This document shows, piece after piece, positions 1-64,000 of a stretch of 64,000 nt of DNA; within the stretch, counting starts at the first letter, position 1, and each line of letters starts with the position of its first letter. Origin of the DNA: Actinomycetospora cinnamomea (GTDB taxonomy: Bacteria > Actinomycetota > Actinomycetes > Mycobacteriales > Pseudonocardiaceae); NCBI RefSeq assembly GCF_003096675.1, contig NZ_QEKW01000004.1:1-64000 (forward strand), in the 5' to 3' direction. Position numbers and translations under genes: made by a program. The notes beneath the pieces are model-generated. The model was not told the DNA's origin, did not search any database, and saw only the letters and a list, made by a program, of their open reading frames with translations.

Positions 1-405
1 GCGGCGCGGGCGGGTTTCGTGAGCTCGATGGCCGGCAGCGAGGTGGGCGAGGCGGTCTCCGAGCTCCACGACCTGCGGCGCACGTTCACCGAGCGCGCGC
101 TCATGGCGGGCACCGACCTCGTCGTGCGCCCGCTGATGCGCGAGGGCGCCACACCCGAGCAGGTCGCGGCGATGACCCTCGGCGACGCCCCTCCGTCGGG
201 CGATCTCCGCCGGCTGCGGGCCAGGCGCCGGGAACTCGGGATCCCGGACGGCGACGACGCCCCGCTCGTCGTCGACCCCACCGGAGCGACCGTGGGTGTC
301 GACGCCCTTCCCCTGCACCTGCGCAAGGCCCGCTCCTACCAGGTGGGCGTCGACGCCAACACGAGCATCTGCCGCGGCCAGCTCGCGGCGCGCTACGGGG
401 TCTGA
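1..405 (+). CDS. Unidentified protein, C-terminal part (cut by window edge)
   Basis: The reading frame is open from the first base to a TGA at 403-405, so this is probably the end of a gene that begins upstream; a GTG at 19 could also start a 128-residue protein. The visible part is Arg/Ala-rich and mainly helical in character, with a short C-terminal stretch ending in SICRGQLAARYGV. I do not recognise the family and see no signal peptide, membrane segment or known catalytic motif. It is followed by two copies of a dispersed hairpin repeat, and the next gene faces it. Confidence 0.5.
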   Translation, partial: AARAGFVSSMAGSEVGEAVSELHDLRRTFTERALMAGTDLVVRPLMREGATPEQVAAMTLGDAPPSGDLRRLRARRRELGIPDGDDAPLVVDPTGATVGVDALPLHLRKARSYQVGVDANTSICRGQLAARYGV

Positions 406-416
406 CCGGTTTCCCG

Positions 417-465
417 GAGCGAACGCGCTGTTCGCTGCTTCTATGCGTTCGAACTCCGCGTTCGC
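417..465 (-). repeat. Dispersed double-hairpin repeat, copy A
   Basis: Read on the minus strand, this is two short inverted repeats: a small hairpin (GCGAAC arm, 5-nt loop, GTTCG arm), then a spacer containing CATAGAA, then a stronger hairpin with GCGAAC/GTTCGC arms. The same unit recurs at 501, 1646 and 33965. It lies 12 bases after the stop of the edge gene. The form resembles REP/MITE-like intergenic elements. Confidence 0.7.
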
Positions 466-500
466 CTCCGGGACATCGAGGCATGCGGGTGGCGCCCGGT

Positions 501-545
501 GCAGCGAACGCGCTGTTCGCTGCTCTCCTGCGCGCGAGGCGCCCG
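501..545 (-). repeat. Dispersed double-hairpin repeat, copy B (degenerate)
   Basis: The strong hairpin (9-bp arms GCAGCGAAC and GTTCGCTGC around a 5-nt loop) is intact at 501-523, while the second, weaker hairpin and the spacer are diverged compared with copies C and D. It sits about 30 bases beyond the stop codon of the minus-strand DUF559-type gene, on the same side as copy A and in the same orientation. Confidence 0.6.
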
Positions 546-576
546 TGCGCGGCGGAGCGTCCGCTCCGATGGTGTG

Positions 577-1530
577 TCAGGACACCGGAACGACGCGGAT
601 GTCGGGGCAGGGACGACCGGCCGCGAGCCGGTACTGCCCCCACAGCTCCGCGACGACATCCGCCTTCTCCTGCCGCAGTCGGCGCGGGCGGGTGTGCGCG
701 ACGACGAGACCCGCCGCCTGCATCCGCGCGCGCCGGCGCAACGTCGCGTCCCAGTCCTCGAGCGTGAGGTGGTGCGCGAGCGAGTCGATCTCCCACGCCA
801 GGCCGACGTCGGGGAAGTACGCGTCCGCCTGGGCGAGGTACGTCCCGTCGGTGGTGTAGAGCTTCGGGTTCCACAGCACCGGCGGGAGGTCGCTGTCGCG
901 GTGGAGATCCCGCGCCCAGGCCTCGGCGACCGAGCGCACGCCGGCCTCGAGCTCGTCGAGGACCTGGCGCGGCAGCGCGGTCCCGCGTTGTGAGCCGGCA
1001 GCCAGTTCCACCCTCAGTCGGGCGACGGTCGTCCGACCCTTCTGGACGACCTCGGCGAGGACGGCACGGACCGCGTCCCGCCGGTCGAGGCGCCGCACCG
1101 TGCAGATGACGGCGCGCTCGAGCGGGGCGAGCGGGAGACCGCCGACGTCGACCGGTGCGGGGAGTCGCTCGGTCCGTTCGATCTCCACGAACGCCGAGGA
1201 CGTGCGCTGGCGCTGTGCGTCGACGAGGACCAGCAGCCGACCGGCGGGCGACGGGTTCGTCAGCCCGTACCGCCGGAGGGCCTCGCCCCCGCTCAGCACC
1301 GCACCCGGCCCCGCGTACAGCAGCGCGGCGGCGGCACGCTGGTCGTCGGTCGGCTCGTCCGGACCCTCCTTGACGACGCCGCGCAGGACTCGCCGGGCGT
1401 GGCCGGCCTGGACCCGCCGGGAGATGGTCGACGACGACATCCCGAGCGAGGTCAGGTCGGCGACCGCCGCCACCCCGAACAGGCCGACGGAGGCGATGGC
1501 GACGGGATCGAGGCGAGCGCGTCGGGGCAT
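577..1530 (-). CDS. AbiEi-antitoxin/DUF559-type protein
   Basis: This 317-residue protein has the layout common in actinobacterial 'type IV TA AbiEi antitoxin domain / DUF559' proteins. An N-terminal winged-helix-like part (residues about 10-60, with SSSTISRRVQAGHARRV) is followed by a middle domain and a C-terminal part that looks like a Vsr/DUF559 nuclease-fold remnant: an acidic residue in FPDVGLAWEIDS, then HTRPRRLRQEK. The ATG at 1530 is chosen because it begins MPRRARLDP; upstream in frame the sequence reads into repeat copy C. No partner toxin gene is adjacent, so a toxin-antitoxin role is not supported here. The gene is bracketed by repeat copies A/B on one side and C on the other. 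Confidence 0.75.
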   Translation of the reverse strand: MPRRARLDPVAIASVGLFGVAAVADLTSLGMSSSTISRRVQAGHARRVLRGVVKEGPDEPTDDQRAAAALLYAGPGAVLSGGEALRRYGLTNPSPAGRLLVLVDAQRQRTSSAFVEIERTERLPAPVDVGGLPLAPLERAVICTVRRLDRRDAVRAVLAEVVQKGRTTVARLRVELAAGSQRGTALPRQVLDELEAGVRSVAEAWARDLHRDSDLPPVLWNPKLYTTDGTYLAQADAYFPDVGLAWEIDSLAHHLTLEDWDATLRRRARMQAAGLVVAHTRPRRLRQEKADVVAELWGQYRLAAGRPCPDIRVVPVS

Positions 1531-1645
1531 GTGCCCGAGCCTCGCCCGCCTGGCGACGGCAGCGGTAACGACGCCCGCCGCGCCTGTGGACGCATTCGGC
1601 GGATGGGGACGGGCGCCCGGACCTGAACACGCCGAACCACGGGGA

Positions 1646-1695
1646 GCGAACGGGGACTTCGCGCGCATAGAAGCAGCGAACAGCGCGTTCGCTGC
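1646..1695 (+). repeat. Dispersed double-hairpin repeat, copy C
   Basis: A full-length copy in plus orientation: GCGAAC-GGGGA-CTTCGC, the spacer GCGCATAGAA, then the 9-bp-arm hairpin at 1673-1695. It sits between the start of the DUF559-type gene and the stop of the MetE-like gene. It is in inverted orientation relative to copies A and B, so the DUF559-type gene is flanked by inverted copies. Confidence 0.7.
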
Positions 1696-1706
1696 AACGG
1701 ACCCGC

Positions 1707-2834
1707 TCAGCCCCAGACGTCGCGAGCCACGGAGACGATCAGTTCGAGCTTGGCGCGCTGCTGGTCGGCGGTCAGGTCGTTGCCCTCGACCGTGGAGGAG
1801 AAGCCGCACTGCGGGGACAGGCAGAGCTGCTCCAGCGGCACGTACTTGGTCGCCTCCTCGATACGACGCTTGAGGGTGTCCGGGTCCTCGAGCTCGCCGG
1901 TCTTGGTGGTCACGAGACCCAGCACCACCTGCTGGTCGCCGCGGGGCAGGAAGCGCAGGGGCGAGAAGTCGCCGGAGCGGGCGTCGTCGTACTCGCAGAA
2001 GAAGCCGTCGACCTGCAGGCCGCCGAAGACGGCGTCGGCGACGTAGTCGTAGCCGCCCTCGGCCGCCCACGACGAGCGGTAGTTGCCGCGGCACATGTGC
2101 GTGGTGACGCGGAGGTCGTCGGGGCGGTCGCGGAGCACCTCGTTGATCGTGTCGACGTAGCGCTGGTGCATGGTCGTGGCGTCCTCGCCGCGGGCGGTCA
2201 TCGACTCCCGCTGGGCGGGGTCGTTGAGGTAGGCGAGCGAGGTGTCGTCGAGCTGCAGGTAGCGCACGCCGAGGTCGTAGAGCGCGTGCACCTCGGCGCG
2301 GTAGGCGGCGGCGAGGTCGTTCCAGAAGTCGTCGGCGTCGGTGTACACCCCGCCCTCCTGCACCGGGGCGCCCCCGAGGCGGTAGTGCAGCATCGACGGC
2401 GAGGGGATGGTCAGCTTCGGCACCGCGGTGGTCACCGTGGACGCCAGCATCGAGAACGCGTCGCCGAAGATCGTGGTGGACAGCCCGATCCGCTGGTCGA
2501 TGACCATCGCCTTCGAGGTGAAGCTCAGGTCGCCCGAGGCGTTGTGGAACGCGACCTGGACCGACGAGTCCTGCGACGGGCGCACCCCGTCGAGCTGGTA
2601 CAGGAAGTCCATGTGCCACGACGTGCGGCGGAACTCGCCGTCGGTGGCCGCCTGCAGGCCCACCGACTCCTGCAGCGCCACCACGTCGCGGATCGCCTCG
2701 TCCTCGGCGGCCCGCAGGTCGGCGTCGGAGAGGCGACCGGCGGCGTGGTCGTCGCGGGCCTGCCGCAGGGCGGGCGGGCGCAGGAGGCTCCCGACGTGGT
2801 CGGCACGGAACGGTGCGGTGGTCCGGGCACTCAT
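1707..2834 (-). CDS. MetE C-terminal-domain-like methyltransferase (YxjG/YxjH type)
   Basis: The 375-residue protein matches the size of stand-alone proteins built only from the catalytic TIM-barrel of cobalamin-independent methionine synthase. The N-terminus FRADHVGSLLRP is the family's usual opening. The zinc-site pattern is visible: His-x-Cys in THMCRGN near residue 246, a Glu in FFCEYD, and Cys in SPQCGF near residue 342. Full MetE enzymes are about twice as long because of an N-terminal duplicate domain that is absent here. Such proteins probably transfer methyl groups between thiols, but the methyl donor is not known, so I do not name it metE. An IclR regulator lies directly upstream on the same strand. 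Confidence 0.88.
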   Translation of the reverse strand: MSARTTAPFRADHVGSLLRPPALRQARDDHAAGRLSDADLRAAEDEAIRDVVALQESVGLQAATDGEFRRTSWHMDFLYQLDGVRPSQDSSVQVAFHNASGDLSFTSKAMVIDQRIGLSTTIFGDAFSMLASTVTTAVPKLTIPSPSMLHYRLGGAPVQEGGVYTDADDFWNDLAAAYRAEVHALYDLGVRYLQLDDTSLAYLNDPAQRESMTARGEDATTMHQRYVDTINEVLRDRPDDLRVTTHMCRGNYRSSWAAEGGYDYVADAVFGGLQVDGFFCEYDDARSGDFSPLRFLPRGDQQVVLGLVTTKTGELEDPDTLKRRIEEATKYVPLEQLCLSPQCGFSSTVEGNDLTADQQRAKLELIVSVARDVWG

Positions 2835-2844
2835 GCGGCGGAGG

Positions 2845-3681
2845 TTATCCGCGCCGGACCGCGCCCGGGCCCCCGTCGTCCCACCCAGTGGAAACCGGAT
2901 CGCGCAGCGCGTCCGCCAGCCGCCGCGCCCCGTCCCGGACGGCGCGCTCGAGGCGCTCGCGGCGGTCGGCGATGCTGCCCGGACCGCCCGCCGGCACGAC
3001 CGGGACGGCCACCGCCACGGCGCCCACCAGCGCCGGCGCCCCGCGCGGGCCCGGCACGCGGACCGGCGCGGCCATGCACGCCAGGCGCTCGCGGAACTCC
3101 CCGCGGTCGACGGCGAGGTCGCGGCGGCGCACCCCGGCGAGCTCGCGGTCGAGCGCCTCGAGGTCGGTCATCGTGCGGTAGGCGTGCGAGGGCAGGCCGT
3201 CGCGGTCGAGGATGGCGCGCCGGGCCACGTCGTCGGCCTCGGCCAGCAGCAGCTTGCCGACGGCGGTCGCGTGCAGGGCGCCCCGCCAGGTCGAGATCAT
3301 GGGCACCGGGTGCTCCGCGCAGTCGTCATGGGCCACGACCACCACGTCGTCGTCGCGGAACGCCGCGTAGAGCGCGCCCGCGCCGGCGGTCGCGTGCACG
3401 TCGCGCAGGATCGCGCCGAGCCCGCGCGGCACGGGCAGCTGGGCGACGAGACGGTCGTGCAGCGCCGGCAGCTTGGGCCCCAGCCCGAAGCCGCGCGAGG
3501 CCTCGAGGCGCACGAGGTAGCCGTCGACGACGAGGCTCTCGAGCAGGTGGTAGGTCGTCGACAGGTTGTACTCGAGGCGCCTCGCCACGGCCTTGGCGCT
3601 GATCCCGTCGCCGGCCGCGGCGACCACCTCGAGCACCTGCAGGGCGCGGTGCACGGAGGAGAGCGCGCTCACACCCGCCAT
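2845..3681 (-). CDS. IclR-family transcriptional regulator
   Basis: A 278-residue IclR regulator with an N-terminal winged helix-turn-helix (residues about 5-60, SAKAVARRLEYNLSTTYHLLESL) followed by the effector-binding IclR domain, which includes TWRGALHATAVGKLLLAE and the family signature GVRRRDLAVDRGEF. The C-terminus is rich in Pro, Gly and Arg. The start at 3681 gives MAGVSALSSVHRALQVLEV, the normal family N-terminus. It lies 10 bases upstream of the MetE-like gene in the same direction and so may be co-transcribed with it and regulate it; that is inference from position. The effector is unknown. Confidence 0.9.
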   Translation of the reverse strand: MAGVSALSSVHRALQVLEVVAAAGDGISAKAVARRLEYNLSTTYHLLESLVVDGYLVRLEASRGFGLGPKLPALHDRLVAQLPVPRGLGAILRDVHATAGAGALYAAFRDDDVVVVAHDDCAEHPVPMISTWRGALHATAVGKLLLAEADDVARRAILDRDGLPSHAYRTMTDLEALDRELAGVRRRDLAVDRGEFRERLACMAAPVRVPGPRGAPALVGAVAVAVPVVPAGGPGSIADRRERLERAVRDGARRLADALRDPVSTGWDDGGPGAVRRG

Positions 3682-3711
3682 GACACACGGGTGCGACCCG
3701 GGGAGTCCAGA

Positions 3712-4692
3712 TCAGGCGTCCAGCCGGGTGTCCTCCGAGGCCTCGGTGAGCGCGGCGAGCTCGTCGGGGGCCAGCGTGAGCTCGGCCATCGGCAGGATCG
3801 TGCCGAGCTGGTCGAGGTTCCGCGCGCTCGCGATCGGCGCCGTCACCGTCGGCTGGGCGGCCAGCCAGGCCAGCGCCACCGCCGCCACCGGCGCGTTGTG
3901 CCCGGCGGCGACCTCGTCGAGCACGCCGAGCACCCGCACGCCGCGGTCGTCGAGGTAGGTCACGGCGCCGCCGGCGCGGGCCGAGGCCATCGGGCCGCTG
4001 GTGTCGGGCGGCGTGTCGCCCGGCCGGTACTTGCCGGTGAGGAAGCCCTTGGCCAGCGCGAAGTAGGGCATCACCCCGAGATCGGCCGACGCCGCGATCT
4101 CGGCCAGCTCGTCCTCGTAGCCCGCGCGCTCGACGAGGTTGTAGTGCGGCTGCAGGGCCACCGGCCGCACCAGCCCGTGCCGGTCGGCGACGGTCAGCAC
4201 CGAGGTCAGCCGATCCGCCGAGTAGTTCGACACCCCGACGTGGCGGACCTTGCCCGCGCGGACGAGCTCGTCGAACACGGCGAGCATCTCCTCGACCGGC
4301 GTGTCCGGGTCGTCCCGGTGGGCGTAGTAGAGGTCGATGCGGTCGGTGCGCAGCCGGCGCAGCGAGTCCTCGCACGCCGCCCGCACGTTGTCCGGCGACA
4401 GGCCCGGGCGCTCGGGCCACGAGCCGACCTTGGTGGCCACCACGAGGCGGTCGCGCACCCCGCGGTCGGCCATCCAGTCGCCCAGCACCCGCTCCGAGTC
4501 GCCGCCGGTGTTGCCCTCGACGCGCCACGTGTAGGAGTCGGCGGTGTCGACGAAGTCCCCGCCGGCCGCGAGGTAGGCGTCGAGCACGGCGTACGAGGTC
4601 GGCGCGTCCGCGGTCCACCCGAACACGTTGCCGCCCAGGCAGAGCGGGTGGACGTCGAGGTCGGTGCGCGGGATGCGGACGCGTGCAGCCAT
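3712..4692 (-). CDS. Aldo/keto reductase
   Basis: A 326-residue (alpha/beta)8 NADPH-dependent aldo/keto reductase. The catalytic tetrad can be seen as Asp and Tyr in DTADSYTW, Lys in VATKVG and His in YYAHRDD. The C-terminal nucleotide-binding stretch includes APIASARNLDQL. I prefer the ATG at 4692 (MAARVRIPRTDLDV) over the upstream ATG at 4725 because the first strand of the fold begins immediately after it. It is divergent from the GH65 phosphorylase, with 140 bases between the two starts. The substrate cannot be read from the sequence; related enzymes act on sugar-derived or xenobiotic carbonyls. Confidence 0.9.
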   Translation of the reverse strand: MAARVRIPRTDLDVHPLCLGGNVFGWTADAPTSYAVLDAYLAAGGDFVDTADSYTWRVEGNTGGDSERVLGDWMADRGVRDRLVVATKVGSWPERPGLSPDNVRAACEDSLRRLRTDRIDLYYAHRDDPDTPVEEMLAVFDELVRAGKVRHVGVSNYSADRLTSVLTVADRHGLVRPVALQPHYNLVERAGYEDELAEIAASADLGVMPYFALAKGFLTGKYRPGDTPPDTSGPMASARAGGAVTYLDDRGVRVLGVLDEVAAGHNAPVAAVALAWLAAQPTVTAPIASARNLDQLGTILPMAELTLAPDELAALTEASEDTRLDA

Positions 4693-4832
4693 GCCCCCAC
4701 CGTAGGCACGCGCGGCGGGTGGCACCGGAGGAAGCGACTACGCTGCCCGCCGACCTCCGCGGGAGAGCGACGCCGCTCCGGCGGGCCCGAGGGCGCACCC
4801 CGCGCGCGTCCTCCAGCGGACGAGGAGAACCG

Positions 4833-7190
4833 GTGATCACCAACGCGTTCCGCGTCGAACCCTGGACCATCCACGAGGCCCACGTCGACCTCGACTTCCT
4901 GCCCCAGACGGAGTCGCTCTTCGCGCTGGCCAACGGGCACGTCGGGCTGCGCGGCAACCTCGACGAGGGCGAGCCGCACGCCATGCCGGGCACGTACCTC
5001 AACTCGTTCTTCGAGTCCCGCCCGTTGCCGCACGCCGAGGGCGGCTTCGGCTACCCCGACGAGGGCCAGACGCTGGTCAACGTCCCCAACGGCAAGCTGA
5101 TCCGCGTGCTCGTCGACGACGAGCCGCTCGACGTGCGCTACGGCCAGGTGCTCGAGCACCACCGCACGCTCGACATGCGGGCCGGCACGCTCACCCGCCA
5201 CGTCGACTGGGTCTCACCCGCCGGTCAGCGGGTGACGGTGACCTCGGAGCGGCTGGTGTCGTTCTCCCAGCGCTCGGTGGCCGCGATCTCCTACGAGGTC
5301 GCCGTGCCCCCCGACGCCGGGTCCGAGGCCCTCCTGGTCATCCAGTCCGAGCTCTTCGCCAACGAGCAGATGCCCGTCATCGAGGGCGACCCGCGCGTGG
5401 CGGCGGCGCTGCAGAACGTCCTCGTGCCCGAGCACCACTCGTTCTCCAGCCACGGCGCCCGCATGACCCACCAGACGCGGCGCTCGGAGCTGCGGGTGGG
5501 TGCCGCGATGGAGCACCAGGTCTACGGGCCGGACGACGCCCAGGTCACCAGCTCCTGCTCGAACAACGTCGGGCGCACCACGGTCATCACGCGGCTCAAG
5601 CCCGGCCAGAGCCTGCGCGTCGTGAAGTACATGGCCTACGGCTGGTCGAGCTCGCGGTCGCAGCCCGCGATCGTCGACCAGGTCGAGGCCGCGCTGGACG
5701 CCTCGGTCTACACGGGCTGGGACGGGCTGGTCGCCGCGCAGCGGGCGTACCTCGACGAGTTCTGGGCGCGGGCCGACCTCGAGATCGACGGCGACCCGCG
5801 CCTGCAGCAGGCGCTGCGGTACTGCCTGTTCCAGGTGCTGCAGGCCGGCGCCCGAGCCGAGAAGCGCGCCATCGGCGCCAAGGGCCTCACCGGCCAGGGG
5901 TACGACGGCCACACGTTCTGGGACGGCGAGACGTTCGTGCTGCCGGTGTTCATGTACACCCAGCCGCGCGCGGCGGCCGACGCGCTGCGCTGGCGACACT
6001 CGACGCTCGACATCGCCTACGCCCACGCCGCGCACCTCGGCCTGAAGGGCGCCGCCTTCGCCTGGCGCACCATCCGGGGCGAGGAGTGCTCGGGCTACTG
6101 GCCCGCGGGCACCGCGGCGTTCCACGTCAACGCCGACATCGCCGACGCCGTCATGCGCTACGTCGCCGCCACCGACGACAAGGAGTTCGAGCGGGAGGTC
6201 GGCGTCGACCTCCTGGTGGCCACCGCCCGGCTGTGGCGCTCGCTCGGCCACCACGACAGCGACAGCGCGTTCCGCATCGACGGCGTCACCGGCCCCGACG
6301 AGTACTCCGCGGTGGCCGACAACAACGTCTACACCAACCTCATGGCGCAGAAGAACCTGCGCGGTGCCGCCGACGCCGCCGTGCGCTGGCCGCGCGAGGC
6401 CGAGCGGCTGCACGTGAGCCCCGAGGAGATCGCGAGCTGGCGGTCCGCGGCGTCGGCGATGGTGATCCCGTTCGACTCCGCGCTCGGCATCCACCAGCAG
6501 AGCGAGGGCTTCACCCGCCACGCCGTCTGGGACTTCGAGAACACCCCCGAGAGCGCCTACCCCCTGCTGCTCAACTACCCGTACTTCGACCTGTACCGCA
6601 AGCAGGTCGTCAAGCAGCCCGACCTGGTGCTGGCGATGGTCCAGTGCCCGGACGCGTTCACCCCGCAGCAGAAGTACGACAACTTCGTCTACTACGAGCG
6701 CATCACCGTCCGCGACTCGTCGCTCTCGCCCGGCACGCTGGCGGTGATGGCCGCCGAGACCGGCCACCTCGACCTCGCCTACGACTACCTGTGCGAGTCC
6801 GCGCAGATGGACCTCGCCGACCTCGAGCACAACGTCCGCGACGGCGTGCACCTCGCCGCGCTCGGCAGCGCGTGGACGGCCGTGGTCATGGGGCTCGGGG
6901 GCATGCGCACCCACGACGGCGGGCTGAGCTTCGCGCCGCGGCTGCCCGAGCAGCTCTCCGGCCTGCGGTTCCGCGTGCAGTGGCGCGGGCGCTCCCTGCA
7001 CCTCGCGGTCAGCGGCACCGAGACCACCTACACCCTCGAGCACGGCGACGCCCTCGAGCTGCGCCACCACGAGGAGGACGTGAAGGTGGCCGTCGACGAG
7101 CCGGTCACCGTGGCCGTCCCGCCGCCTCCGCACGTCGGCGACGTCGAGCAGCCGCCCGGTCGGGCGCCGCTCTTCCGCCGCCACAGCTAG
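4833..7190 (+). CDS. Glycoside hydrolase family 65 (disaccharide phosphorylase type)
   Basis: A 785-residue GH65 enzyme, the family of maltose, trehalose and kojibiose phosphorylases that split alpha-glucosides with phosphate to give beta-glucose 1-phosphate. The N-terminal beta-sandwich domain covers roughly residues 1-270, followed by the (alpha/alpha)6 barrel. The general-acid region TGPDEYSAVADNNVYTN lies near residue 486, with the Glu expected to be catalytic. The GTG at 4833, eight bases after a GAGGAG ribosome site, gives the usual N-terminus (FRVEPWTIHE); the longer open frame upstream is not needed. No beta-phosphoglucomutase is adjacent, unlike many GH65 operons. Disaccharide specificity is not assigned. 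Confidence 0.9.
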   Translation: MITNAFRVEPWTIHEAHVDLDFLPQTESLFALANGHVGLRGNLDEGEPHAMPGTYLNSFFESRPLPHAEGGFGYPDEGQTLVNVPNGKLIRVLVDDEPLDVRYGQVLEHHRTLDMRAGTLTRHVDWVSPAGQRVTVTSERLVSFSQRSVAAISYEVAVPPDAGSEALLVIQSELFANEQMPVIEGDPRVAAALQNVLVPEHHSFSSHGARMTHQTRRSELRVGAAMEHQVYGPDDAQVTSSCSNNVGRTTVITRLKPGQSLRVVKYMAYGWSSSRSQPAIVDQVEAALDASVYTGWDGLVAAQRAYLDEFWARADLEIDGDPRLQQALRYCLFQVLQAGARAEKRAIGAKGLTGQGYDGHTFWDGETFVLPVFMYTQPRAAADALRWRHSTLDIAYAHAAHLGLKGAAFAWRTIRGEECSGYWPAGTAAFHVNADIADAVMRYVAATDDKEFEREVGVDLLVATARLWRSLGHHDSDSAFRIDGVTGPDEYSAVADNNVYTNLMAQKNLRGAADAAVRWPREAERLHVSPEEIASWRSAASAMVIPFDSALGIHQQSEGFTRHAVWDFENTPESAYPLLLNYPYFDLYRKQVVKQPDLVLAMVQCPDAFTPQQKYDNFVYYERITVRDSSLSPGTLAVMAAETGHLDLAYDYLCESAQMDLADLEHNVRDGVHLAALGSAWTAVVMGLGGMRTHDGGLSFAPRLPEQLSGLRFRVQWRGRSLHLAVSGTETTYTLEHGDALELRHHEEDVKVAVDEPVTVAVPPPPHVGDVEQPPGRAPLFRRHS

Positions 7191-7594
7191 CGGGGAGCCA
7201 CCGGGACGAGACGGTGGCGCCGGCGCGCCGCGCACACGCCCAGCGCGCGCCAGGGCAGCGGCGGGCCGGCGGCCTGGTAGCGCGTGCGGACGGGGTGCCA
7301 CAACCCGTCGGCACCGCGGTCCCACCGCGCGACGCCCGGCACCTGGCCCAGCACGGTCACCGAGCTGACGCCGCCGGGTTCGGGGTCGACCGCGACGTCG
7401 TAGCCCTCGCCGCCGGCCGGCAGCCCGCAGCGGCAGTGCGTCAGGGTCGCGCGGTGCCCGGTGGCGGTGGTGGTCGTCGTCCCGCAGATCGGCTCGGCGG
7501 GCAGGATCCAGGCGTCCCCGGCGGGGGACGCGGCCCCGGTCACGGGGTCGACGGAGCGGTCGGACACCGGGCCCTCCACGTCACCTGGCCGCAC
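7187..7594 (-). CDS. Hypothetical protein
   Basis: A 135-residue reading frame that meets the end of the GH65 gene tail to tail with a 4-base overlap. It contains a possible metal- or disulfide-forming pair (PICGTT and THCRCGLP), a WDRGADGLWHPVRTRYQ segment and a basic C-terminus. I do not recognise the family. Compact tail-to-tail packing and plausible codon usage support it, but there is no motif-level proof. Confidence 0.45.
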   Translation of the reverse strand: MRPGDVEGPVSDRSVDPVTGAASPAGDAWILPAEPICGTTTTTATGHRATLTHCRCGLPAGGEGYDVAVDPEPGGVSSVTVLGQVPGVARWDRGADGLWHPVRTRYQAAGPPLPWRALGVCAARRRHRLVPVAPR

Positions 7595-7705
7595 GCCTAC
7601 ATGTAGGGCGAAGAGTAGTTCACCGGTTCGGGGCGGCTGCGCTGGCTACCCTCCATCCCGACCGGTGCCGACCCGGCGGCGCCGCGAGCCCCGGAGGACC
7701 GGCGT

Positions 7706-8560
7706 TTGGCCGACCGCACCGACCCCAGCGCGCTGCGCTGGTTGATCGGGCACGAGCTGCGTGCGGCCCGCGAGCAGGCCGGGCACACGCAGAGCGCCGC
7801 GGCGCGCGTGCTCGACTGCACCCACGCGAAGATCAACTACCTGGAGCAGGGCAAGAACCAGCAGCGCCCCGACGAGGTCGTCCGGCTCCTGCACTCCTAC
7901 GGCGCCGATCCCAGCGACGTCGAACGCCTCGCGTCGCTCGCCTCCGCCGCCGACCGGGGCACCTGGTGGGCACCTTTCGCCGACGTCGTGCCCGACTGGC
8001 TGCGCACCTTCGTCGGCCTCGAAGGGCTCGCGTCGGCGTCGTTCGCCTACGAGCCGCTGCTGCTCCACGGCCTGCTGCAGACTCGTGCGTACGCCACGGC
8101 CCTGCTCGCGGACCCCCTGCGCGTCCCCGTCGTCGACGTCGAGCGGGTCGTCGCGCTGCGCCTCGCGCGCCAGCAGCGCCTGCACGACCCGGTGCGCCCG
8201 CTGCGCTACGAGGCGGTCATCGAGGAGACGATCCTCGACCGCCACGTGGGCGGGCCCGCGGTGATGGCCGAGCAGCTCGACCACCTGCTCGCCCTCTCGG
8301 AGCAGGACAACGTCGTCATCCGGGTGATGCCCCTCGCCGTCGCCGTGCACGACGGGCTGGACGGCGAGTTCACCCTGCTCGACTTCGACGCTGCGCGATC
8401 GATCGGTTACGTGGAGTTCCAGGACGGCGCCGTCTACGTCCAGGATCCTGACCGGATTGGCGGATACCGCACGGCCGCTGCGAGACTGCGCGACGCGGCG
8501 CTCCCGGAGGACGCCTCCCGCGAGGTGATCCGGGACCGGCGGGCGGCGCTGGGCGCCTGA
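7706..8560 (+). CDS. HTH-XRE regulator with DUF5753 (Scr1/WhiJ type)
   Basis: A 284-residue regulator of the kind abundant in filamentous actinomycetes. Residues about 10-65 form an XRE helix-turn-helix (REQAGHTQSAAARVLDCTHAKINYLEQGK) and residues about 100-275 the DUF5753 domain, with WLRTFVGLEGLASASFAYEPLLLHGLLQT. It starts with TTG at 7706, eight bases after a GGAGGA ribosome site. A DUF397 gene follows 80 bases downstream, the standard pairing seen in WhiJ/AbaA-type modules that influence development and antibiotic production. In those modules the small protein is thought to antagonise the regulator; that is inference for this pair. Confidence 0.9.
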   Translation: MADRTDPSALRWLIGHELRAAREQAGHTQSAAARVLDCTHAKINYLEQGKNQQRPDEVVRLLHSYGADPSDVERLASLASAADRGTWWAPFADVVPDWLRTFVGLEGLASASFAYEPLLLHGLLQTRAYATALLADPLRVPVVDVERVVALRLARQQRLHDPVRPLRYEAVIEETILDRHVGGPAVMAEQLDHLLALSEQDNVVIRVMPLAVAVHDGLDGEFTLLDFDAARSIGYVEFQDGAVYVQDPDRIGGYRTAAARLRDAALPEDASREVIRDRRAALGA

Positions 8561-8640
8561 CGCACGACACCTCGAGGTCGTCGCGACGGGCCCGGTGCCG
8601 CACGGGCCCCACCGCTCCCCCTGTGCAAGGAGACTCGGCC

Positions 8641-8988
8641 ATGACCCACGGCACGACCCCCCGATGGCGGACCTCCCGCCACAGCTCCAACGGCGCGAGC
8701 TGCGTCGAGGTCCTCGAGGCCGACCGCGCCACCTACCTGCGCGACACCAAGCAGCACGGGCAGGGCCCGGTCGTGCACCTCGACGGGCCGGCCTGGTCGG
8801 CGTTCCTCGACGAGGTCGCCCGCGACGCCCCGTCGGCCAACGGTGCGGTCGAGGTGACCGCCACCGCCGAGGGCGGGCGCACCGTCCGCGAGGCGTCGTC
8901 CGGCGCGGAGCTGCATTTCCGCGCCGACGAGTGGGCCGCCTTCCGCGCCGGCGTGCTCGACGGGGAGTTCTCGCCAGGCGCGGCCTAG
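8641..8988 (+). CDS. DUF397 protein
   Basis: A 115-residue protein with the DUF397 signature near its start (WRTSRHSSNGASCVEV) and a longer C-terminal part ending in EWAAFRAGVLDGEF, which is also typical of the family. The ATG at 8641 follows an AAGGAG site at 8627-8632. It is the partner of the upstream DUF5753 regulator. Its last four bases overlap the end of the convergent kinase gene. Confidence 0.9.
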   Translation: MTHGTTPRWRTSRHSSNGASCVEVLEADRATYLRDTKQHGQGPVVHLDGPAWSAFLDEVARDAPSANGAVEVTATAEGGRTVREASSGAELHFRADEWAAFRAGVLDGEFSPGAA

Positions 8989-10433
8989 CCGCCGAGCCCG
9001 CCGACGGCGCCGCCGTCGTCGTCCCCGCCGTCGCCACCGCCACCACCCGTGCCGCCACCGGGCGCCGGGGCGCTCGTCGTGGCGGTCGTCGTCGTCGGCT
9101 CGGCCGGCGGCTGGGTCGTCACCGGGGGCGGGGCGACGGTCGTGGTCGGCGGAGGCGTCGTGGTGCGCCGCGTGGTGCGCTCGGTCGTCTCCTCGACGGT
9201 GGTCGTGGTGGTGCTCGACGTGCTCAGCACCGGCGGCAGGACCGGCGGCGCGGCCGGGGCGGGCTCGTCGCGGTTCGACAGCAGCAGGTAGCCGCCGATG
9301 CCGCCCGCGAGCAGCAGGCCCACGAGCGCGAGCACCGCGGCCGCGCGCCGGCGTCCACGGCGGGGCGCCTCCCCCGGCGCCGCGCCCGGCTCGCCACCGA
9401 CCAGCGCGGTCGGGTCGCCGTACCCGGTGCCGTACGCGCCGGCGGCCGCCGCGGCCGCGTAGCCGCCGGGTGGGGTCCCCATCCGGCGGGTGGGACCCGA
9501 GGAAGGCCCGCCCATCGGCGCGTAGGCGGTGGGCCCGGTGCCCGGCCCCATCGCCGCCGTGCGCATCGCGCCGCTGCCCGTGATCGGCGCGGGCGCCAGG
9601 ACCGTCTGGGCGTCCATCCCGCTCTCGCGGGCGATCATGCGCAGCTCGCCGACCACCTGCTCGGTGGTGGGCCGCTCCATCGGCTCGTCCAGCGTCATCC
9701 CGGCGAGCAGCCCCCCGAGCGGCCCGGGGAGGTCCGGCGGGATCTCCGGCGCCCGGTGCAGCCGCGCCACGGCCGCCTCGAGCGCGTTGCCCGGGTACTC
9801 GCGACGCGCGGTGATGCACTCGAGCAGGACGAGGCCCAGCGCGTAGACGTCCGACGCAGGCCCGACCTGCTGGCCGCGCACCTGCTCCGGCGACAGGTAC
9901 GACGCGGTACCGATCACCATGCCGGTGGCGGTGATGTTGGTGGCGTCGGCGAGGACGGCGATGCCGAAGTCGGACAGGTGCGGTCGGCCCTCGGTGTCCA
10001 GCAGGACGTTGCCCGGCTTGATGTCGCGGTGGACGACGCCGTGGCGGTGCACGTAGGTCAGGGCGTCGGCCAGCGCCGCACCGAGGGCGACGACGTCGCC
10101 GAGCGCGAGGGGGCCGGAGCGGATGCGGTCCGCCAGCGACTCGCCCTCGATGAGCTGCATGACGAAGTAGGCGCGGTCGCGCTCCTGGCCGACGTCGTAG
10201 ATCGTCACCAGGCCCGGGTGGTTCATCCCGGCCAGCGTCTGGACCTCGCGCTGGCGCCGGGACTCGTCGGCCTCGCCGACCCCCGCGGGGAAGAGCTTGA
10301 CGGCGACGTCCCGCCCGAGGAGCTCGTCACGCGCGCGGAACACCTCGGCCGCACCGCCGCGGCCGATGAGGTCGCCGAGGGTGTAGCGCCCGCCGCCAAC
10401 AGTGGGCGGCGGGCCCGCCTCCGTCGAACTCAC
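8985..10433 (-). CDS. Membrane serine/threonine protein kinase
   Basis: A 482-residue Hanks-type kinase. The Gly-rich loop is IGRGGAAEVF, the catalytic Lys is in DVAVKLF, the loop is VVHRDIKPGNVLL and the metal-binding motif is LSDFGIA. The kinase domain occupies roughly residues 15-270. A linker rich in Gly, Ala, Tyr and Pro leads to one transmembrane helix (about residues 365-385) and an external Thr/Pro-rich tail (runs of TTTT, PPPTTTVAPPPV) ending in an Asp/Gly-rich stretch. There are no PASTA repeats, so it is distinct from PknB in the same window. Its start is a GTG at 10433. Its target is unknown; the divergent neighbour encodes an MT0933-like protein. Confidence 0.92.
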   Translation of the reverse strand: MSSTEAGPPPTVGGGRYTLGDLIGRGGAAEVFRARDELLGRDVAVKLFPAGVGEADESRRQREVQTLAGMNHPGLVTIYDVGQERDRAYFVMQLIEGESLADRIRSGPLALGDVVALGAALADALTYVHRHGVVHRDIKPGNVLLDTEGRPHLSDFGIAVLADATNITATGMVIGTASYLSPEQVRGQQVGPASDVYALGLVLLECITARREYPGNALEAAVARLHRAPEIPPDLPGPLGGLLAGMTLDEPMERPTTEQVVGELRMIARESGMDAQTVLAPAPITGSGAMRTAAMGPGTGPTAYAPMGGPSSGPTRRMGTPPGGYAAAAAAGAYGTGYGDPTALVGGEPGAAPGEAPRRGRRRAAAVLALVGLLLAGGIGGYLLLSNRDEPAPAAPPVLPPVLSTSSTTTTTVEETTERTTRRTTTPPPTTTVAPPPVTTQPPAEPTTTTATTSAPAPGGGTGGGGGDGGDDDGGAVGGLGG

Positions 10434-10655
10434 GCCCGCGCGCCTCCTCGTCCCCCGTGCCCTGTCCGGTCCGTCTCCCGGACCCCCGATGTCGGGGTGT
10501 CCACGCGCCCATCGTGCCTGGCCGCCCGGCGCGCCCGACGGCCACCCTGCCGCAGACGGCCGTGGGGGCGACACCTCCGGCCGCTCACGAACGGGTGTGG
10601 ACCCGGTCGTCACGCGGGTACCGTCCTGTCCCGCACCCCGGTACGTGGAGGACCC

Positions 10656-11216
10656 GTGAGTCGCGACGACTACGCCAAGCAGGGCAAGCAGTTCCTCAAC
10701 GATCTGCGCGACACGGTCGGCAAGAAGGTCGCCGACAACGAGCAGGGCATCCGTGGCGGTATCGGCAAGGCCGCGCGGTGGTTCGACCAGAAGACCGGGG
10801 GCAAGTACCACGACCAGATCGGCCGGGCGGAGGCCAAGGTCGGCGAGGGCGTCGGCTGGGCGGCCAAGCAGGGCGGCCCCGCGAGCGGTGACCCGCAGGC
10901 CCCGGGTGCCCGCGCCGGTGAGGGCACCGAGCCGGTCACCCCGCCCTCGGGTGCGGCTCCGGGTGGCCCGGGCGCCGCGGGTCCGCCCCCCGGCGGGCCC
11001 CAGGCCGCGGGTGGGTACGGCGCCCCCGGCGGGCCGCAGGCTCCCGGCGGGCCCCGGGCGCCCGGGGGGCCGCAGGCTCCCGGCACCGCGGGCGGCACGG
11101 AGGACGTCACCGGTCCCGTCGGCCCGCCCACCGGTGGCCCGCAGGAGCGGCCGACCCGGCCCACCTCGCCTCCGCGCGACGACGCGGCCGACTGGCCGCG
11201 CCCGCCGCAGTCGTGA
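10656..11216 (+). CDS. MT0933-like antitoxin-family protein with Gly/Pro-rich tail
   Basis: This 186-residue protein opens with about 70 residues matching the MT0933/Rv0909-type antitoxin family: helices with RGGIGKAARWFDQKTGGKYH, the conserved KTGGKY core. The remaining 115 residues are a low-complexity tail made of repeated GGPQAPG-type units, ending in DDAADWPRPPQS. No toxin gene follows it, unlike Rv0909/Rv0910, so an antitoxin job is doubtful here. The GTG at 10656 has a GGAGG site just upstream. It is divergent from the membrane kinase gene. Confidence 0.75.
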   Translation: MSRDDYAKQGKQFLNDLRDTVGKKVADNEQGIRGGIGKAARWFDQKTGGKYHDQIGRAEAKVGEGVGWAAKQGGPASGDPQAPGARAGEGTEPVTPPSGAAPGGPGAAGPPPGGPQAAGGYGAPGGPQAPGGPRAPGGPQAPGTAGGTEDVTGPVGPPTGGPQERPTRPTSPPRDDAADWPRPPQS

Positions 11217-11267
11217 CCCGGGTCCTCGTCATCCGGGCCCACACGATCCGGGCCGCGAGCGCGGTCC

Positions 11268-12077
11268 GTGGCTGACTTCGAGAAGGCCACGCGCCCCGAG
11301 GCGGGCGACGAGCCGGGCCGGTACTCGATCCTGCTCGACGCGCAGTGGGGCATCGGCCCCAAGCTGCACGGCGGCTACCTGCTCGCGGTGACGGCCCGCG
11401 CCGCGCGCGAGGCCGTCGCCGCGCAGCGCCCGGAGCACACGTGCCCCCAGGCGGTGACCGGGACGTTCCTGCAGGCGCCCGAGCCCGGCCCGGCGACGCT
11501 CGACGTGGCCGTGCTGCGGACCGGCCGCGGCGCGTCCCAGCTGCGGGTGCGCCTCGACCAGGACGGACCCTGCGTCGAGGCGGTCTGCGTGCTGGGGCCT
11601 CCGGCCGAGCCCTCGCCGCACGACCACGAGCCGCCCCCGCCGGACCTCACGCCCCGCGAGCAGTGCCCCCGCAGCCCGTCGACCACCGACGACGGCCGCG
11701 GGTCGCTGCCGCTCATGGACGTCGTCGACACCCGCCTCGACCCGCGCACCACCGGCTTCCTCCGGGGCGAACCGTCGGGCGAGGGCCGCATCTCCGGGTG
11801 GGTCGCGCTCGACACCGGCGAGCCCTGGACCCCCGAGGGCCTGCTCGTGGCCCTGGACGTCCTGCCGCCGGCGACGTTCGACATGGGCGTGCTCGGGTGG
11901 TCGCCGACCATGTCGCTCTCGGCCCACGTCGTCGCGGAGCCGGCTCACGGACCGCTGCGGGTCACGCAGTGGGTGGAGCACGCCGGCGCCGACCGCATGC
12001 ACGAGAACTGCCGCGTCTGGGACCCGACGGGCCGGCTGGTCGGCCACGCCCACCAGCTCGCGGCGATCCGGCGCTAG
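11268..12077 (+). CDS. TesB-like thioesterase family protein
   Basis: A 269-residue double-hotdog protein of the acyl-CoA thioesterase (4HBT_3/TesB-like) family found throughout actinobacteria. The first hotdog contains WGIGPKLHGGYLLAVTARAA and the second contains LDVLPPATFDMG and QWVEHAGADRMHENCRVWDPTG. The acyl substrate is unknown. It starts at GTG 11268. It is convergent with serS and overlaps its stop by four bases. Confidence 0.85.
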   Translation: MADFEKATRPEAGDEPGRYSILLDAQWGIGPKLHGGYLLAVTARAAREAVAAQRPEHTCPQAVTGTFLQAPEPGPATLDVAVLRTGRGASQLRVRLDQDGPCVEAVCVLGPPAEPSPHDHEPPPPDLTPREQCPRSPSTTDDGRGSLPLMDVVDTRLDPRTTGFLRGEPSGEGRISGWVALDTGEPWTPEGLLVALDVLPPATFDMGVLGWSPTMSLSAHVVAEPAHGPLRVTQWVEHAGADRMHENCRVWDPTGRLVGHAHQLAAIRR

Positions 12078-13384
12078 TCGGTGCTCCCGTCCGGGAGCAG
12101 GCGCCGGAAGCCGGTGAAGGGGACGAGGGCCTCGGGCAGCGTCACCGAGCCGTCCTCGTCCTGGCACTGCTCGAGCACCGCGGCCATCGTGCGCCCGATC
12201 GGCAGCCCCGAGCCGTTGAGGGTGGCCACCTGCCCGCGCCCGCCGTGGGCGTCCTTGGCGCGGATGCCGGCCCGCCGTGCCTGGAACGTCCCGCAGTCCG
12301 AGCACGACGAGATCTCGCGGTAGGTGTCCTGGCTCGGGAGCCACACCTCGACGTCGTAGGTGAGCTGGGCGGCGAAGCCCATGTCACCGGCGGCCAGGCG
12401 CACGACCCGGTAGACGAGGCCGAGCTCCTGCAGGCAGGTCTCGGCGTGCCCCAGCATCGTCTCGAGCTCCCGGCCGGACTCCTCGGCGGCGCACAGGCGC
12501 ACGAGCTCGACCTTCGAGAACTGGTGCAGCCGCAGGATGCCGCGGGTGTCCCGCCCGTACGAGCCGGCCTCGGAGCGGAAGCACGGCGTCCAGGCCGTGT
12601 AGGCCAGCGGCAGCTCCTCGGCCGGGAGGATCTCGTCGGCGTGCAGGTTGGTCAGCGGCACCTCGGCGGTCGGGATGAGGTAGAGGTCCCGATCGCCGGT
12701 ACCCGTGCGGAAGAGATCCTCCTCGAACTTCGGCAGCTGCCCCGTGCCGGTCATCGTCTCCCGGGTCACGAGGTGCGGCACCGAGAACTCGGTGTAGCCG
12801 TGCCGTCCGGTGTGCAGGGCGAGGAAGAACGACGCGAGCGCACGCTCGAGCACCGCGCCCGGACCGCGCGCGACGCTGAACCGCGCACCCGAGAGCTTCG
12901 CGGCCCGGCCGAAGTCGAGGATGCCCATGGCCTCGCCGAGCGCGACGTGGTCGCGCGGGGTGAACCCGAACGCCGGCGGCTCGCCGACGCGGCGGACCTC
13001 GACGGCGTCGGCGTCCGAGTCGCCGTCCGGCGCGTCGTCCGAGGGCAGGTTGGGGATCGTCAGGAGCACGTCGCGCAGCGCCGCCTCGGCGGCCTCGACC
13101 TCGTCCTCCGCCTCACGGATGCGGTCCTTGAGCTCGCGGGCCCGCTCCTTGAGCGCCGTGAGCTCGGCGGGGACCTCCGTCGACGACGACCCCGCCTTCG
13201 CGGCCCTCCCGACCTCGCCGGCCGCCCGCTTCGACTCCGCCCGCAGCTCGTCCACGCGTCCGATCGCCCTGGCCCGGCGCGACGACAGCGCCTCCAGGCC
13301 GGCGAGGTCGAGCGTGTAGCCGCGGCGAGCGAGGCGGCGCACCGCCTCGTCACCCAGCTCGAGCAGGAGCCGTGCGTCGTGCAT
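12074..13384 (-). CDS. serS: Seryl-tRNA synthetase
   Basis: A 436-residue class II aminoacyl-tRNA synthetase that charges tRNA-Ser (and tRNA-Sec where present). The N-terminal coiled-coil arm (residues about 30-105) binds the long variable arm of tRNA-Ser. Motif 2 is seen in PCFRSEAGSYGRDTRGILRLHQF-type sequence near residue 260, and motif 3 in GSGLPIGRTMAAVLEQ near the C-terminus. The serine-site stretch EISSCSDCGTFQARR is intact. Length and order are normal. The ATG at 13384 (MHDARLLLE) is the usual serS start. A terminator and a tRNA-Leu gene lie upstream on the same strand. Confidence 0.97.
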   Translation of the reverse strand: MHDARLLLELGDEAVRRLARRGYTLDLAGLEALSSRRARAIGRVDELRAESKRAAGEVGRAAKAGSSSTEVPAELTALKERARELKDRIREAEDEVEAAEAALRDVLLTIPNLPSDDAPDGDSDADAVEVRRVGEPPAFGFTPRDHVALGEAMGILDFGRAAKLSGARFSVARGPGAVLERALASFFLALHTGRHGYTEFSVPHLVTRETMTGTGQLPKFEEDLFRTGTGDRDLYLIPTAEVPLTNLHADEILPAEELPLAYTAWTPCFRSEAGSYGRDTRGILRLHQFSKVELVRLCAAEESGRELETMLGHAETCLQELGLVYRVVRLAAGDMGFAAQLTYDVEVWLPSQDTYREISSCSDCGTFQARRAGIRAKDAHGGRGQVATLNGSGLPIGRTMAAVLEQCQDEDGSVTLPEALVPFTGFRRLLPDGSTD

Positions 13385-13423
13385 CCGGGTCGGTGTCCTC
13401 TCGCGCGGGCCGGTACCGGGACG

Positions 13424-13460
13424 ACGAAGGCCCCGGCCGTCTCCCGACCGGGGCCTTCGT
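13424..13460 (-). terminator. Rho-independent-type hairpin after tRNA-Leu
   Basis: A perfect 13-bp inverted repeat (arms 13424-13436 and 13448-13460, ACGAAGGCCCCGG and its complement) surrounds an 11-nt loop. It begins only three bases beyond the tRNA 3' end and lies before serS on the same strand. There is no clear U-run, which is common for actinobacterial terminators. Confidence 0.8.
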
Positions 13461-13462
13461 GG

Positions 13463-13548
13463 TGGTGGGCGAGGGGGGAGTTGAACCCCCACATCCTTCC
13501 GGATACACGGACCTGAACCGTGCGCGTCTGCCATTCCGCCACTCGCCC
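13463..13548 (-). tRNA. tRNA-Leu (anticodon CAG)
   Basis: On the minus strand the acceptor stem GGGCGAG pairs with CTCGCCC. The anticodon arm is CACGG-TTCAGGT-CCGTG with anticodon CAG, reading CUG. A long variable arm (ATCC-GGAA-GGAT) marks a class II tRNA, and the T arm is GGGGG-TTCAACT-CCCCC. The CCA end is encoded (13463-13465). Discriminator base A and the CAG anticodon identify it as tRNA-Leu. Confidence 0.97.
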
Positions 13549-13722
13549 GGAGTGATCTGCTGACGAACGATACACGGGCCCGCGCCGCCACCCCGAAGGA
13601 GGTCCGCACCCGCGTCGCGGCGACCGATACCATCGACCCCGGCCCACCGGTGTGGCGACATGCCGGACGGGGCAGCAGGACCGAGGGGCGGCCGAGCGGA
13701 CGTCGGACGAGGAGGGATCGCG

Positions 13723-15018
13723 GTGGGGCGCGCACAGCGCTTCGAGCGCAAGCTCGAAGGTCTGGTGGGTGACGCCTTCGCACGCGTGTTCGGTGGCAAG
13801 GTCGTCCCGCAGGAGATCGCACAGGCCCTTCGCCGTGAGGCGGAGGACGGCGTGCGAGAGTTGGCAGGTGGGCGTCGCCTGGCGCCCAATCAGTACACGG
13901 TGGTGCTCAGTCCCGCGGACCACGAACGCTTGGCCGGCGACGAGGAGACCATCACCCACTCGCTGATCGACGTCGTCGAGGAACACCTCGGCGAGGGCGG
14001 GTGGGAAACATACGGTGAGGTCGTAGTCTCTCTGGAGCGTTCCGACGCGCTGCACACGGGACAGTTCCGCACCAGGTCGTCCGTTGACCCCGACGCGTCG
14101 CGGCGACGGGCCGCGAGCCCCCGAACCGCAGGAGAACACCCCATGAGTCAGGCACCCGGCCGCTACCCGGACGACCAGCAGGGTCGCGACGGCAACTACG
14201 GCCAGCAGGACCCGTACGGCCAGCAGCAGGGCGGCTACCCGCAGCAGGGCTACCCGCAGCAGCAGGGGTACGGCCAGCAGCCCGGCTACGACCAGTACGG
14301 GCAGCCCCAGGGCTACCCGCAGCAGGGCGGCTACCCCCAGCAGGGCGGCTACGACCCCTACGGCCAGCCCCAGGGCTACCCGCAGCAGGGCTACGGCCAG
14401 CAGCCCGGGTACGACCAGTACGGGCAGCAGGGCTACGGCCAGCAGCCGGGGTACGACCAGTACGGCCAGCCGCAGGCCTACGGCCAGCCCGGCTACGACC
14501 AGTACGGCCAGCCCCAGGCCTACGGCCAGCCCGGCTACGACCAGTACGGCCAGCCCCAGGGCTACCCGCAGCCGGGCGGCTACCCCCAGCAGGGCGGCTA
14601 CGACCCCTACGGCCAGCAGGGCGGCTACGGCGGCCAGTACGGCCAGGGCGGCTACGACCCCTACGGCCAGCAGGGCGGCTACGACCAGTACGGGCAGCAG
14701 GGCGGCTACGGCGGTGTGCAGACCCGCCAGCTGACCGCGTCGCTGACGCTGGATGACGGCTCGAACCGCTCCTACCAGCTGGTCAACGGCTCGAACGTCA
14801 TCGGCCGCGGCCAGGACGCCCAGTTCCGCCTCGCCGACACCGGTGTCTCGCGTCGCCACCTCGAGGTCAACTGGGACGGCCAGCAGGCCACCCTGTCCGA
14901 CCTCGGGTCGACCAACGGCACCACCGTCAACGGCACGCCCGTGCAGACCTGGCAGCTCGCCGACGGCGACACCATCCGGGTCGGGCACTCCGCGCTGCTC
15001 TTCCGCGCGCAGGGCTGA
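13723..15018 (+). CDS. fhaA: FhaA: DUF3662 and FHA domain protein
   Basis: A 431-residue FhaA, the first gene of the conserved cell-wall kinase operon. Residues 1 to about 118 form the DUF3662 domain, starting at the GTG at 13723 after GGAGGG. Residues about 145-340 are a low-complexity region of PQQGY, YGQ and GGY repeats with well over 20 tyrosines. The C-terminal FHA domain (about 343-430) contains the phosphothreonine-binding pattern GRG, SRRHLEV and STNGTTVNG. In mycobacteria FhaA binds phosphorylated PknB and the phosphorylated pseudokinase MviN and restrains peptidoglycan precursor export. The Q/G/Y tract is very long and could support phase separation or tyrosine-mediated contacts, which is inference. 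Confidence 0.95.
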
Positions 15019-15038
15019 CGGCCCGAAGGCCCGACGGC

Positions 15039-15518
15039 GTGCCCGAACTCGTCCTCCAGATCACGAGGGCCGGATTCCTGGCCCTCCTGTGGCTGTTCGT
15101 CCTCGCCGCGTTGCGGGTCGTGCGCAGCGACCTCTACGCGGCTTCGGGTCTGCGGGCCGCGGCGCCCGGCGGCCGACGTCCCCCTCGCGGGGGCACGTCC
15201 AAGCCGGCCCGCGGCGGCGGTCGCTCCGGGCCCCGTGCCCTGATCGTCACCGCCGGTGCCCTCGCGGGCACCCGCATCGCCCTGGACGGCCGGCCGATCA
15301 TGATCGGTCGCGCGGACGACTCCACGCTGGTGCTCGACGACGACTACGCCTCGACGCGCCACGCGCGGATCTCGCAGTCCGGCGACGACTGGTACGTCGA
15401 GGACCTGGGCTCGACCAACGGCACCTACCTCGACCGCAACAAGGTCTCCGGACCGACCCGTGTCCCGATCGGCACCCCGATCCGCATCGGCAAGACGGTC
15501 ATCGAGCTCCGGTCATGA
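15039..15518 (+). CDS. fhaB: FhaB (FipA): membrane FHA protein
   Basis: A 159-residue protein with one N-terminal transmembrane helix (residues about 9-27, AGFLALLWLFVLAALRV) and a cytoplasmic FHA domain at residues about 85-155 with GRADDS, STRHARI and GSTNGTYLD. The linker between them is basic and rich in Gly, Arg and Pro. In mycobacteria the homologue bridges kinase signalling to the divisome. It starts at GTG 15039, 20 bases after fhaA, and is the second gene of the operon. Confidence 0.95.
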   Translation: MPELVLQITRAGFLALLWLFVLAALRVVRSDLYAASGLRAAAPGGRRPPRGGTSKPARGGGRSGPRALIVTAGALAGTRIALDGRPIMIGRADDSTLVLDDDYASTRHARISQSGDDWYVEDLGSTNGTYLDRNKVSGPTRVPIGTPIRIGKTVIELRS

Positions 15519-15594
15519 TGCGTTGCCCGGCACCCGCGTCCGCCACCCGGACCCGGGTGTCCCCGTCCCATCCCCTTCCGTGCAGGATCGACCC

Positions 15595-16938
15595 GTGACC
15601 CTGGTGCTGCGCTACTCCGCTCGCAGTGACCGGGGCCTGGTACGTCAGAACAACCAGGACTCGGTCTACGCGGGCCCGCGCCTGCTCGCCCTCGCCGACG
15701 GCATGGGCGGACACGCGGCCGGCGAGGTCGCCTCGAAGCTGGTCATCGCCGCGCTCGTGCCGCTCGACGACGACGAGCCCGGCGACGACCTGCTCGGCGA
15801 GCTCGCCGAGGCGACCGCCCAGGGCAACGATGCCATCACCGAGCTCGTGGCCGAGGAGCCCGACCTCGACGGCATGGGCACCACGCTCACCGCCGTGCTC
15901 TTCGCCGGCAGCCGGCTCGGCATGGTCCACGTCGGCGACTCGCGGGCCTACCTGTTCCGCGACGGGGTGCTCACCCAGATCACCCGCGACGACACCTTCG
16001 TGCAGTCCCTCATCGACGAGGGGCGGATCACCGAGGACGAGGCCGCCAGCCATCCCCAGCGCTCGCTGCTGCTGCGCGCCCTGACCGGCCACGACGTCGA
16101 GCCCGCGCTGACCGTGCGCGAGGCCCGCGCCGGCGACCGCTACCTGCTGTGCTCCGACGGCCTGTCCGGCGTCGTGAGCGCGGAGACGCTCGCCGAGGCG
16201 TTGACGATCCCCGACCCGCAGGACTGCTCGGACCGGCTCATCGAGCTCGCCCTCAAGGGCGGCGGGCCGGACAACGTCACCTGCATCGTCGCCGACGTCG
16301 TCGACGTCGACTACGGCGAGCACGTCCCGATCTACGGCGGTGCCGCCGGCGACGGCCGCGCCGACCCCCCGCCCGGCGACTCCGCCGCGGCCCGCGCCTC
16401 CGCCGCGACGCTCACCCGCAGCGAGCCCGAGCCGCGCCCCACCCCGGCCGCCCCGGAGTCCGCGCGCCGGCGTCCACGCCGCGGCCGGCTCCGCCTGGCC
16501 CTCGCCGCGCTGGCGGTCGTCGCGCTCGCCGCCGTCGGGGTGCTCGCGGCCAAGATCTACGTCGACAACCAGTACTACGTGGCCGCCAGCGGCGAGCAGG
16601 TCGCGATCTACCAGGGCGTGCCCGGGTCGTTCCTCGGGGTGCCGCTGCAGGAGGTCGTCGGCGAGCCGGGCCCGCGCCTCGCCGACCTCACCCCCGTGGC
16701 CCGCCAGCAGCTCGCCGGCGAGGGCATCCGGGCCGCCGACCTCGACGGCGCGCGCGAGACGGTCGCCCGGCTCACGGCGGAGCAGATGCTCCCGCCCTGC
16801 GCCCCTCCCGCGCCCCCGGCCGCGGTCCCGACGCCGGCGCCCGGCGCCGCCCCCGGGGTGGCGGGCTCCGCGCCCGTCGCCGCACCCAGCACCGCCGAGC
16901 CGCAGGTCCCGGGGCGGGACTGCCGCCAGGTGCCGTAA
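15595..16938 (+). CDS. pstP: PstP: PP2C-type Ser/Thr phosphatase
   Basis: A 447-residue metal-dependent phosphatase that reverses the action of PknA and PknB. The PP2C domain covers residues about 1-235, with RSDRGLVRQNNQDS, ADGMGGHAAGE, MGTTLTAVLF, VGDSRAYL and GGGPDNVTCIV, so all metal-binding Asp motifs are present. After a Pro/Ala/Arg linker there is a transmembrane helix (about 302-322) and an external region of about 120 residues ending in a Pro/Ala-rich tail. The GTG at 15595 gives MTLVLRYSARSD, the family start. Its stop overlaps the next gene's start in TAATG. Confidence 0.96.
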   Translation: MTLVLRYSARSDRGLVRQNNQDSVYAGPRLLALADGMGGHAAGEVASKLVIAALVPLDDDEPGDDLLGELAEATAQGNDAITELVAEEPDLDGMGTTLTAVLFAGSRLGMVHVGDSRAYLFRDGVLTQITRDDTFVQSLIDEGRITEDEAASHPQRSLLLRALTGHDVEPALTVREARAGDRYLLCSDGLSGVVSAETLAEALTIPDPQDCSDRLIELALKGGGPDNVTCIVADVVDVDYGEHVPIYGGAAGDGRADPPPGDSAAARASAATLTRSEPEPRPTPAAPESARRRPRRGRLRLALAALAVVALAAVGVLAAKIYVDNQYYVAASGEQVAIYQGVPGSFLGVPLQEVVGEPGPRLADLTPVARQQLAGEGIRAADLDGARETVARLTAEQMLPPCAPPAPPAAVPTPAPGAAPGVAGSAPVAAPSTAEPQVPGRDCRQVP

Positions 16939-18554
16939 TGGCGCGCCCGACCGCTCCCGGCGCCCACTCCGGCGCGCCCGGGGCTCCCGGCATCGAGCGC
17001 CCGGCCGATCGCACCGCCATGCGCCCGGCCGTGGCGGCGGCCGTCTCCACGCGCCGCGGGGTCGAGCTCGCGCTGCTCGCCTTCGCCGCGGTCATCACCA
17101 CCGGCGCGCTCGTGCTGGTCGAGGCCAACCAGGAGCAGGAGCTCACCTGGGCGCTGCTCTACCTCGGCGCCGCCTACCTCGGTCTGCTCGCCGCCGCCCA
17201 CCTCGCCGTGCGCAAGTTCGCGCCGTACGCGGACCCGCTCGTGCTGCCGGTCGCGGCGCTGCTCAACGGCATCGGGCTCGTGATGATCCACCGGGTCGAC
17301 CTGGCCCGGATCGCGCGTGCCGCGAGCCTCGGGAACTCCGAGCCCACGCAGGAGGCGCTGCGGCAGATCGGCTGGACCGCGATCGGCCTCGTGTTCTTCG
17401 TCGGTGTGCTGGCCTTCGTCCCCGACCACCGGACCCTCTCGCGCTACGGCTACACCGCGGGATTCGTCGGCCTGGTGCTGCTCGCCCTGCCCGCGGTGCT
17501 GCCCGCCTCGCTCTCCGAGGTCAACGGCGCCCGGATCTGGATCCGCATCGGTCCGGCCAGCATCCAGCCCGGCGAGTTCGCGAAGATCCTGTTCGTCGTC
17601 TTCTTCGCCTCGTTCCTCGTCGTCAAGCGCGACCTGTTCACCACCGCGGGCAAGCACTTCCTGGGCATGACCTTCCCCCGGCCCCGCGACCTCGGCCCGC
17701 TGCTCGTGGCCTGGGGCGTCGCGATGGCCGTCCTGGTCTTCGAGTCCGACCTCGGGACGTCCCTGATGTTCTTCGGGATCGTCCTGGTGATGCTCTACGT
17801 GGCCACCGAGCGCATCTCCTGGGTCATCATCGGGCTCTCGATCTTCGGTGCCGGGGCGTTCGCGGCGTGGACGTTCGTCACCCGCGTCCAGACCCGCGTC
17901 TTCGTGTGGCTCGACCCGTTCGCCGACTACAACGGGCGCGGCTTCCAGGTCAGCCAGGGGCTGTTCGGCCTGGCCACCGGCGGCATCGGCGGCACCGGGC
18001 TCGGCGCCGGCCGCCCCGAGCTCGTGCCGTTCGCGAGCACCGACTTCATCTTCACCTCGCTGGGCGAGGAGCTCGGCCTCGTCGGGATCGCCGCGCTGCT
18101 GCTGCTCTACTGCCTGCTGGCCACCCGCGCGATGCGCAGCGCCCTGGCCGTGCGCGACACGTTCGGCAAGCTGCTCGCCGCCGGCCTCGGGTGGGCGATC
18201 GCGTGGCAGGTGTTCGTCGTCGTCGGCGGCGTCATCAACCTGATCCCGAACACCGGCATCACGGCCCCGTTCGTGTCCTACGGCGGCTCGTCGCTGGTGG
18301 CCAACTATGCTCTGGTCGCCCTCGTGCTGCGGGTGTCGAACGCCGCCCGCCAGCCGGCCGCCGAGAAGCGGCCCGGCGCGGCCCCCGGGCCACACCAGGG
18401 TCCGCTCGCTCCCCTGGCCGAGGCCAGCACGGAGATGGTGTCCCGCGACCAGGTGCGCACACCCCCGCACGGCGTGGGCCACCAGCCGGCCGGCCGGCCC
18501 GGACCGGGCGACCCCACCGACCGTGCCCCGCGAGGAAGGACCCGAGGAGAGTGA
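16938..18554 (+). CDS. rodA: RodA: SEDS-family peptidoglycan glycosyltransferase
   Basis: A 538-residue polytopic membrane protein of the FtsW/RodA/SpoVE (SEDS) family, which polymerises lipid II into glycan strands together with a class B PBP. It has an N-terminal cytoplasmic extension, roughly ten to twelve hydrophobic helices, and the conserved loops GPASIQPGEFAKI, ESDLGTSLMFFGI and ASTDFIFTSLGEELGL, followed by NTGITAPFVSYGGSSLV. A C-terminal tail of about 80 residues rich in Pro and Gly is typical of actinobacterial forms. The ATG at 16938 overlaps the pstP stop. Confidence 0.95.
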   Translation: MARPTAPGAHSGAPGAPGIERPADRTAMRPAVAAAVSTRRGVELALLAFAAVITTGALVLVEANQEQELTWALLYLGAAYLGLLAAAHLAVRKFAPYADPLVLPVAALLNGIGLVMIHRVDLARIARAASLGNSEPTQEALRQIGWTAIGLVFFVGVLAFVPDHRTLSRYGYTAGFVGLVLLALPAVLPASLSEVNGARIWIRIGPASIQPGEFAKILFVVFFASFLVVKRDLFTTAGKHFLGMTFPRPRDLGPLLVAWGVAMAVLVFESDLGTSLMFFGIVLVMLYVATERISWVIIGLSIFGAGAFAAWTFVTRVQTRVFVWLDPFADYNGRGFQVSQGLFGLATGGIGGTGLGAGRPELVPFASTDFIFTSLGEELGLVGIAALLLLYCLLATRAMRSALAVRDTFGKLLAAGLGWAIAWQVFVVVGGVINLIPNTGITAPFVSYGGSSLVANYALVALVLRVSNAARQPAAEKRPGAAPGPHQGPLAPLAEASTEMVSRDQVRTPPHGVGHQPAGRPGPGDPTDRAPRGRTRGE

Positions 18555-20032
18555 ACACCCCGCTGCGACGGGTCTCCCTCGCGGTCATGGTGCTGATCCT
18601 GCTGCTGCTGGGGCAGGCCACCTGGATCCAGGTCGTCAAGGCCGACGAGTACCGCGCCGACCCGCGGAACGCCCGCGTGCTGCTCGACGAGTACTCGCGC
18701 CAGCGCGGCCAGATCTCGGCCGGCGGCGAGGTGCTCGCCCAGAGCGTCGAGAGCCCCGACCCGGGTGACCGGCTGCGCTACCTGCGTCAGTACACCGAGG
18801 GCCCGCTCTACGCGCCGGTCACCGGCTACTACTCGCAGATCTACGGCGCCGGCGGTATGGAGCGGGCGATGGACCCGGTCCTGAACGGCACCGACGACCG
18901 GTTGTTCGTGCGCCGCATCTCCGACGCCATCACCGGGCGCGACCCGGCCGGCGGCAACGTCGTGCTGAGCATCGACCCGCGGGTGCAGCGGGCCGCCTAC
19001 GAGGCGATGACCCGGCGCGGCTACCAGGGGTCGGTCGTCGCGATCCGCCCGCAGACCGGCGAGGTCCTCGCGATGGTGTCCACGCCGTCCTACGACCCCA
19101 ACCCGCTCGCCAGCCACAACGGCGAGGTCCAGCAGGAGGCGTGGGAGGAGCTCACCGAGGCCGACCCGCCGCGGCTGACGAACCGCGCGATCAGCGAGAC
19201 CTACCCGCCCGGGTCGACGTTCAAGGTCGTGAACACGGCCGCCGCGCTGGAGGCCGGGCTCATCAGCCCGCAGACCCCGGTCACGGCGGCGCCGCGCATC
19301 ACCCTGCCCGACAGCACGACACAGCTGGAGAACTACGACGGCAAGCCGTGCGGACCGGGGGCGACGGTGCCGTTCGCGACGGCGTTCGCGAAGTCCTGCA
19401 ACGGGCCGTTCGCCAACCTCGCGGTGCAGGTCGGCCCGGAACGCCTGCGGGCCATGGCGACGTCGCTGGGCTTCGAGAACCCGGCCCTGACCGTCCCGAT
19501 GCCCGTCCAGCCCTCCCGGGTCGGCGACCTCGACGACGGGGCCTCGCTGGCGCAGTCGGGCATCGGCCAGCGCGACGTGCGCCTGACGCCCCTGCAGAAC
19601 GCGATGATCGCCGCCACCGTGGCCAACGGCGGCGTACCGATGTCGCCGCACACGGTCGCGCAGATCCAGGGCCAGGACCTCTCGACCGTCGACACCACCG
19701 AACCCGACCGCCTGGCGCGCGCCTTCTCCCAGTCCACCGCCGACACGCTCACACAGCTGATGATCGGCTCGGAGAACAACGGCTCCGGGGAGGGCAAGAT
19801 CCCCGGCGTCCAGATCGCGTCCAAGACGGGCACCGCCGAGTGGGGTGCGTCGCCGAAGACCAACCCGCCCCACACCTGGTACGACGCCTTCGGCCCGGTG
19901 CCCGACCCGCAGATCGCGGTGTCGGTCATCGTCGAGCGCGGCGGCAACCGCGGCGAGGAGGCGACCGGTGGCTCGGTGGCCGCACCGATCGGCCGCGCCG
20001 TCATCGCCGCCGCCCTGGGAGGGGACTCGTAG
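18551..20032 (+). CDS. pbpA: PbpA: class B penicillin-binding protein
   Basis: A 493-residue transpeptidase anchored by an N-terminal membrane helix (residues about 7-27). The three penicillin-binding motifs are in order: STFK with the nucleophile Ser near residue 222, SCN near 281, and KTG near 424. The region before residue 150 is the class B pedestal. It crosslinks glycan made by RodA, and the two genes are joined by a GTGA overlap at 18551. In mycobacteria PbpA is a PknB substrate and is needed for septation. Confidence 0.95.
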
Positions 20033-21450
20033 TGGCACCCACGACGGGCTCCCTCATCGGCGACCGCTACCGGCTCGGCCGGCGGATCGCGGTCGGTGGC
20101 ATGGGCGAGGTCTGGGAGGCCGAGGACTCGCGGCTGGGCCGCACGGTCGCGGTCAAGATCCTCAAGGCGGAGCTGACCGGCGACCCGGAGTTCCTCCACC
20201 GCTTCCGCACCGAGGCGCGCACCGCGGGGAGCCTCAACAACGCCGGCATCACGGCCGTGCACGACTACGGCGAGACCACCACCGAGTGGTCCACCGCCAG
20301 CGGCACGGTGCAGGTGCCCACCGCGTACCTGGTCATGGAGCTGGTGCGCGGCGAGCCGCTGGCCCAGATCCTCGCGGTGCACGGCCGCCTGGGTGTCGAC
20401 TACACCCTCGACGTCCTCGAGCAGAGCGGCCACGCCCTCGAGGCCGCGCACGAGCGCGGGCTGGTGCACCGCGACGTCAAGCCCGGCAACATCCTCGTGA
20501 CGCCGACGGGCCAGGTGAAGATCACCGACTTCGGCATCGCGAAGGCGGTGGACGCGGCGCCGGTGACCCGCTCGGGCATGGTGATGGGCACCGCCCACTA
20601 CATCGCCCCCGAGCAGGCCGGCGGCGGCGACGCGGGCCCCGCGTCGGACGTGTACTCGCTCGGCGTCGTGGGCTACGAGTGCCTCGCCGGACGGCGACCG
20701 TACCTGTCCGAGAACGCGGTGACGGTCGCGATGATGCACATCCGCGACCCGCTGCCGCCGCTGCCGAACGACATCCCGCCCGTGGTCCGGCAGCTGATCG
20801 AGGCGACGCTGGCCAAGGACCCGCGCCAGCGCTACGCCACCGGCGGCGAGTTCGCCCACGCCGTCGCCGCCGTGCGCCGGGGCGAGCCGCTCCCGCTGCC
20901 GGGCTCCGCGGGTCCGGCGCCCACCGAGCGCGTGAACCCCGCGACCCGGGTGGCGCCGGCGATGTCCCGCGAGCCCTCGCCACCGCGGGGCGCCGAGCGG
21001 CCCGACCGCTGGGCCGCGCGCTCCGAGGAACCCCGCCGACGGGGCCCGTGGGGCACCGTCGCCGCGCTCGCGCTCGTCGCGCTGCTGCTCGTCGGCGGGG
21101 TGTTCTGGGTGATCAACTCCGCGGAGACCTCGGCTCCGCCGCCGCCCGCGGCCACGACGGCCTCGTCGACGACCACCACCCCGGCCCCGACGACGACGAC
21201 GCGCAGCAGCCGGACGACGACCACCACGACGACCGCCGGCAACACGGTCAACGTCAACCCGGCGAGCTACTTCGGCCGGACCGCCGACACGGCGACGGCG
21301 GGCCTGCAGGAGCTCGGGCTCGAGACCGAGGTCCGGACGGCGCTCGGCAACACCCCCGACGACGAGTCGGCGTGCCGCGTCTTCTCCGTCTCCCCGGCCG
21401 GTGAGGTCCCCCGCGGGGAGACCATCACCGTCACCTGTCAGGAGCTCTGA
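20032..21450 (+). CDS. pknA: PknA: Ser/Thr protein kinase
   Basis: A 472-residue Hanks-type kinase. The kinase domain covers residues about 13-270, with [34 protein letters not shown] and ITDFGIAKA. The activation loop has [16 protein letters not shown]. One transmembrane helix (about 340-360) is followed by a Thr-rich stretch and a single PASTA-like domain at the C-terminus ([20 protein letters not shown]), whereas mycobacterial PknA has none or only a vestige. The operon position between pbpA and pknB supports the name. It starts at GTG 20032, directly at the pbpA stop. Confidence 0.94.
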
Positions 21451-21452
21451 CG

Positions 21453-23411
21453 ATGACGACCCCGCGGCTCCTGTCCGACCGGTACGAGCTCGGCCCCGCG
21501 CTCGGCTACGGCGGCATGTCCGAGGTCCACGGGGGGCGCGACGTCCGGCTCGGACGGGACGTGGCGATCAAGGTGCTGCGCGCCGACCTCGCGCGCGACC
21601 CGCAGTTCCAGGTGCGGTTCCGCCGCGAGGCGCAGAACGCCGCGGCGTTGAACCACCCGGCGATCGTCGCGGTCTACGACACCGGCGAGGCGCCGTCGAG
21701 CGACGTGCCGCTGCCCTACATCGTCATGGAGTACGTGGCGGGGCGGACGCTGCGCGACATCGTCAAAACCGAGGGGCCGATGGACCCCTACCGGGTCTGC
21801 GAGGTCCTCGCCGACGTCTGCGCCGCGCTCGACTTCTCGCACCGCCACGGGATCATCCACCGCGACGTCAAGCCGGCCAACGTCATGATCACCCCGGACG
21901 GGGCGGTCAAGGTGATGGACTTCGGCATCGCGCGGGCGCTCTCCGACGCCCAGCCCGCCGTCACCCAGACCGCGGCCGTGATCGGTACCGCCCAATATCT
22001 CTCGCCCGAGCAGGCCCGCGGCGAGTCGGTCGACGCCCGCTCCGACGTGTACTCCACCGGCTGCGTGCTGTTCGAGCTGCTCACCGGCCGGCCACCGTTC
22101 ACCGGAGACTCGCCGGTCGCCATCGCCTACCAGCACGTGCGCGAGGACCCGCCGGTGCCGTCGTCGGTGAACCCGCGGGTGCCGCCCGAGCTCGACGCGA
22201 TCACGATGAAGTCGCTCGCCAAGAACCCGTCGAACCGCTACCAGAGCGCCGACGAGATGCGCGAGGACCTCTACCGCGTGCTGAACGGCGAGCGCCCGGG
22301 CGCGCCGATGGTGATGACGGCCGAGGAGCGCACCGAGTACGTGACGGGTGGCCACCCCGTGGCCGCCGTGGACGACCGCCACGACGAGGTCGACGAGTTC
22401 GCGCAGTGGCAGGCCGAGCAGTCCGAGGCCCGGCGCCGACGTGGCCGGAAGCGCGTGCTCGGGTTCGTCGCGGTGCTCGCGCTCCTCGCGGGGCTGGCGG
22501 GCGCCTTCTTCCTGTTCTCCCCGTCGGCCAACACCGTGGCGGTGCCCTCGGTGGTCGGGCAGCCGCAGGCCGCGGCCCTGCAGACGCTGTCGAACGCGGG
22601 CCTGCGTCCCACCGTCGTGCCGGTGGCGTCGACGCCGCAGCAGGCCGGACAGGTCGTCACCACCAACCCCTCGGGCGGCATCGACGTGGCTCCGGGCAGC
22701 GTCGTCGAGCTGCGCGTCGGGCGCGGGCCCGACCCGGTGCAGGTGCCCGACCTCGTGGGTCAGACCGCGAACGAGGCGCAGGCCAGCGTGCAACGCCTGG
22801 GCCTCACGCTCGCCCCGGTGCCCCAGCAGCGCGAGGTCGACGACCCCGGCCAGGTCGGGCGGGTGCTCTCCCAGGAGCCGGCGGCCGGCCAGTTCCTCCA
22901 GCCCGGCACGCCCGTGCTGCTGACGATCGGGCGGCAGCGCGAGACGCTGCGCGTGCCCGACGTCGTCGGCCAGGACCGGCAGACCGCGACGACCACGCTC
23001 GAGGGCGTCGGGCTGCGCGTCAGCGTCTCGGAGGTCGACAGCGACCGGCCCGCCGGCACGGTCGTGGACACCTCCCCCGGCTCGGGCGACACCGTGACCC
23101 GGAACTCCCAGATCACCCTCGAGGTCTCGCGCGGCAGCAACCAGCTGTCGGTCCCCTCGGTGGTCGGTCAGACGCCGTCGCAGGCCGCCCAGACGCTGTC
23201 GAGCGCGGGCTTCACCGGGTCGGTGGCCCAGACCTCCCAGCAGGTCTCGGACTCCTCGCAGGTCGGCAAGGTGCTCCGCCAGAGCCCGAGCGCGGGCAGC
23301 CGGGCCGGCGCGGACGACACCATCCAGATCGTCGTGGGCGCCCGTGGTGGCGGGAACGGCAACGGGAACGGCGGCGGGGACGACGGCGTCGGCGGCCTCT
23401 TCGGCAATTAG
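21453..23411 (+). CDS. pknB: PknB: PASTA-domain Ser/Thr protein kinase
   Basis: A 652-residue receptor kinase that senses peptidoglycan fragments and governs cell-wall synthesis. The kinase domain (residues about 9-275) has GYGGMSEVHGGRD, VAIKVLRAD, IIHRDVKPANVMI and VMDFGIARAL. The activation loop TQTAAVIGTAQYLSPEQ carries the two threonines autophosphorylated in mycobacterial PknB. After the membrane helix (about 332-354) four PASTA domains follow, each with a VPxVVGQ- or VPDLVGQ-like start, and then a Gly/Asn-rich end. It is the last gene of the operon and converges on trpG. Confidence 0.96.
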   Translation: MTTPRLLSDRYELGPALGYGGMSEVHGGRDVRLGRDVAIKVLRADLARDPQFQVRFRREAQNAAALNHPAIVAVYDTGEAPSSDVPLPYIVMEYVAGRTLRDIVKTEGPMDPYRVCEVLADVCAALDFSHRHGIIHRDVKPANVMITPDGAVKVMDFGIARALSDAQPAVTQTAAVIGTAQYLSPEQARGESVDARSDVYSTGCVLFELLTGRPPFTGDSPVAIAYQHVREDPPVPSSVNPRVPPELDAITMKSLAKNPSNRYQSADEMREDLYRVLNGERPGAPMVMTAEERTEYVTGGHPVAAVDDRHDEVDEFAQWQAEQSEARRRRGRKRVLGFVAVLALLAGLAGAFFLFSPSANTVAVPSVVGQPQAAALQTLSNAGLRPTVVPVASTPQQAGQVVTTNPSGGIDVAPGSVVELRVGRGPDPVQVPDLVGQTANEAQASVQRLGLTLAPVPQQREVDDPGQVGRVLSQEPAAGQFLQPGTPVLLTIGRQRETLRVPDVVGQDRQTATTTLEGVGLRVSVSEVDSDRPAGTVVDTSPGSGDTVTRNSQITLEVSRGSNQLSVPSVVGQTPSQAAQTLSSAGFTGSVAQTSQQVSDSSQVGKVLRQSPSAGSRAGADDTIQIVVGARGGGNGNGNGGGDDGVGGLFGN

Positions 23412-24058
23412 GTCGGCGGGGCCGCGGCGAGGGCCAGGGCGCGCAGGCCCTCGGTGAGGTCGTGGACGACGCGGTCGTCCACGGGGTGCCCGCAGGCGCC
23501 CATCCATGTGGCGAGCAGCCGGTGGCCGTCCTCGGTGAGCACCGACTCGGGGTGGAACTGGACGCCCTCGAGCGGCAGCTCGCGGTGGCGCATCGCCATG
23601 AGCACGCCGTCGTCGGTCCACCCCGTCGGCTCCAGCGCGGCCGGCAGGGTGTCGGGGCGCACGGTCAGCGAGTGGTAGCGGGTCGCGGTGAACGGGGTCC
23701 GCAGGCCGGCGAGCACGCCGGCGCCCTCGTGGTGGACCAGCGACGTCTTGCCGTGGCGCAGCTCCGGCGCGCGCTCGACGACCGCGCCGTGCGCGGCCCC
23801 GAGCGCCTGGTGGCCGAGGCAGACCCCGAGCAGCGGACGCGCGGTGGTCGCGGCGCGACGGACGACCTCGGTGCTCGCGCCGGCGTCCTCGGGTGTGCCG
23901 GGACCGGGGCTGACGAGCACGCCGTCGACCTCGTCGACGAGGTCGACCACCCCGTCGGCATCGTTGCGGAGCACCACGGGCTCGGCGCCCAGCTGCGCGA
24001 GGTACTGGACCAGGTTGTAGACGAAGCTGTCGTAGTTGTCGACGACCAGGACGCGCAT
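23408..24058 (-). CDS. trpG: Glutamine amidotransferase of anthranilate/aminodeoxychorismate synthase
   Basis: A 216-residue class I glutamine amidotransferase that supplies ammonia from glutamine to a chorismate-using partner. The nucleophile Cys lies in LLGVCLGHQALG, and the His-Glu pair lies in QFHPESVLTEDG. The N-terminal VLVVDNYDSFVYNLVQYL is a family hallmark. Its place between pknB and crgA matches mycobacterial trpG (Rv0013), though whether it serves tryptophan or folate (pabA) synthesis is not decided by sequence. It ends with a 4-base overlap with pknB on the opposite strand. Confidence 0.93.
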   Translation of the reverse strand: MRVLVVDNYDSFVYNLVQYLAQLGAEPVVLRNDADGVVDLVDEVDGVLVSPGPGTPEDAGASTEVVRRAATTARPLLGVCLGHQALGAAHGAVVERAPELRHGKTSLVHHEGAGVLAGLRTPFTATRYHSLTVRPDTLPAALEPTGWTDDGVLMAMRHRELPLEGVQFHPESVLTEDGHRLLATWMGACGHPVDDRVVHDLTEGLRALALAAAPPT

Positions 24059-24144
24059 CCCCCGAGCGTACGGCCGGGCGGGACGGTGGAGTGCACTAGC
24101 ATGGGCGTCGAGTGGTCCCGCCCGTTCGCGATCCGGAGCCGTCC

Positions 24145-24399
24145 GTGCCGAAGTCCAAGGTCCGCCGCAAGCCGGCCTACACCCCGCCGCCGAAGGCCGG
24201 GCCCGCGCCCGCCGGGCCGTCGCACCCCGCCTACGTCGTCGTGATGCTCGGCGTCGGCCTGCTCGGGCTGGCGTGGCTGGTGGTCAACTACCTGGCCTCC
24301 GAATCCATCCCGTTCATGCAGGACCTCGGGCCGTGGAACTTCCTCATCGGCTTCGGGCTCATCGTGGTCTCCCTGCTGATGACCATGAAGTGGCGCTGA
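24145..24399 (+). CDS. crgA: CrgA: cell division inhibitor/scaffold
   Basis: An 84-residue membrane protein with a basic cytoplasmic start ([16 protein letters not shown]) and two transmembrane helices separated by the short external loop with [14 protein letters not shown], the exact CrgA layout. CrgA recruits divisome proteins such as FtsI and CwsA in mycobacteria and coordinates septation in Streptomyces. I choose GTG at 24145 rather than an upstream in-frame start because MPKSKVRRK is the conserved N-terminus. It is divergent from trpG. Confidence 0.95.
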
Positions 24400-24439
24400 A
24401 CCACACGCGTGTCATTCGTCCACCGCTGTGGACGGACCC

Positions 24440-24448
24440 TGTGGACAA
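24440..24448 (+). promoter_or_regulatory. DnaA-box-like site
   Basis: TGTGGACAA is a perfect match to the reverse complement of the actinobacterial DnaA box TTGTCCACA. A weaker relative (TGTGGACGG) lies at 24426-24434. It sits just upstream of the GTG at 24454 of the PH-domain gene. The locus is near oriC in related genomes, so scattered boxes are plausible; binding is not shown. Confidence 0.5.
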
Positions 24449-24453
24449 CTCCC

Positions 24454-25020
24454 GTGCCTGATCCGGACGAGGCCGACCCCGTCGCCTGGGCGGCGCCCTG
24501 GCCCGCGGTCGTCGCGGGGCTCCTCGCCGCAGTGGGGTCGGGCGCCTGGGCGGTGGCCGCCGACGACCCGCCCGGCCGGTTGCTCACCGGCGTCGCCGCC
24601 GTCGCGCTGGCGGTCGCGGCCGGGATCGGCGCGCTGGCGCGGCCGCGTCTCGGTGTCGACGAGTCCGGTCTCGTGCTGCGCGGGGTGACGGGCACGCGGC
24701 GCTGGCCGTGGGAGCGGGTCGACGCCGTGCGCACGGTGCGGATGCGGCGGATGGGCCTGCCCGCGTCGTACGTGGAGATCGAGGCCCGGGACGACGAGGT
24801 CCCCGACGGGCGGCTGCTCGTGCTGGGCCGCCTGGAGCTCGGCACGGACCCGGTCGAGGTGGCCGACGCACTCCAGCGCCACCGCGCCCGCGCGGGCCGG
24901 CGGGTGCCGCGGCACGGTTCCGCCGGGTCAGCCCCCGAGCGTCAGGGCGCGGACGGCGACGAGCACGACGAGGACCACGGCGATCCCACCGACGGCGAGG
25001 AGCCCGGCCGCCGGACGTGA
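24454..25020 (+). CDS. PH domain-containing membrane protein
   Basis: A protein of 188 residues (203 if a GTG at 24409 is used) with two hydrophobic helices near the N-terminus followed by a bacterial PH-like beta domain (DESGLVLRGVTGTRRWPWERVDAVR). It corresponds in position to Rv0010c beside crgA. The last 30 residues are acidic and low in complexity, and their coding region overlaps the 3' end of the opposite-strand rhomboid gene by 93 bases. Either the overlap is real or the tail reflects loss of an earlier stop. The function in the division locus is not known. Confidence 0.75.
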   Translation: MPDPDEADPVAWAAPWPAVVAGLLAAVGSGAWAVAADDPPGRLLTGVAAVALAVAAGIGALARPRLGVDESGLVLRGVTGTRRWPWERVDAVRTVRMRRMGLPASYVEIEARDDEVPDGRLLVLGRLELGTDPVEVADALQRHRARAGRRVPRHGSAGSAPERQGADGDEHDEDHGDPTDGEEPGRRT

Positions 25021-25803
25021 CCGTGCCGGGCCGTGCACGAGCACGGCGGCGACGGCGAGGCCCGTCGCCAGACCGCCGAGGTGCCCCAGCACCGACAGAC
25101 CGGGAATGGTGAACGTCAGGACCACGTTGATCCCGACCATCAGCAGGGCGGGGCCCGGCGAGAGCCGCAACCGGCGCAGCACGATCACCAGGGCGCCCAT
25201 CAGCCCGAACACCGCGCCGGAGGCGCCGAGCACGGGCCGGAAGGGCTCGCCGAGCAGCGTCACCGCCGTCGAGCTCCCGAGCAGGGAGACGCCGTAGAGC
25301 AGGCCGTAGCGCAACCGGCCGAGCACGAGCTCGAGGTCTCGCCCGAGGATCCACAACGCGATCATGTTGAACGCGATGTGCAGCGGTCCGGCGTGCAGGA
25401 AGCCCGCGGTCACCAGCCGCCACCACTCACCCGCGGCCACGTCGGCGGGCACCAGCCACGCCGCGGCCACCAGGGGCGAGGCGACGTTGTCCCACGCGCT
25501 GCCCGCCGAGAGCGCCGTGAGCACGAAGACGGCGACGTTGACGACGACCAGGGTCGTCGTGACGACGGGCCGCGCCGACGGGCGCACCGGGCCGCCCCCG
25601 ACCGTGCGCGCGGTCCGGGTGGTGCGCTCGCCCTCGGCGATGCAGTCGACGCAGTGCGCACCGACCGGTGCCGGGCGCAGGCAGTCGGGGCACGCCGGAC
25701 GCCCGCAGCGGGTGCAGGCCAGCCCGGTGGGCCGGTCGGGGTGGCGGACGCAGTGCGGCGACGCGTCCGGCCCCGCCGAGGGCCCGGGTCCCGGGGCGGT
25801 CAC
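24928..25803 (-). CDS. Rhomboid-family intramembrane serine protease
   Basis: A 291-residue rhomboid. Residues 18-55 hold a B-box-like zinc ribbon (paired Cys in CVRHPDRPTGLACTRC and CPDC, then a second CxxC). The membrane domain follows with six to seven helices. The catalytic Ser is in VLGASGAVFGLMG and the His in LGHLGGLATG. The HxxxN oxyanion region appears as HIAFNMIALW. It cleaves membrane-protein substrates, which are unknown. It lies between ppiA and the PH gene, as in related actinobacteria. Confidence 0.92.
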   Translation of the reverse strand: MTAPGPGPSAGPDASPHCVRHPDRPTGLACTRCGRPACPDCLRPAPVGAHCVDCIAEGERTTRTARTVGGGPVRPSARPVVTTTLVVVNVAVFVLTALSAGSAWDNVASPLVAAAWLVPADVAAGEWWRLVTAGFLHAGPLHIAFNMIALWILGRDLELVLGRLRYGLLYGVSLLGSSTAVTLLGEPFRPVLGASGAVFGLMGALVIVLRRLRLSPGPALLMVGINVVLTFTIPGLSVLGHLGGLATGLAVAAVLVHGPARSRPAAGLLAVGGIAVVLVVLVAVRALTLGG

Positions 25804-25822
25804 GCCGTGCTCACCTCGCGAG

Positions 25823-26347
<525 letters not shown>

Positions 26348-26473
26348 CCGGCCATGGTGCCACCAGGTCCGTGAGACCTTCGAATGGAGTAGCGGGTGTG
26401 ACGTCCCGGCGGGTCGGGCACTTGCAGCACAGGGCCGGGGGCATCATGGCCGCCCCACGACGAGTGAGGTGAA

Positions 26474-27295
26474 GTGTTGAGCAGCAAGACTCTGATCGGC
26501 GCCAGGGAGGACCTGGACGATCTGCGCAAGGAGGGCCAGAAGGCTCGCAGGAAGGCCGAGAAGCGCGCGCAGAAGGCCGCCGAGCAGGCCCGCAAGGACC
26601 GTGAGAAGGCGCGCAAGCAGGGCGCGAAGAAGCGCGCGGAGGTCCGCAAGGACGTCCGCCAGGCCGCCGACGAGGCCCGCCAGCGCGTCCTGGACGCGCG
26701 CGCCGAGGCCCGCAAGCGTGCCGAGGAGGCGCAGAACGAGGCCCGCCAGCGTGCCCAGGAGGCCCGCGCGGAGACCCGCAAGCGCGCCAACCAGGCCGCC
26801 AAGGAGGCCCGCAAGCAGGCCAAGGCGTACGCCAAGGACGCCCGCAAGCGCCTCGAGAAGTCGTCGGTGCCGACCTCGGCGGACGAGCTGCGCGACCTCG
26901 GAGACACCGTGCGCGGCCAGCTCGAGGAGCAGCTGACCTCGGTGCGCAAGGATCTCGCGACGCGCATCGAGCCCCAGGAGACCAAGCGTCGCCGCTGGGG
27001 CCTGTGGCTCGTCGTGCTCGCGGTGCTCGGCGCCGGCATCGCCGTCGTCGCGACCCGCCGCGAGCCCGAGCTGCCGCCCGCGCCGCCGCCCGCACCGCGG
27101 CCGCGCCCGGCGACCTCGTCGGCCACCACGTCGTCGGCTCCGTCGTCGGCTCCGTCCTCGGCCCCGTCGACCTCCCCGTCGACGGCGCCCGGCTCGGGCG
27201 CGGTGCCGTCGCACACGTCGACCGACGCCGTCAGCGGCTCCAGCCCGAACGGTGCGGTCACCTCGGACAAGCCCGCCACCGGCGGCAAGGACTGA
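26474..27295 (+). CDS. Coiled-coil membrane protein at the cwsA position
   Basis: A 273-residue protein. Residues about 15-135 are one long Lys/Arg/Ala/Glu coiled coil made of near-repeats such as EARQRAQEARAE and KARKQGAKKRAE. A transmembrane helix follows (residues about 177-196, WGLWLVVLAVLGAGIAVVAT), then an external Pro/Ser/Thr-rich tail (PSSAPSSAPSTSPS). The location beside ppiA is that of CwsA, a CrgA and Wag31 partner, but the sequence is not clearly homologous to mycobacterial CwsA. A role at the pole or septum is inferred from position only. The start is GTG 26474 or TTG 26477; a GAGGTGAA site precedes both. Confidence 0.7.
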   Translation: MLSSKTLIGAREDLDDLRKEGQKARRKAEKRAQKAAEQARKDREKARKQGAKKRAEVRKDVRQAADEARQRVLDARAEARKRAEEAQNEARQRAQEARAETRKRANQAAKEARKQAKAYAKDARKRLEKSSVPTSADELRDLGDTVRGQLEEQLTSVRKDLATRIEPQETKRRRWGLWLVVLAVLGAGIAVVATRREPELPPAPPPAPRPRPATSSATTSSAPSSAPSSAPSTSPSTAPGSGAVPSHTSTDAVSGSSPNGAVTSDKPATGGKD

Positions 27296-27318
27296 CACCG
27301 GCCCCCGCGCTCGTCGAC

Positions 27319-27360
27319 ACGGCCCGTCCCCCGGCCATCGCCGGTCGGGGGGCGGGCCGT
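27319..27360 (+). terminator. Strong hairpin terminator
   Basis: A long G+C-rich inverted repeat (arm ACGGCCCGTCCCCC, loop with an inner GGCC/CCGG pair, then the complementary arm ending CGGGCCGT) sits 24 bases after the coiled-coil gene and just before the convergent hydrolase gene, so it can end transcription from both sides. Confidence 0.75.
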
Positions 27361-27374
27361 CGTGCGTGCGGGGC

Positions 27375-28766
27375 TCATCGCCCCACCAGGCGTCGCAGCC
27401 GGTCCCCGGCATCCACGCCCCGGTCGAGCACCGCGTCGCCCGGGCGCCCGCCGATCACCGCGGCCACGTTGGCGGCGCTGGCCGAGCCCGGCGTGAGGTA
27501 GTCGCCGTGCCCGCGGGACGCGTCGAGCACCTGCCCGTCGGGCAGCGCGACCTCCCGCGCCGAGAGCCCCGTGACACCGGGCATCCGGTTGGGGTCCGGG
27601 CCGAACCATGCGGTGTCGGCCACCGGGTCGCCCGCGGCCTCGACCACCCACGCGTGCCCCGGCGGCCGTCCGGGAGCGTCCCCGACGCCCGGGCTGCCGA
27701 GGTACACCGCGTCGTCCACGCCGTCGGCCCCGCCCGGCGCGAGCGCCGCGGCCGTGACGACCGAGCCGTACGAGTGCCCGATCGCCGTCACGTGCGCGTC
27801 GGGTCCGCGGGCGGCGTCGAGACCGTCGAGGAACGACGCGAGACGCTGCCCGCCCTCGTCGGCCGCTCCGCGCCCGAGCACCGACCGGTCGGCGTCGAGC
27901 ACCTCGTGCACCTGCGGCGCGTCGTAGCCGTACCAGGCCACCGCCGCGGTGCCCGGTCCCGCGGCCGCGGCGAGCGCGTCCAGCTCGCCGAGACGTGCCG
28001 GGAGCTCGTCGACACCGGTGGTGAAGCCGGGGGTGTAGACCCCGACGTGGGCGGCCGTGTCGACATCGCCCCGGGCCACGGCGGCCCGCACGCCCTGCCC
28101 CTCGGTCGTGCCGGGTCCGACCTCGAGGTCGAGCAGCACGCGCCCCGGGCGGTCGATCGCCGTGGCCACCGCCGTCAGCCGCGCGAGGCGCGTGCGCACC
28201 TCGTGGAGCCGCCGGCCGGTCCGCGCGAGCTCCACCGGGTCGCGGGCCCGCGCGAGCCGCTCGGCGGTCGCACGCTCCTCCTGCTCCGCCTGCTGCCGCG
28301 CGCCCGCGAGCACGGCACGGTTGGCGCGGTCGCGCACCGCGGCGGGCAGGCCGTCGAGCCCACCGACGAGCGTGGCCCGCTCGCGCTCCAGCACCGCGCG
28401 GGCGTCGGGGTCGAGGCCCGCCCACCAGCGGGCGACGGCCTCGGCGTCAGGGCCCCGCCCCCCGCCCGCGGGCACGGTCGCCGGCGGGACGGGCGGCGGG
28501 TGCCCGGCGGCGTCGAGGGCCGCGGCCAGGGCCGCGTCGGCGACGGGCGTCCCGCCGGCCCGCCCCGCCGCGTTTAGGGCCGCCACCACCGCGTCGAGGT
28601 CGGCGAGCAGGGCGCGGTGACGCCCGTCCAGCGCCGCGCGGGCCGCCGTCGCGGCCCCGGCCGCCGACCCCCGCCACGGCAGCTCGGTGGCCAGCACCAT
28701 CCCCGCCCGGGCGAGGGCCTCGCGCGCCGCGCGCAACCGGTCGGCGGCCGCGGCAGGCCCGCTCAC
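27375..28766 (-). CDS. DUF1023 alpha/beta hydrolase
   Basis: A 463-residue protein whose first 170 residues are Ala/Arg-rich helices, followed by a DUF1023 alpha/beta-hydrolase domain. The nucleophile elbow is AIGHSYGSVV near residue 320, preceded by GTAAVAWYGYDAPQ and followed by SPGVG. A His in the C-terminal SRGHGDYLT could complete the triad. Such proteins commonly accompany small WXG/ESX-like partners in actinomycetes. The GTG at 28766 overlaps the stop of the upstream small gene in GTGA, so the two are translationally coupled. Confidence 0.85.
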   Translation of the reverse strand: MSGPAAAADRLRAAREALARAGMVLATELPWRGSAAGAATAARAALDGRHRALLADLDAVVAALNAAGRAGGTPVADAALAAALDAAGHPPPVPPATVPAGGGRGPDAEAVARWWAGLDPDARAVLERERATLVGGLDGLPAAVRDRANRAVLAGARQQAEQEERATAERLARARDPVELARTGRRLHEVRTRLARLTAVATAIDRPGRVLLDLEVGPGTTEGQGVRAAVARGDVDTAAHVGVYTPGFTTGVDELPARLGELDALAAAAGPGTAAVAWYGYDAPQVHEVLDADRSVLGRGAADEGGQRLASFLDGLDAARGPDAHVTAIGHSYGSVVTAAALAPGGADGVDDAVYLGSPGVGDAPGRPPGHAWVVEAAGDPVADTAWFGPDPNRMPGVTGLSAREVALPDGQVLDASRGHGDYLTPGSASAANVAAVIGGRPGDAVLDRGVDAGDRLRRLVGR

Positions 28767-29065
28767 CGGCCGCCCCCGGCGAGGGCGCCGGCCCCGTCCG
28801 CGTCGCCCCGCGCGTAGGCCCCGGCGGCCGCGGCGAGGCGCTCGCCGAACGCGACGAGGTCGGCGCTCCACAACGCCACAGCGATCTCCCACCGGTCGGC
28901 CAGCGCCGCCGCGGCGGGACCCGCGCGCCCGCCGGGCACCACCTCCACGCCGCGCACCGCCTCCGCCGGGGCCGTGACCGGCACGGCGAGCGCGGCGGCG
29001 ACGCACGCCCCGCCGGAGGCGTCGAGCTCCTCGGGCCGCACGACCGGCCCCTCCTGTTCGTCCAC
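28763..29065 (-). CDS. Small helical protein coupled to DUF1023 hydrolase (ESX-like candidate)
   Basis: A protein of about 100 residues starting at GTG 29065. The C-terminal half is a plausible helical pair with two tryptophans (ADRWEIAVALWSADLVAFGERLAAAAGAYARGDADGAG), reminiscent of WXG100/EspC-like partners that precede DUF1023 hydrolases. There is no canonical WxG turn and no YxxxD/E tail that I can confirm, so the ESX assignment is tentative. It shares a GTGA junction with the hydrolase gene. Confidence 0.6.
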   Translation of the reverse strand: MDEQEGPVVRPEELDASGGACVAAALAVPVTAPAEAVRGVEVVPGGRAGPAAAALADRWEIAVALWSADLVAFGERLAAAAGAYARGDADGAGALAGGGR

Positions 29066-29166
29066 ACCCGTTCCGACGTGGCACGGCGGCGGACGGATCC
29101 GGGGCGCCTCGCGGCCTGGGGACGCACACGGCCGATGGGGACGGCGATCGGCGGATACTCGCCCTC

Positions 29167-29748
29167 GTGCTCCCCCGCGCCGACAAGAGATCCGCGCCCT
29201 CGCCCGACGACCTGGAGGCCGCCCGCGACCGGCTCCTGCCCGACGTCCTCCCCGGACCCGGCGACCCACCCCTGCGGGTGCTGTTCTGCGGCATCAACCC
29301 GGGCCTGGTGTCCGCCGCGACCGGCCACCACTTCGCGCGCCCGGGCAACCGCTTCTGGCCGGCGCTGCACGCGGCCGGGTTCACCCCGCGGCGCTTCACG
29401 CCCGCCGAGCAGGACCTGCTGCCCGGGCTGGGGCTCGGGATCACCAACGTCGCCCCCCGCGCCACCGCCCGCGCCGACGAGCTGGACGACGCCGAGCTGG
29501 TCGCGGGCGGCGAGCGCCTACGTGCGCTGGTCGCCGAGCTCCGCCCCGGGTGGCTCGCGGTGGTCGGGATCGGCGCCTACCGCGTCGCGTTCGCCGACCG
29601 GAAGGCCATGGCGGGCCGGCAGGAGCGGAGGCTGGGCGACACAGGGCTGTGGGTGCTGCCGAACCCGAGCGGGCTCAACGCGCACCACACGCCCGCGAGC
29701 CTGGCCGCCGCGTTCGCCGCGCTGCGGGGAGCGGTGGACGCGCGATAG
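29167..29748 (+). CDS. mug: G/U mismatch-specific uracil-DNA glycosylase (Mug)
   Basis: A 193-residue Mug/TDG-type glycosylase that removes uracil or thymine from mismatches with G. The first motif GINPGLVSA, followed by HHFARPGNRFWPAL, holds the Asn that positions the catalytic water. The second motif is LPNPSGLNAHH. Length is normal for the family. The start is GTG 29167. It is divergent from the small helical protein gene. Confidence 0.93.
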   Translation: MLPRADKRSAPSPDDLEAARDRLLPDVLPGPGDPPLRVLFCGINPGLVSAATGHHFARPGNRFWPALHAAGFTPRRFTPAEQDLLPGLGLGITNVAPRATARADELDDAELVAGGERLRALVAELRPGWLAVVGIGAYRVAFADRKAMAGRQERRLGDTGLWVLPNPSGLNAHHTPASLAAAFAALRGAVDAR

Positions 29749-29788
29749 CCCCGGGATAGCCCGGCGCCATCCCGGGCACAGGCCCGGC

Positions 29789-30772
29789 ATGAAGGCTGCG
29801 CTCTACCGCCGCACCGGCCCGGCCGCCGAGGTGCTCTCCGTCGAGGACGTCGACGTCCCCGACCCCGGGCCCGGCGAGGTCCGCGTCCGGATCACGGCGT
29901 CGGGGATCAACCCCACCGACTGGAAGACCCGCGCCGGGCTCACCGGCCAGGACCCGGAGACGTTCCAGATTCCCCACCAGGACGGTGTCGGCGTGGTCGA
30001 CGCGGTGGGCGACGACGTCGACCCGTCGTTGGCCGGGCAGCGCGTGTGGACCTTCCTGTCCGCCTTCGGCAACCGCTGGGGCACCGCGGCGGAGTACAGC
30101 GTGGTGCCCGCCACGCGGGTCCGCCCGCTGCCCGGGGACGCCCCCGACGAGCTCGGCGCCTGCCTCGGGGTCCCGGCCGTCACCGCGGCGCACTGCCTGC
30201 TCGTCGGCGGCTCGGGCGGGCCGGGAGCGCTGCGCGGGCGCGACGTGCTCGTCGCGGGCGGGGCCGGCGCCGTGGGGCACTACGCGATCGAGCTGGCCAA
30301 GCACGCCGGGGCCCGCGTCGTCACGACGGTGAGCAGCGAGGAGAAGGGCGAGCTGGCCCGGGCCGCGGGCGCCGACCTCGTCGTGAACTACCGGGAGCCC
30401 GGCGTGGTCGAGCGGGTGCAGGGCTTCACCGACCACGTCGACCGCGTCGTCGAGGTCGCGCTGGGCGCGAACCTCGAGCTCGACCTCGCGGTGGCCGGCG
30501 CCGGAACGGTCATCGCCGTGTACGCGAACGAGCCGGAGGACCCGGTGATCCCGACGCGGCGCTTCATGGTCGCCAACGCCGCCATCCACTACGTGCTGCT
30601 CTACGGCGTTCCCGCCGAGCAGCTGCAGACCGCGGTGTCCTGGACCGCCGAGGCCGCCGGCGCCGGTGCCCTGTCGCCCCTGCCCGTGACGCGCTACGGC
30701 CTGGACGACGTCGTCGCGGCCCACGAGGCGGTGGAGAACGGGGCGGTCGGCAAGGTCGTGCTCGTGCCCTGA
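29789..30772 (+). CDS. Zn-independent MDR quinone-oxidoreductase-like protein
   Basis: A 327-residue medium-chain dehydrogenase of the NADPH:quinone reductase branch. The N-terminal GroES-like domain has SGINPTDWKTRAG and lacks the Cys ligands of zinc enzymes. The Rossmann fold has VLVAGGAGAVGHYAIELAKHAG. The C-terminus ends in GKVVLVP, as usual. The substrate is unknown; relatives reduce quinones or conjugated enones. It begins at ATG 29789, 40 bases after mug. Confidence 0.9.
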   Translation: MKAALYRRTGPAAEVLSVEDVDVPDPGPGEVRVRITASGINPTDWKTRAGLTGQDPETFQIPHQDGVGVVDAVGDDVDPSLAGQRVWTFLSAFGNRWGTAAEYSVVPATRVRPLPGDAPDELGACLGVPAVTAAHCLLVGGSGGPGALRGRDVLVAGGAGAVGHYAIELAKHAGARVVTTVSSEEKGELARAAGADLVVNYREPGVVERVQGFTDHVDRVVEVALGANLELDLAVAGAGTVIAVYANEPEDPVIPTRRFMVANAAIHYVLLYGVPAEQLQTAVSWTAEAAGAGALSPLPVTRYGLDDVVAAHEAVENGAVGKVVLVP

Positions 30773-30776
30773 GGGC

Positions 30777-31223
30777 CTACAGATCGACGTGGTCGATCAC
30801 GCAGAACTCGTTGCCGTCCGGGTCGCGCAGGACCACGAAGTCGGCGTGGGGCGGGTAGGGCCAGTCGTCCACCCGCGTCGCGCCCAGCGCGACGAGGCGC
30901 TCGACGTGGCGCGCCTGCTCGCTGGTGTACAGGTCGAGGTGCACCCGGACCGGCTCCCGTGGCGGCGCGTCGGCGTGCTGGAGCGAGACGGGCAGGCGTC
31001 CCGGGTCGGGGTGGACGAGCATCGTGAACTCCGGGTCGGGCTCGGCCTCCCGCACCCGGTAGCCCAGCGCCGCGCACCAGAACGTGACCGCGCGGGCCAT
31101 GTCCTGCACGTCGACCACCACGGTCGCGAGGTGCAGGTCGCCGACGTCGCCGACGTCGCCGTGGTCGTCGCCGTGGTCGTCGCCGTGGTCGTCGCCGTGG
31201 TCGTCGCCGTGGTCGTCGCCCAT
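30777..31223 (-). CDS. VOC-family protein with GDDH-repeat N-terminus
   Basis: A 148-residue protein whose VOC/glyoxalase-like domain spans about residues 30-148, opening with LHLATVVVDVQDMARAVTFW and ending with LRDPDGNEFCVIDH. The putative metal ligands (His near the start, Glu and others later) fit the fold, but the enzyme class is not determined. The first 28 residues consist of repeated GDDH units encoded by a 12-base tandem repeat at 31153-31223. The start at ATG 31223 lies at the repeat boundary, and no later ATG or GTG gives a good start, so the extension is probably translated. Confidence 0.8.
   Translation of the reverse strand: MGDDHGDDHGDDHGDDHGDDHGDVGDVGDLHLATVVVDVQDMARAVTFWCAALGYRVREAEPDPEFTMLVHPDPGRLPVSLQHADAPPREPVRVHLDLYTSEQARHVERLVALGATRVDDWPYPPHADFVVLRDPDGNEFCVIDHVDL
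31153..31223 (-). repeat. 12-bp tandem repeat coding (GDDH)n
   Basis: About five copies of GGCGACGACCAC (minus strand) in a row at the start of the VOC gene, followed by two shorter GGCGACGTC units. The perfect repetition suggests recent expansion by slippage. Confidence 0.85.
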
Positions 31224-31296
31224 CCGGAGAGGCTACGGGCTCGCGACGCGTACCTGTGACCTTCCGTCACAGCTACTCGCGGGTTACCTTCTCCCG

Positions 31297-33045
31297 ATGC
31301 CACCACGCCAGGGGGAGCACTACGACGTGCTCGTCGTCGGATCCGGGTTCGGGGGCAGCGTCACGGCGCTGCGGCTCGCGGAGAAGGGTTACCGCGTCGG
31401 AGTGCTCGAGGCCGGGCGACGATTCACGGACGAGACGCTGCCGCGCACATCGTGGCACGTCCGCGACTTCCTCTGGGCGCCGGCGCTCGGCTGCTACGGC
31501 ATCCAGCGCATCCACATCCTGCGCGACTGCGTGGTGCTGGCCGGCGCGGGCGTCGGCGGCGGATCGCTGAACTACGCGAACACCCTCTACCGGCCGAAGT
31601 CCGACGCGTTCTACCGCGACCCGCAGTGGGCGGGCATCACCGACTGGCGCGAGGAGCTCGACCCCTTCTACGACCAGGCCAGCCGCATGCTGGGCGTCGT
31701 CACGCAGCCGTCGTTCACCCCGTCGGACGCGGTGATGAAGCAGGTCGCCGAGGAGTACGGCCGCGGGCACACGTTCTCGCCCACCCAGGTCGGCGTGTTC
31801 TTCGGCGCCGAGGGCAAGCAACCGGGCGTCACCGTGCCCGACCCGTTCTTCGGCGGCGCCGGGCCCGCGCGCACCGGCTGCATCGAGTGCGGCGAGTGCA
31901 TGACCGGCTGCCGCCACGGCGCGAAGAACACGTTGGACCGCAACTACCTGGCGCTGGCCGAGCGGGCCGGGGCCGTGGTGCACCCCGAGACGACGGTGCG
32001 CGCGGTCCGCCCCACCGCCACCGGTTACGCGGTCGACACCCGCGGCACCCGCTATCGGCGTGCTGGTCTCCTGCGACGGCAGCACATCACCTACACCGCC
32101 GACCAGGTCGTCCTCGCGGCCGGGACCTGGGGCACCCAGTCGCTGCTGCACCGCCTGCGGGACACGGGCGTGCTGCCCCGCATCTCCCGGCGTCTCGGCG
32201 AGCTGACCCGCACCAACTCCGAGTCGCTGCTCGGGGCCATGGCGCGGCGCGCCCCCGAGCGCGGCGGGCCGCGCGACTTCACCCGGGGCGTGGCGATCAC
32301 GTCGTCGTGGCACCCCGACGAGGACACCCACATCGAGCCCTGCCGCTACGGCTACGGCAGCAACGCGATGGGCCTGCTGACGACGGTGCTGACCGACGGC
32401 GACGGGCGGGTGCCGCGGCTGGCGAGGACGCTCGGGGCGATCGTGCGCCACCCGCGTACGTTCCTGCGCACGCTGGACAAGCGGCGCTGGTCGGAGCGCA
32501 CGGTGATCGCGCTGGTCATGCAGTCGCTGGACAACTCGATCACCGTCCGGCGCCGCTTCGGGCGGCTGGTGTCCCGCCAGGGCCACGGCACGCCCAACCC
32601 GACGTGGATCCCGGTGGCGAACCGGACGACGCGCAGGATGGCCGAGATCCTCGACGGCGACCCGGGCGGCACCTGGGGCGAGGCGATCAACATGCCGATG
32701 ACCGCCCACTTCATCGGCGGCTGCCCGATCGGCGCCTCGCCCGACACCGGCGTCGTCGACCCCTACCAGCGCCTCTACGGCCACCCCGGCCTGCACGTGG
32801 TCGACGGCTCGGCGCTCTCGGCGAACCTCGGGGTGAACCCGTCGCTGACGATCACCGCCCAGGCCGAGCGGGCGATGGCGTTCTGGCCGAACAAGGGCGA
32901 GCACGACCCCCGCCCCGCGCTCGGCGAGCCCTACCGCCGCCTCGACCCGGTGCCCCCGCGCTCGCCGGTCGTCCCCGCCGACGCCCCGGGCGCCCTGCGC
33001 CTCGTGCCCCTGGGCACCCCCGTCCCAGGTGGCTCCGCCATCTGA
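31297..33045 (+). CDS. GMC-type FAD oxidoreductase (ChoD-like)
   Basis: A 582-residue flavoprotein. It opens with the FAD dinucleotide-binding motif VVGSGFGGSVTALRLAEKGY, then GAGVGGGSLNYANTL. A Cys-rich stretch CIECGECMTGCRHGAKNT near residues 199-216 is typical of the ChoD-like subgroup in mycobacteria. The C-terminal GMC region has HFIGGCPIGASPDTGVVDPYQRLYG and GLHVVDGSALSANLGVNPSLTI. The fold is that of cholesterol-oxidase-like proteins, but the true substrate of this subgroup is not settled. The ATG at 31297 is close to the FAD motif, as expected. Confidence 0.9.
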   Translation: MPPRQGEHYDVLVVGSGFGGSVTALRLAEKGYRVGVLEAGRRFTDETLPRTSWHVRDFLWAPALGCYGIQRIHILRDCVVLAGAGVGGGSLNYANTLYRPKSDAFYRDPQWAGITDWREELDPFYDQASRMLGVVTQPSFTPSDAVMKQVAEEYGRGHTFSPTQVGVFFGAEGKQPGVTVPDPFFGGAGPARTGCIECGECMTGCRHGAKNTLDRNYLALAERAGAVVHPETTVRAVRPTATGYAVDTRGTRYRRAGLLRRQHITYTADQVVLAAGTWGTQSLLHRLRDTGVLPRISRRLGELTRTNSESLLGAMARRAPERGGPRDFTRGVAITSSWHPDEDTHIEPCRYGYGSNAMGLLTTVLTDGDGRVPRLARTLGAIVRHPRTFLRTLDKRRWSERTVIALVMQSLDNSITVRRRFGRLVSRQGHGTPNPTWIPVANRTTRRMAEILDGDPGGTWGEAINMPMTAHFIGGCPIGASPDTGVVDPYQRLYGHPGLHVVDGSALSANLGVNPSLTITAQAERAMAFWPNKGEHDPRPALGEPYRRLDPVPPRSPVVPADAPGALRLVPLGTPVPGGSAI

Positions 33046-33061
33046 GCGGTTCAGAGTGCCA

Positions 33062-33079
33062 GAGCACTTCGAAGTGCTC
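33062..33079. promoter_or_regulatory. Perfect 18-bp palindrome
   Basis: GAGCACTTCGAAGTGCTC is a perfect inverted repeat with no spacer, lying 17 bases after the GMC oxidase stop and 30 bases before the start of the peptidase gene. It could be a short terminator stem or a dimeric-regulator operator; the absence of a loop favours a binding site. Confidence 0.5.
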
Positions 33080-33108
33080 ACGTGCGCGGAGGGCACGAGG
33101 ATCGTCGC

Positions 33109-33834
33109 GTGCCGGCCGACGCCCTGCTGTTCTCGAACTCCCGTCCGCCGGGCGCCGAGGTGCCCTTCGCCCACGCCGCGGGCCCGCTGCGCGACCACCT
33201 CGGCCACCGAACCGTGTGGTTCGTGGGCTGGGCCCGCCACGACCTCGACGCCTACACCGGCTGGGTCGCCGACGCGCTCGCCGACGTCCTGGGCCCGGTG
33301 GACCTGCGCGGCCTGCACCGCGAGCCCGACCCGGCGGCGACGATCCGCGAGGCCGACCCCGCGCGGGAGACCGTCCTCGTCGGCGGCGGCAACACCTTCC
33401 GCCTGCGCCGGCGCACCGGGGACAACGGCGTCCTCGCCGCCCTGCGGGAGCGCGACGACCTGCGCTACGCGGGCGCCAGCGCCGGCTCCAACCTCGCCTG
33501 CCCGACGATCATGACGACCAACGACATGCCGATCGTCGACCCCGGCGGGCTCGACGCCCTCGGGCGCCTCCCCGTGCAGGTCAACCCGCACTACCTCGAC
33601 CCGGACCCGCACTCGGCCCACCGCGGCGAGACCCGCGAGGAACGGATCGCCGAGTTCCACGAGGAGAACGCCCTCGCCGTCGTGGGCCTGCGCGAGGGCG
33701 CGTGGCTGTTCCGGTCCGGCGACCGCCTGACCCTCGACGGCCACACCGCGCGCCTGTTCCGCCGCGGCCACGAGCCGACCGAGCTCGCCGCGGGTACGGA
33801 CCTGTCGTGGTTGCTCGAGACACCTACCTCCTGA
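33109..33834 (+). CDS. Peptidase E-like protein (S51 family)
   Basis: A 241-residue protein of the peptidase S51 (dipeptidase E) fold, whose best-known members cut Asp-X dipeptides. The nucleophile elbow is AGASAGSNLACPTIMTTNDMP near residue 124. The preceding strand-loop VGGGNTFRLRR is the family glycine motif, and VNPHYLDPDP carries a likely His. I select the GTG at 33109 (MPADALLFSNSR), since this is where the first strand begins. The start of an amidohydrolase-like frame overlaps its last 28 bases. Confidence 0.88.
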   Translation: MPADALLFSNSRPPGAEVPFAHAAGPLRDHLGHRTVWFVGWARHDLDAYTGWVADALADVLGPVDLRGLHREPDPAATIREADPARETVLVGGGNTFRLRRRTGDNGVLAALRERDDLRYAGASAGSNLACPTIMTTNDMPIVDPGGLDALGRLPVQVNPHYLDPDPHSAHRGETREERIAEFHEENALAVVGLREGAWLFRSGDRLTLDGHTARLFRRGHEPTELAAGTDLSWLLETPTS

Positions 33835-33989
33835 CCGACGTCCACACCCGCACCGCCGACGGCACGGTCGACGTCGCCGTGGTCGACGGGCGGGTCGACG
33901 CCGTCGGTCCCGACCTCGAGCGCCGCGGTCCCGTGCCGGACGCACGTGGCCCACCTCCCGCCGCGCGAACGCGGAGTTCGCGCGCGTAG
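33807..33989 (+). pseudogene. Amidohydrolase N-terminal remnant
   Basis: From GTG 33807 the frame reads TYLLTDVHTRTADGTVDVAVVDGRVDAVGPDLE, the beta-sandwich start of dihydroorotase/N-acyl-amino-acid-hydrolase-type amidohydrolases. After about 50 residues it runs into repeat copy D at 33965 and stops at 33989, before the metal-binding HxH motif would occur. The rest of the gene is absent. It overlaps the peptidase E gene start-in-stop, as a co-translated pair would. Confidence 0.7.
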
Positions 33990-34014
33990 AAGCAGCGAAC
34001 AGCGCGTTCGCTGC
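33965..34014 (+). repeat. Dispersed double-hairpin repeat, copy D
   Basis: The best-preserved copy: GCGAAC-GCGGA-GTTCGC, spacer GCGCGTAGAA, then the 9-bp-arm hairpin at 33992-34014. It is nearly identical to copy C over 32 kb away. It lies at the exact point where the amidohydrolase reading frame is lost and 35 bases before the next gene. Confidence 0.75.
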
Positions 34015-34049
34015 GACAGGACCGGGCGCCCGGCGCAGACTGGTGCGCG

Positions 34050-37034
34050 ATGACCACGATGCGCCGTCCGTCCGCCGATTCCCTCCTCGCCGGGGAGCTC
34101 CGGTCGGTCGTCCGCGGCCGCGTGCGGTTCGACACCGCGAGCCGGGCGATGTGGTCGGCGGACGCCTCGAACTACCGCCACGTCCCGATCGGCGTGGTGC
34201 AGCCCGTCGACCTCGACGACGTGGAGGCCGCGGTCGGCGTCGCGCGCCGTCACGGCGTGCCGCTGCTGCCGCGGGGCGCGAGCACGAGCATCGGCGGCCA
34301 GTCGGTGAACGAGGCCGTCGTCCTCGACTTCTCCCGCCACCTCGGCCGCGTCCTGGAGATCGACCCGGACGCGCGCACCGCCCGGGTGCAGCCCGGCGTG
34401 GTCCTCGACGACCTCCGCGAGGCCGCGCGCCCGTACGGCCTGACGTTCGGCCCCGACCCGTCGACGCACAACCGCTGCACGCTCGGCGGGATGATCGCCA
34501 ACAACGCCTGCGGGTCGCACTCGGTGGCGTGGGGCAAGACCGTCGACAACGTCCGCGAGCTCGACGTCCTGCTCGCCGACGGCACGCGGATGACCGTGGG
34601 CCGCACGCCCGACCTGGCCGCCGCGCAGCGACGCCCGGGCCGGGAGGGCGCGGTGTACCGCGAGCTCGCGCGGCTCCGCGACCGCACCGAGGGCGTGATC
34701 CGCGACGAGCTCGTCGGCAGCCGACACCGCGGCCTCACCCGACGGGTCAGTGGCTACAACCTCGACCAGCTGCTCGACGACGAGGGCTTCGACCTCGCCC
34801 GCGCGCTCGTCGGCACCGAGGGCACCTGCGCGACGATCATGGAGGCGACCGTCGAGCTGGTCGAGGCGCCGGCCGCGCGGGCGCTGTGCGTGCTCGGCTT
34901 CCCCGACGCCTACGTGGCCGCCGACCACGTCCTGCCCATCCGCGAGCACGCCCCGCTGACCATCGAGGGCGTCGACGTCGGCGTCATCGGCGCGCTGCGC
35001 GCGAGCCGCCCCGACGACCGCACCCACGAGCAGCTGCCCGAGGGGAAGGGCTGGCTCTACGTCGAGACCGGCGGCGCCGACCGCGCCGAGGCGACGGCGA
35101 AGGCCGAGGCGATCGGGCGGGAGATGGCGCGCTACGGGGCGAGCGCCAAGGTCGTCTCCGAGCCGCGGGCGATGCGGGCGCTGTGGAAGGTCCGCGAGGA
35201 CGGGTCGGGCATCGTCACCCGCTCCCCCGACGGCGGCGAGGCCTGGCCGGGCTGGGAGGACGCCGCCGTCCCGCCCGCCACGCTGGGCTCCTACCTGCGC
35301 GAGTTCGACGCGCTGCTGCGACGCCACGGCCGCCAGGGCGCCTACTACGGCCACTTCGGCGACGGCTGCCTGCACGTGCGCATCGACTTCGACCTGCTCA
35401 CGCGCCCCGGCCTGCAGAACTTCCGGTCGTTCCTGCTCGACGCCGCCGACCTGGTCGCCGAGCACGGCGGCTCGGTGTCCGGCGAGCACGGCGACGGTCA
35501 GGCCCGCGCCGAGCTCCTGGCGCGCACCTACACCCCGGCGCTGCTCGACGCGTTCGGCGCGTTCAAGGCCGCCTGGGACCCCGAGGGACGGATGAACCCG
35601 GGCCGGGTCGTGGAGCCGCGGAAGATGGACGACGACCTCAAGGTCTTCGTCGGCGTGCCCACGATCGGCCCGCGCACCGAGCTCGCCTACACCGACGACC
35701 GCGGCAGCTTCACCCGCGCCACCCGCCGCTGCATCGGCGTCGCCAAGTGCGTCACCGACTCCGGCGGCTACATGTGCCCGAGCTACCGCGTCACCGACGA
35801 GGAGATGCACTCCACGCGCGGGCGCGCCCGGCTGCTCTTCGAGATGGCCTCGGGGCAGCTGGTGCCCGACGGCTGGCGGTCGACCGAGGTCCGCGAGGCG
35901 CTGGACCTGTGCCTGAGCTGCAAGGCCTGCCAGCGCGACTGCCCGGTGGGCGTGGACATGGCGACCTACAAGGCGGAGTTCCTCGCCCAGCACTACGCCG
36001 GCCGGGCCCGCGAGCGCCCGCGCAGCCACTGGTCGATGGGCTACCTCCCCCGCTGGCTGCGCCTCGCCGGCGCCGTGCCCGGACTGCCGCGCCTGGCCAA
36101 CGCGCTGGCCCGCCGACCGGCGCTCGCGTCGCTGGCCAAACGGCTCGGCGGCATCGCCCCGCAGCGCGACATCCCGCCACTGGCCCCTCGCCCGCTACAT
36201 CGCCTCGCCGGGCCGCGCCCGGCCCGGGCGTCGAGCGAGCGCCCGCGCCTGCTGCTCTGGCCGGACACCTTCACGTCGGCGTTCGACCCGGACCTCGCCC
36301 TCGACGCGATCGCCGTGCTCGAACACCTCGGCTATCGCGTCGAGCTCCCGACCGGGCCGATCTGCTGCGGGCTGACGTGGCACACCACCGGCCAGCTCGA
36401 CGCCGCGCGCGCCGTGGTGCGCCGCAGCATCGCCGCGGTCAAGCCGTGGCTCGACGACGGCGTGCCCGTCGTGGGCCTCGAGCCGTCGTGCACCGCGACC
36501 CTGCGCCAGGACCTCACCGAGCTCCTCGGCCCCGACCACGAGGACGCCGCCCGCCTGGAAGCGTCCACGCGCACGCTGGCCGAGGTCCTCGCCGGGCACC
36601 TCGACGAGCTCCGCGAAGGCGTCGTCACCACGGGGCAGAAGGCCGTCGCACAGGTGCACTGCCACCAGTACGCGGCGATGGGCTACGACGCCGACCGCGC
36701 GGTGCTCGACGCGCTGGGCGTCGAGACCGAGGTGCTCGACGAGGGCTGTTGCGGGCTGGCCGGCAACTTCGGGTTCGAGCAGGGCCACTACGAGGTGTCG
36801 TCGGCGTGCGCCGAGCGCGGCCTGCTGCCGGCCGTCCGGGGCGCGGGCGCCGACACCGCCGTGCTCGCCGACGGCTTCTCGTGCCGCACCCAGATCCGCC
36901 AGCTCGACGACACGGGCCACGAGCCGGTGCACCTGGCCCACCTCGCCGCGACGGCGTTGGGCCTCCGGCCTCGTGAGCGGGAGTCCGTGTCAGGGGACGG
37001 GCGAGCACTCACGGGGCCGAAGGCCGAACCATGA
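34050..37034 (+). CDS. FAD-binding and (Fe-S)-binding oxidoreductase, D-lactate/glycolate dehydrogenase type
   Basis: A 994-residue fusion enzyme. Residues about 35-270 form the FAD-binding type-4 (PCMH) domain with LLPRGASTSIGGQSVN and the characteristic THNRCTLGGMIANNACGSHS. Residues about 280-530 form the FAD-linked oxidase C-terminal domain, with HFGDGCLHVRID and GEHGDG. Two 4Fe-4S sites follow (CIGVAKC and the CLSCKACQRDCPVG cluster), and then two CCG domains (GPICCGLTW and DEGCCGLAGNFG). This arrangement is that of GlcD-GlpC-type fused respiratory dehydrogenases for D-2-hydroxy acids. The exact acid is unknown. Confidence 0.92.
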   Translation: MTTMRRPSADSLLAGELRSVVRGRVRFDTASRAMWSADASNYRHVPIGVVQPVDLDDVEAAVGVARRHGVPLLPRGASTSIGGQSVNEAVVLDFSRHLGRVLEIDPDARTARVQPGVVLDDLREAARPYGLTFGPDPSTHNRCTLGGMIANNACGSHSVAWGKTVDNVRELDVLLADGTRMTVGRTPDLAAAQRRPGREGAVYRELARLRDRTEGVIRDELVGSRHRGLTRRVSGYNLDQLLDDEGFDLARALVGTEGTCATIMEATVELVEAPAARALCVLGFPDAYVAADHVLPIREHAPLTIEGVDVGVIGALRASRPDDRTHEQLPEGKGWLYVETGGADRAEATAKAEAIGREMARYGASAKVVSEPRAMRALWKVREDGSGIVTRSPDGGEAWPGWEDAAVPPATLGSYLREFDALLRRHGRQGAYYGHFGDGCLHVRIDFDLLTRPGLQNFRSFLLDAADLVAEHGGSVSGEHGDGQARAELLARTYTPALLDAFGAFKAAWDPEGRMNPGRVVEPRKMDDDLKVFVGVPTIGPRTELAYTDDRGSFTRATRRCIGVAKCVTDSGGYMCPSYRVTDEEMHSTRGRARLLFEMASGQLVPDGWRSTEVREALDLCLSCKACQRDCPVGVDMATYKAEFLAQHYAGRARERPRSHWSMGYLPRWLRLAGAVPGLPRLANALARRPALASLAKRLGGIAPQRDIPPLAPRPLHRLAGPRPARASSERPRLLLWPDTFTSAFDPDLALDAIAVLEHLGYRVELPTGPICCGLTWHTTGQLDAARAVVRRSIAAVKPWLDDGVPVVGLEPSCTATLRQDLTELLGPDHEDAARLEASTRTLAEVLAGHLDELREGVVTTGQKAVAQVHCHQYAAMGYDADRAVLDALGVETEVLDEGCCGLAGNFGFEQGHYEVSSACAERGLLPAVRGAGADTAVLADGFSCRTQIRQLDDTGHEPVHLAHLAATALGLRPRERESVSGDGRALTGPKAEP

Positions 37035-37345
37035 TCCGGCCCGGCGTCCTGCGCTGGATCGCCTACGCGTTCGGCGCGCGGCTGCCGGTGCGCTACGCGC
37101 CGTGGGTGCTGCACGACCTGACCACGCGCACGTGGTTCCTGCGCCACCTCGCGCGCTCGGCGGTGCAGGCGACCCCGGCCGCGTTGCTCGCGCTGCTGCC
37201 CGGGCCGGCCTGGCTGCGCGTCGCGCTGCCGCTGTTCGTGCTGGTCTCGACACTGTTCATGGCCACGCTGTTCTCGCCGATGGTGCGCGAGAAGCGGCTC
37301 TACCAGCACGGCTACCTGCCCGAGGTGGTGCTGCGCGACGACTAG
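37031..37345 (+). CDS. DUF5313 membrane protein
   Basis: A 104-residue actinobacterial membrane protein with the DUF5313 opening RPGVLRWIAYAFGARLPVRYAPWVLHDLTTRTW, two hydrophobic helices (residues about 50-85) and a basic C-terminus with SPMVREKRLYQHGY. It overlaps the preceding dehydrogenase gene in an ATGA junction. No function is known for the family. Confidence 0.85.
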   Translation: MIRPGVLRWIAYAFGARLPVRYAPWVLHDLTTRTWFLRHLARSAVQATPAALLALLPGPAWLRVALPLFVLVSTLFMATLFSPMVREKRLYQHGYLPEVVLRDD

Positions 37346-38133
37346 ACGGTCGGGTCCTTGCGCGCCCACACCGCGGTCATCATCCAGCACTGGGTCCAGT
37401 AGTCGGGGTCGTCCAGCAACGCCGCGGCGGCGTCCAGGGTCGCCGCGTCGAGGCGACCGCTGTCCAGCACCCTGTCACGCACCTCGGCGAAGAAGAGCTT
37501 GAAGTAGAGCGCGCCGCGGCCGCCGCCGCGGATGTCCTGCACGTCGGTCTTGGCCTGGGGCCGGGCGAACCCGGCGGTCTGGACCATCCGGGGCAGCCGA
37601 CGGCCGATGAACCAGTCGACGCCGCTGTCGCGGCCCCACTCGAGCAGCCCCCGCCACGCCGCGGCCCACACGGCGGGCTCGGTGGTCGGCGCCAGGTGGA
37701 AGTCCGGCTCCTGGACCACCAGCCAGCCCCCGGGCCTGACCGCGCCCGCCATCCGCCGGAGCACCGTCGGGGCGTGCTCGGCGATCTGGTGCAGCAGCGC
37801 GCGGCAGGTGACGAGGTCGTAGGCGCGGGACGGAAGGTCGCTGGTGCGGAGATCCGCCTGCTGCACGGCGAGGTTCTGCGCGGGGACCAGGTCCAGCAGC
37901 GTGGTGTTGACGTCGATCGTGGTGACGCTCCCCGTCGGACCGACGGTCTCGCAGAGCCACTCGGAGACGCTGCCGTTGCCGCCGCCCAGTTCCAGGCAGT
38001 GCCAGCCACGGCGGTCGCCGAGGGCGTCGATGTAGCCCCGCGTCCACGGGTCGAGAATCCTCGACATGAGGTCGAGCCGCTGGTACTCGACCGTCGCCGC
38101 GTCGTCGAGGATGTAGGGGCGCAGAGCGTTCAT
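37342..38133 (-). CDS. Class I SAM-dependent methyltransferase
   Basis: A 263-residue methyltransferase with the SAM motif CLELGGGNGSVSEWL, motif II VTTIDVNTTLLDL and GGWLVVQEPDF after motif III. The ATG at 38133 has GAGGGA upstream and gives MNALRPYILDDAATVEYQRLD, a start common in small-molecule methyltransferases of actinomycetes. The acceptor is unknown. It converges on the DUF5313 gene with a 4-base overlap. Confidence 0.88.
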   Translation of the reverse strand: MNALRPYILDDAATVEYQRLDLMSRILDPWTRGYIDALGDRRGWHCLELGGGNGSVSEWLCETVGPTGSVTTIDVNTTLLDLVPAQNLAVQQADLRTSDLPSRAYDLVTCRALLHQIAEHAPTVLRRMAGAVRPGGWLVVQEPDFHLAPTTEPAVWAAAWRGLLEWGRDSGVDWFIGRRLPRMVQTAGFARPQAKTDVQDIRGGGRGALYFKLFFAEVRDRVLDSGRLDAATLDAAAALLDDPDYWTQCWMMTAVWARKDPTV

Positions 38134-38247
38134 CGTCCCTCCCGGGCGCTCGCGGGCCGCCGACCCACTATGGACGGGCCGGCCGGGGGCCGGAAGGTGC
38201 ACGGCGCTGCCCGTGCCCGCCGGGCCGGTACGGCACACTGACCGCCG

Positions 38248-38994
38248 ATGGAGCTCACCGGCAGCTGGACCACGGCCCTGCCGGCCGCCGTCGTCGATCG
38301 TTACGAGCTGCGCGAGACCCGCAACGCCGCGGCCGTCCTCGCCGCGACCAGCCCCCAGGAGTTCGCCGAGGTCTGCGCCGTCCTCGCCGACTTCGTGCTC
38401 ACCACCAGCGACCTCGTCGAGGCCGGCGGGAACGAGTCGCGGCTGGCCGCCCGCCTCAACGCCGCGTTCCGCACCCGCGGCTGGCGCGAGGGACGCGTCG
38501 ACACCGTCGTCACGTCACGGTTGCAGGTCCAGCCGTGGGCGCCCGCCGGCGAGCACGGGGTGACGGTGCGCGAGAGCGAGGTCGTCAACGAGGGCTACAA
38601 GGTCGACAACGTGAAGGGCCGGGTCGCGCTCGACGTCGAGTGGAACGCCAAGGACGGCAACCTCGACCGCGACGTCGGCGCCTACCGGGCGCTCTACGAC
38701 GCCGGGCTCATCGACGGCGCCGTGCTGCTCACGCGCACCCACGACGACCTGCGCGAGCTGGCCCGCGAGCTCGCCCGCGCCGCGGGGCGCAGCGACGACG
38801 AGGTCCGCAGCCGGCTCTCGACGTCCACCACCACGCACCTGGGCAAGCTCGAGTCGCGGATGACCCGCGGGGACGCCGGCGGCTGCCCGCTGCTCGCCGT
38901 CGCGATCTCGCGGCGTTGCTGGTCGCCCGCGGGCGGAGAGCGCGCCCGCCCGCCCGCGCCCGCGCCGCTGATGCTCACCGACGGGTTGCTGTGA
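38248..38994 (+). CDS. BglII/BstYI-type restriction endonuclease
   Basis: A 248-residue protein resembling the BglII/BstYI restriction-endonuclease family, whose members recognise AGATCT or RGATCY. The core has ESEVVNEGYKVDNVKGRVALDVEWNAKDGNLDRD, in which conserved acidic residues and the ExN/DxE pattern around VALDVEWN would bind metal, followed by AYRALYDAGLIDGAVLLTR. It is 90 bases upstream of an adenine methyltransferase gene in the same direction, supporting a type II system. Its recognition site cannot be told from sequence. Confidence 0.85.
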   Translation: MELTGSWTTALPAAVVDRYELRETRNAAAVLAATSPQEFAEVCAVLADFVLTTSDLVEAGGNESRLAARLNAAFRTRGWREGRVDTVVTSRLQVQPWAPAGEHGVTVRESEVVNEGYKVDNVKGRVALDVEWNAKDGNLDRDVGAYRALYDAGLIDGAVLLTRTHDDLRELARELARAAGRSDDEVRSRLSTSTTTHLGKLESRMTRGDAGGCPLLAVAISRRCWSPAGGERARPPAPAPLMLTDGLL

Positions 38995-39083
38995 GCCACG
39001 GCGACCCGGCGGTGTCGGAGGGGCTGTCGGACCCCGGCGCTAGCGTCCCGCCCGCCCCGACCCCGGCGAGGAGGCCCGAAGCG

Positions 39084-39773
39084 ATGACCCTGGCGGCAGC
39101 CGCCGACCCCGACGCCGAACCGACCCCGGCGCGTGCCCGGCGCGCGGCGCCCCTGCGCGTCGACGCCGCGCCCCTGGAGAGCGTCGAGCTCCCCCGCACG
39201 GCGGGCGGTTGGTCGTGCGTCTACGCCGATCCGCCGTGGCGGTTCACCAACCGGACGGGCAAGGTCGCGCCCGAGCACCGGCGTCTCGACCGCTACGACA
39301 CCATGACCGCCCCGGAGATCGCGTCGCTGCCGGTGGCCGACGTGGTGTCGGCCAACGCGCACCTCTATCTCTGGGTGCCCAACGCCCTGCTCCCCGAGGG
39401 GCTCGCCGTGATGCAGGGGTGGGGCTTCCGCTACGTCAGCAACCTCGTGTGGGCCAAGCGGCGCAAGGACGGCGGGCCCGACGGCCGCGGCGTGGGTTTC
39501 TACTTCCGCAACGTGACCGAGCTGATCCTGTTCGGCGTCCGCGGGTCGTTGCGCACCCTCGAGCCGGGCCGGCGGCAGGTGAACATGATCGAGACGCGCA
39601 AGCGGGAGCACTCCCGCAAGCCCGAGGAGGCCTACGACCTCATCGAGGCGTGTTCGCCCGGGCCCTACCTCGAGATGTTCGCGCGCTACGCGCGTCCGGG
39701 CTGGACGAGCTGGGGTGCGGAGTCGGGCGACGACGTCGCGCCGCGCGGCCGGCAGTACCCCGCCTACCGCTAG
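39084..39773 (+). CDS. MT-A70 family adenine-N6 DNA methyltransferase
   Basis: A 229-residue methylase of the MT-A70 class. The catalytic motif is YADPPW near residue 49, and later ELILFGVRGSLRTL and the C-terminal PEEAYDLIEACSPGPYLEMFAR complete the fold. The ATG at 39084 follows a strong GAGGAGG site; an alternative GTG at 38991 would overlap the nuclease stop. It is the probable protective partner of the BglII-like nuclease, methylating adenine in the shared site. MT-A70 members are used as cognate methylases in some type II systems. Confidence 0.88.
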   Translation: MTLAAAADPDAEPTPARARRAAPLRVDAAPLESVELPRTAGGWSCVYADPPWRFTNRTGKVAPEHRRLDRYDTMTAPEIASLPVADVVSANAHLYLWVPNALLPEGLAVMQGWGFRYVSNLVWAKRRKDGGPDGRGVGFYFRNVTELILFGVRGSLRTLEPGRRQVNMIETRKREHSRKPEEAYDLIEACSPGPYLEMFARYARPGWTSWGAESGDDVAPRGRQYPAYR

Positions 39774-39924
39774 TACAGGCACCGACGTTTTCGATGACGC
39801 TGCGTCGTGGCGTTGATCCGTCGGGCGGACCTTGATCTCGTTCGCAGTACGCCTCCGACCGCTTGACTCAGGGGTAATCCCCGGTAGTGGCGACATTCCG
39901 CCACGCGCTGTGATACTTCCTCGC

Positions 39925-40161
39925 ATGGCGAAGACACCGGAGCTGGCGCGCAACCAGCGGGTGACGGGGGCGGAGCGCACCAAGCTGGGCAACGAGCTGC
40001 TCAAGCGGTACCAGAAGGGTGCCAGCATCCGTGAGATCTGCGCCGAGACCGGCTACAGCATCGGACGGGTGCGCCGCCTGCTCGTCGACGCGGGCGTGGA
40101 GTTCCGTGGCCGGGGCGGCACGCAGGGCCGCAGTCGCAAGGACGGCGCCAACAGCTCCTGA
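39925..40161 (+). CDS. Small helix-turn-helix protein
   Basis: A 78-residue basic protein with a single HTH (LKRYQKGASIREICAETGYSIGRVRRLLVDAGVEFRGRGG). It belongs to the abundant actinobacterial group with the KGASIR...TGYSxGxVxRLL...GVxxRGRGG pattern. DNA binding is likely; the target is not known. It lies 150 bases after the methylase gene and could be a control protein of that system, but homologues in other genomes stand alone, so this is only a possibility. Confidence 0.8.
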   Translation: MAKTPELARNQRVTGAERTKLGNELLKRYQKGASIREICAETGYSIGRVRRLLVDAGVEFRGRGGTQGRSRKDGANSS

Positions 40162-40168
40162 GCGCGGG

Positions 40169-40720
40169 TCAGCGCCGGCGGCGCTGCCAGGCGTTGTAGG
40201 CCCACTTGAGGCCGACGTCCACGCGGGACCCGTCAGCCGGCAGGAGCCCGATCTGGCGCGCGAACTGCATCTGGTCGAACACCACGAAGTTGCTGGCGAT
40301 CCGGCCGTCGGTGACCGTGAAGTGGTCCATGCCGTCGAGGTCGATGCGCGCCCCCGAGGGGGCGATGCCCTCCCAGTCACCGCCGGTGTGGGTGCCGGTC
40401 AGCCGCCAGCGCAGGAACACCTCGCCCTCGTCGGCGTTCTCCGCGAGGCCCACGATCGTCATGGTCAGGTCGGGCAGGGCGGTGAAGACGTCGGCCCACC
40501 ACGCCACGAGGGCGTCGGCGCCGCGGACCGTGCGCGGCGGGAGGCGCTCGTAGGTCTCCGGTCCGAACACCTGCCGCAGGGCCTCGGCGTCGTGGCTGTT
40601 GATCACGTCTACCGTCCACCGCACGAGGGCGGCCGGGCTCGCGCCGGCGGGAGGGGTCGGCCGGGGCGGACCCGGAGCAGGGCTGGTCCGGGACGGGGAC
40701 GGGGTCGACGCGGCGCTCAC
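40169..40720 (-). CDS. SnoaL-like/NTF2-fold protein (ester cyclase type)
   Basis: A 183-residue protein with a disordered Ser/Pro-rich start (about 30 residues) and an NTF2-like fold: RWTVDVINSHDAEALRQVF, ADALVAWWADVFTALPDLTMTI, then GTHTGGDWEGIAPSG and GMDHFTVTDGRIAS. This is the SnoaL-like polyketide-cyclase or ester-cyclase pattern. Its substrate is unknown. It starts at GTG 40720 and converges on the HTH gene. Confidence 0.85.
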   Translation of the reverse strand: MSAASTPSPSRTSPAPGPPRPTPPAGASPAALVRWTVDVINSHDAEALRQVFGPETYERLPPRTVRGADALVAWWADVFTALPDLTMTIVGLAENADEGEVFLRWRLTGTHTGGDWEGIAPSGARIDLDGMDHFTVTDGRIASNFVVFDQMQFARQIGLLPADGSRVDVGLKWAYNAWQRRRR

Positions 40721-40801
40721 GTCGGAGGAGCGTAGACCGCTGCGCCGCGGGGCACCTTGCCGCTCGGACCCACCAGCCCGGACCAGGGAGGAACACCGCC
40801 G

Positions 40802-41455
40802 ATGAGCTCGCAGGTCGCGGCCCAGTGGGTGTCGGCGATCGGCAGTGCCGGGTCGCTGCTCGGCTTCGCCGCCTACGTGTGGATCATGCTGCTCAACCGC
40901 AAGGACCAGGTCGAGGTCCGGCAGGAACAGCAGGCCCAGGGCGTCACCGCATGGCTCGACGACGGTTCCCGCCACGACCGCGACGACGACTACGTCCTCT
41001 GCATCCACAACGGGGGCGACTCCCCCGTGTTCCAGGTGCGCTGCCTGTTCAGCCTGCCCTCGAGCGACGAGCAGCACAGCGTCTCGATGGCGCTGCTGCC
41101 CCCGCAGAGTGACGAGATCCGGTCGCTGCCCTTCGGGTCCGACGACGTGGACCGCGACGAGCTCTACTCGGCGCCCGCCGTGCCGGAGATGCGGTTCACC
41201 GACTCCCACGGCACCCACTGGGGCCGCGACAGCAACGGCCAGCTGCACCGCCTCGACCGGCGCGGGGTGCGGCGCAAGCCGTCCTCGCACGGCGGCGAGG
41301 ACGGCGCCCGCGACGACTCCGAGTGGGAAGAGGCGCACCGCGAGCGCGCGGACGCGCCGAAGCAGGGGTCGTCCCAGGGCGACTCGCCGCAGGACGACGG
41401 GTCGAGTGCCGACGGGCACCGCGAGAGCCGCACGGGGGCGCGTGCCGATTCTTGA
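40802..41455 (+). CDS. Hypothetical membrane-anchored protein
   Basis: A 217-residue protein with one N-terminal transmembrane helix (residues about 8-30, WVSAIGSAGSLLGFAAYVWIMLL), a soluble beta-type middle with a Cys pair (VLCIHNGG and VRCLFSLP) and a hydrophilic tail rich in Asp, Ser, Glu and Arg. The opening resembles actinobacterial proteins of unknown function with a single membrane anchor followed by a beta sandwich. An AGGAGG-like site precedes the ATG at 40802. Confidence 0.7.
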   Translation: MSSQVAAQWVSAIGSAGSLLGFAAYVWIMLLNRKDQVEVRQEQQAQGVTAWLDDGSRHDRDDDYVLCIHNGGDSPVFQVRCLFSLPSSDEQHSVSMALLPPQSDEIRSLPFGSDDVDRDELYSAPAVPEMRFTDSHGTHWGRDSNGQLHRLDRRGVRRKPSSHGGEDGARDDSEWEEAHRERADAPKQGSSQGDSPQDDGSSADGHRESRTGARADS

Positions 41456-41469
41456 GGGTGTGTGTGGAA

Positions 41470-41489
41470 GCCCGTGCCCCGGCACGGGC
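41470..41489. terminator. Bidirectional hairpin terminator
   Basis: Nine-base arms GCCCGTGCC and GGCACGGGC around a two-base centre lie between the convergent membrane-protein gene and map. No T-run is present. It fits both strands. Confidence 0.65.
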
Positions 41490-41505
41490 GAGCGCGCACG
41501 AGCCG

Positions 41506-42291
41506 TCAGGCCAAGGTCAGCACGCGCGGGCCGTCCGGGGTGACGGCCACCGTGTGCTCGACGTGCGCCGCACGGCTGCCGTCGGACGTGCGCAGCGTCC
41601 AGCCGTCGTCGTCGTGGACGTAGTCGTCGTCCCCGCCGGCGTGCAGCATCGGCTCGATCGCGATCACCAGGCCGGGCCGCATCTTCATCCCGCGGCCGAG
41701 CCGTCCCTCGTTGGGGACGTGCGGCGCCTCGTGCATCGCGCGCCCGATCCCGTGACCACCGTGGTCGGCGAGCATCCCGTAGCCGGCGGCCCGGGCCACC
41801 GCGCCGATCGCCGCCCCGACGTCGCCGAGGCGGGCGCCCGGCAGCGCCGCGGCGATCCCCGCGTGCAGGGCGCGCTCGGTGGTGGCGATGAGCTCGAGGT
41901 CGGCGGGGTCCGGATCGTCGCCGACGACGAGGCTGATCGCCGCGTCGCCGCACCAGCCGTCGAGGAAGGCGCCGCAGTCCACGCTCAGCAGGTCACCCTC
42001 GTCCAGCCGGTACGCCCCAGGGATGGCGTGGACGACCGCGTCGTTGACGCTCGCGCAGATGACGCCCGGGAAGGGCGAGGGCGCGAAGTGCGGGTGGTAG
42101 TCGAGGAACGCGGGCACCGCGCCCGCGTCGCGCATCACGTCGTGGGCGACGCCGTCCAGCTCCTTCAGCGACACGCCGGGCGCCGCCGCGTCCCGCACGG
42201 CGTCCAGGCACCGGGCGACGACGCGGCCGGCCTCGCGCATCGCGTCGACCTCACCGGAAGTCTTGAGCTCGATCTCGGAACGCCGCAGCAT
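41506..42291 (-). CDS. map: Methionine aminopeptidase, type I
   Basis: A 261-residue dinuclear-metal protease that removes the initiator methionine from new proteins. The metal ligands are all visible: Asp in VDCGAFLDGWCGDAAIS (two), His in GHGIGRAMHEAPHVPN, and Glu in VIAIEPML and near the C-terminus (AAHVEHTVAV). There is no N-terminal SH3-binding zinc extension. Two DnaA-box-like sites lie upstream of its start. Related actinobacteria carry a second copy near the ribosomal operon; this copy is separate. Confidence 0.94.
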   Translation of the reverse strand: MLRRSEIELKTSGEVDAMREAGRVVARCLDAVRDAAAPGVSLKELDGVAHDVMRDAGAVPAFLDYHPHFAPSPFPGVICASVNDAVVHAIPGAYRLDEGDLLSVDCGAFLDGWCGDAAISLVVGDDPDPADLELIATTERALHAGIAAALPGARLGDVGAAIGAVARAAGYGMLADHGGHGIGRAMHEAPHVPNEGRLGRGMKMRPGLVIAIEPMLHAGGDDDYVHDDDGWTLRTSDGSRAAHVEHTVAVTPDGPRVLTLA

Positions 42292-42354
42292 GCCGCGACA
42301 CTAGCCAGCCGCCGGATCCGGCGTCGGAATCACAGCCGTGTAGTTCGTCCCCAG

Positions 42355-42376
42355 TGTGGACAAGGGGTGTGGACAA
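42355..42376 (+). promoter_or_regulatory. Two perfect DnaA-box-like sites in tandem
   Basis: TGTGGACAA occurs at 42355-42363 and again at 42368-42376, 13 bases apart and in the same orientation. Both match the reverse complement of the actinobacterial DnaA box TTGTCCACA exactly. They lie in the 85-base gap between the map start and the monooxygenase stop. Confidence 0.65.
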
Positions 42377-43852
42377 CTACCGCCGGGACGGGATGAACTC
42401 GTAGTCCGTCGGCTCGAGCCGGGCCACCGCGCGGACGTACTCCTCCATGTACCGCGGCCAGTTGGCGACGATGCGCCCGGACTCGTCGCGGTACCAGGAG
42501 TCGCAGCGGGTCCACGCGGTCCCCTCGAACTCCGCCTGGATGCGCTCGTCGAAGGCCTGCTCGACGTCGCGGCGCACCTCGAGCGCCGCGGCCCGCCGGC
42601 GCGCGGTCTCCTGCAGCGCCTGACGCACGTAGGCCACCTGGGCCTCGAGGAACACGATGATCGAACCGCCGGAGGTGTTGGTGTTCGGGCCGTAGAGCAC
42701 GAACAGCGAGGGGAACCCCGGCACGGCCATCCCCAGGTGCGCGTGCGCCCCGGCGCCCCACTCCTCCTGCAGCGTCCGGCCGCCGCGCCCGACGACCTCC
42801 ATCGGGAACATGAACTCCGTCGTGCGGAAGCCCGTGCCCCAGATCAGCACGTCGGCCGGGTGGTGGCGCCCGTCCTCGGTGCGCACGCCGTCGGGAACGA
42901 TCTCGGTCACCCGGTCGGTCACCAGCTCCACGTTCTCCCGGCACAGCGCGGGCAGGTAGTGCGAGCTGAACAGGATGCGCTTGCAGCCGAAGGTGTAGTC
43001 CGGCCAGGCCTTGCGGCGGACCTCAGGGTCGCGGAGCTGGCGGCGCATGAAGATCGTCGAGTAGAGCCGCCCGAGGCGTCCGACGGTCCGCGGGTGCCGG
43101 ATCATGATCGTCAGGAACTCGAGGTAGCCCTTGAGGAAGAAGCGCCGGGCGCGGATGACCGCGGGGAAGCGCGCGAAGAAGGCGTGCAACCACCGCGGGT
43201 AGGCCCGGTTCCTGCGCGGGAGGAACCAGTTGCCACTGCGCTGGAAGACGGTCATGCGGCCGACCTCGGGCGCGATCGCCGGGACGAACTGCACCGCGCT
43301 CGCCCCGGTGCCGACGACCGCGACGCGCTTGCCGCGCAGGTCGACGTCGTGGTCCCAGCGCGCCGAGTGCATCGCGGGGCCGGCGAACGACTCCGCCCCC
43401 GGGACCTCGGGGATGGCGGGCGTGTTGAGCTGGCCCGTGGCGAGCACGACGGCGTCGGCCTCCCAGGTCCGGCCGTCCTCGCTCTCGACCCTCCAGGTCA
43501 TCGTGTCCTCGTCGAGGCGGCACGCGCGGACCCGCACGTTCGGGACGAACAGCCTCTCGATCCCGTACTCGCGGGCCACACCCTGCAGGTAGTCCAGGAT
43601 CTCGCTCTGCGGGGAGCACAGCCGCGACCAGTCGCTGCGCTGGGCGAACGAGAACGAGTACAGGTGGCTCGGGACGTCGCAGGCCGCGCCGGGATAGCTG
43701 TTGTAGTACCAGGTGCCCCCGATCTCCGGGGCGCCGTCGAGGACCACGACGTCGGTGATCCCGTGGTCCCGGAGCTCGACGGCGGCGGCGATGCCACCGA
43801 AGCCCGCACCCACGACGACGACCCGCTGACCCGCTGCGCTGTGTTCCTCCAC
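42377..43852 (-). CDS. Flavin-dependent monooxygenase, Baeyer-Villiger type
   Basis: A 491-residue FAD/NADPH monooxygenase. Two Rossmann motifs are present: VVVVGAGFGGIAAAVELRDHG near the start and VAVVGTGASAVQFVPAIAPEVG near residue 175. The Baeyer-Villiger-like fingerprint FAGPAMHSARWDHD lies between them, with His as in BVMOs but Asp-His after Trp instead of Pro. The motif GGTWYYNSYPGAACDVPSHLYSFSF is typical of class B enzymes. The substrate is unknown; related enzymes oxidise ketones or steroids. Confidence 0.9.
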   Translation of the reverse strand: MEEHSAAGQRVVVVGAGFGGIAAAVELRDHGITDVVVLDGAPEIGGTWYYNSYPGAACDVPSHLYSFSFAQRSDWSRLCSPQSEILDYLQGVAREYGIERLFVPNVRVRACRLDEDTMTWRVESEDGRTWEADAVVLATGQLNTPAIPEVPGAESFAGPAMHSARWDHDVDLRGKRVAVVGTGASAVQFVPAIAPEVGRMTVFQRSGNWFLPRRNRAYPRWLHAFFARFPAVIRARRFFLKGYLEFLTIMIRHPRTVGRLGRLYSTIFMRRQLRDPEVRRKAWPDYTFGCKRILFSSHYLPALCRENVELVTDRVTEIVPDGVRTEDGRHHPADVLIWGTGFRTTEFMFPMEVVGRGGRTLQEEWGAGAHAHLGMAVPGFPSLFVLYGPNTNTSGGSIIVFLEAQVAYVRQALQETARRRAAALEVRRDVEQAFDERIQAEFEGTAWTRCDSWYRDESGRIVANWPRYMEEYVRAVARLEPTDYEFIPSRR

Positions 43853-43986
43853 GGCGGCGGACGGTAGCTGGTCGCGCGGCTTTTTGGCAGGCTGCCAACG
43901 TCACGGACCCGGGTGACGGCGGGCCGCGGCGGGCGCTCCTCGGGCGCCGGGGGGCGGACCCGTCGAGCGACGGGCATCGTGGAACG

Positions 43987-44376
43987 GTGAGCAGCTCCGA
44001 CGGGTACGCCGGCCGCCTCGTCTTCGACGGTGAGTGCGGCGTCTGCACGCGCTGCGTCGACTGGCTGCGTCGCCTCGACGCGCAGGGCCGGGTCGACGTG
44101 CAGCCCTACCAGCGCGAGGGCGTGCCCGCCTCGATCGGGGCGACCGTCGAGGAGTGCCGCGGGTCGGTGCAGTGGCTGGGCCCCGACGGCGTGCGCCGGG
44201 GCGGCGCCGACGCCGTCAACGCCGTGCTCTCCGTCCTGACGGGCACCGCCCTGCCCTCAGCGGTCTACCGCGCGAGCTCGCGGCTGCAGGAGCGCGCCTA
44301 CCGGTGGGTCGCCGATCACCGCGGGCGCTTCCCCGGCACGACACCCCACTGCCGGCAGCAGCCGCAGGACTGCTGA
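43987..44376 (+). CDS. DCC-family thiol-disulfide protein (DUF393)
   Basis: A 129-residue protein of the DCC (DUF393) family. The opening motif FDGECGVCTRCVDWL contains the CxxC of the family. A second motif, FLGPDG-like (QWLGPDGVRRGGADAV), and the final YRWVADHRGRFPG are also typical. A thiol-redox role is assumed from the CxxC but the partner is unknown. It ends in HCRQQPQDC. Confidence 0.9.
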   Translation: MSSSDGYAGRLVFDGECGVCTRCVDWLRRLDAQGRVDVQPYQREGVPASIGATVEECRGSVQWLGPDGVRRGGADAVNAVLSVLTGTALPSAVYRASSRLQERAYRWVADHRGRFPGTTPHCRQQPQDC

Positions 44377-44416
44377 TCGTGGTCCTGTCCAAGGACCGTA
44401 CGATACGGTCACGCAC

Positions 44417-45250
44417 GTGTACCGCCCCCGCCTGACGGTCGAGCGCTACGCCGACGAGGTCGCGGGACAGTCCCGGCTCCTCGGCGAGCACCTGGTCGGC
44501 GCGGACCTCACGACGCCGGTGCCCTCCTGTCCCGGCTGGAACCTGGCGCAGCTGACGCAGCACGTCGACGAGGGGTTCCGTTGGGTCGAGGCCCTCGTGC
44601 GCACCCGTGCCGACGGCCCGGGCGACGACACCGCGATGCGTGTCCTCGACCCCGCACCGGCCACCACGTCCGCCGAGCGCGCCGACCGGATCGTCGCCGC
44701 CGGGGCGACGCTCGCCGCGACCCTGCGAGCCGCCGGCGCCGACACCGCGATGTGGACCCCGCTTTCCCCGGGCCGGTCCGGGTTCTTCGCCCGCCGCTTC
44801 GCCCACGAGGCGCTGGTGCACCGCGCCGACGCGGCCCTCGCGCTCGGAGTCCCCGTCGACGTGGCCGACGACCTCGCTCTCGACGGCCTCGCCGAGTGGA
44901 TGGAGCTCGGCGGGCTGCCGCAGATGCTCGACGTCCACCCCGAGCGACGTCGCCTGCTCGGAGCCGGGCGCACCATCCGCGTCGCGGCCACCGACACCGA
45001 CGACGCCGACGGGGCGTGGCTGGTCGACCTGAGCGGTCCGACGATGGTCCACCGCCGGGGCGAGGACACCGCCGACGACACCGCCGACGACACCGCCGAG
45101 GACACCGCCGCCGCGGCCACCCTGCGGGCGCCGCTGGCGACGCTGCTCCTCGTCCTCTACGCCCGTCGTCCCCTCGAGGCGGAGGGGGTCGTCGTCGACG
45201 GCGACGCCGACCTGGTACGGACGTGGTGGGAGCACTCCGGCTTCGGCTGA
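44417..45250 (+). CDS. Maleylpyruvate-isomerase-family mycothiol-dependent protein
   Basis: A 277-residue protein of the MDMPI/DinB-like family (maleylpyruvate isomerase-type, mycothiol dependent). The N-terminal four-helix DinB fold has PSCPGWNLAQLTQHVDEGFRW, where His would bind metal, and RRFAHEALVHRADA with further His residues. The C-terminal MDMPI domain follows. An acidic repeat EDTADDTADDTAEDTA is inserted around residues 215-230. The actual substrate is not known. Mycothiol use is characteristic of actinobacteria. Confidence 0.85.
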   Translation: MYRPRLTVERYADEVAGQSRLLGEHLVGADLTTPVPSCPGWNLAQLTQHVDEGFRWVEALVRTRADGPGDDTAMRVLDPAPATTSAERADRIVAAGATLAATLRAAGADTAMWTPLSPGRSGFFARRFAHEALVHRADAALALGVPVDVADDLALDGLAEWMELGGLPQMLDVHPERRRLLGAGRTIRVAATDTDDADGAWLVDLSGPTMVHRRGEDTADDTADDTAEDTAAAATLRAPLATLLLVLYARRPLEAEGVVVDGDADLVRTWWEHSGFG

Positions 45251-45263
45251 GACGCTGCCGGGC

Positions 45264-45458
45264 GTGGACGAGGCGGCCGCGAAGACCCTGCACCCCGGGA
45301 TCCAGCAGGGGCGCGACGCCGTGCTGTGGAAGCTCGAGGGGCTGGGCGAGTACGACGCGCGGCGCCCGATGACACCGACGGCGACCGGCAGGACCTGGGC
45401 GACGGCCCGAGCGCCGACCCGGGGCGCGTCGTCGATCCCCGGAGCGGCGTCCCCCTGA
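45264..45458 (+). pseudogene. Truncated DinB-family mycothiol-transferase remnant
   Basis: The first 38 residues (HPGIQQGRDAVLWKLEGLGEYDARRPMTPT) are the classic start of actinobacterial DUF664/DinB mycothiol transferases, which normally continue with a GTNLLGLVKHL-like helix for about 130 more residues. Here the match is lost after MTPTATG, and a short unrelated tail ends at 45458. A deletion or frameshift has removed the rest, including all metal-binding His. Confidence 0.65.
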
Positions 45459-45505
45459 TGTCTCGGACTTCCCGCCTGGGACGACCGGCGGCCGGCCGCG
45501 GACGT

Positions 45506-46096
45506 TCAGCTCTTCGCGGCGCCGCCGCGTGCCGGGGCCTTGCCGCTCTTCACGGGCTGCCGGGCGGGCTGCTTGGCCTTCGCCGAGCCCTTGGGGTCGG
45601 CGGGGTTCGCCGACGAGCTCGAGGACGGCGACGCCGAGCCCGAGGACGAGCCCGAGGACGAGCCCGAGGACGAGCCCGACCCGGACTCCGCACCGGCATC
45701 CGACCCGGAGCTCGGGGTCGCGCTCGACGTCACGGCCCCGCCGGCGGGCTCCTCGGCCTCGCTCACCTCGTCGTCACCCTCGTCGTCACCCTCGTCGGCG
45801 CCCTCGTCGGCGCCCTCGTCGTCACCCTCGTCGTCCGTCTCGTCCTCAGCGGCCGACGACGCCTTCTTGCTCCGCGTCGACCACGACAGCTCGAGCTCCA
45901 GCTCGACCTCGTCCCCGTCGAGCTCGACCTCGATCTCCACCTCGATCTCGTCGCCCAGCGGCAGCGTCAGGACGGGGCCCGAGAGCGACAGCTCGGCCGT
46001 CCCACCCTCCCGGATCGCGTCGGCGAGGTCGGCCAGCCAGTCGGCGACCTCCTCGCGCGACAGCGTCACCTCGTGCTCGACCTTCATCTCCGCCAT
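45506..46096 (-). CDS. Amphi-Trp domain protein with acidic/Ser-rich tail
   Basis: A 196-residue protein. Residues 1-75 are an amphi-Trp domain (MAEMKVEHEVTLSREEVADWLADLADAIREGG followed by beta strands with alternating Glu and ending in LELSWS). The rest is low complexity: DEGDDEGADEG-type acidic repeats, a Gly/Ser run and a basic Lys/Pro/Ala end. The domain's function is not known. The charge switch (acidic, neutral, basic) along the tail is striking. Confidence 0.82.
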   Translation of the reverse strand: MAEMKVEHEVTLSREEVADWLADLADAIREGGTAELSLSGPVLTLPLGDEIEVEIEVELDGDEVELELELSWSTRSKKASSAAEDETDDEGDDEGADEGADEGDDEGDDEVSEAEEPAGGAVTSSATPSSGSDAGAESGSGSSSGSSSGSSSGSASPSSSSSANPADPKGSAKAKQPARQPVKSGKAPARGGAAKS

Positions 46097-46204
46097 CTCG
46101 CCGCTCCCCTTCCCGGGCGCCGCCTCGGTGCCGCGCCGTGTCGGGGTCCAGCGTCGTGGATCAGCGGCCGCGGCGACATCCCCCGGGTGTCAGGGATGTC
46201 CGGC

Positions 46205-47035
46205 CTATCTCGCCAGGAAGTCGAGCACCTCGCGGGTGACGCGGTCGGGGTCGTCCTCCATGACGAAGTGGCCCGCGTCGGGGACGACGACGAGCTCGGC
46301 GTGCGGGATGTCGCGGACCAGCCGCTCCGCCCAGTGCGTGGGTTGCCACCGGTCCTCGGCTCCCCACAGGAGCCGCACCGGGACCGCGATCTCCCCGAGC
46401 CGGTCGGTCAGCTCCTCCGTGTCGCGCGCGTCGTAGTGGCGCACCTGGTGCTCGACGAAGGACGCCCGTCCCACCGCCGTGCGGTGCGGTGCCAGGAAGG
46501 CGCGCAGCTCGTCGCCGCTCATCTTCGCCTCGTCGGCGACGGTCATCCGCAGCTGGCGGGTGAGCATCTCCTCGAACTCCTCGGCCGGCATCGACGCGAC
46601 GCCGTCCAACCGCGTCCGGATGATCTCTCGCCACGTGGCCGACGGCCACGAGTCGTAGCTGACGGTGTCGATCAGCATGAGGCGGCGGAGGCGCTGCGGG
46701 TGCAGCACGGCGATCCGCTGGCCGACGGCGCCGCCGATGTCGTGGGTGATCAGGCTCGGATCCTGGAGACCCAGTGCGTCGAGGAGCCCGACCAGCAGCT
46801 CGGTCTGGGCACCGACCGACGTGTCGCGGTCGAGGGGACGCTCCGACGCGCCGTAGCCCAGCAGGTCGTAGGTGACGACCCGGTGGCCCTTGGCCTCGAC
46901 GGCCGGCGCGACGTGGCGCCACTCGTGGGAGTACGACGGCGTCCCGTGCACGAAGACCACGGGATCACCCTCGCCGCGGTCGCGGTACGCCAGCCGCACG
47001 CCGTCGACGAGCAGGTGCCGATCGAGGAGAGTCAT
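46205..47035 (-). CDS. Alpha/beta hydrolase (haloalkane dehalogenase/epoxide hydrolase-like)
   Basis: A 276-residue alpha/beta hydrolase. The nucleophile is Asp in LITHDIGGAVGQR near residue 98, and the oxyanion motif is VFVHGTPSYSHEW. The catalytic His lies in VPDAGHFVMEDDPD near residue 258. An Asp nucleophile is typical of dehalogenases and epoxide hydrolases. It is divergent from a TetR regulator, with a dyad between the two starts, so induction by a ligand of that regulator is likely. Confidence 0.9.
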   Translation of the reverse strand: MTLLDRHLLVDGVRLAYRDRGEGDPVVFVHGTPSYSHEWRHVAPAVEAKGHRVVTYDLLGYGASERPLDRDTSVGAQTELLVGLLDALGLQDPSLITHDIGGAVGQRIAVLHPQRLRRLMLIDTVSYDSWPSATWREIIRTRLDGVASMPAEEFEEMLTRQLRMTVADEAKMSGDELRAFLAPHRTAVGRASFVEHQVRHYDARDTEELTDRLGEIAVPVRLLWGAEDRWQPTHWAERLVRDIPHAELVVVPDAGHFVMEDDPDRVTREVLDFLAR

Positions 47036-47039
47036 GCTG

Positions 47040-47055
47040 GGTAGACTAATCTACC
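47040..47055. promoter_or_regulatory. TetR-type operator dyad
   Basis: GGTAGACTAATCTACC has 6-base perfect arms (GGTAGA and TCTACC) around CTAA. It is centred in the 24-base gap between the divergent hydrolase and TetR genes, where a repressor would control both. It overlaps the likely start sites, suggesting direct blocking. Confidence 0.8.
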
Positions 47056-47059
47056 TAGC

Positions 47060-47656
47060 GTGGATGGGAACAAGACCGCGAGGCGAGGCTCGGCGCGCGC
47101 GAAGCTCATGACGGCGGCGGCCGCCCGCTTCTACGCCCAGGGCGTGGCCTCGACCGGCATCGACGTGATCACCGCCGACGCGGGCGTCGCCAAGATGAGC
47201 CTCTACAACAACTTCGCCTCCAAGGCGGAGCTCGTGGCGGCGTATCTCGAGCAGCGCCAGGAGGAGTTCCTCGCGCTGCACCGGCGGCGTCGGGAGGCCC
47301 TGCCCACCGGTGCCAGACCCGGCGAGCGCGCGCTGACCGTGTTCGACGCCTACGTCGAGCACGCGGAGGCGGCCGCGGAGTTCCGCGGCTGCGGGCTGCT
47401 CAACGCCGCGGGCGAGCTGGCCACCGGGGACCCCGGGCGCGACGCGGTCGCCCGGCACAAGGCCGAGGTCGAGGACCTGCTGCGTGACGCCCTCACCCCG
47501 CGGGACGGGGAGCGCGGCGCCGACGACGTCGGGGGTCTCGCCGAGCACCTGTCGCTGCTCCTCGAGGGCGCGATGGCGCGGGCCGGCCTCGAGGGGTCGA
47601 CGGCACGCCTGCACCGCGCGCGCCGACACGCCGCGATCCTCCTCGCGGCGTCCTAG
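47060..47656 (+). CDS. TetR-family transcriptional regulator
   Basis: A 198-residue TetR regulator starting at GTG 47060. The HTH is ASTGIDVITADAGVAKMSLYNNFASKAELVAAYL at residues about 25-60, and the C-terminal ligand domain includes CGLLNAAGELATGDPGRDAV. It probably represses its own gene and the divergent hydrolase through the adjacent dyad. The ligand is unknown. It converges on the ANTAR gene with a 4-base overlap. Confidence 0.92.
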   Translation: MDGNKTARRGSARAKLMTAAAARFYAQGVASTGIDVITADAGVAKMSLYNNFASKAELVAAYLEQRQEEFLALHRRRREALPTGARPGERALTVFDAYVEHAEAAAEFRGCGLLNAAGELATGDPGRDAVARHKAEVEDLLRDALTPRDGERGADDVGGLAEHLSLLLEGAMARAGLEGSTARLHRARRHAAILLAAS

Positions 47657-47853
47657 ATCCCCCCGCCGCTTCCGCCTCCGGCGGCATCCTCGATCAACCA
47701 GGCGGCGACGGTCAGGACGCCCAGGTTCGTCTCGCGCGACCAGTCCCGGAGCTTCGAGCCGGCCTCCTCGACGTCACAGCCGTAGCGCCGCATGAGGATG
47801 TCGGTCGCACAGCTGATCACGTCGTCGTCGATCTTCGGATGATCGTCCTCGGG
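47653..47853 (-). CDS. Stand-alone ANTAR-type protein
   Basis: A 66-residue protein (77 if an ATG at 47886 is used) consisting of almost only an ANTAR-like three-helix domain: DVISCATDILMRRYGCDVEEAGSKLRDWSRETNLGVLTVAAWLIEDA. ANTAR domains bind paired RNA hairpins to prevent termination. The usual GAF sensor is missing. The GTG at 47853 is favoured because GAGGGG lies 8-13 bases upstream. A partner sensor is not adjacent. Confidence 0.7.
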   Translation of the reverse strand, partial: PEDDHPKIDDDVISCATDILMRRYGCDVEEAGSKLRDWSRETNLGVLTVAAWLIEDAAGGGSGGGI

Positions 47854-48290
47854 CACGGGTCGATCCCCTCGGCCCGACTGCCCCATGGGCCAGGAAGTGG
47901 ACAACGGCTTCGTTTGGGGGGCCTCTGCAGTCTGACAGATGGTCCAGGGCACTGGGTGATGCGCGCCACGGCCCGGCTCCCGGGACAACGGAACCCCGTC
48001 GCCGGCAGCGGGGCCACCGACGAGCGGAGCCCCGCCGTCCGGCTGCGCTTCTGAACCGGACCTCCGACGTGCGTGCGGCACGCCGCCCGGACCGGTCCCA
48101 GCACACCACCGGGCCGGCGGGCATCCCCTCGTCGCCGCGTACCCAAACCACCCGTGGGCGGGCCGGCTCGCGGCGGCGGTGGCCGGAGGACGGGTGATCT
48201 CGCCGACGAGGGACACCTTCTCGGGCCGATAGGCTGGGCAGAGCCGGGTCGCTCGCCGGCATCGGCTCCCCCGAGGGAGGCGCAGGACCC
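47854..48290. other. Intergenic region without recognised gene
   Basis: A 437-base gap between the divergent ANTAR and oxidoreductase genes. It must hold both promoters. I see no convincing coding sequence, RNA gene or long repeat. The hexamers are too G+C-rich to identify a promoter reliably by eye. Confidence 0.5.
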
Positions 48291-49364
48291 GTGAACACCG
48301 AGGCCACGATGACCGCCGCCGCCCTCACCGCGTTCGGCGGTCCGGAGGTCCTCGTCGTCCGGCACGACGTCCCCGTCCCGCACCCGGGGCAGGCACAGGT
48401 CCGGGTGCGCGTGAGCGCCACGGCGCTCAACAACACCGACATCTGGACCCGCGAAGGGGCGTACGGGACCGCCGAGGACCCCGACGCACCGGCGGGCTGG
48501 CTCGGGCCGATCGCCTTCCCGCGGATACAGGGCGGAGACGTCGCCGGTGTCGTCGACGCCGTCGGCCTGGACGTCACGCCGGAGCTCGTCGGCCGTCGTG
48601 TGCTGGTCGACCCGGCCCGCTACGCCCACGACGGACCCGACGCGCCGATCGTGGCGGTGCTCGGCAGCGAGTTCGACGGCGGGTTCGCCGAGTACACCGT
48701 CGTCGACGCCGCGCGCGTCCACGACGTCACCGAGTCGCCCCTGACCGACGAGCAGTTGGCCTGCCTGCCGATCGCCTCCGGTACCGCGATGGGGATGGTG
48801 GAACGGGCCGGCATCCGGCCCGGGGAGACGGTGCTGGTGACAGGTGCGTCCGGCGGCGTGGGGTTGGCCGCGGTCGGACTCGCCGCCGCCCGTGGCGCTC
48901 GGGTCACCGCCGTCACCGAGGCTGCGAAGGCGGCCCTGGTCGAGGAGGCCGGTGCCGCGCAGACCGTCGACCGTTCCGGACCGGGCCGCGACGTGGTCGC
49001 GGCGGTGCGCGCGGCGCACCCCGACGGCGTCGACGCCGTGGTGGACGTCGTCGGCGGTGACCAGCTCGCGCGCCTGATCGACGTGCTCGTTCCCGGTGGG
49101 CGGGCCGTGGTGGCCGGAGCCGTCGCCGGGCCGGTGCCCGCGATCGACCTCCGTCGGCTCTACCTGCACAACCGGCGGCTCATCGGGTCGACGATGCACA
49201 CCGCGGCGCACTTCGCGAAGCTGGTCGAGCACGCCCGTGCCGGCGAGATCCGCCCTCGGGTCGCGGCGCGGCACCCCCTCACGGCCATCCACGAGGCCCA
49301 GACGCAGTTCCTGCGCCGCGACCACGTGGGCAAGATCGTGGTGATCCCCCGCGGCGTGGACTGA
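48291..49364 (+). CDS. Quinone-oxidoreductase-type MDR protein
   Basis: A 357-residue medium-chain dehydrogenase of the NADPH:quinone oxidoreductase branch. It has NNTDIWTREGAYG in the GroES-like domain, GVVDAVGLDVTPELVGRRVLV, and the Rossmann motif VLVTGASGGVGLAAVGLAAARGARV. Structural zinc Cys residues are missing. It differs from the gene at 29789, which is a separate subgroup. GTG 48291 is used. The substrate is unknown. Confidence 0.9.
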   Translation: MNTEATMTAAALTAFGGPEVLVVRHDVPVPHPGQAQVRVRVSATALNNTDIWTREGAYGTAEDPDAPAGWLGPIAFPRIQGGDVAGVVDAVGLDVTPELVGRRVLVDPARYAHDGPDAPIVAVLGSEFDGGFAEYTVVDAARVHDVTESPLTDEQLACLPIASGTAMGMVERAGIRPGETVLVTGASGGVGLAAVGLAAARGARVTAVTEAAKAALVEEAGAAQTVDRSGPGRDVVAAVRAAHPDGVDAVVDVVGGDQLARLIDVLVPGGRAVVAGAVAGPVPAIDLRRLYLHNRRLIGSTMHTAAHFAKLVEHARAGEIRPRVAARHPLTAIHEAQTQFLRRDHVGKIVVIPRGVD

Positions 49365-49844
49365 GGCCGGCCGTCGACCAGGGAGACGCCAGCCCACCCT
49401 CGGGTACGGGAGCGGGAACCTGCAGTCGCGGCCCGACGGTCGCATCGCTGCGGCTCTGTCGTGGCCTGCCACCGCCGCTGCGGCCGCCGACGACGGGGCG
49501 GCCGGACGTGCTCGGCGTTCGCGCCCGAAGCGGACGTGCGCGCGCCGGTCGACGGGCCTGCTCGGCTCAGGCCCCACCGGCTCCTCTCACGAGTCGGCGG
49601 TCCGTCCGCACGCTGTGGTCCGCGACGACCGGCCGGGCCGGACTGTTGCCCGTTCTCGGTGTGTGGCAGGCCACGCCGGGCCCGTGACGGTTTGGCCGAA
49701 GCCGACGGCGAGAAACCGACTCAGGACGGTGATGCCCCCTGCACGTCAGGAGTGGGCGTCCCGAGTACGCCGGACTCCAGGCCGACCCTGGAACCTCCGG
49801 ACTGCCCCAGAGGCGAGCCCTCACGAGGGCCGGGAGATTCCTCG
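49365..49844. other. 480-base intergenic region
   Basis: It lies upstream of the desaturase gene. Open frames here lack family-like sequence. I see no clear terminator, repeat or RNA gene. It presumably holds the desaturase promoter. Confidence 0.45.
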
Positions 49845-51029
49845 ATGAGCAACACCACCCTCACCACGACGACCGAGACGACCGAGACGACGGCGCACCT
49901 GTCCGACGCTGATGTCGAGGCGCTGGGCGCGGAGCTCGACGCGATCCGCGCCGAGGTCATGGACGACCTCGGCGACGACGACGCCCGCTACATCCGGAGG
50001 GTCATCGCCTGGCAGCGCGGGTTGGACGCCGCCGGCCGCGGGATGCTGCAGTTCTCGCTGCTCCCGCCGGCCTGGCTGGGCGGCACCGCCGCGCTGTCGG
50101 TGGCCAAGATCCTGGAGAACATGGAGATCGGCCACAACGTCCTGCACGGGCAGTGGGACTGGATGCACGACCCCGAGATCCACTCCTCCACCTGGGAGTG
50201 GGACTCCGCTTCGTCGGCGGAGGGCTGGAAGTACTCCCACAACTACGTCCACCACACCTACACCAATGTGCTGGGCAAGGACCGGGATCTTGGCTATGCG
50301 GTGTTCCGGGTGGACCCCGAGCAGCCCTGGAAGCCGTGGCACCTGCTCCAGCCACTGATGAACATCGGATTGGCCGCCGGGTTCGAGTACGGCATCGCGA
50401 TCTACGACATCGAACTCGAGGAGGTCATCGCCGGACGCAAGCCCTGGGCGCAGGCCAAGGACGAGCTCGGCGGCTTGTGGCGCAAGATCCGCGGCCAGCT
50501 GCTCAAGGACTACATCGGGTTCCCCCTGCTCTCCGGGATGGCCGCCCCGACCACGCTGCTGGGGAACCTGACCGCGAACATCACCCGCAACGTGTGGTCA
50601 CATGCGGTGATCTTCTGCGGGCACTTCCCGGCCGGGGCGGAGACGTTCACCGAGGAGCAGCTCGACGGCGAGAGCCGCGGCCAGTGGTATCTGCGCCAGA
50701 TGCTCGGTTCGGCCAACCTCGACGGCTCCCCGCTGATGCACCTGATGACCGGAAACCTCTCCCACCAGATCGAGCACCACCTGTTCCCCGACATGCCCTC
50801 CAACCGCTACGCCCAGGTCGCCCCGAAGGTCCGCGACCTGTGCGAGCGCTACGGGCTGCCGTACACCAGCGGCCCGTTGCACAAGCAGTACGCCAACGTG
50901 CTGGCCACCATCGCTCGCCTCGCCCTGCCCGGCGGGACGGCCGTCGACGGCAACCGGGAAGACCCGGGGGCGGCTTCGTCCGGGCCGCGGGACGGCGCCC
51001 ACACCCCGATCGGCGTCGGCGCGGCCTGA
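49845..51029 (+). CDS. Acyl-lipid/acyl-CoA fatty acid desaturase
   Basis: A 394-residue membrane di-iron desaturase of the DesA3/linoleoyl-CoA type. The three histidine boxes are intact: HNVLHGQWDW near residue 96, HNYVHHTYTN near 131 and HQIEHHLFPDMPSNRY near 310. Hydrophobic stretches include LLPPAWLGGTAALSV and PLMNIGLAAGFEYGIAI. It introduces a double bond into fatty acyl chains using a ferredoxin or similar donor. ATG 49845 is chosen; the long open frame upstream lacks family similarity. No electron-transfer partner is adjacent. Confidence 0.92.
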   Translation: MSNTTLTTTTETTETTAHLSDADVEALGAELDAIRAEVMDDLGDDDARYIRRVIAWQRGLDAAGRGMLQFSLLPPAWLGGTAALSVAKILENMEIGHNVLHGQWDWMHDPEIHSSTWEWDSASSAEGWKYSHNYVHHTYTNVLGKDRDLGYAVFRVDPEQPWKPWHLLQPLMNIGLAAGFEYGIAIYDIELEEVIAGRKPWAQAKDELGGLWRKIRGQLLKDYIGFPLLSGMAAPTTLLGNLTANITRNVWSHAVIFCGHFPAGAETFTEEQLDGESRGQWYLRQMLGSANLDGSPLMHLMTGNLSHQIEHHLFPDMPSNRYAQVAPKVRDLCERYGLPYTSGPLHKQYANVLATIARLALPGGTAVDGNREDPGAASSGPRDGAHTPIGVGAA

Positions 51030-51077
51030 GCCGGCTCAGGACGGTTCGCTCGGTCCAGCGTCTTCGCTGTTGACGGT

Positions 51078-51161
51078 GGGCGGAGACGAAGGGAATCGAA
51101 CCGTCAACTCCCGCCCTGCAAGAGATGACCGACTGCGTTGACCAGGGCCCTACCAGCAACA
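51078..51161 (-). other. tRNA-like remnant (T-arm/acceptor 3' end), candidate attachment site
   Basis: Read on the minus strand, the segment has a D-arm-like GCTGGTAGGGC and ends with a T-loop-like GGTTCGATTCC and an acceptor-like CGTCTCCG followed by CC. The stems do not all pair, the middle is too long and no matching 5' acceptor strand is seen, so it is not an intact tRNA. It lies at the left border of the BMC locus, where a tRNA-derived att site would be expected if the locus was inserted. Confidence 0.35.
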
Positions 51162-51215
51162 TTGTTCGCGCAGGCCGTCACTCGACGCTCGTCCGCCATC
51201 GATGATCGACCCTGG

Positions 51216-51264
51216 CTCGTGTCACGAGGCGTGTGACGAGGCCCGATCAAGAACGTTTCGTTCT
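51216..51264. promoter_or_regulatory. Two dyads upstream of BMC-H gene
   Basis: CTCGTG-T-CACGAG (51216-51228) and AGAACG-TTT-CGTTCT (51250-51264) are perfect six-base-arm inverted repeats 136-184 bases upstream of the shell gene. A CTCGTG/CACGA dyad also occurs at the other BMC promoter (59936-59950). They are candidate operators for the PucR regulator. Confidence 0.45.
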
Positions 51265-51399
51265 GCCGCACCCGAGCCTGTCGCACGGACTATCCACGGG
51301 GACAAGGGCTCGGCATTCCGCTGTCCCTGCGGGCGATGGTCGATGGGCCGCCGCCGATGGAAGCTCGAGCATCGGACCGCGACGACGTGGGAGGACTCC

Positions 51400-51702
51400 G
51401 TGACCCAGCCTGGACGCGCCGGTGCGCTCGGCATGATCGAGACGCGGGGACTGGTCGGAGCCATCGAGGCCGCCGACGCGATGGTCAAGGCGGCCAACGT
51501 CGATGTGGAGGGCTACCGGACCCTGCGCAACGGCCAGGTGTCCGTGCTCGTGCGCGGGGACGTCGGCGCGGTGACTGCTGCTGTCGACGCCGGCAAGGTG
51601 GCCGCGGCTGCCGTGGGTGAGCTCTATGCGTCGCACATCATCCCGCGTCCGCACGGTGACACCGAGGGCATCGTCGACGCGGCTGTCTCCCACATCCGTT
51701 GA
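51400..51702 (+). CDS. BMC-H hexameric shell protein (first copy)
   Basis: A 100-residue single-BMC-domain protein that forms hexameric tiles of microcompartment facets. It has the fold's signature [29 protein letters not shown], the central [17 protein letters not shown] and the C-terminal [14 protein letters not shown]. The GTG at 51400 is preceded by GGGAGGAC. It is transcribed alone, converging on the PucR gene, away from the main BMC operon. It is about as similar to the BMC-H at 59101 as sister paralogues. Confidence 0.95.
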
Positions 51703-51708
51703 GCGGAC

Positions 51709-53805
51709 TCAAATCCCGTCGTTGTTGAGCTGCAGCAGACGGAGCGCGACATCGGCCCGCATGCGGTCGTCGTGTCGCGAGAGGTCGAGGCCGGTGAGCT
51801 GCTTGATGCGCTCGAGTCGGTAGCGCAGCGTCTTGTGGTGGACGAAGAGCTTCTCGGCGGCCACACGCTGGGAGCAATCGGCGTCGAAGAAGGCGCGAAG
51901 GGTGCGGACGAGTGCGCCGTCGTTCTCGCGGTCGTAGGCGACCAGCGGTCCGGTGACGTCGTCGACGAACGTCTGGAGGTCGGGATCGGAACCCGAGCCG
52001 AGGAGCAGGCGCACGACGCCGAGCTCCTCGTAGAGCGAGATGTTGCCCCCGCCCAGCCGGTGGGACGCCGAGAGCGCTGTCTGCGCCTCGTTGAAGGCGG
52101 CCGGTAGGGCGTCGACCTCGTCGTGCGGGCGGCTCACCCCCCACGAGGACCGCAGGTCGGACACTTCGCCCCGGGTGGCGTCGACCATGCGCTGGACGAG
52201 GTCCTTCGCAGCGGCCGAGTCGAGGGCTTCGGCGATCGCGACCACGAGGTCACCCCGGAGCGCGACCAATGCGAGCCGAGGCCCTTCCTCGCGGTCGCGA
52301 AGGGCGCGAACGACGTCGCGCCTCAGTCGGTCGGCGCGCGAGGTCTCCCAACCGTGCCGGGCCTCGAGCTCGTCCACGTTGTCGAGGTGGCCGTGGACGA
52401 CGCGCATCCGGCAGCCCAGCGACACGCCCATCTGCTGGGCCCGGGCTCGGGCCGCTGTCCGGTGCTCGGGCGGACCCTGGACGAGATCCCAGAGGACTTC
52501 GCTGAGCGCCTCGTGTCGTGCGCGGCTGGCAGCACGTTCACGGAGTAGCGACAGTGAGCAGGCCATGGCGACCTGGCCGACGACCGCGTCGAGCATCTCC
52601 TCGCCAGAGTTCTCCTCGTCCTCCGCTGGCAGGAGGCACACCCAGCCGACCTCGTCGCCGTCGGCGTAGACCGGTTGGAGTCGTGCGGCCGGCGACAGGC
52701 CGGCCGTGCGGCGCATGGTGCGGCCCTTGCCGGCCCGCACGGGGAGCTGACCGGGCACAGCGCCGCCGTGGACGGCGAGCGCCACCCCGGCGCCGTCGTA
52801 GATGCCGACCTGGCAGCCGAGCTGGGTCGCGACGCGTCGGGCGAGAGCGGGTAGCCCGCCGCCCTCGAGCACGGTCGTGAGCAGGGCGTGCTGCAGCTCG
52901 GCGGTCTGCCCGAGCACCCCGACCTGGTGCTTGAGCGCAGCGTGCGCCTTCTCGAGATCGGCGTTCACACGAACCTGTTCGTCGTGGAGGCGTGCGCTGC
53001 GCAGCGCGATAGTGGCGAAGTTCGCCAAGGTCACCATCCGGCGCACGTCCTGCTCGGTGAACACCGAGGGACGTCGGCGCCACACCTCCAGCACCCCGAG
53101 GAACTCCTCGGGCAACTGCAGCGGCACGGCCAGCGCGGACTCGGTCTGCTCACGCTCGGCGAGGCCGACGAAGTCGCGGCTGATGGTCTTGTCCTCGACA
53201 TAGCGATCGACCTTGGCCGGCCGTCCGGTCTCGAACACGAGCCCGGCGACACCCATCCCCCGCCGCATCCGCAGCCGTGCGGTGTCGATGACCCGGTGGC
53301 CGACGCACGAACGCATCGCGACCTCGTCGCCCTCGCGCAGGAGTACGCCGCAGATGTCGGCGTCGAGGAGCCCGAGGGTGCGCGTCGCGATGGAGAGCAG
53401 GAGCTGGTCGACGTCGTGGACGGAGAGCAAGCGCTCGACGACCTCGGTGACGATCACCGTCTCCTCGGCGGCGTCCTCCGCCGCGCGCACCGCGTCCTGA
53501 CAATCCATGGCGAGCGTCGCCCACACGCATGCCTGGCCGATCAGTGTGCGGGTCTCGTCGGAGGCGCGGGGGCACTCGATCGTCCACGACACCGCCACCC
53601 GCCCAGCCAGGACGGCGCGGCTGCCCGCCTGCGGCGCCACGCCATCGACCTCGACGGCGACCTCACCGCCGATCGCGGCGGACGCGGCATCCCGGAGCTC
53701 GGCGAGTGCGGCGTCGGCGGAGGTGGGCACTGTCGCGAGGAGGCTGCGCAACCGCTGGGCGCTCTCGGCCCGGTCATCGGCGCGGTCCGCGTCGACCGGC
53801 TTCAT
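51709..53805 (-). CDS. GAF/PucR-type transcriptional regulator
   Basis: A 698-residue regulator and the last gene of the BMC operon. The N-terminal part (to about residue 100) is unassigned. A GAF domain covers about 120-280 (VVERLLSVHDVDQLLLSIATRTLGLLDADICGVLL). A middle region of GAF-like or CdaR type follows, and the C-terminal PucR HTH_30 domain (about 625-690) has RTLRAFFDADCSQRVAAEKLFVHHKTLRYRLERIKQLTGLDL. PucR-type regulators are typical of actinobacterial BMC loci. It most likely senses the substrate or an intermediate and activates the operon. Confidence 0.93.
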   Translation of the reverse strand: MKPVDADRADDRAESAQRLRSLLATVPTSADAALAELRDAASAAIGGEVAVEVDGVAPQAGSRAVLAGRVAVSWTIECPRASDETRTLIGQACVWATLAMDCQDAVRAAEDAAEETVIVTEVVERLLSVHDVDQLLLSIATRTLGLLDADICGVLLREGDEVAMRSCVGHRVIDTARLRMRRGMGVAGLVFETGRPAKVDRYVEDKTISRDFVGLAEREQTESALAVPLQLPEEFLGVLEVWRRRPSVFTEQDVRRMVTLANFATIALRSARLHDEQVRVNADLEKAHAALKHQVGVLGQTAELQHALLTTVLEGGGLPALARRVATQLGCQVGIYDGAGVALAVHGGAVPGQLPVRAGKGRTMRRTAGLSPAARLQPVYADGDEVGWVCLLPAEDEENSGEEMLDAVVGQVAMACSLSLLRERAASRARHEALSEVLWDLVQGPPEHRTAARARAQQMGVSLGCRMRVVHGHLDNVDELEARHGWETSRADRLRRDVVRALRDREEGPRLALVALRGDLVVAIAEALDSAAAKDLVQRMVDATRGEVSDLRSSWGVSRPHDEVDALPAAFNEAQTALSASHRLGGGNISLYEELGVVRLLLGSGSDPDLQTFVDDVTGPLVAYDRENDGALVRTLRAFFDADCSQRVAAEKLFVHHKTLRYRLERIKQLTGLDLSRHDDRMRADVALRLLQLNNDGI

Positions 53806-53830
53806 CGGAACACCTCCGGGAACCGATCGC

Positions 53831-54865
53831 CTACGGGCGGATCAGCGTCTTGAGCGTAAGTCGCTCGGCGGTCCGGCGATACGCCTCGACGGCCCCGTCG
53901 AGACCGACCCGCTCCGTGGCGACCACGCTCGGGTCCAGCACCCCGGCGCGCACCAGAGCGAGGAGGGGTTCGGCGTCGCGCATGACGTCACCGATCGCAA
54001 AGGAGAAGGCGAGTTCGTCGGCGAAGGCCCGGCCGGCGGGCACCTCGATCGTCTCGCTCGGGACGCCGACCGAGGCGACGCGCCCGCGCCGGCGCACGAG
54101 ATCGAGCGCGAGGCCCAGGCCCCGCTCGCCGCCGACGGCGTCCACTACGACATCCGCGCCGCGGCCGTCCGTGGCCGCATCGACGACCTTGCGCGCCCGG
54201 TCGGGACTCGCGGCCACGGCGCCTTCCCGAGCGGCGATCTCCCGGCGGTCGGCCACCGGCTCCACCACGACGACGACACCCGCACCGATCGCCTGCGCCA
54301 CGAGGCTGGCGACCTGACCGACAGGTCCCCCGCCGAGGACGGCCACGGTCTCTCCCGGCTCGGTCCCCGCTCGTCGCAGCGCGGCGTAGCCGGTGGCCGC
54401 GGTGTCGCCGAGGAAGACGGCCGCATCGGCGTCGATGCCGGGAGGGAGCGCGACGAGAACCGTGTCGGCGTGCGGCACGCGCACCAGCTCTGCCTGCGCT
54501 CCGGCCAACGGCGGCCCGAACACCGTTCCGGTGCCGAAGAACCGACGATCGGAACACTGCCAGTGGTCGCCACGCCGGCACCACCAGCAGCGCCCGCAGG
54601 CGGTGTAGTCGGCGCCGACGACGAGGTCGCCCAGCGCGTGCTCGCGCACCTGGTCGCCACGCTCGACGACCTCGCCGACGAACTCGTGCCCGAGGACGAA
54701 CCCGCGCGGGAGCTGGTCGGGATGGGCGAGCACGTGCAGGTCGGTGCCGCACACCGCCGCCCGGCGCACACGCACGATCGCGTCGGTCGGAGAACACAAC
54801 CGCGGGTCGGCCACGTCCTCGACGCGGACCTGCCCGCGACCGGCGTGCACCACCGCCCTCACCAC
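53831..54865 (-). CDS. Zinc-dependent alcohol dehydrogenase
   Basis: A 344-residue medium-chain zinc alcohol dehydrogenase. Catalytic zinc ligands are Cys in AAVCGTDLHVL and His-Glu in VLGHEFVGEV. The structural zinc site is CGRCWWCRRGDHWQC. The Rossmann motif is VAVLGGGPVGQVASLVAQAIGAG. In a BMC operon it can reduce an aldehyde to its alcohol and regenerate NAD+ inside the shell, or oxidise the alcohol substrate. There is no obvious encapsulation extension. It sits between the MDH-like and PucR genes. Confidence 0.92.
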   Translation of the reverse strand: MVRAVVHAGRGQVRVEDVADPRLCSPTDAIVRVRRAAVCGTDLHVLAHPDQLPRGFVLGHEFVGEVVERGDQVREHALGDLVVGADYTACGRCWWCRRGDHWQCSDRRFFGTGTVFGPPLAGAQAELVRVPHADTVLVALPPGIDADAAVFLGDTAATGYAALRRAGTEPGETVAVLGGGPVGQVASLVAQAIGAGVVVVVEPVADRREIAAREGAVAASPDRARKVVDAATDGRGADVVVDAVGGERGLGLALDLVRRRGRVASVGVPSETIEVPAGRAFADELAFSFAIGDVMRDAEPLLALVRAGVLDPSVVATERVGLDGAVEAYRRTAERLTLKTLIRP

Positions 54866-54872
54866 GACCCCC

Positions 54873-56213
54873 TCATGACGCGGCAGCCATCGCCCCGAGG
54901 CGCTCGCGGATCCGCTCGCCGGCCGCCCGGAGCGCGGCGATCTCCTCGGGCGCCAGCGGGATCGTCACGATCTCGCGGAGCCCTGTGCGGCCGAGCCGGA
55001 CGGGCAGCCCGAGGTAGACGTCCCGGATGCCGTAGGAACCATCAGCGAGCACGGCGGCCGACATCACCTCGTCGCTCTCGCGGACCATCGCGAGCACCAT
55101 CCGCGCCGCGGACATGCCCGGCGCCATGAATGCGCTGCCGGTCTTGAGGAGGCCGACCACCTCGGCCCCGGAGCCGCGAGCCCGGTCCACCACGGCGTTG
55201 AGGCGCGCCGGAGGCACGACCTGCGCCAGGGAGGAGCCTTCGTGGGAGGCGCGCGAGAGCGGAATGACCATCTCTTCCCCGTGGCTACCCAGCGCGATCG
55301 CGTCGACCGATCGCGGGCGGACGGAGCCCTCCACCCCGATCAGGGCCTGGAACCGCGCGGTGTCGAGGACCCCGGCCATGCCCAGCACCCGCGAGGAGGG
55401 GAAGCCCGAGGACGTCCAGGCGTGCTGGGTCATCTCGTCGAGAGGGTTGGTGACGACGACGATCACGGCCTGCGGCGAGGTGGCGGCCACGCGGCGTGCA
55501 ACGTCCCCGACGATCCCCGCGTTGGTGCTGACGAGGTCCGCACGTGTCATCCCCGGTTGCCGGGCCCTGCCGGCGGTGACGACGACGTAGTCCGCGGAGC
55601 CGGCCTCCTCCACGGTGCCCACGCCCCGGACGCGGGTGGTGAAGTCGGAGAGCGGAGCGGTGTGCTGGAGGTCGAGGGCGATGCCGGCCGCCCGTCCCTC
55701 GTCGATGTCGACCAGCACGACCTCGTCGAAGAGGTCGGCGTCGGCCAGGCGCATCCCGGCGACCATGCCGACGTGGCCGGCACCGACGACGACCACGCGT
55801 CCGGTGCGTCGGGGACCGTCGTCGAGCCCGGCGGGCAGGGGCGCACCCCGTCGAAACAGCGCCGGGGACGGCGGCCGCATGGCCCGCACCGGCCCGCCCG
55901 TCCCCGGCGAGCCGACCGAGGGCGGGAGCAGGGGCGTCGCCGGCGAGGGAGCCGGCGAGAGGGGAGCGTTGGGCCGGGCCCCGGCGGTCGTCACCGACGT
56001 GGTCGTGCCTGGCGACCGGTCCGTGGTCCCCGACGACATCGGCAGGGCGGACGCTGGCGGCCGGTCGAGGGCGTCGGCGGACGTGACGGCGACACCGAGC
56101 TCCTGGGCGCGGTCGCGTGCGAGCGGGGTGACGAGGTCGCCCGGAGCGACGCGGAGCGCGACCCCGCGAGCCGCGGCGGCCTCGACGTCGGCCGTGCCCC
56201 ACACGGCGGTCAC
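54873..56213 (-). CDS. BMC-linked malate-dehydrogenase-like enzyme with long N-terminal extension
   Basis: A 446-residue protein. The NAD-binding LDH/MDH domain starts near residue 137 ([31 protein letters not shown]). The active-site loop is GRARQPGMTRADLVSTN, where Arg precedes Gln-Pro-Gly-Met, as in malate-type rather than lactate-type enzymes, and the catalytic His is in ALGSHGEEMVIPLS. The first 50 residues form an independent block (AAARGVALRVAPGDLVTPLARDRAQELGVAV) resembling the LTPxARD block seen at the start of several BMC enzymes such as EutT; it is joined to the enzyme by about 85 residues of Pro/Ser/Thr-rich linker. This looks like a targeting or scaffold segment. It starts at GTG 56213, overlapping the BMC-T stop. 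Confidence 0.9.
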   Translation of the reverse strand: MTAVWGTADVEAAAARGVALRVAPGDLVTPLARDRAQELGVAVTSADALDRPPASALPMSSGTTDRSPGTTTSVTTAGARPNAPLSPAPSPATPLLPPSVGSPGTGGPVRAMRPPSPALFRRGAPLPAGLDDGPRRTGRVVVVGAGHVGMVAGMRLADADLFDEVVLVDIDEGRAAGIALDLQHTAPLSDFTTRVRGVGTVEEAGSADYVVVTAGRARQPGMTRADLVSTNAGIVGDVARRVAATSPQAVIVVVTNPLDEMTQHAWTSSGFPSSRVLGMAGVLDTARFQALIGVEGSVRPRSVDAIALGSHGEEMVIPLSRASHEGSSLAQVVPPARLNAVVDRARGSGAEVVGLLKTGSAFMAPGMSAARMVLAMVRESDEVMSAAVLADGSYGIRDVYLGLPVRLGRTGLREIVTIPLAPEEIAALRAAGERIRERLGAMAAAS

Positions 56214-56842
56214 CGCTCCTGACCTTTCATCTCCTCGAGCGCGGCGACCGCGGCGTCACGCGCGGACTGCACCTCGCTCTCGGTGCCCGAGAGGAACATC
56301 CGGCCGAAGCGGCCGACCGCGCGCAGCTCGATGACGGTGATCGACGCCGCCTTCTCGGCCTCGTTCGCGGCGACGGAGATGTAGGCGGCCGGCGCGACCT
56401 CCATGATGAACAGGCTCTGCCCCGGCATGAGCATGCTGCCCTTGCGCCACTTGTTGAGCAGCTGCGCCTGGTAGGGGTGCACGTTGGTGATGAACTGGGT
56501 CGACGCGATCGTCGGCCGGATGCGGTCGGTCTCGACCAGGCCGAACTCGTCGAGGATCGCCTGCCCCGAGGCGAGCACCTCGGCCTGCTGCTCGGAATGG
56601 ATCTCCAGCAGGCCGAACTCACGCTCGATGATCTGCAGCGCAGGACGGACACCCGCGGCCTTGAGCGCGATGTCGGCGGCACGGAACACCTCGTTGCCGG
56701 GCGCCATCTCGATGTAGAGCTCGGCCATGCCGGCGATCGGCACGTCGCCGGGGCTGGTCGCGGCGATGTGCGCGGCACACTGCGGCTGCATGCGATCGAC
56801 GAAGGCGTAGGTCCGCAGGGACGGAGCGTTCGCTGACGTCAT
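56210..56842 (-). CDS. BMC-T shell protein (tandem BMC domains)
   Basis: A 210-residue protein with two BMC domains in tandem, which forms pseudohexameric trimers in the shell. The first domain runs about residues 33-110 (VPIAGMAELYIEMAPGNEVFRAADIALKAAGVRPALQIIER) and the second about 135-205 (GQSLFIMEVAPAAYISVAANEAEKAASI, with LRAVGRFGRMFLSGTESEV). Trimeric tiles of this type often have gated pores for larger molecules or cofactors. It overlaps the EutJ-like gene upstream and the MDH-like gene downstream in ATGA/GTGA junctions. Confidence 0.92.
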   Translation of the reverse strand: MTSANAPSLRTYAFVDRMQPQCAAHIAATSPGDVPIAGMAELYIEMAPGNEVFRAADIALKAAGVRPALQIIEREFGLLEIHSEQQAEVLASGQAILDEFGLVETDRIRPTIASTQFITNVHPYQAQLLNKWRKGSMLMPGQSLFIMEVAPAAYISVAANEAEKAASITVIELRAVGRFGRMFLSGTESEVQSARDAAVAALEEMKGQER

Positions 56843-57648
56843 GGCGCAGACCTCGCGATCCCGAGGGGGGTGATGAGCAGGGCGTGCGGGTGGGTCACGA
56901 CGGTCCTCTGCAGGTACTGCGCCAGTACGTCGCCGGCGCGGGGGAGCATGAGGGCGCCGCCCGCCAGGTGCAGCGGGAGGTCGGCGTCCGTGCCCCGGGT
57001 CATGGCGCGGATCGACTCCGCGATGCGGTGCAGGCCGGGGGTGAGGATCGGGAGGGCCTCACCGGGCCGCTCTCGTTTGAACTGCTCGGCCTCGCTGACG
57101 TCGACGCCCAGCGCGCCGGCCACGACGAGGTCGAGGTGGTGCCCGCCGCCGGGGCGATCATCGAGGCGCTCGAGGCGTCCGTCGCGGAAGACCCCGACGC
57201 CGGTGGAGCCGCCGCCGACGTCGATCACCACGCCGTCGGTGATCTCGAGGGTGCGTTGCGCCGCGGTGACCTCGTCGACGAGCGCGACGTCCCGGAAGCC
57301 GGCCGTCTCGCAGACGTAGGTGCAGGCCCGGGCGTCAGCGGCGGGGATGCAGGGTGGGTAGGCGGTGGCGGCGCTCGTGAGCTCGATCCCGAGGGCGTCC
57401 ACCGCGCGCTCGCGCAGCTCGCGCACCGTGGCCGCCGCCCGGGCGAAGTCGACGACCACGCCGTCTTGCAGTGCGCCCGAGCCGGCGGACTCGACCCACA
57501 CCGGCCGCTCGTCGTCCAGCACGACGAGCACACAGCTGGCCGTCCCGAGGTCGACTCCGACACGAGGCCGGGCCGGTGTGCCGTTCGGCGGCTTCCCGAC
57601 CCTGTCCGCCGCCGCGGCGAGCAGGGCCTGCGGATCCCCGCCCGCCAC
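56839..57648 (-). CDS. EutJ-like actin/Hsp70-fold protein
   Basis: A 269-residue protein of the EutJ family, an ATPase-fold protein common in BMC loci and thought to be a chaperone for enzymes or shell assembly. The phosphate motifs are VGVDLGTASCVLVVLDDERPVW, GVVIDVGGGSTGVGVF and LHLAGGALMLPR. The start is uncertain: GTG 57648 follows the aldehyde dehydrogenase stop, while an ATG at 57687 would overlap it by 34 bases. A direct function has not been shown for most homologues. Confidence 0.9.
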   Translation of the reverse strand: MAGGDPQALLAAAADRVGKPPNGTPARPRVGVDLGTASCVLVVLDDERPVWVESAGSGALQDGVVVDFARAAATVRELRERAVDALGIELTSAATAYPPCIPAADARACTYVCETAGFRDVALVDEVTAAQRTLEITDGVVIDVGGGSTGVGVFRDGRLERLDDRPGGGHHLDLVVAGALGVDVSEAEQFKRERPGEALPILTPGLHRIAESIRAMTRGTDADLPLHLAGGALMLPRAGDVLAQYLQRTVVTHPHALLITPLGIARSAP

Positions 57649-57653
57649 CGCGC

Positions 57654-59060
57654 TCAGACCTCGACGCTGTCGTAGACGCTGCGCCATGGCCGGACCTCGT
57701 GGGCGACTCTCTTGATGTTGATTAGGTGCAGGGGCGTGACGTTGTCCGAGCAGATGGATCCGCTCCACGTCCCGGTACCGAGCTGAAAGGACGGGTCGAC
57801 GTCGGTCGAGTAGCCCATCCCGCCGAACAGAGCGGGAGTGTTGACCACGATGCGTCCCGCGGGGAGTGCTGCGAACGGGGCGAGCTCCGCAGGGTCGGCG
57901 GCGTGCACCGCCGTGGTGTGCCCCTCCCCGCCGAGCGCGAGGATCTCCCGGCATCGAGCGAGGCCGGCCTGCGGGTCACGGGCGCGGTAGACCGACAGCA
58001 CCGGGCCGAGGATCTCCCGCGAGAGCGGGGTCGTCTCACCGACGGTGTCGAGCTCGCAGGCCAGCACGCGGGTCGAGTCTGGCACCCCGAACCCGGCGAG
58101 CGCCGCGAGGCGGTGCGCGCTCTGCCCGACGCTCGCGGGGCGCAGTGCCCCGCGGTCGTCGAAGAGGACGTCGACCAGGGCCGCCTGCTGGGCGGCGTCC
58201 ATCCAGTGCGCGCCGCGCTCCTCGAACGCCCGCAGGAAGTCCCCGGCCACCGCCTCCGCGACCACCACCGACTGCTCGGCCACGCAGGCCGTGCCGTTGT
58301 CGAAGGACTTCGAGGTGATGATCATCTCCGCTGCCTCGGCGGCGTCGGACACGCTGGCGCCCACGTAGGCCGGCACGTTGCCCGCGCCCACCGCGATCGT
58401 CGGCTTGCCGCTGGAGTACGCGGCGCTCACCATGCCCGGCCCACCCGTCGCGAGGACGAGCGCGACCTCGTCGCGACGCATCAGCTCCCGGGTGGCCGCG
58501 AGCGTCGGCGACTCCAGGCAGGAGACGACGCCCTCCGGGGCACCGGCCGCCGCCTCTGCCATGATCTCCGCCGCCCGCAGCGTGCAGCGCGCCGCTCGGG
58601 GGTGCGGAGCGTGCACGACGGCATTGCCCGACTTCACCGCGGCGAGGCTCTTGAAGAGCGCCGTCGAAGTGGGGTTGGTGACGGGGATGATCCCGGCGAT
58701 CACGCCCATGGGGCTGCCGATGGCGGTGACGCGGGAAGCCTCGTCGGTCCACAGCACACCGACGGCACGGCGCTCGAGCATCCATCGGGCGACGAAACCG
58801 GTGTTGTACCGGTTCTTGTAGATCTTGTGTTCGTAGACCCCGTAGCCCGTCTCGTCCACGGCCAGCCTTGCCAGCTCGTCGGCGGCCTTCGTCCCGGCCC
58901 GCGCCATGGCCCGGACGTAGCTGTCCAGGGTCTCCTGGTCGACGCCCTCCAGCCGGCGGACGGCCTCGCGCGCCGCCCGGGCTTTCGCGCGGACGTCCGC
59001 CAGGCCGGCGAGGTCCGCGTCGAGTCCTCCCGACGGCCCCCGGTCCAGGGTCGCGGTCAT
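57654..59060 (-). CDS. CoA-acylating aldehyde dehydrogenase (EutE/PduP type)
   Basis: A 468-residue BMC aldehyde dehydrogenase that converts an aldehyde with CoA and NAD+ to acyl-CoA. The catalytic Cys is in SFDNGTACVAEQSVVV near residue 248, and the Rossmann region has TGGPGMVSAAYSSGKPTIAVGAGNVPAYV, as in EutE/PduP. The opening has ADVRAKARAAREAVRRLEGVDQ, usual for BMC members. The C-terminus (VRPWRSVYDSVEV) could be a short tail. Aldehyde chain length cannot be predicted. ATG 59060 is chosen (MTATLDRGP). Confidence 0.95.
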   Translation of the reverse strand: MTATLDRGPSGGLDADLAGLADVRAKARAAREAVRRLEGVDQETLDSYVRAMARAGTKAADELARLAVDETGYGVYEHKIYKNRYNTGFVARWMLERRAVGVLWTDEASRVTAIGSPMGVIAGIIPVTNPTSTALFKSLAAVKSGNAVVHAPHPRAARCTLRAAEIMAEAAAGAPEGVVSCLESPTLAATRELMRRDEVALVLATGGPGMVSAAYSSGKPTIAVGAGNVPAYVGASVSDAAEAAEMIITSKSFDNGTACVAEQSVVVAEAVAGDFLRAFEERGAHWMDAAQQAALVDVLFDDRGALRPASVGQSAHRLAALAGFGVPDSTRVLACELDTVGETTPLSREILGPVLSVYRARDPQAGLARCREILALGGEGHTTAVHAADPAELAPFAALPAGRIVVNTPALFGGMGYSTDVDPSFQLGTGTWSGSICSDNVTPLHLINIKRVAHEVRPWRSVYDSVEV

Positions 59061-59100
59061 CTCCCCACCTCTCTCGGTGCTCGGTCCGTGGTGCCGGCGA

Positions 59101-59442
59101 TCAGCCCTTCGGACGCGCGAGGACGGTGAGGATGCCTTCGGTCTCGTCGTGCGGACGGGGGATGACGTGGACCGAGACGACCTCGCCCGCCTTGCCGGCG
59201 GCGACGGCACCGGCATCGGTGGCGGCCTTTACCGCACCCACGTCGCCGCGCACCATCACGGTCACGAGACCCCCGCCGATCTCGCGGTGGCCGAGGACCT
59301 GGACGTTCGCCGCCTTGACCATCGCGTCGGCCGCCTCGATCGCGCCCACGAGACCCTTCGTCTCGATGAGCCCTAGAGCGCCGCGCATCGCGACCGCGCC
59401 GTTCGTGCTCGACCCGGCGGGGGTGGTCGCCGTGGTTGCCAT
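59101..59442 (-). CDS. BMC-H hexameric shell protein (second copy)
   Basis: A 113-residue single-domain shell protein with a short Ala/Thr-rich start, followed by [49 protein letters not shown] and [17 protein letters not shown]. Together with the copy at 51400 it provides two different hexamers; the pore-region sequences differ slightly, so the pores may admit different molecules. It is the second gene of the operon. Confidence 0.95.
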
Positions 59443-59477
59443 GTCGTCCTCCGTGTCTCTGCTGGGTCCGGGCGGCG

Positions 59478-59762
59478 TCAGGCCGTACGGGAGCTGGCGG
59501 TGCCGTTGCGGATGACCGAGTCGGCGATGGCGACGACGGCCCGGTCGGTCGGTGAGTCGGAGCCGGCGGCGACCCGGGCGGCGCTACCGGTCGTCACCAG
59601 GACGACGTCGCCCTCACCGGCCCCGATGAGGTCGACCGCGACGCACGTCGGACCGACCCAGCCCTCCTCGGTCGTGTCCTGGACGAGCAGGAGGGAGACG
59701 TTGTCGAAGCCCGGTGAGCGCACCGTGGCCACGACCTGGCCCACCACGCGACCGAGCAGCAT
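59478..59762 (-). CDS. BMC-P pentameric vertex protein (EutN/CcmL family)
   Basis: A 94-residue EutN/CcmL-fold protein that caps shell vertices: [28 protein letters not shown], then [23 protein letters not shown] and the C-terminal [14 protein letters not shown], with all conserved regions present. The ATG at 59762 follows a GGGGAGG site. It is the promoter-proximal gene of the BMC operon, consistent with low copy need but early expression. Confidence 0.95.
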
Positions 59763-59979
59763 CCCGGCGCCTCCCCGCGACCCCGTCGTCCTCACGAGCC
59801 TGTGAGCCAGGTCTCGTACTGTGGATCGGACGCTAGGGCGCGGAGTGGGTAGCGGCCTTATCCCTCCTGGACAACATCGGCGGCCTCCGCTGTCCCGGGT
59901 CACCCTGGCTCGAGCCGTGGCGACCGCGGACGCTTCTCGTGATCCACGACACAACCGTGCCGCGCTCTGGAGGTCATCG
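59763..59979. promoter_or_regulatory. Divergent BMC promoter region
   Basis: A 217-base gap between the BMC operon and the divergent DUF7064-type gene. It contains TCGTG-ATC-CACGA (59937-59949), a relative of the dyad near the other BMC-H promoter. It would be the main control point of both operons. Confidence 0.6.
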
Positions 59980-60957
59980 GTGATCCGCGACGAGGACGCC
60001 CAGTTCCACCCGCCGACCAGCGACGACCCGCTGTGGGCGGAGACCAACTACTTCGGCCTGTACGCGGGGCAGGACACCGAGCGGCCGCTCAACATCGGGC
60101 TCTACGCGCTGCACCGCAAGATGATCGGCATGGTCGGCACCACGGTGTCGATCAACTCTCGGCGGGTCCGCGAGCCGTGGGCCGCCGAGTACTGGGACTC
60201 CCAGAACCTGCCGGCGCCCGACAGCCTGCTCGACTACGAATTGCTCAACGGCCTCAAGGTGGTGTGCACGAAGCCGAACCAGGTCTGGGACGTCGACTAC
60301 TCCGACCCGACGGCGGGCGTGGAGATCCACTTCCGCTACACCGCGATCATGCCGGCCTACGACATCAATGATCCCGAACAGGACCCGCTCGCCGCAGACC
60401 GGGACATGGCCAAGACGTGGGGCCACGCCTACGCCGGGCACTTCGACCAGTCCGGCCGCTACGAGGGCGAGGTGTCGGTGCGGGGCCGCACCCTGCCGAT
60501 CGACTGCGTCGCCACGATGGACCACAGCTGGGGTGTGCGCGCCGAGCGCCAGACCTCTCGCCTGTCCTGGATGCACGCCCATTTCGGCGAGGACCTCGTC
60601 GTCCACGGTCTGTTCGACTTCGACACGAGGAACGGCCCCGACGGCCAATCGCCGCTGCGCCTGACGCACGGCTACCTCGTCGAGGGCGGTCAGATGCACG
60701 GCCTCTCGGAGGGTCACGGCCTCACCCGACGGCGCGGGCTCTACCCCGAGCGCATCGAGATCGAGGTGAGCGCTGGCGACCGGTCGATCGCGGTCTCCGG
60801 CGACGCGCTCACGACGTTCCCGTGGCTCTCCCAGCCCGGCGTGGTCGGGCACAACGTGCTGCTGCGCTGGACGAACGACCGGGACGACCGGGCTGGGTTC
60901 GGCGAGTGCATGGACTTCATCGGTCTCGGTGAGCTCGGGGAGATCAACAGCCGATGA
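59980..60957 (+). CDS. DUF7064/7065-type (CrtC/AttH-like lipocalin) protein
   Basis: A 325-residue cytoplasmic beta-rich protein. It shows the fingerprint MDHSWGVRAERQTSRLSWMHAHFGEDLVVHGLFDFDT of the AttH/CrtC-like lipocalin-fold group, now often split as DUF7064/7065. Carotenoid hydratases share this fold, but the DUF7064 relatives have no established reaction. GTG 59980 follows a GGAGG site. It is divergent from the BMC operon and coupled to the HAD gene by an ATGA overlap, so it probably serves the same pathway. Confidence 0.8.
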   Translation: MIRDEDAQFHPPTSDDPLWAETNYFGLYAGQDTERPLNIGLYALHRKMIGMVGTTVSINSRRVREPWAAEYWDSQNLPAPDSLLDYELLNGLKVVCTKPNQVWDVDYSDPTAGVEIHFRYTAIMPAYDINDPEQDPLAADRDMAKTWGHAYAGHFDQSGRYEGEVSVRGRTLPIDCVATMDHSWGVRAERQTSRLSWMHAHFGEDLVVHGLFDFDTRNGPDGQSPLRLTHGYLVEGGQMHGLSEGHGLTRRRGLYPERIEIEVSAGDRSIAVSGDALTTFPWLSQPGVVGHNVLLRWTNDRDDRAGFGECMDFIGLGELGEINSR

Positions 60958-61955
60958 CAGGACCGGTACGGGCGGTCATCTTCGACCTGGACGGAACACT
61001 CGTCCAGACACGGGTCGCATCGTGGGAGGTCTTCGAACCGATCAGCCGACGCCACGGGCTCGGTGTCGAGACGCCGGCACAGTACTTCGAGCTCTTCCGC
61101 GGCAACGTCTTCACCTCGATCCGCGGGCTGTGCTCCGACGACGAGCAGGCCTGGGCCGCCACCGCGGACTTCCTGGCCGCTCTGCGCGCGTACTACGCCC
61201 CTCCCCTCGTACCCGGCATGCACGCCGTGGTCCGGCGCCTGGCGTCGGTGTGCACGCTCGCGGTGATGTCGTCGAACGCGATGGAGGTTCTGCGCCGGGT
61301 CCTCGTCGAGAACGAGCTGGCGTACTGCTTCGCCCATGTCTTCGGCGGCGACGTGGCTCCGGACAAGCGCGCCGCGCTCCGCGCCTTCCTTGCCGATGCC
61401 GGCAGCGGCTACGGCCGACGGTGCTCGGCCGACTACGACGAGGCGAGCGAGGCCGAGCGCCCCGACCCGTCGACGACGGTGCTGGTGACCGACACCGCCG
61501 GTGACGTCCGCGACGCCCGAGAGGTCGGGGTCCGCGTGGTCGGTGTGACATGGGGGATGCACTCGGCCGACGAGCTGGCCGAGGCCGGAGCCGAGTTCGT
61601 CGCACTGTGGCCGCAGGAAGTGCTGTCCCACCTGCTCGGCGACGACGCCGCCCGCGGACCGACCGGCGCCTGCGCCGTGCCGGGCGCGGCCGTCTCAGCG
61701 CCGAGCGCCGGCGCGGCGGGCTGTGGGTGCGGATGCACGGGCGCGGCGTCCCGCCGCTCCGGCACCACGGGCGAGGAGCCCGGGGAGCGGCGACGCCGTC
61801 GTCGACGGGAGGCGGTCGCGACAGCTCTCCCTCCGGCCATCGCCGTGGAGAGCCCCGCGGGCCAGGACCACACCGACGGGAACCACACCAACGGCCGCCA
61901 CCCCGTCGCGTCCGACGACGTGCTCGAGGCGATGCGCCGCATCTGCCGTGGCTGA
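60954..61955 (+). CDS. HAD-family hydrolase with long C-terminal tail
   Basis: A 333-residue protein. Residues about 1-220 form a HAD phosphatase: nucleophile motif VIFDLDGTLVQTR, motif II VMSSN, motif III with AFGGDVAPDK-like FGGDVAPDKRAAL, and VLVTDTAGDVRDARE as motif IV. It has a helical cap after motif I. The last 110 residues are not part of the fold: a Cys-rich GCGCGC segment, a poly-Arg stretch, a His/Asn/Gly linker and a final amphipathic helix-like SDDVLEAMRRICRG. That is the layout of enzymes with C-terminal encapsulation peptides. It overlaps the DUF7064-type gene. Confidence 0.88.
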   Translation: MTGPVRAVIFDLDGTLVQTRVASWEVFEPISRRHGLGVETPAQYFELFRGNVFTSIRGLCSDDEQAWAATADFLAALRAYYAPPLVPGMHAVVRRLASVCTLAVMSSNAMEVLRRVLVENELAYCFAHVFGGDVAPDKRAALRAFLADAGSGYGRRCSADYDEASEAERPDPSTTVLVTDTAGDVRDAREVGVRVVGVTWGMHSADELAEAGAEFVALWPQEVLSHLLGDDAARGPTGACAVPGAAVSAPSAGAAGCGCGCTGAASRRSGTTGEEPGERRRRRRREAVATALPPAIAVESPAGQDHTDGNHTNGRHPVASDDVLEAMRRICRG

Positions 61956-62671
61956 CTCCCCGAAGCAACGCTCAACTTCCGCGACCTCGGCGGCCTCCCG
62001 GCAGGCACGGGCTGCCGGACCCGAGCCGGTGTGCTCTTCCGCAGCGACACGCTCCAGGCCCTCACCGAGGCCGACGTCGCCCTGCTCGTCGAGCGCATCG
62101 GCCTCGAGGCCGTCATCGACCTAAGTGTCGGGCCCGAAGCCGTCGAGCAGGGTCGCGGACCGCTGGTGACCCGCGACGTCACCTACCTCAACGCCCCACT
62201 GCGCAAGGCCGAGCCGAACGACGAGCCGCCCGCACGACAGGCGCTGTGGTTCTCCCTCCAGCACCTCGGAGCGCCGACCTCGGTCCTGGGGGGTGTCCGG
62301 GCGGCGGCCGCGTTCGCCGGCCTGCCGACGGTGGTGCACTGCGCCGCCGGCAAGGACCGCACCGGCCTCGTCGTCGCGCTGCTGCTCGCCCTCGCCGGGG
62401 TCGAGCGCGACGCCATCGGCGCGGACTACCTCCCCAGCGGACCCCACATGGAGGCGGTCATGATGCGGTTCGCGACCTGGCCGCGCTACCGCGCGCACAT
62501 GGCGACCGTGGCGCCCCAAGATGTCCATGGCCCACGAGTCGACGGTGCATGGCGGGCACGACGTGCTCGACGAACGGTTCGGCGGTGCGCCGGGTCTGGG
62601 CGATGACCCGCGGGATCGACGCCGCCCTGTTGGCACGCTTTCCGGAGCTCCTCACCGAGCCCACCGACTGA
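61948..62671 (+). pseudogene. Frameshifted Y_phosphatase3-type protein tyrosine phosphatase
   Basis: Pieces of one gene lie in three frames. The expected start GTG 61948 (VADSP) is out of frame with the NFRDLGGLPAGTGCRTRAGVLFRSD block at 61968; one extra C near 61958-61961 would join them. The catalytic VHCAAGKDRTG is at about 62334. Near 62515 the frame changes to HESTVHGGHDVLDERFGG, and near 62580-62600 it changes again to VWAMTRGIDAALLARFPELLTEPTD, ending at 62671. The catalytic loop is intact, but a full protein cannot be made. Sequence errors in a G+C-rich region are an alternative. Confidence 0.7.
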
Positions 62672-62683
62672 CCAGGACCGATC

Positions 62684-64000
62684 TCACCCGGCGAGCGCCG
62701 CCCGCCCCAGTCCCAACAGCAGCGGGCGGACCTCGGGGAGGTCGACCGCGAAGCGGCGGAAGCCGAGGCCGTACAGCGTCGCCGCGACCTGGTCGGCGAC
62801 CGTTCCGCTCAGTCGCACGCCCGTATCCGCGGGCACGTCACGCAGCAGGTGGACCACCACGGGATCGAGCTCGTGGCGCGGGTCGACGGCGAGCAACCCG
62901 CGAGCGAGGTAGGAGTCCAGGGGCTCAGCGGTGAGGAACTGCCGGGCCGGGATGCCGAACATCGCCGCCTGGAGCGCGCGGACCTCCAACCAGACCACGC
63001 CACTGTGGGCCGCGAGCTCGGCCGCTCCCAGGACCGCACGAGGGCTCGTCAGGTAGGTGCCGACGGCCGGGGCGTCGGCGCCCTCGTCGAGGGCGGCGAG
63101 GGCCTGCGCCTCGGCCGGATCGGAGACATGGCGTACGGCGAGACGCAGACGGCCGCCGTACCCGGCGTCGCCGGCGGCGCGGACGAGCCCTTCGCGCTGC
63201 GCGCGGATCAGATCGGGAACCCCGAGGGGCAGCGCGAGCTCGGGGTGCCTGGTCGTGACCGCCGTCTGCTGGAGCAGTTCGCGGGACTCGTCGGCGAGCA
63301 GGTCGATCGCCCGGACGTCGACGTCCCGCACCTCGGCTGCCCGCGCCGCCACGAGCAGGGGCGCGAAGTGCTCGGCCACCGCGTCGCGCATCTCGGACAG
63401 CGCGCCGACGCCGTTGAGACTCTTCTCCAGGAGCGTCTCGACGAGGCGGTTGAGGTCACCTGATGCGGCGAGAACGTCGTCGATCGCGGTCACCAGGCCG
63501 GTCGCTCCGGCAGCACACGCGGCTTCGACGTCGGCTGGCAACGTCACCCGGGCCAGGACCTCGCTGCCGGCGGCGTCGGCGGCCGCGGCCAGCAGGGTGT
63601 CCATCGCCTCGTTCGCGGCGGCCGGCGTGGTCGTCGGCAAGGCTCCCGCGAAGAGCTCCCCCGACCCGCCGTCGAGCGACACCGGGTCGCCCTCGGACAG
63701 GACCCGGTTCCCGATCCGGACCGTGCGCGCCGCTTCGTCGATCTCGAGGTCGGCCGCACCGACCACGCAGGCGGTGCCGAGCGCACGAGCGACCACCGCG
63801 GCGTGGCTCGTCGAGCCGCCGGTGGCGGTGACGATGCCGGCAGCCGCGATCATCCCGTGGAGGTCCGCAGGACTGGTCACCGAACGCCCGAGGACGACCG
63901 ATGCGCCGGCGTCGGCCCGCTTGCGGGCGCGGTCCGGGTCCAGCACGAGCTCACCGGAGACCTGCCCGGGGCAGGCGCCGATGCCGGTGAGCAGCACCTG
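62684..64000 (-). CDS. PEP-utilizing-enzyme-like protein (PPDK/PEP synthase-type), partial at right edge
   Basis: The open frame extends beyond the window; 438 residues are visible. The first 120 contain the PEP-utilizing mobile domain: ATGGSTSHAAVVARALGTACVVG, in which His is the phosphorylated residue. The remainder resembles a TIM barrel but lacks the strong GLCRTEHMF-like and catalytic CGE motifs of pyruvate phosphate dikinase, so the C-terminal part is degenerate or specialised. In PPDK/PEP synthase this domain links ATP to pyruvate. It converges on the phosphatase pseudogene and may be regulated with the BMC region. Confidence 0.75.
   Translation of the reverse strand, partial: QVLLTGIGACPGQVSGELVLDPDRARKRADAGASVVLGRSVTSPADLHGMIAAAGIVTATGGSTSHAAVVARALGTACVVGAADLEIDEAARTVRIGNRVLSEGDPVSLDGGSGELFAGALPTTTPAAANEAMDTLLAAAADAAGSEVLARVTLPADVEAACAAGATGLVTAIDDVLAASGDLNRLVETLLEKSLNGVGALSEMRDAVAEHFAPLLVAARAAEVRDVDVRAIDLLADESRELLQQTAVTTRHPELALPLGVPDLIRAQREGLVRAAGDAGYGGRLRLAVRHVSDPAEAQALAALDEGADAPAVGTYLTSPRAVLGAAELAAHSGVVWLEVRALQAAMFGIPARQFLTAEPLDSYLARGLLAVDPRHELDPVVVHLLRDVPADTGVRLSGTVADQVAATLYGLGFRRFAVDLPEVRPLLLGLGRAALAG

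Follow-up and report, generated by a model that had tools for sequence, protein, structure and literature searches.

Which enzyme supplies the aldehyde to a microcompartment whose locus encodes shell proteins and an aldehyde dehydrogenase (AldDH) and no classical signature enzyme is the question raised by the locus described here. It lies in the window, by which we mean the whole 64,000-bp stretch that was analysed; this is the start (bases 1-64000) of contig C4 in a draft genome of 5.97 Mb. The locus fits a metabolosome of type MIC1, and we propose, with a probability of about 0.4, that its aldehyde is formed by ATP-dependent dehydration through a PPDK-derived kinase and a lyase of the DUF7064 family.

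The features of the locus are collected in Table 1. The preliminary description had recognised two BMC-H, one BMC-T, a BMC-P, an EutJ-like protein, an AldDH, a Zn-ADH, an MDH-type enzyme with an N-terminal extension, a PucR regulator and a divergent DUF7064-HAD operon, and Pfam and NCBIfam searches confirm all of these. BMC-P, BMC-H2, AldDH, EutJ-like, BMC-T, MDH, Zn-ADH and PucR all lie on the minus strand, neighbouring genes being separated by -4 to 40 bp, and therefore look like one operon; BMC-H1 is convergent with PucR, and DUF7064-HAD is divergent from BMC-P. The shell predicted from these genes consists of two BMC-H proteins, one BMC-Tdp-like trimer and BMC-P. The only BMC-T of the locus has CcmP (4ht5, E 1.6e-60) as its best PDB match, and the EutJ-like protein exceeds the cut-offs of PRK15080 (270 bits, cut-off 182) and TIGR02529 (207 bits, cut-off 152).

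Table 1. Features of the microcompartment locus and its right flank. Starts of the scanned open reading frames were too long (BMC-H1 51202-51702, AldDH 57654-59216, BMC-P 59478-60047, DUF7064 59821-60957, Zn-ADH 53831-54865); those of DUF7064, AldDH and BMC-H1 given below come from our own codon-usage caller.
Feature	Position	Strand	Basis or remark
BMC-H1 shell hexamer protein	51400..51702	+	Pfam BMC 1.2e-27; KAAN and PRPH facet motifs
PucR regulator, GAF/GGDEF-like/PucR HTH_30	51709..53805	-	Pfam; last operon gene
Zn-dependent medium-chain alcohol/polyol dehydrogenase (Zn-ADH)	53831..54853	-	Pfam ADH_N/ADH_zinc_N
MDH-type enzyme, N-terminal domain and proline-rich linker	54873..56213	-	Ldh_1_N/C; domain starts at residue 139
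BMC-T, CcmP/BMC-Tdp-like trimer	56210..56842	-	Pfam BMC covers the second half of BMC-T; PDB 4ht5
EutJ-like MreB/DnaK-fold protein, start codon uncertain	56839..57651	-	MreB_Mbl; NCBIfam PRK15080, TIGR02529
CoA-acylating AldDH	57654..59060	-	Pfam Aldedh, NCBIfam, PDB 5j78
BMC-H2 shell hexamer protein	59101..59442	-	Pfam BMC; KAAN and PRPH motifs
BMC-P shell pentamer protein	59478..59762	-	EutN_CcmL 1.2e-22; first operon gene
DUF7064 protein, AttH/CrtC-like fold, candidate phosphate-eliminating lyase	59980..60957	+	Pfam, structure model, profile
HAD phosphatase, amphipathic helix at the C-terminus after a long variable linker	60954..61955	+	HAD PF00702
Tyrosine-phosphatase-family gene (cluster c13)	62031..62606	+	Y_phosphatase3 in a relative
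c9, C-terminal part, PPDK-derived phosphotransferase	62684..64000	-	Gene extends to C4:65176
c11	C4:65173-65793, beyond window		After c9
c12, split by IS3-like element	C4:65878-66744 and 68024-68593		After c11
c14, PEP-utilizer mobile domain, frameshifted in assembly	C4 about 68680-69097		After c12

By gene content, the locus fits MIC1, a catalogued type, as far as its published descriptions go. The passages on MIC1 in Axen 2014 (PMC4207490) list an AldDH, enzymes of the L/MDH and Zn-dehydrogenase pfams, a hydrolase, a phosphatase and an MreB-like protein, without a phosphotransacylase (PTAC) or signature enzyme, and ask which of L/MDH and Zn-dehydrogenase recycles NAD; those in Larsson 2017 (PMC5853799) give MIC1 one CcmP homologue and no phosphotransacylase. 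Correspondingly, the present locus has an AldDH without PTAC, Ldh_1_N/Ldh_1_C and ADH_N/ADH_zinc_N enzymes, a single CcmP-like BMC-T, a HAD hydrolase (PF00702), a Y_phosphatase3-family gene in a shorter copy and an MreB_Mbl/EutJ protein. The wording of those passages in Axen 2014 may imply one dehydrogenase more, and none was seen in the window. In the parts of Sutter 2021 (PMC8217296) that concern these types, MIC2-7 and others are without an obvious signature enzyme, and the BMC-Tdp proteins of MIC1 and MIC2 are among the uncharacterised types. In the texts consulted we found no experimental characterisation of MIC1, and no naming of its substrate or signature enzyme since 2014. The preliminary description had taken the locus for an actinobacterial BMC type, and it is indeed an actinobacterial metabolosome with an AldDH, but the type had already been described: a known type with the same MDH gene, which that description had itself named as speaking against its proposal, is largely what the MIC1 passages of Axen 2014 present.

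Searches for the aldehyde-producing enzyme gave negative results for the classical candidates. Among 30 Pfam-scanned open reading frames, only three of which lie left of 51.2 kb, there is no PTAC, diol dehydratase, ethanolamine lyase, glycyl radical enzyme, class III aminotransferase or aldolase. PduL-type PTAC (PF06130), the one PTAC family searched genome-wide, was found in none of four genomes with this locus. The locus itself contains no canonical EUT/PDU/GRM signature (EutBC, diol dehydratase or glycyl radical enzyme), no RMM-type APH phosphotransferase with aminotransferase (its BMC-T is one, not two), no class II aldolase of the PVM type and no LigB dioxygenases of the ARO type, which this genome carries in another locus. 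The earlier statement that no signature enzyme is visible holds for the classical enzymes and for PTAC, but it passed over a candidate system and may be wrong, since the DUF7064 protein, which resembles a phosphate-eliminating lyase, and a PPDK-derived operon together make up a candidate signature system. The advice to look rightwards past the window led to no known signature enzyme among the scanned frames but to this operon, whose c9 gene starts at 62684.

A classical enzyme encoded elsewhere might nevertheless feed the shell. Cytosolic ethanolamine ammonia-lyase or B12 diol dehydratase would then provide acetaldehyde or propionaldehyde, and DUF7064 and the PPDK-derived operon would be peripheral or have another role. 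The genome does encode EutB, at C3:206399, and the large subunit of a diol dehydratase, at C2:48090, both away from the locus, and the AldDH resembles acetylating acetaldehyde dehydrogenases: its sequence is of the CoA-acylating type with acetaldehyde dehydrogenases nearest, its PDB match being 5j78, acetaldehyde dehydrogenase (acetylating), at E 6e-110, and its best NCBIfam models PRK13805 (473 bits) and TIGR02518 (463 bits), both under their cut-offs (951 and 620). However, EutB occurs in three and diol dehydratase in two of the four genomes with the locus, never near it, whereas DUF7064-HAD and c9 are linked to the locus far more tightly. We therefore consider such an outside supply unlikely, if worth bearing in mind.

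The tightness of this linkage is seen in the relatives. A BMC-T scan of our contig collection gave 51 loci, of which we counted the 36 (L046-L081) with a BMC-T identity of at least 79%; L055 and L065, both among these, share one genome, and the other 15 loci belong to Chloroflexota, Verrucomicrobiota, Acidimicrobiia, Roseovarius and Nocardioides. The hosts of the 36 are Actinomycetospora, Pseudonocardia, Amycolatopsis, Prauserella, Nocardia, Rhodococcus, Gordonia, Williamsia, Millisia, Kineosporia, Microbacteriaceae and unplaced Actinomycetota MAGs, and in a tree of AldDHs from the fetched loci that of the window is placed among those of Actinomycetospora. BMC-T, BMC-H, BMC-P, AldDH, DUF7064 and HAD are present in all 36 loci (one HAD and two BMC-P by tblastn only, with which missing HAD, BMC-P and ADH genes were rechecked), the EutJ-like protein in 35, MDH in 34, PucR in 32, c9 in 32, and Zn-ADH in 33 by our own gene caller or 35 with tblastn. 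Since the same gene order recurs in the 36 relatives, it is not due to chance. Three of the four loci without c9 (L046, L061, L074) stop at contig ends, and the fourth (L069) has none within its flanks. In 27 loci the c9 gene is found to the left of the DUF7064-HAD operon and in five on the far side of PucR, and its retention in two different positions speaks more for a functional link than for inheritance alone. The examined stretch, its edges included, lacks c12 in 8/36 loci and c14 in 29/36. Among 397 genomes of the order, strong c12 matches (E < 1e-100) occur in four, the same four that have a BMC-T 81-100% identical, and weak relatives in four more. The c13 gene is found at 17/36 loci and is assigned through a relative (L057:4231-4971) that matches PF13350 at 5e-57; with 191 aa against about 245 in relatives, it is possibly frameshifted here.

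Our alignments suggest that c9 may work like a PPDK-type phosphotransferase, although it is not filed as PPDK. The c9 relative in L053 matches PPDK up to residue 567; it passes the short NCBIfam model PRK05878 (PPDK; 500 against a cut-off of 456) and fails the full-length TIGR01828 (546 against 843). With a PPDK-like protein of the same genome as reference, the residues that we take to be the phospho-His and the ATP-site Arg of PPDK are kept in all 31 full-length copies, and those presumed to be the Arg, Asn and Cys of the PEP/pyruvate site are replaced in all 31, including the copy of the window's genome. The c14 product is a small PEP-utilizer mobile domain with GAPESH in seven of eight copies, the eighth being the copy of the window's genome, which looks frameshifted in the assembly. 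The c12 protein (477 aa) has a mean column identity of 85% across 12 copies. Searches of Pfam, NCBIfam and PDB gave nothing significant for it, and structure comparison gave no match either; because it has no recognised relative, the role assigned to it below is a guess. Related c12-c14 pairs also occur at places where no adjacent BMC gene was seen. In nine genomes with c12 relatives, c12 was never found beside DUF7064 outside BMC loci (DUF7064 occurs in four of them, elsewhere), several of the contigs being so short that close DUF7064 neighbours can be missed; BMC-T is absent from the four of these genomes that were searched for it. Clearly, the kinase module is not tied to DUF7064 elsewhere, and the case for the pairing is built on the 32 microcompartment loci. 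In the present strain, c12 is split at C4:66742-68026 by a 1285-bp IS3-like element (HTH_21 and rve) with 26-bp terminal repeats and a 3-bp target duplication. In the 12 aligned relatives c12 runs without interruption, one of these copies being truncated where its stretch begins. With this insertion and the apparent frameshift of c14, the kinase-lyase system may be dead in this strain.

The second component, the DUF7064 protein, is a candidate phosphate-eliminating lyase. It matches Pfam DUF7064 at 33.9 bits (cut-off 24.7) and DUF7065 at 25.5 bits, under the cut-off of 27. Its structure model (pLDDT 91) has the 25-phosphosteroid lyase (25-PSL) as best structure match, and an AttH-like protein, Diels-Alderases and kievitone hydratase score nearly equal Z, so that in the model the AttH/CrtC fold alone does not separate a lyase from a hydratase or cyclase. 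A DUF7064 family profile searched against PDB ranks 25-phosphosteroid lyase first (E 1.7e-9), with RDxSWGxR in common, and also matches kievitone hydratase (3e-7). When the profile is built from only the 20 DUF7064 proteins of BMC loci, 25-PSL is not recovered from PDB at E 1; it is by way of the wider DUF7064 family, to which the window's protein is 15-25% identical, that the two are linked in sequence. This protein combines a predicted AttH/CrtC-type fold with the Asp of the RDxSWGxR motif, and its MDHSWGxR motif with Asp181 is invariant in all 20 aligned DUF7064 proteins. DUF7064 is above cut-off in 11 of 60 genomes of the class, with 26 genes besides that of the window, and at least 18 of these have a kinase or PEP-utilizer domain no more than 3 kb away (APH at least 11, PEP-utilizer 7), where about 5% would be expected from a density estimate over three genomes, not a permutation. 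The count used 71 PEP-utilizer matches outside the window's genome and, for APH, the 39 listed in three genomes (G786, G805, G820) plus the nearest one in six others, so that the APH count is a lower bound. None of the 26 genes is near both APH and PEP-utilizer among the matches listed, and three of the 11 APH cases are single proteins in which an EcKL/APH kinase is followed by DUF7065 and DUF7064. By analogy, this neighbourhood fits a kinase acting with a phosphate-eliminating lyase, as for 25-hydroxysteroids, and if our proposal is right, the family likely has a general role as phosphate-eliminating partner of kinases.

Taken together, we suggest the following route. In the PPDK-derived complex, the c9 protein would be the phospho-His donor that is charged by ATP and c14 a second carrier of phospho-His, with c12 probably providing the acceptor-substrate domain and c11 acting as accessory subunit. 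This complex would phosphorylate an alcohol, the simplest case being a 1,2-diol that receives the phosphate on its more substituted hydroxyl. The DUF7064 lyase would then eliminate phosphate by means of the Asp of MDHSWG, giving an enol and from it the aldehyde, which AldDH would convert to acyl-CoA within the shell. Because no PTAC is present, acyl-CoA would leave by the gated BMC-Tdp pore, and NADH would be reoxidised by MDH (oxaloacetate to malate) and/or Zn-ADH. The HAD phosphatase would clear stray phosphoesters. Tentatively, then, MIC1 would have a signature system of a new kind, a multi-protein PPDK-derived phosphotransferase with a DUF7064 lyase, B12- and radical-free and with MDH replacing a fermentative ADH, whose alcohol is probably a 1,2-diol and perhaps carries a tertiary hydroxyl.

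A DLVTPLAR-type N-terminal domain followed by a linker before the Rossmann fold is found by pattern match in 35 of 37 MDH family members, and this extension probably serves targeting (family counts of 37 take in the window, plus L094 for HAD and L088 and L094 for MDH). Arg is present at position 102, which we take to be the LDH/MDH specificity site where Arg separates malate from lactate dehydrogenases, in 36/37, as are the active-site Asp, Arg and His. The MDH looks like cargo that could recycle NADH, as the preliminary description had proposed, but the idea is not new and was raised by Axen 2014. For Zn-ADH, the best NCBIfam model is scyllo-inosose 3-dehydrogenase (157 bits, not reaching the cut-off of 450). 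At the C-terminus of the HAD, a low-complexity linker leads into an amphipathic helix resembling an encapsulation peptide (pattern match in 29/37), with a mean maximal hydrophobic moment of 0.60 against a mean of 0.22 in linker windows, a rough contrast because a maximum is set against a mean. Judged by sequence, the MDH and HAD extensions are of the cargo-targeting kind, and no encapsulation peptide is obvious at either end of AldDH or was seen on the DUF7064 protein.

This C-terminal helix also favours another explanation, that the encapsulated HAD is itself the signature enzyme, which would remove the phosphate from a phospho-aldehyde (such as a compound resembling glycolaldehyde phosphate) within the shell and hand the aldehyde to AldDH. 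Its presence in all 36 relatives and in a Chloroflexota locus (L094) that keeps the core and HAD, with no DUF7064 in the 15 kb examined, points the same way, as does a phosphoglycolate phosphatase model as best NCBIfam match; that match, however, is far under its cut-off (38 against 225 bits). Phosphonoacetaldehyde hydrolase has the motif DxAGT, and the DxDGT pattern of the HAD (36/37) speaks against this activity. Y_phosphatase3 and SurE are also in the operon at some loci, and such further phosphatases fit a housekeeping of phosphoesters, so that we find a signature role for the HAD improbable. We judge it similarly improbable that there is no dedicated signature enzyme and that the shell takes up aldehydes from many cytosolic routes (P450, SDR, ADH), a possibility considered for RMM/MIC and left open in the relevant passages of Axen 2014 (PMC4207490). 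Some Pseudonocardia loci are accompanied by a second Zn-ADH next to a Fis/AAA-type regulator, and beside L064 there are genes for AldDH and P450 and one related to an SDR gene, as a general aldehyde-processing shell might have, but the conservation of the DUF7064-HAD pair and of the c9 operon speaks for a specific step.

Comparison with known systems places the proposed kinase-lyase route as follows. With MIC1 the locus shares the gene content given above, and the main-text descriptions of MIC1 that we drew on do not mention a DUF7064 lyase or PPDK-derived operon. Judging from the passages concerned, RMM/AAUM of Rhodococcus and Mycobacterium is likewise actinobacterial, with BMC-Tdp shell proteins and no PTAC, but has two CcmP homologues (PMC5853799) against one CcmP-like protein here, and an aminotransferase that, with a phosphotransferase, is linked to an amino alcohol (Axen 2014, PMC4207490); the candidate pair here is a PPDK-derived phosphotransferase and an AttH/CrtC-fold protein. 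The PVM compartment for fucose and rhamnose also has an L/MDH-family enzyme proposed for NAD recycling, but its signature enzyme is a class II aldolase, none of which was found in the window's locus. The ARO microcompartment, for which this genome has a further BMC locus (at about 358-366 kb on C3), is actinobacterial and here too accompanied by PPDK_N and PEP-utilizer proteins, but it has LigB dioxygenases, two BMC-H and one BMC-P, and neither BMC-T nor DUF7064. For 25-hydroxysteroids, the relevant parts of PMC8449060, PMC7411048 and PMC11061730 give a scheme of kinase and phosphate elimination in which the lyase is called putative or unknown, its name coming from PDB entries. This system of Sterolibacterium denitrificans resembles ours in ATP-dependent dehydration and in the match of the DUF7064 profile to the lyase; as far as those parts describe it, it differs in acting on tertiary steroid alcohols with a ternary-complex kinase and no microcompartment, 25-PSL converting a tertiary sterol phosphate to an alkene. 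Most noteworthy in the present locus is the neighbourhood of kinase and lyase genes kept in its relatives, a candidate signature system that we hold to be correct at somewhat under even odds. The DUF7064 protein and the PPDK-derived operon offer a concrete, testable candidate for the aldehyde source of MIC1, and if it holds, metabolosomes would gain an ATP-dependent, oxygen-tolerant and cofactor-free route from alcohols to aldehydes, which would suit aerobic soil actinobacteria.

The core of the MIC1-type microcompartment locus is found on a Chloroflexota contig (L094) as HAD, BMC-P, BMC-H, AldDH, EutJ, BMC-T, MDH and Zn-ADH, and no DUF7064 gene was found in the 15-kb stretch of this contig that the analysis covered. 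In four Pseudonocardia loci (L050, L049, L052 and L059), a Fis/AAA-type regulator lies to the right of BMC-H1, the shell hexamer gene converging on the PucR regulator gene, and a second Zn-ADH is called on that side in three of them.

The reduced length of the window's tyrosine-phosphatase-family gene, in the DUF7064-HAD operon, possibly reflects a frameshift. Gene calling places a SurE-like gene in 6 of the 36 closely related loci, in four of them within the DUF7064-HAD operon. Three loci (L111, L113 and L114) encode an EcKL/APH kinase and DUF7065-DUF7064 fused in one protein, making these proteins candidate self-contained kinase-lyases. To the right of the window, the IS3-like element in c12, a gene of the PPDK-derived phosphotransferase operon, has perfect 26-bp ends and a 3-bp target duplication.

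Features and their locations
Feature	Location	Description
ARO-type locus	C3 about 358-366 kb	two LigB proteins, two BMC-H, one BMC-P, YjgF, HAD, hydrolase
IS3-like element	C4:66742-68026 (L007:6742-8026)	interrupts c12
Tyrosine-phosphatase-family gene	window 62031-62606	191 aa vs about 245 aa in relatives
SurE-like gene inside operon	L074, L075, L078, L079	gene call

The same genome carries a second microcompartment locus, of the ARO type (L009, L010), which also includes a PPDK_N and PEP-utilizer pair; the main text of the ARO paper mentions neither dikinase nor phosphoenolpyruvate. Microcompartment loci of Nocardioides and Roseovarius (L087 and L088) have a related BMC-T and AldDH. In both, BMC-H and AldDH are separated by an opine-dehydrogenase-like enzyme, and DAO-type flavoenzymes are encoded nearby; L088 additionally has a glutamine synthetase-like gene, and its MDH carries the same N-terminal domain as the window-type MDH. 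These two loci perhaps represent an amine-degrading microcompartment type.
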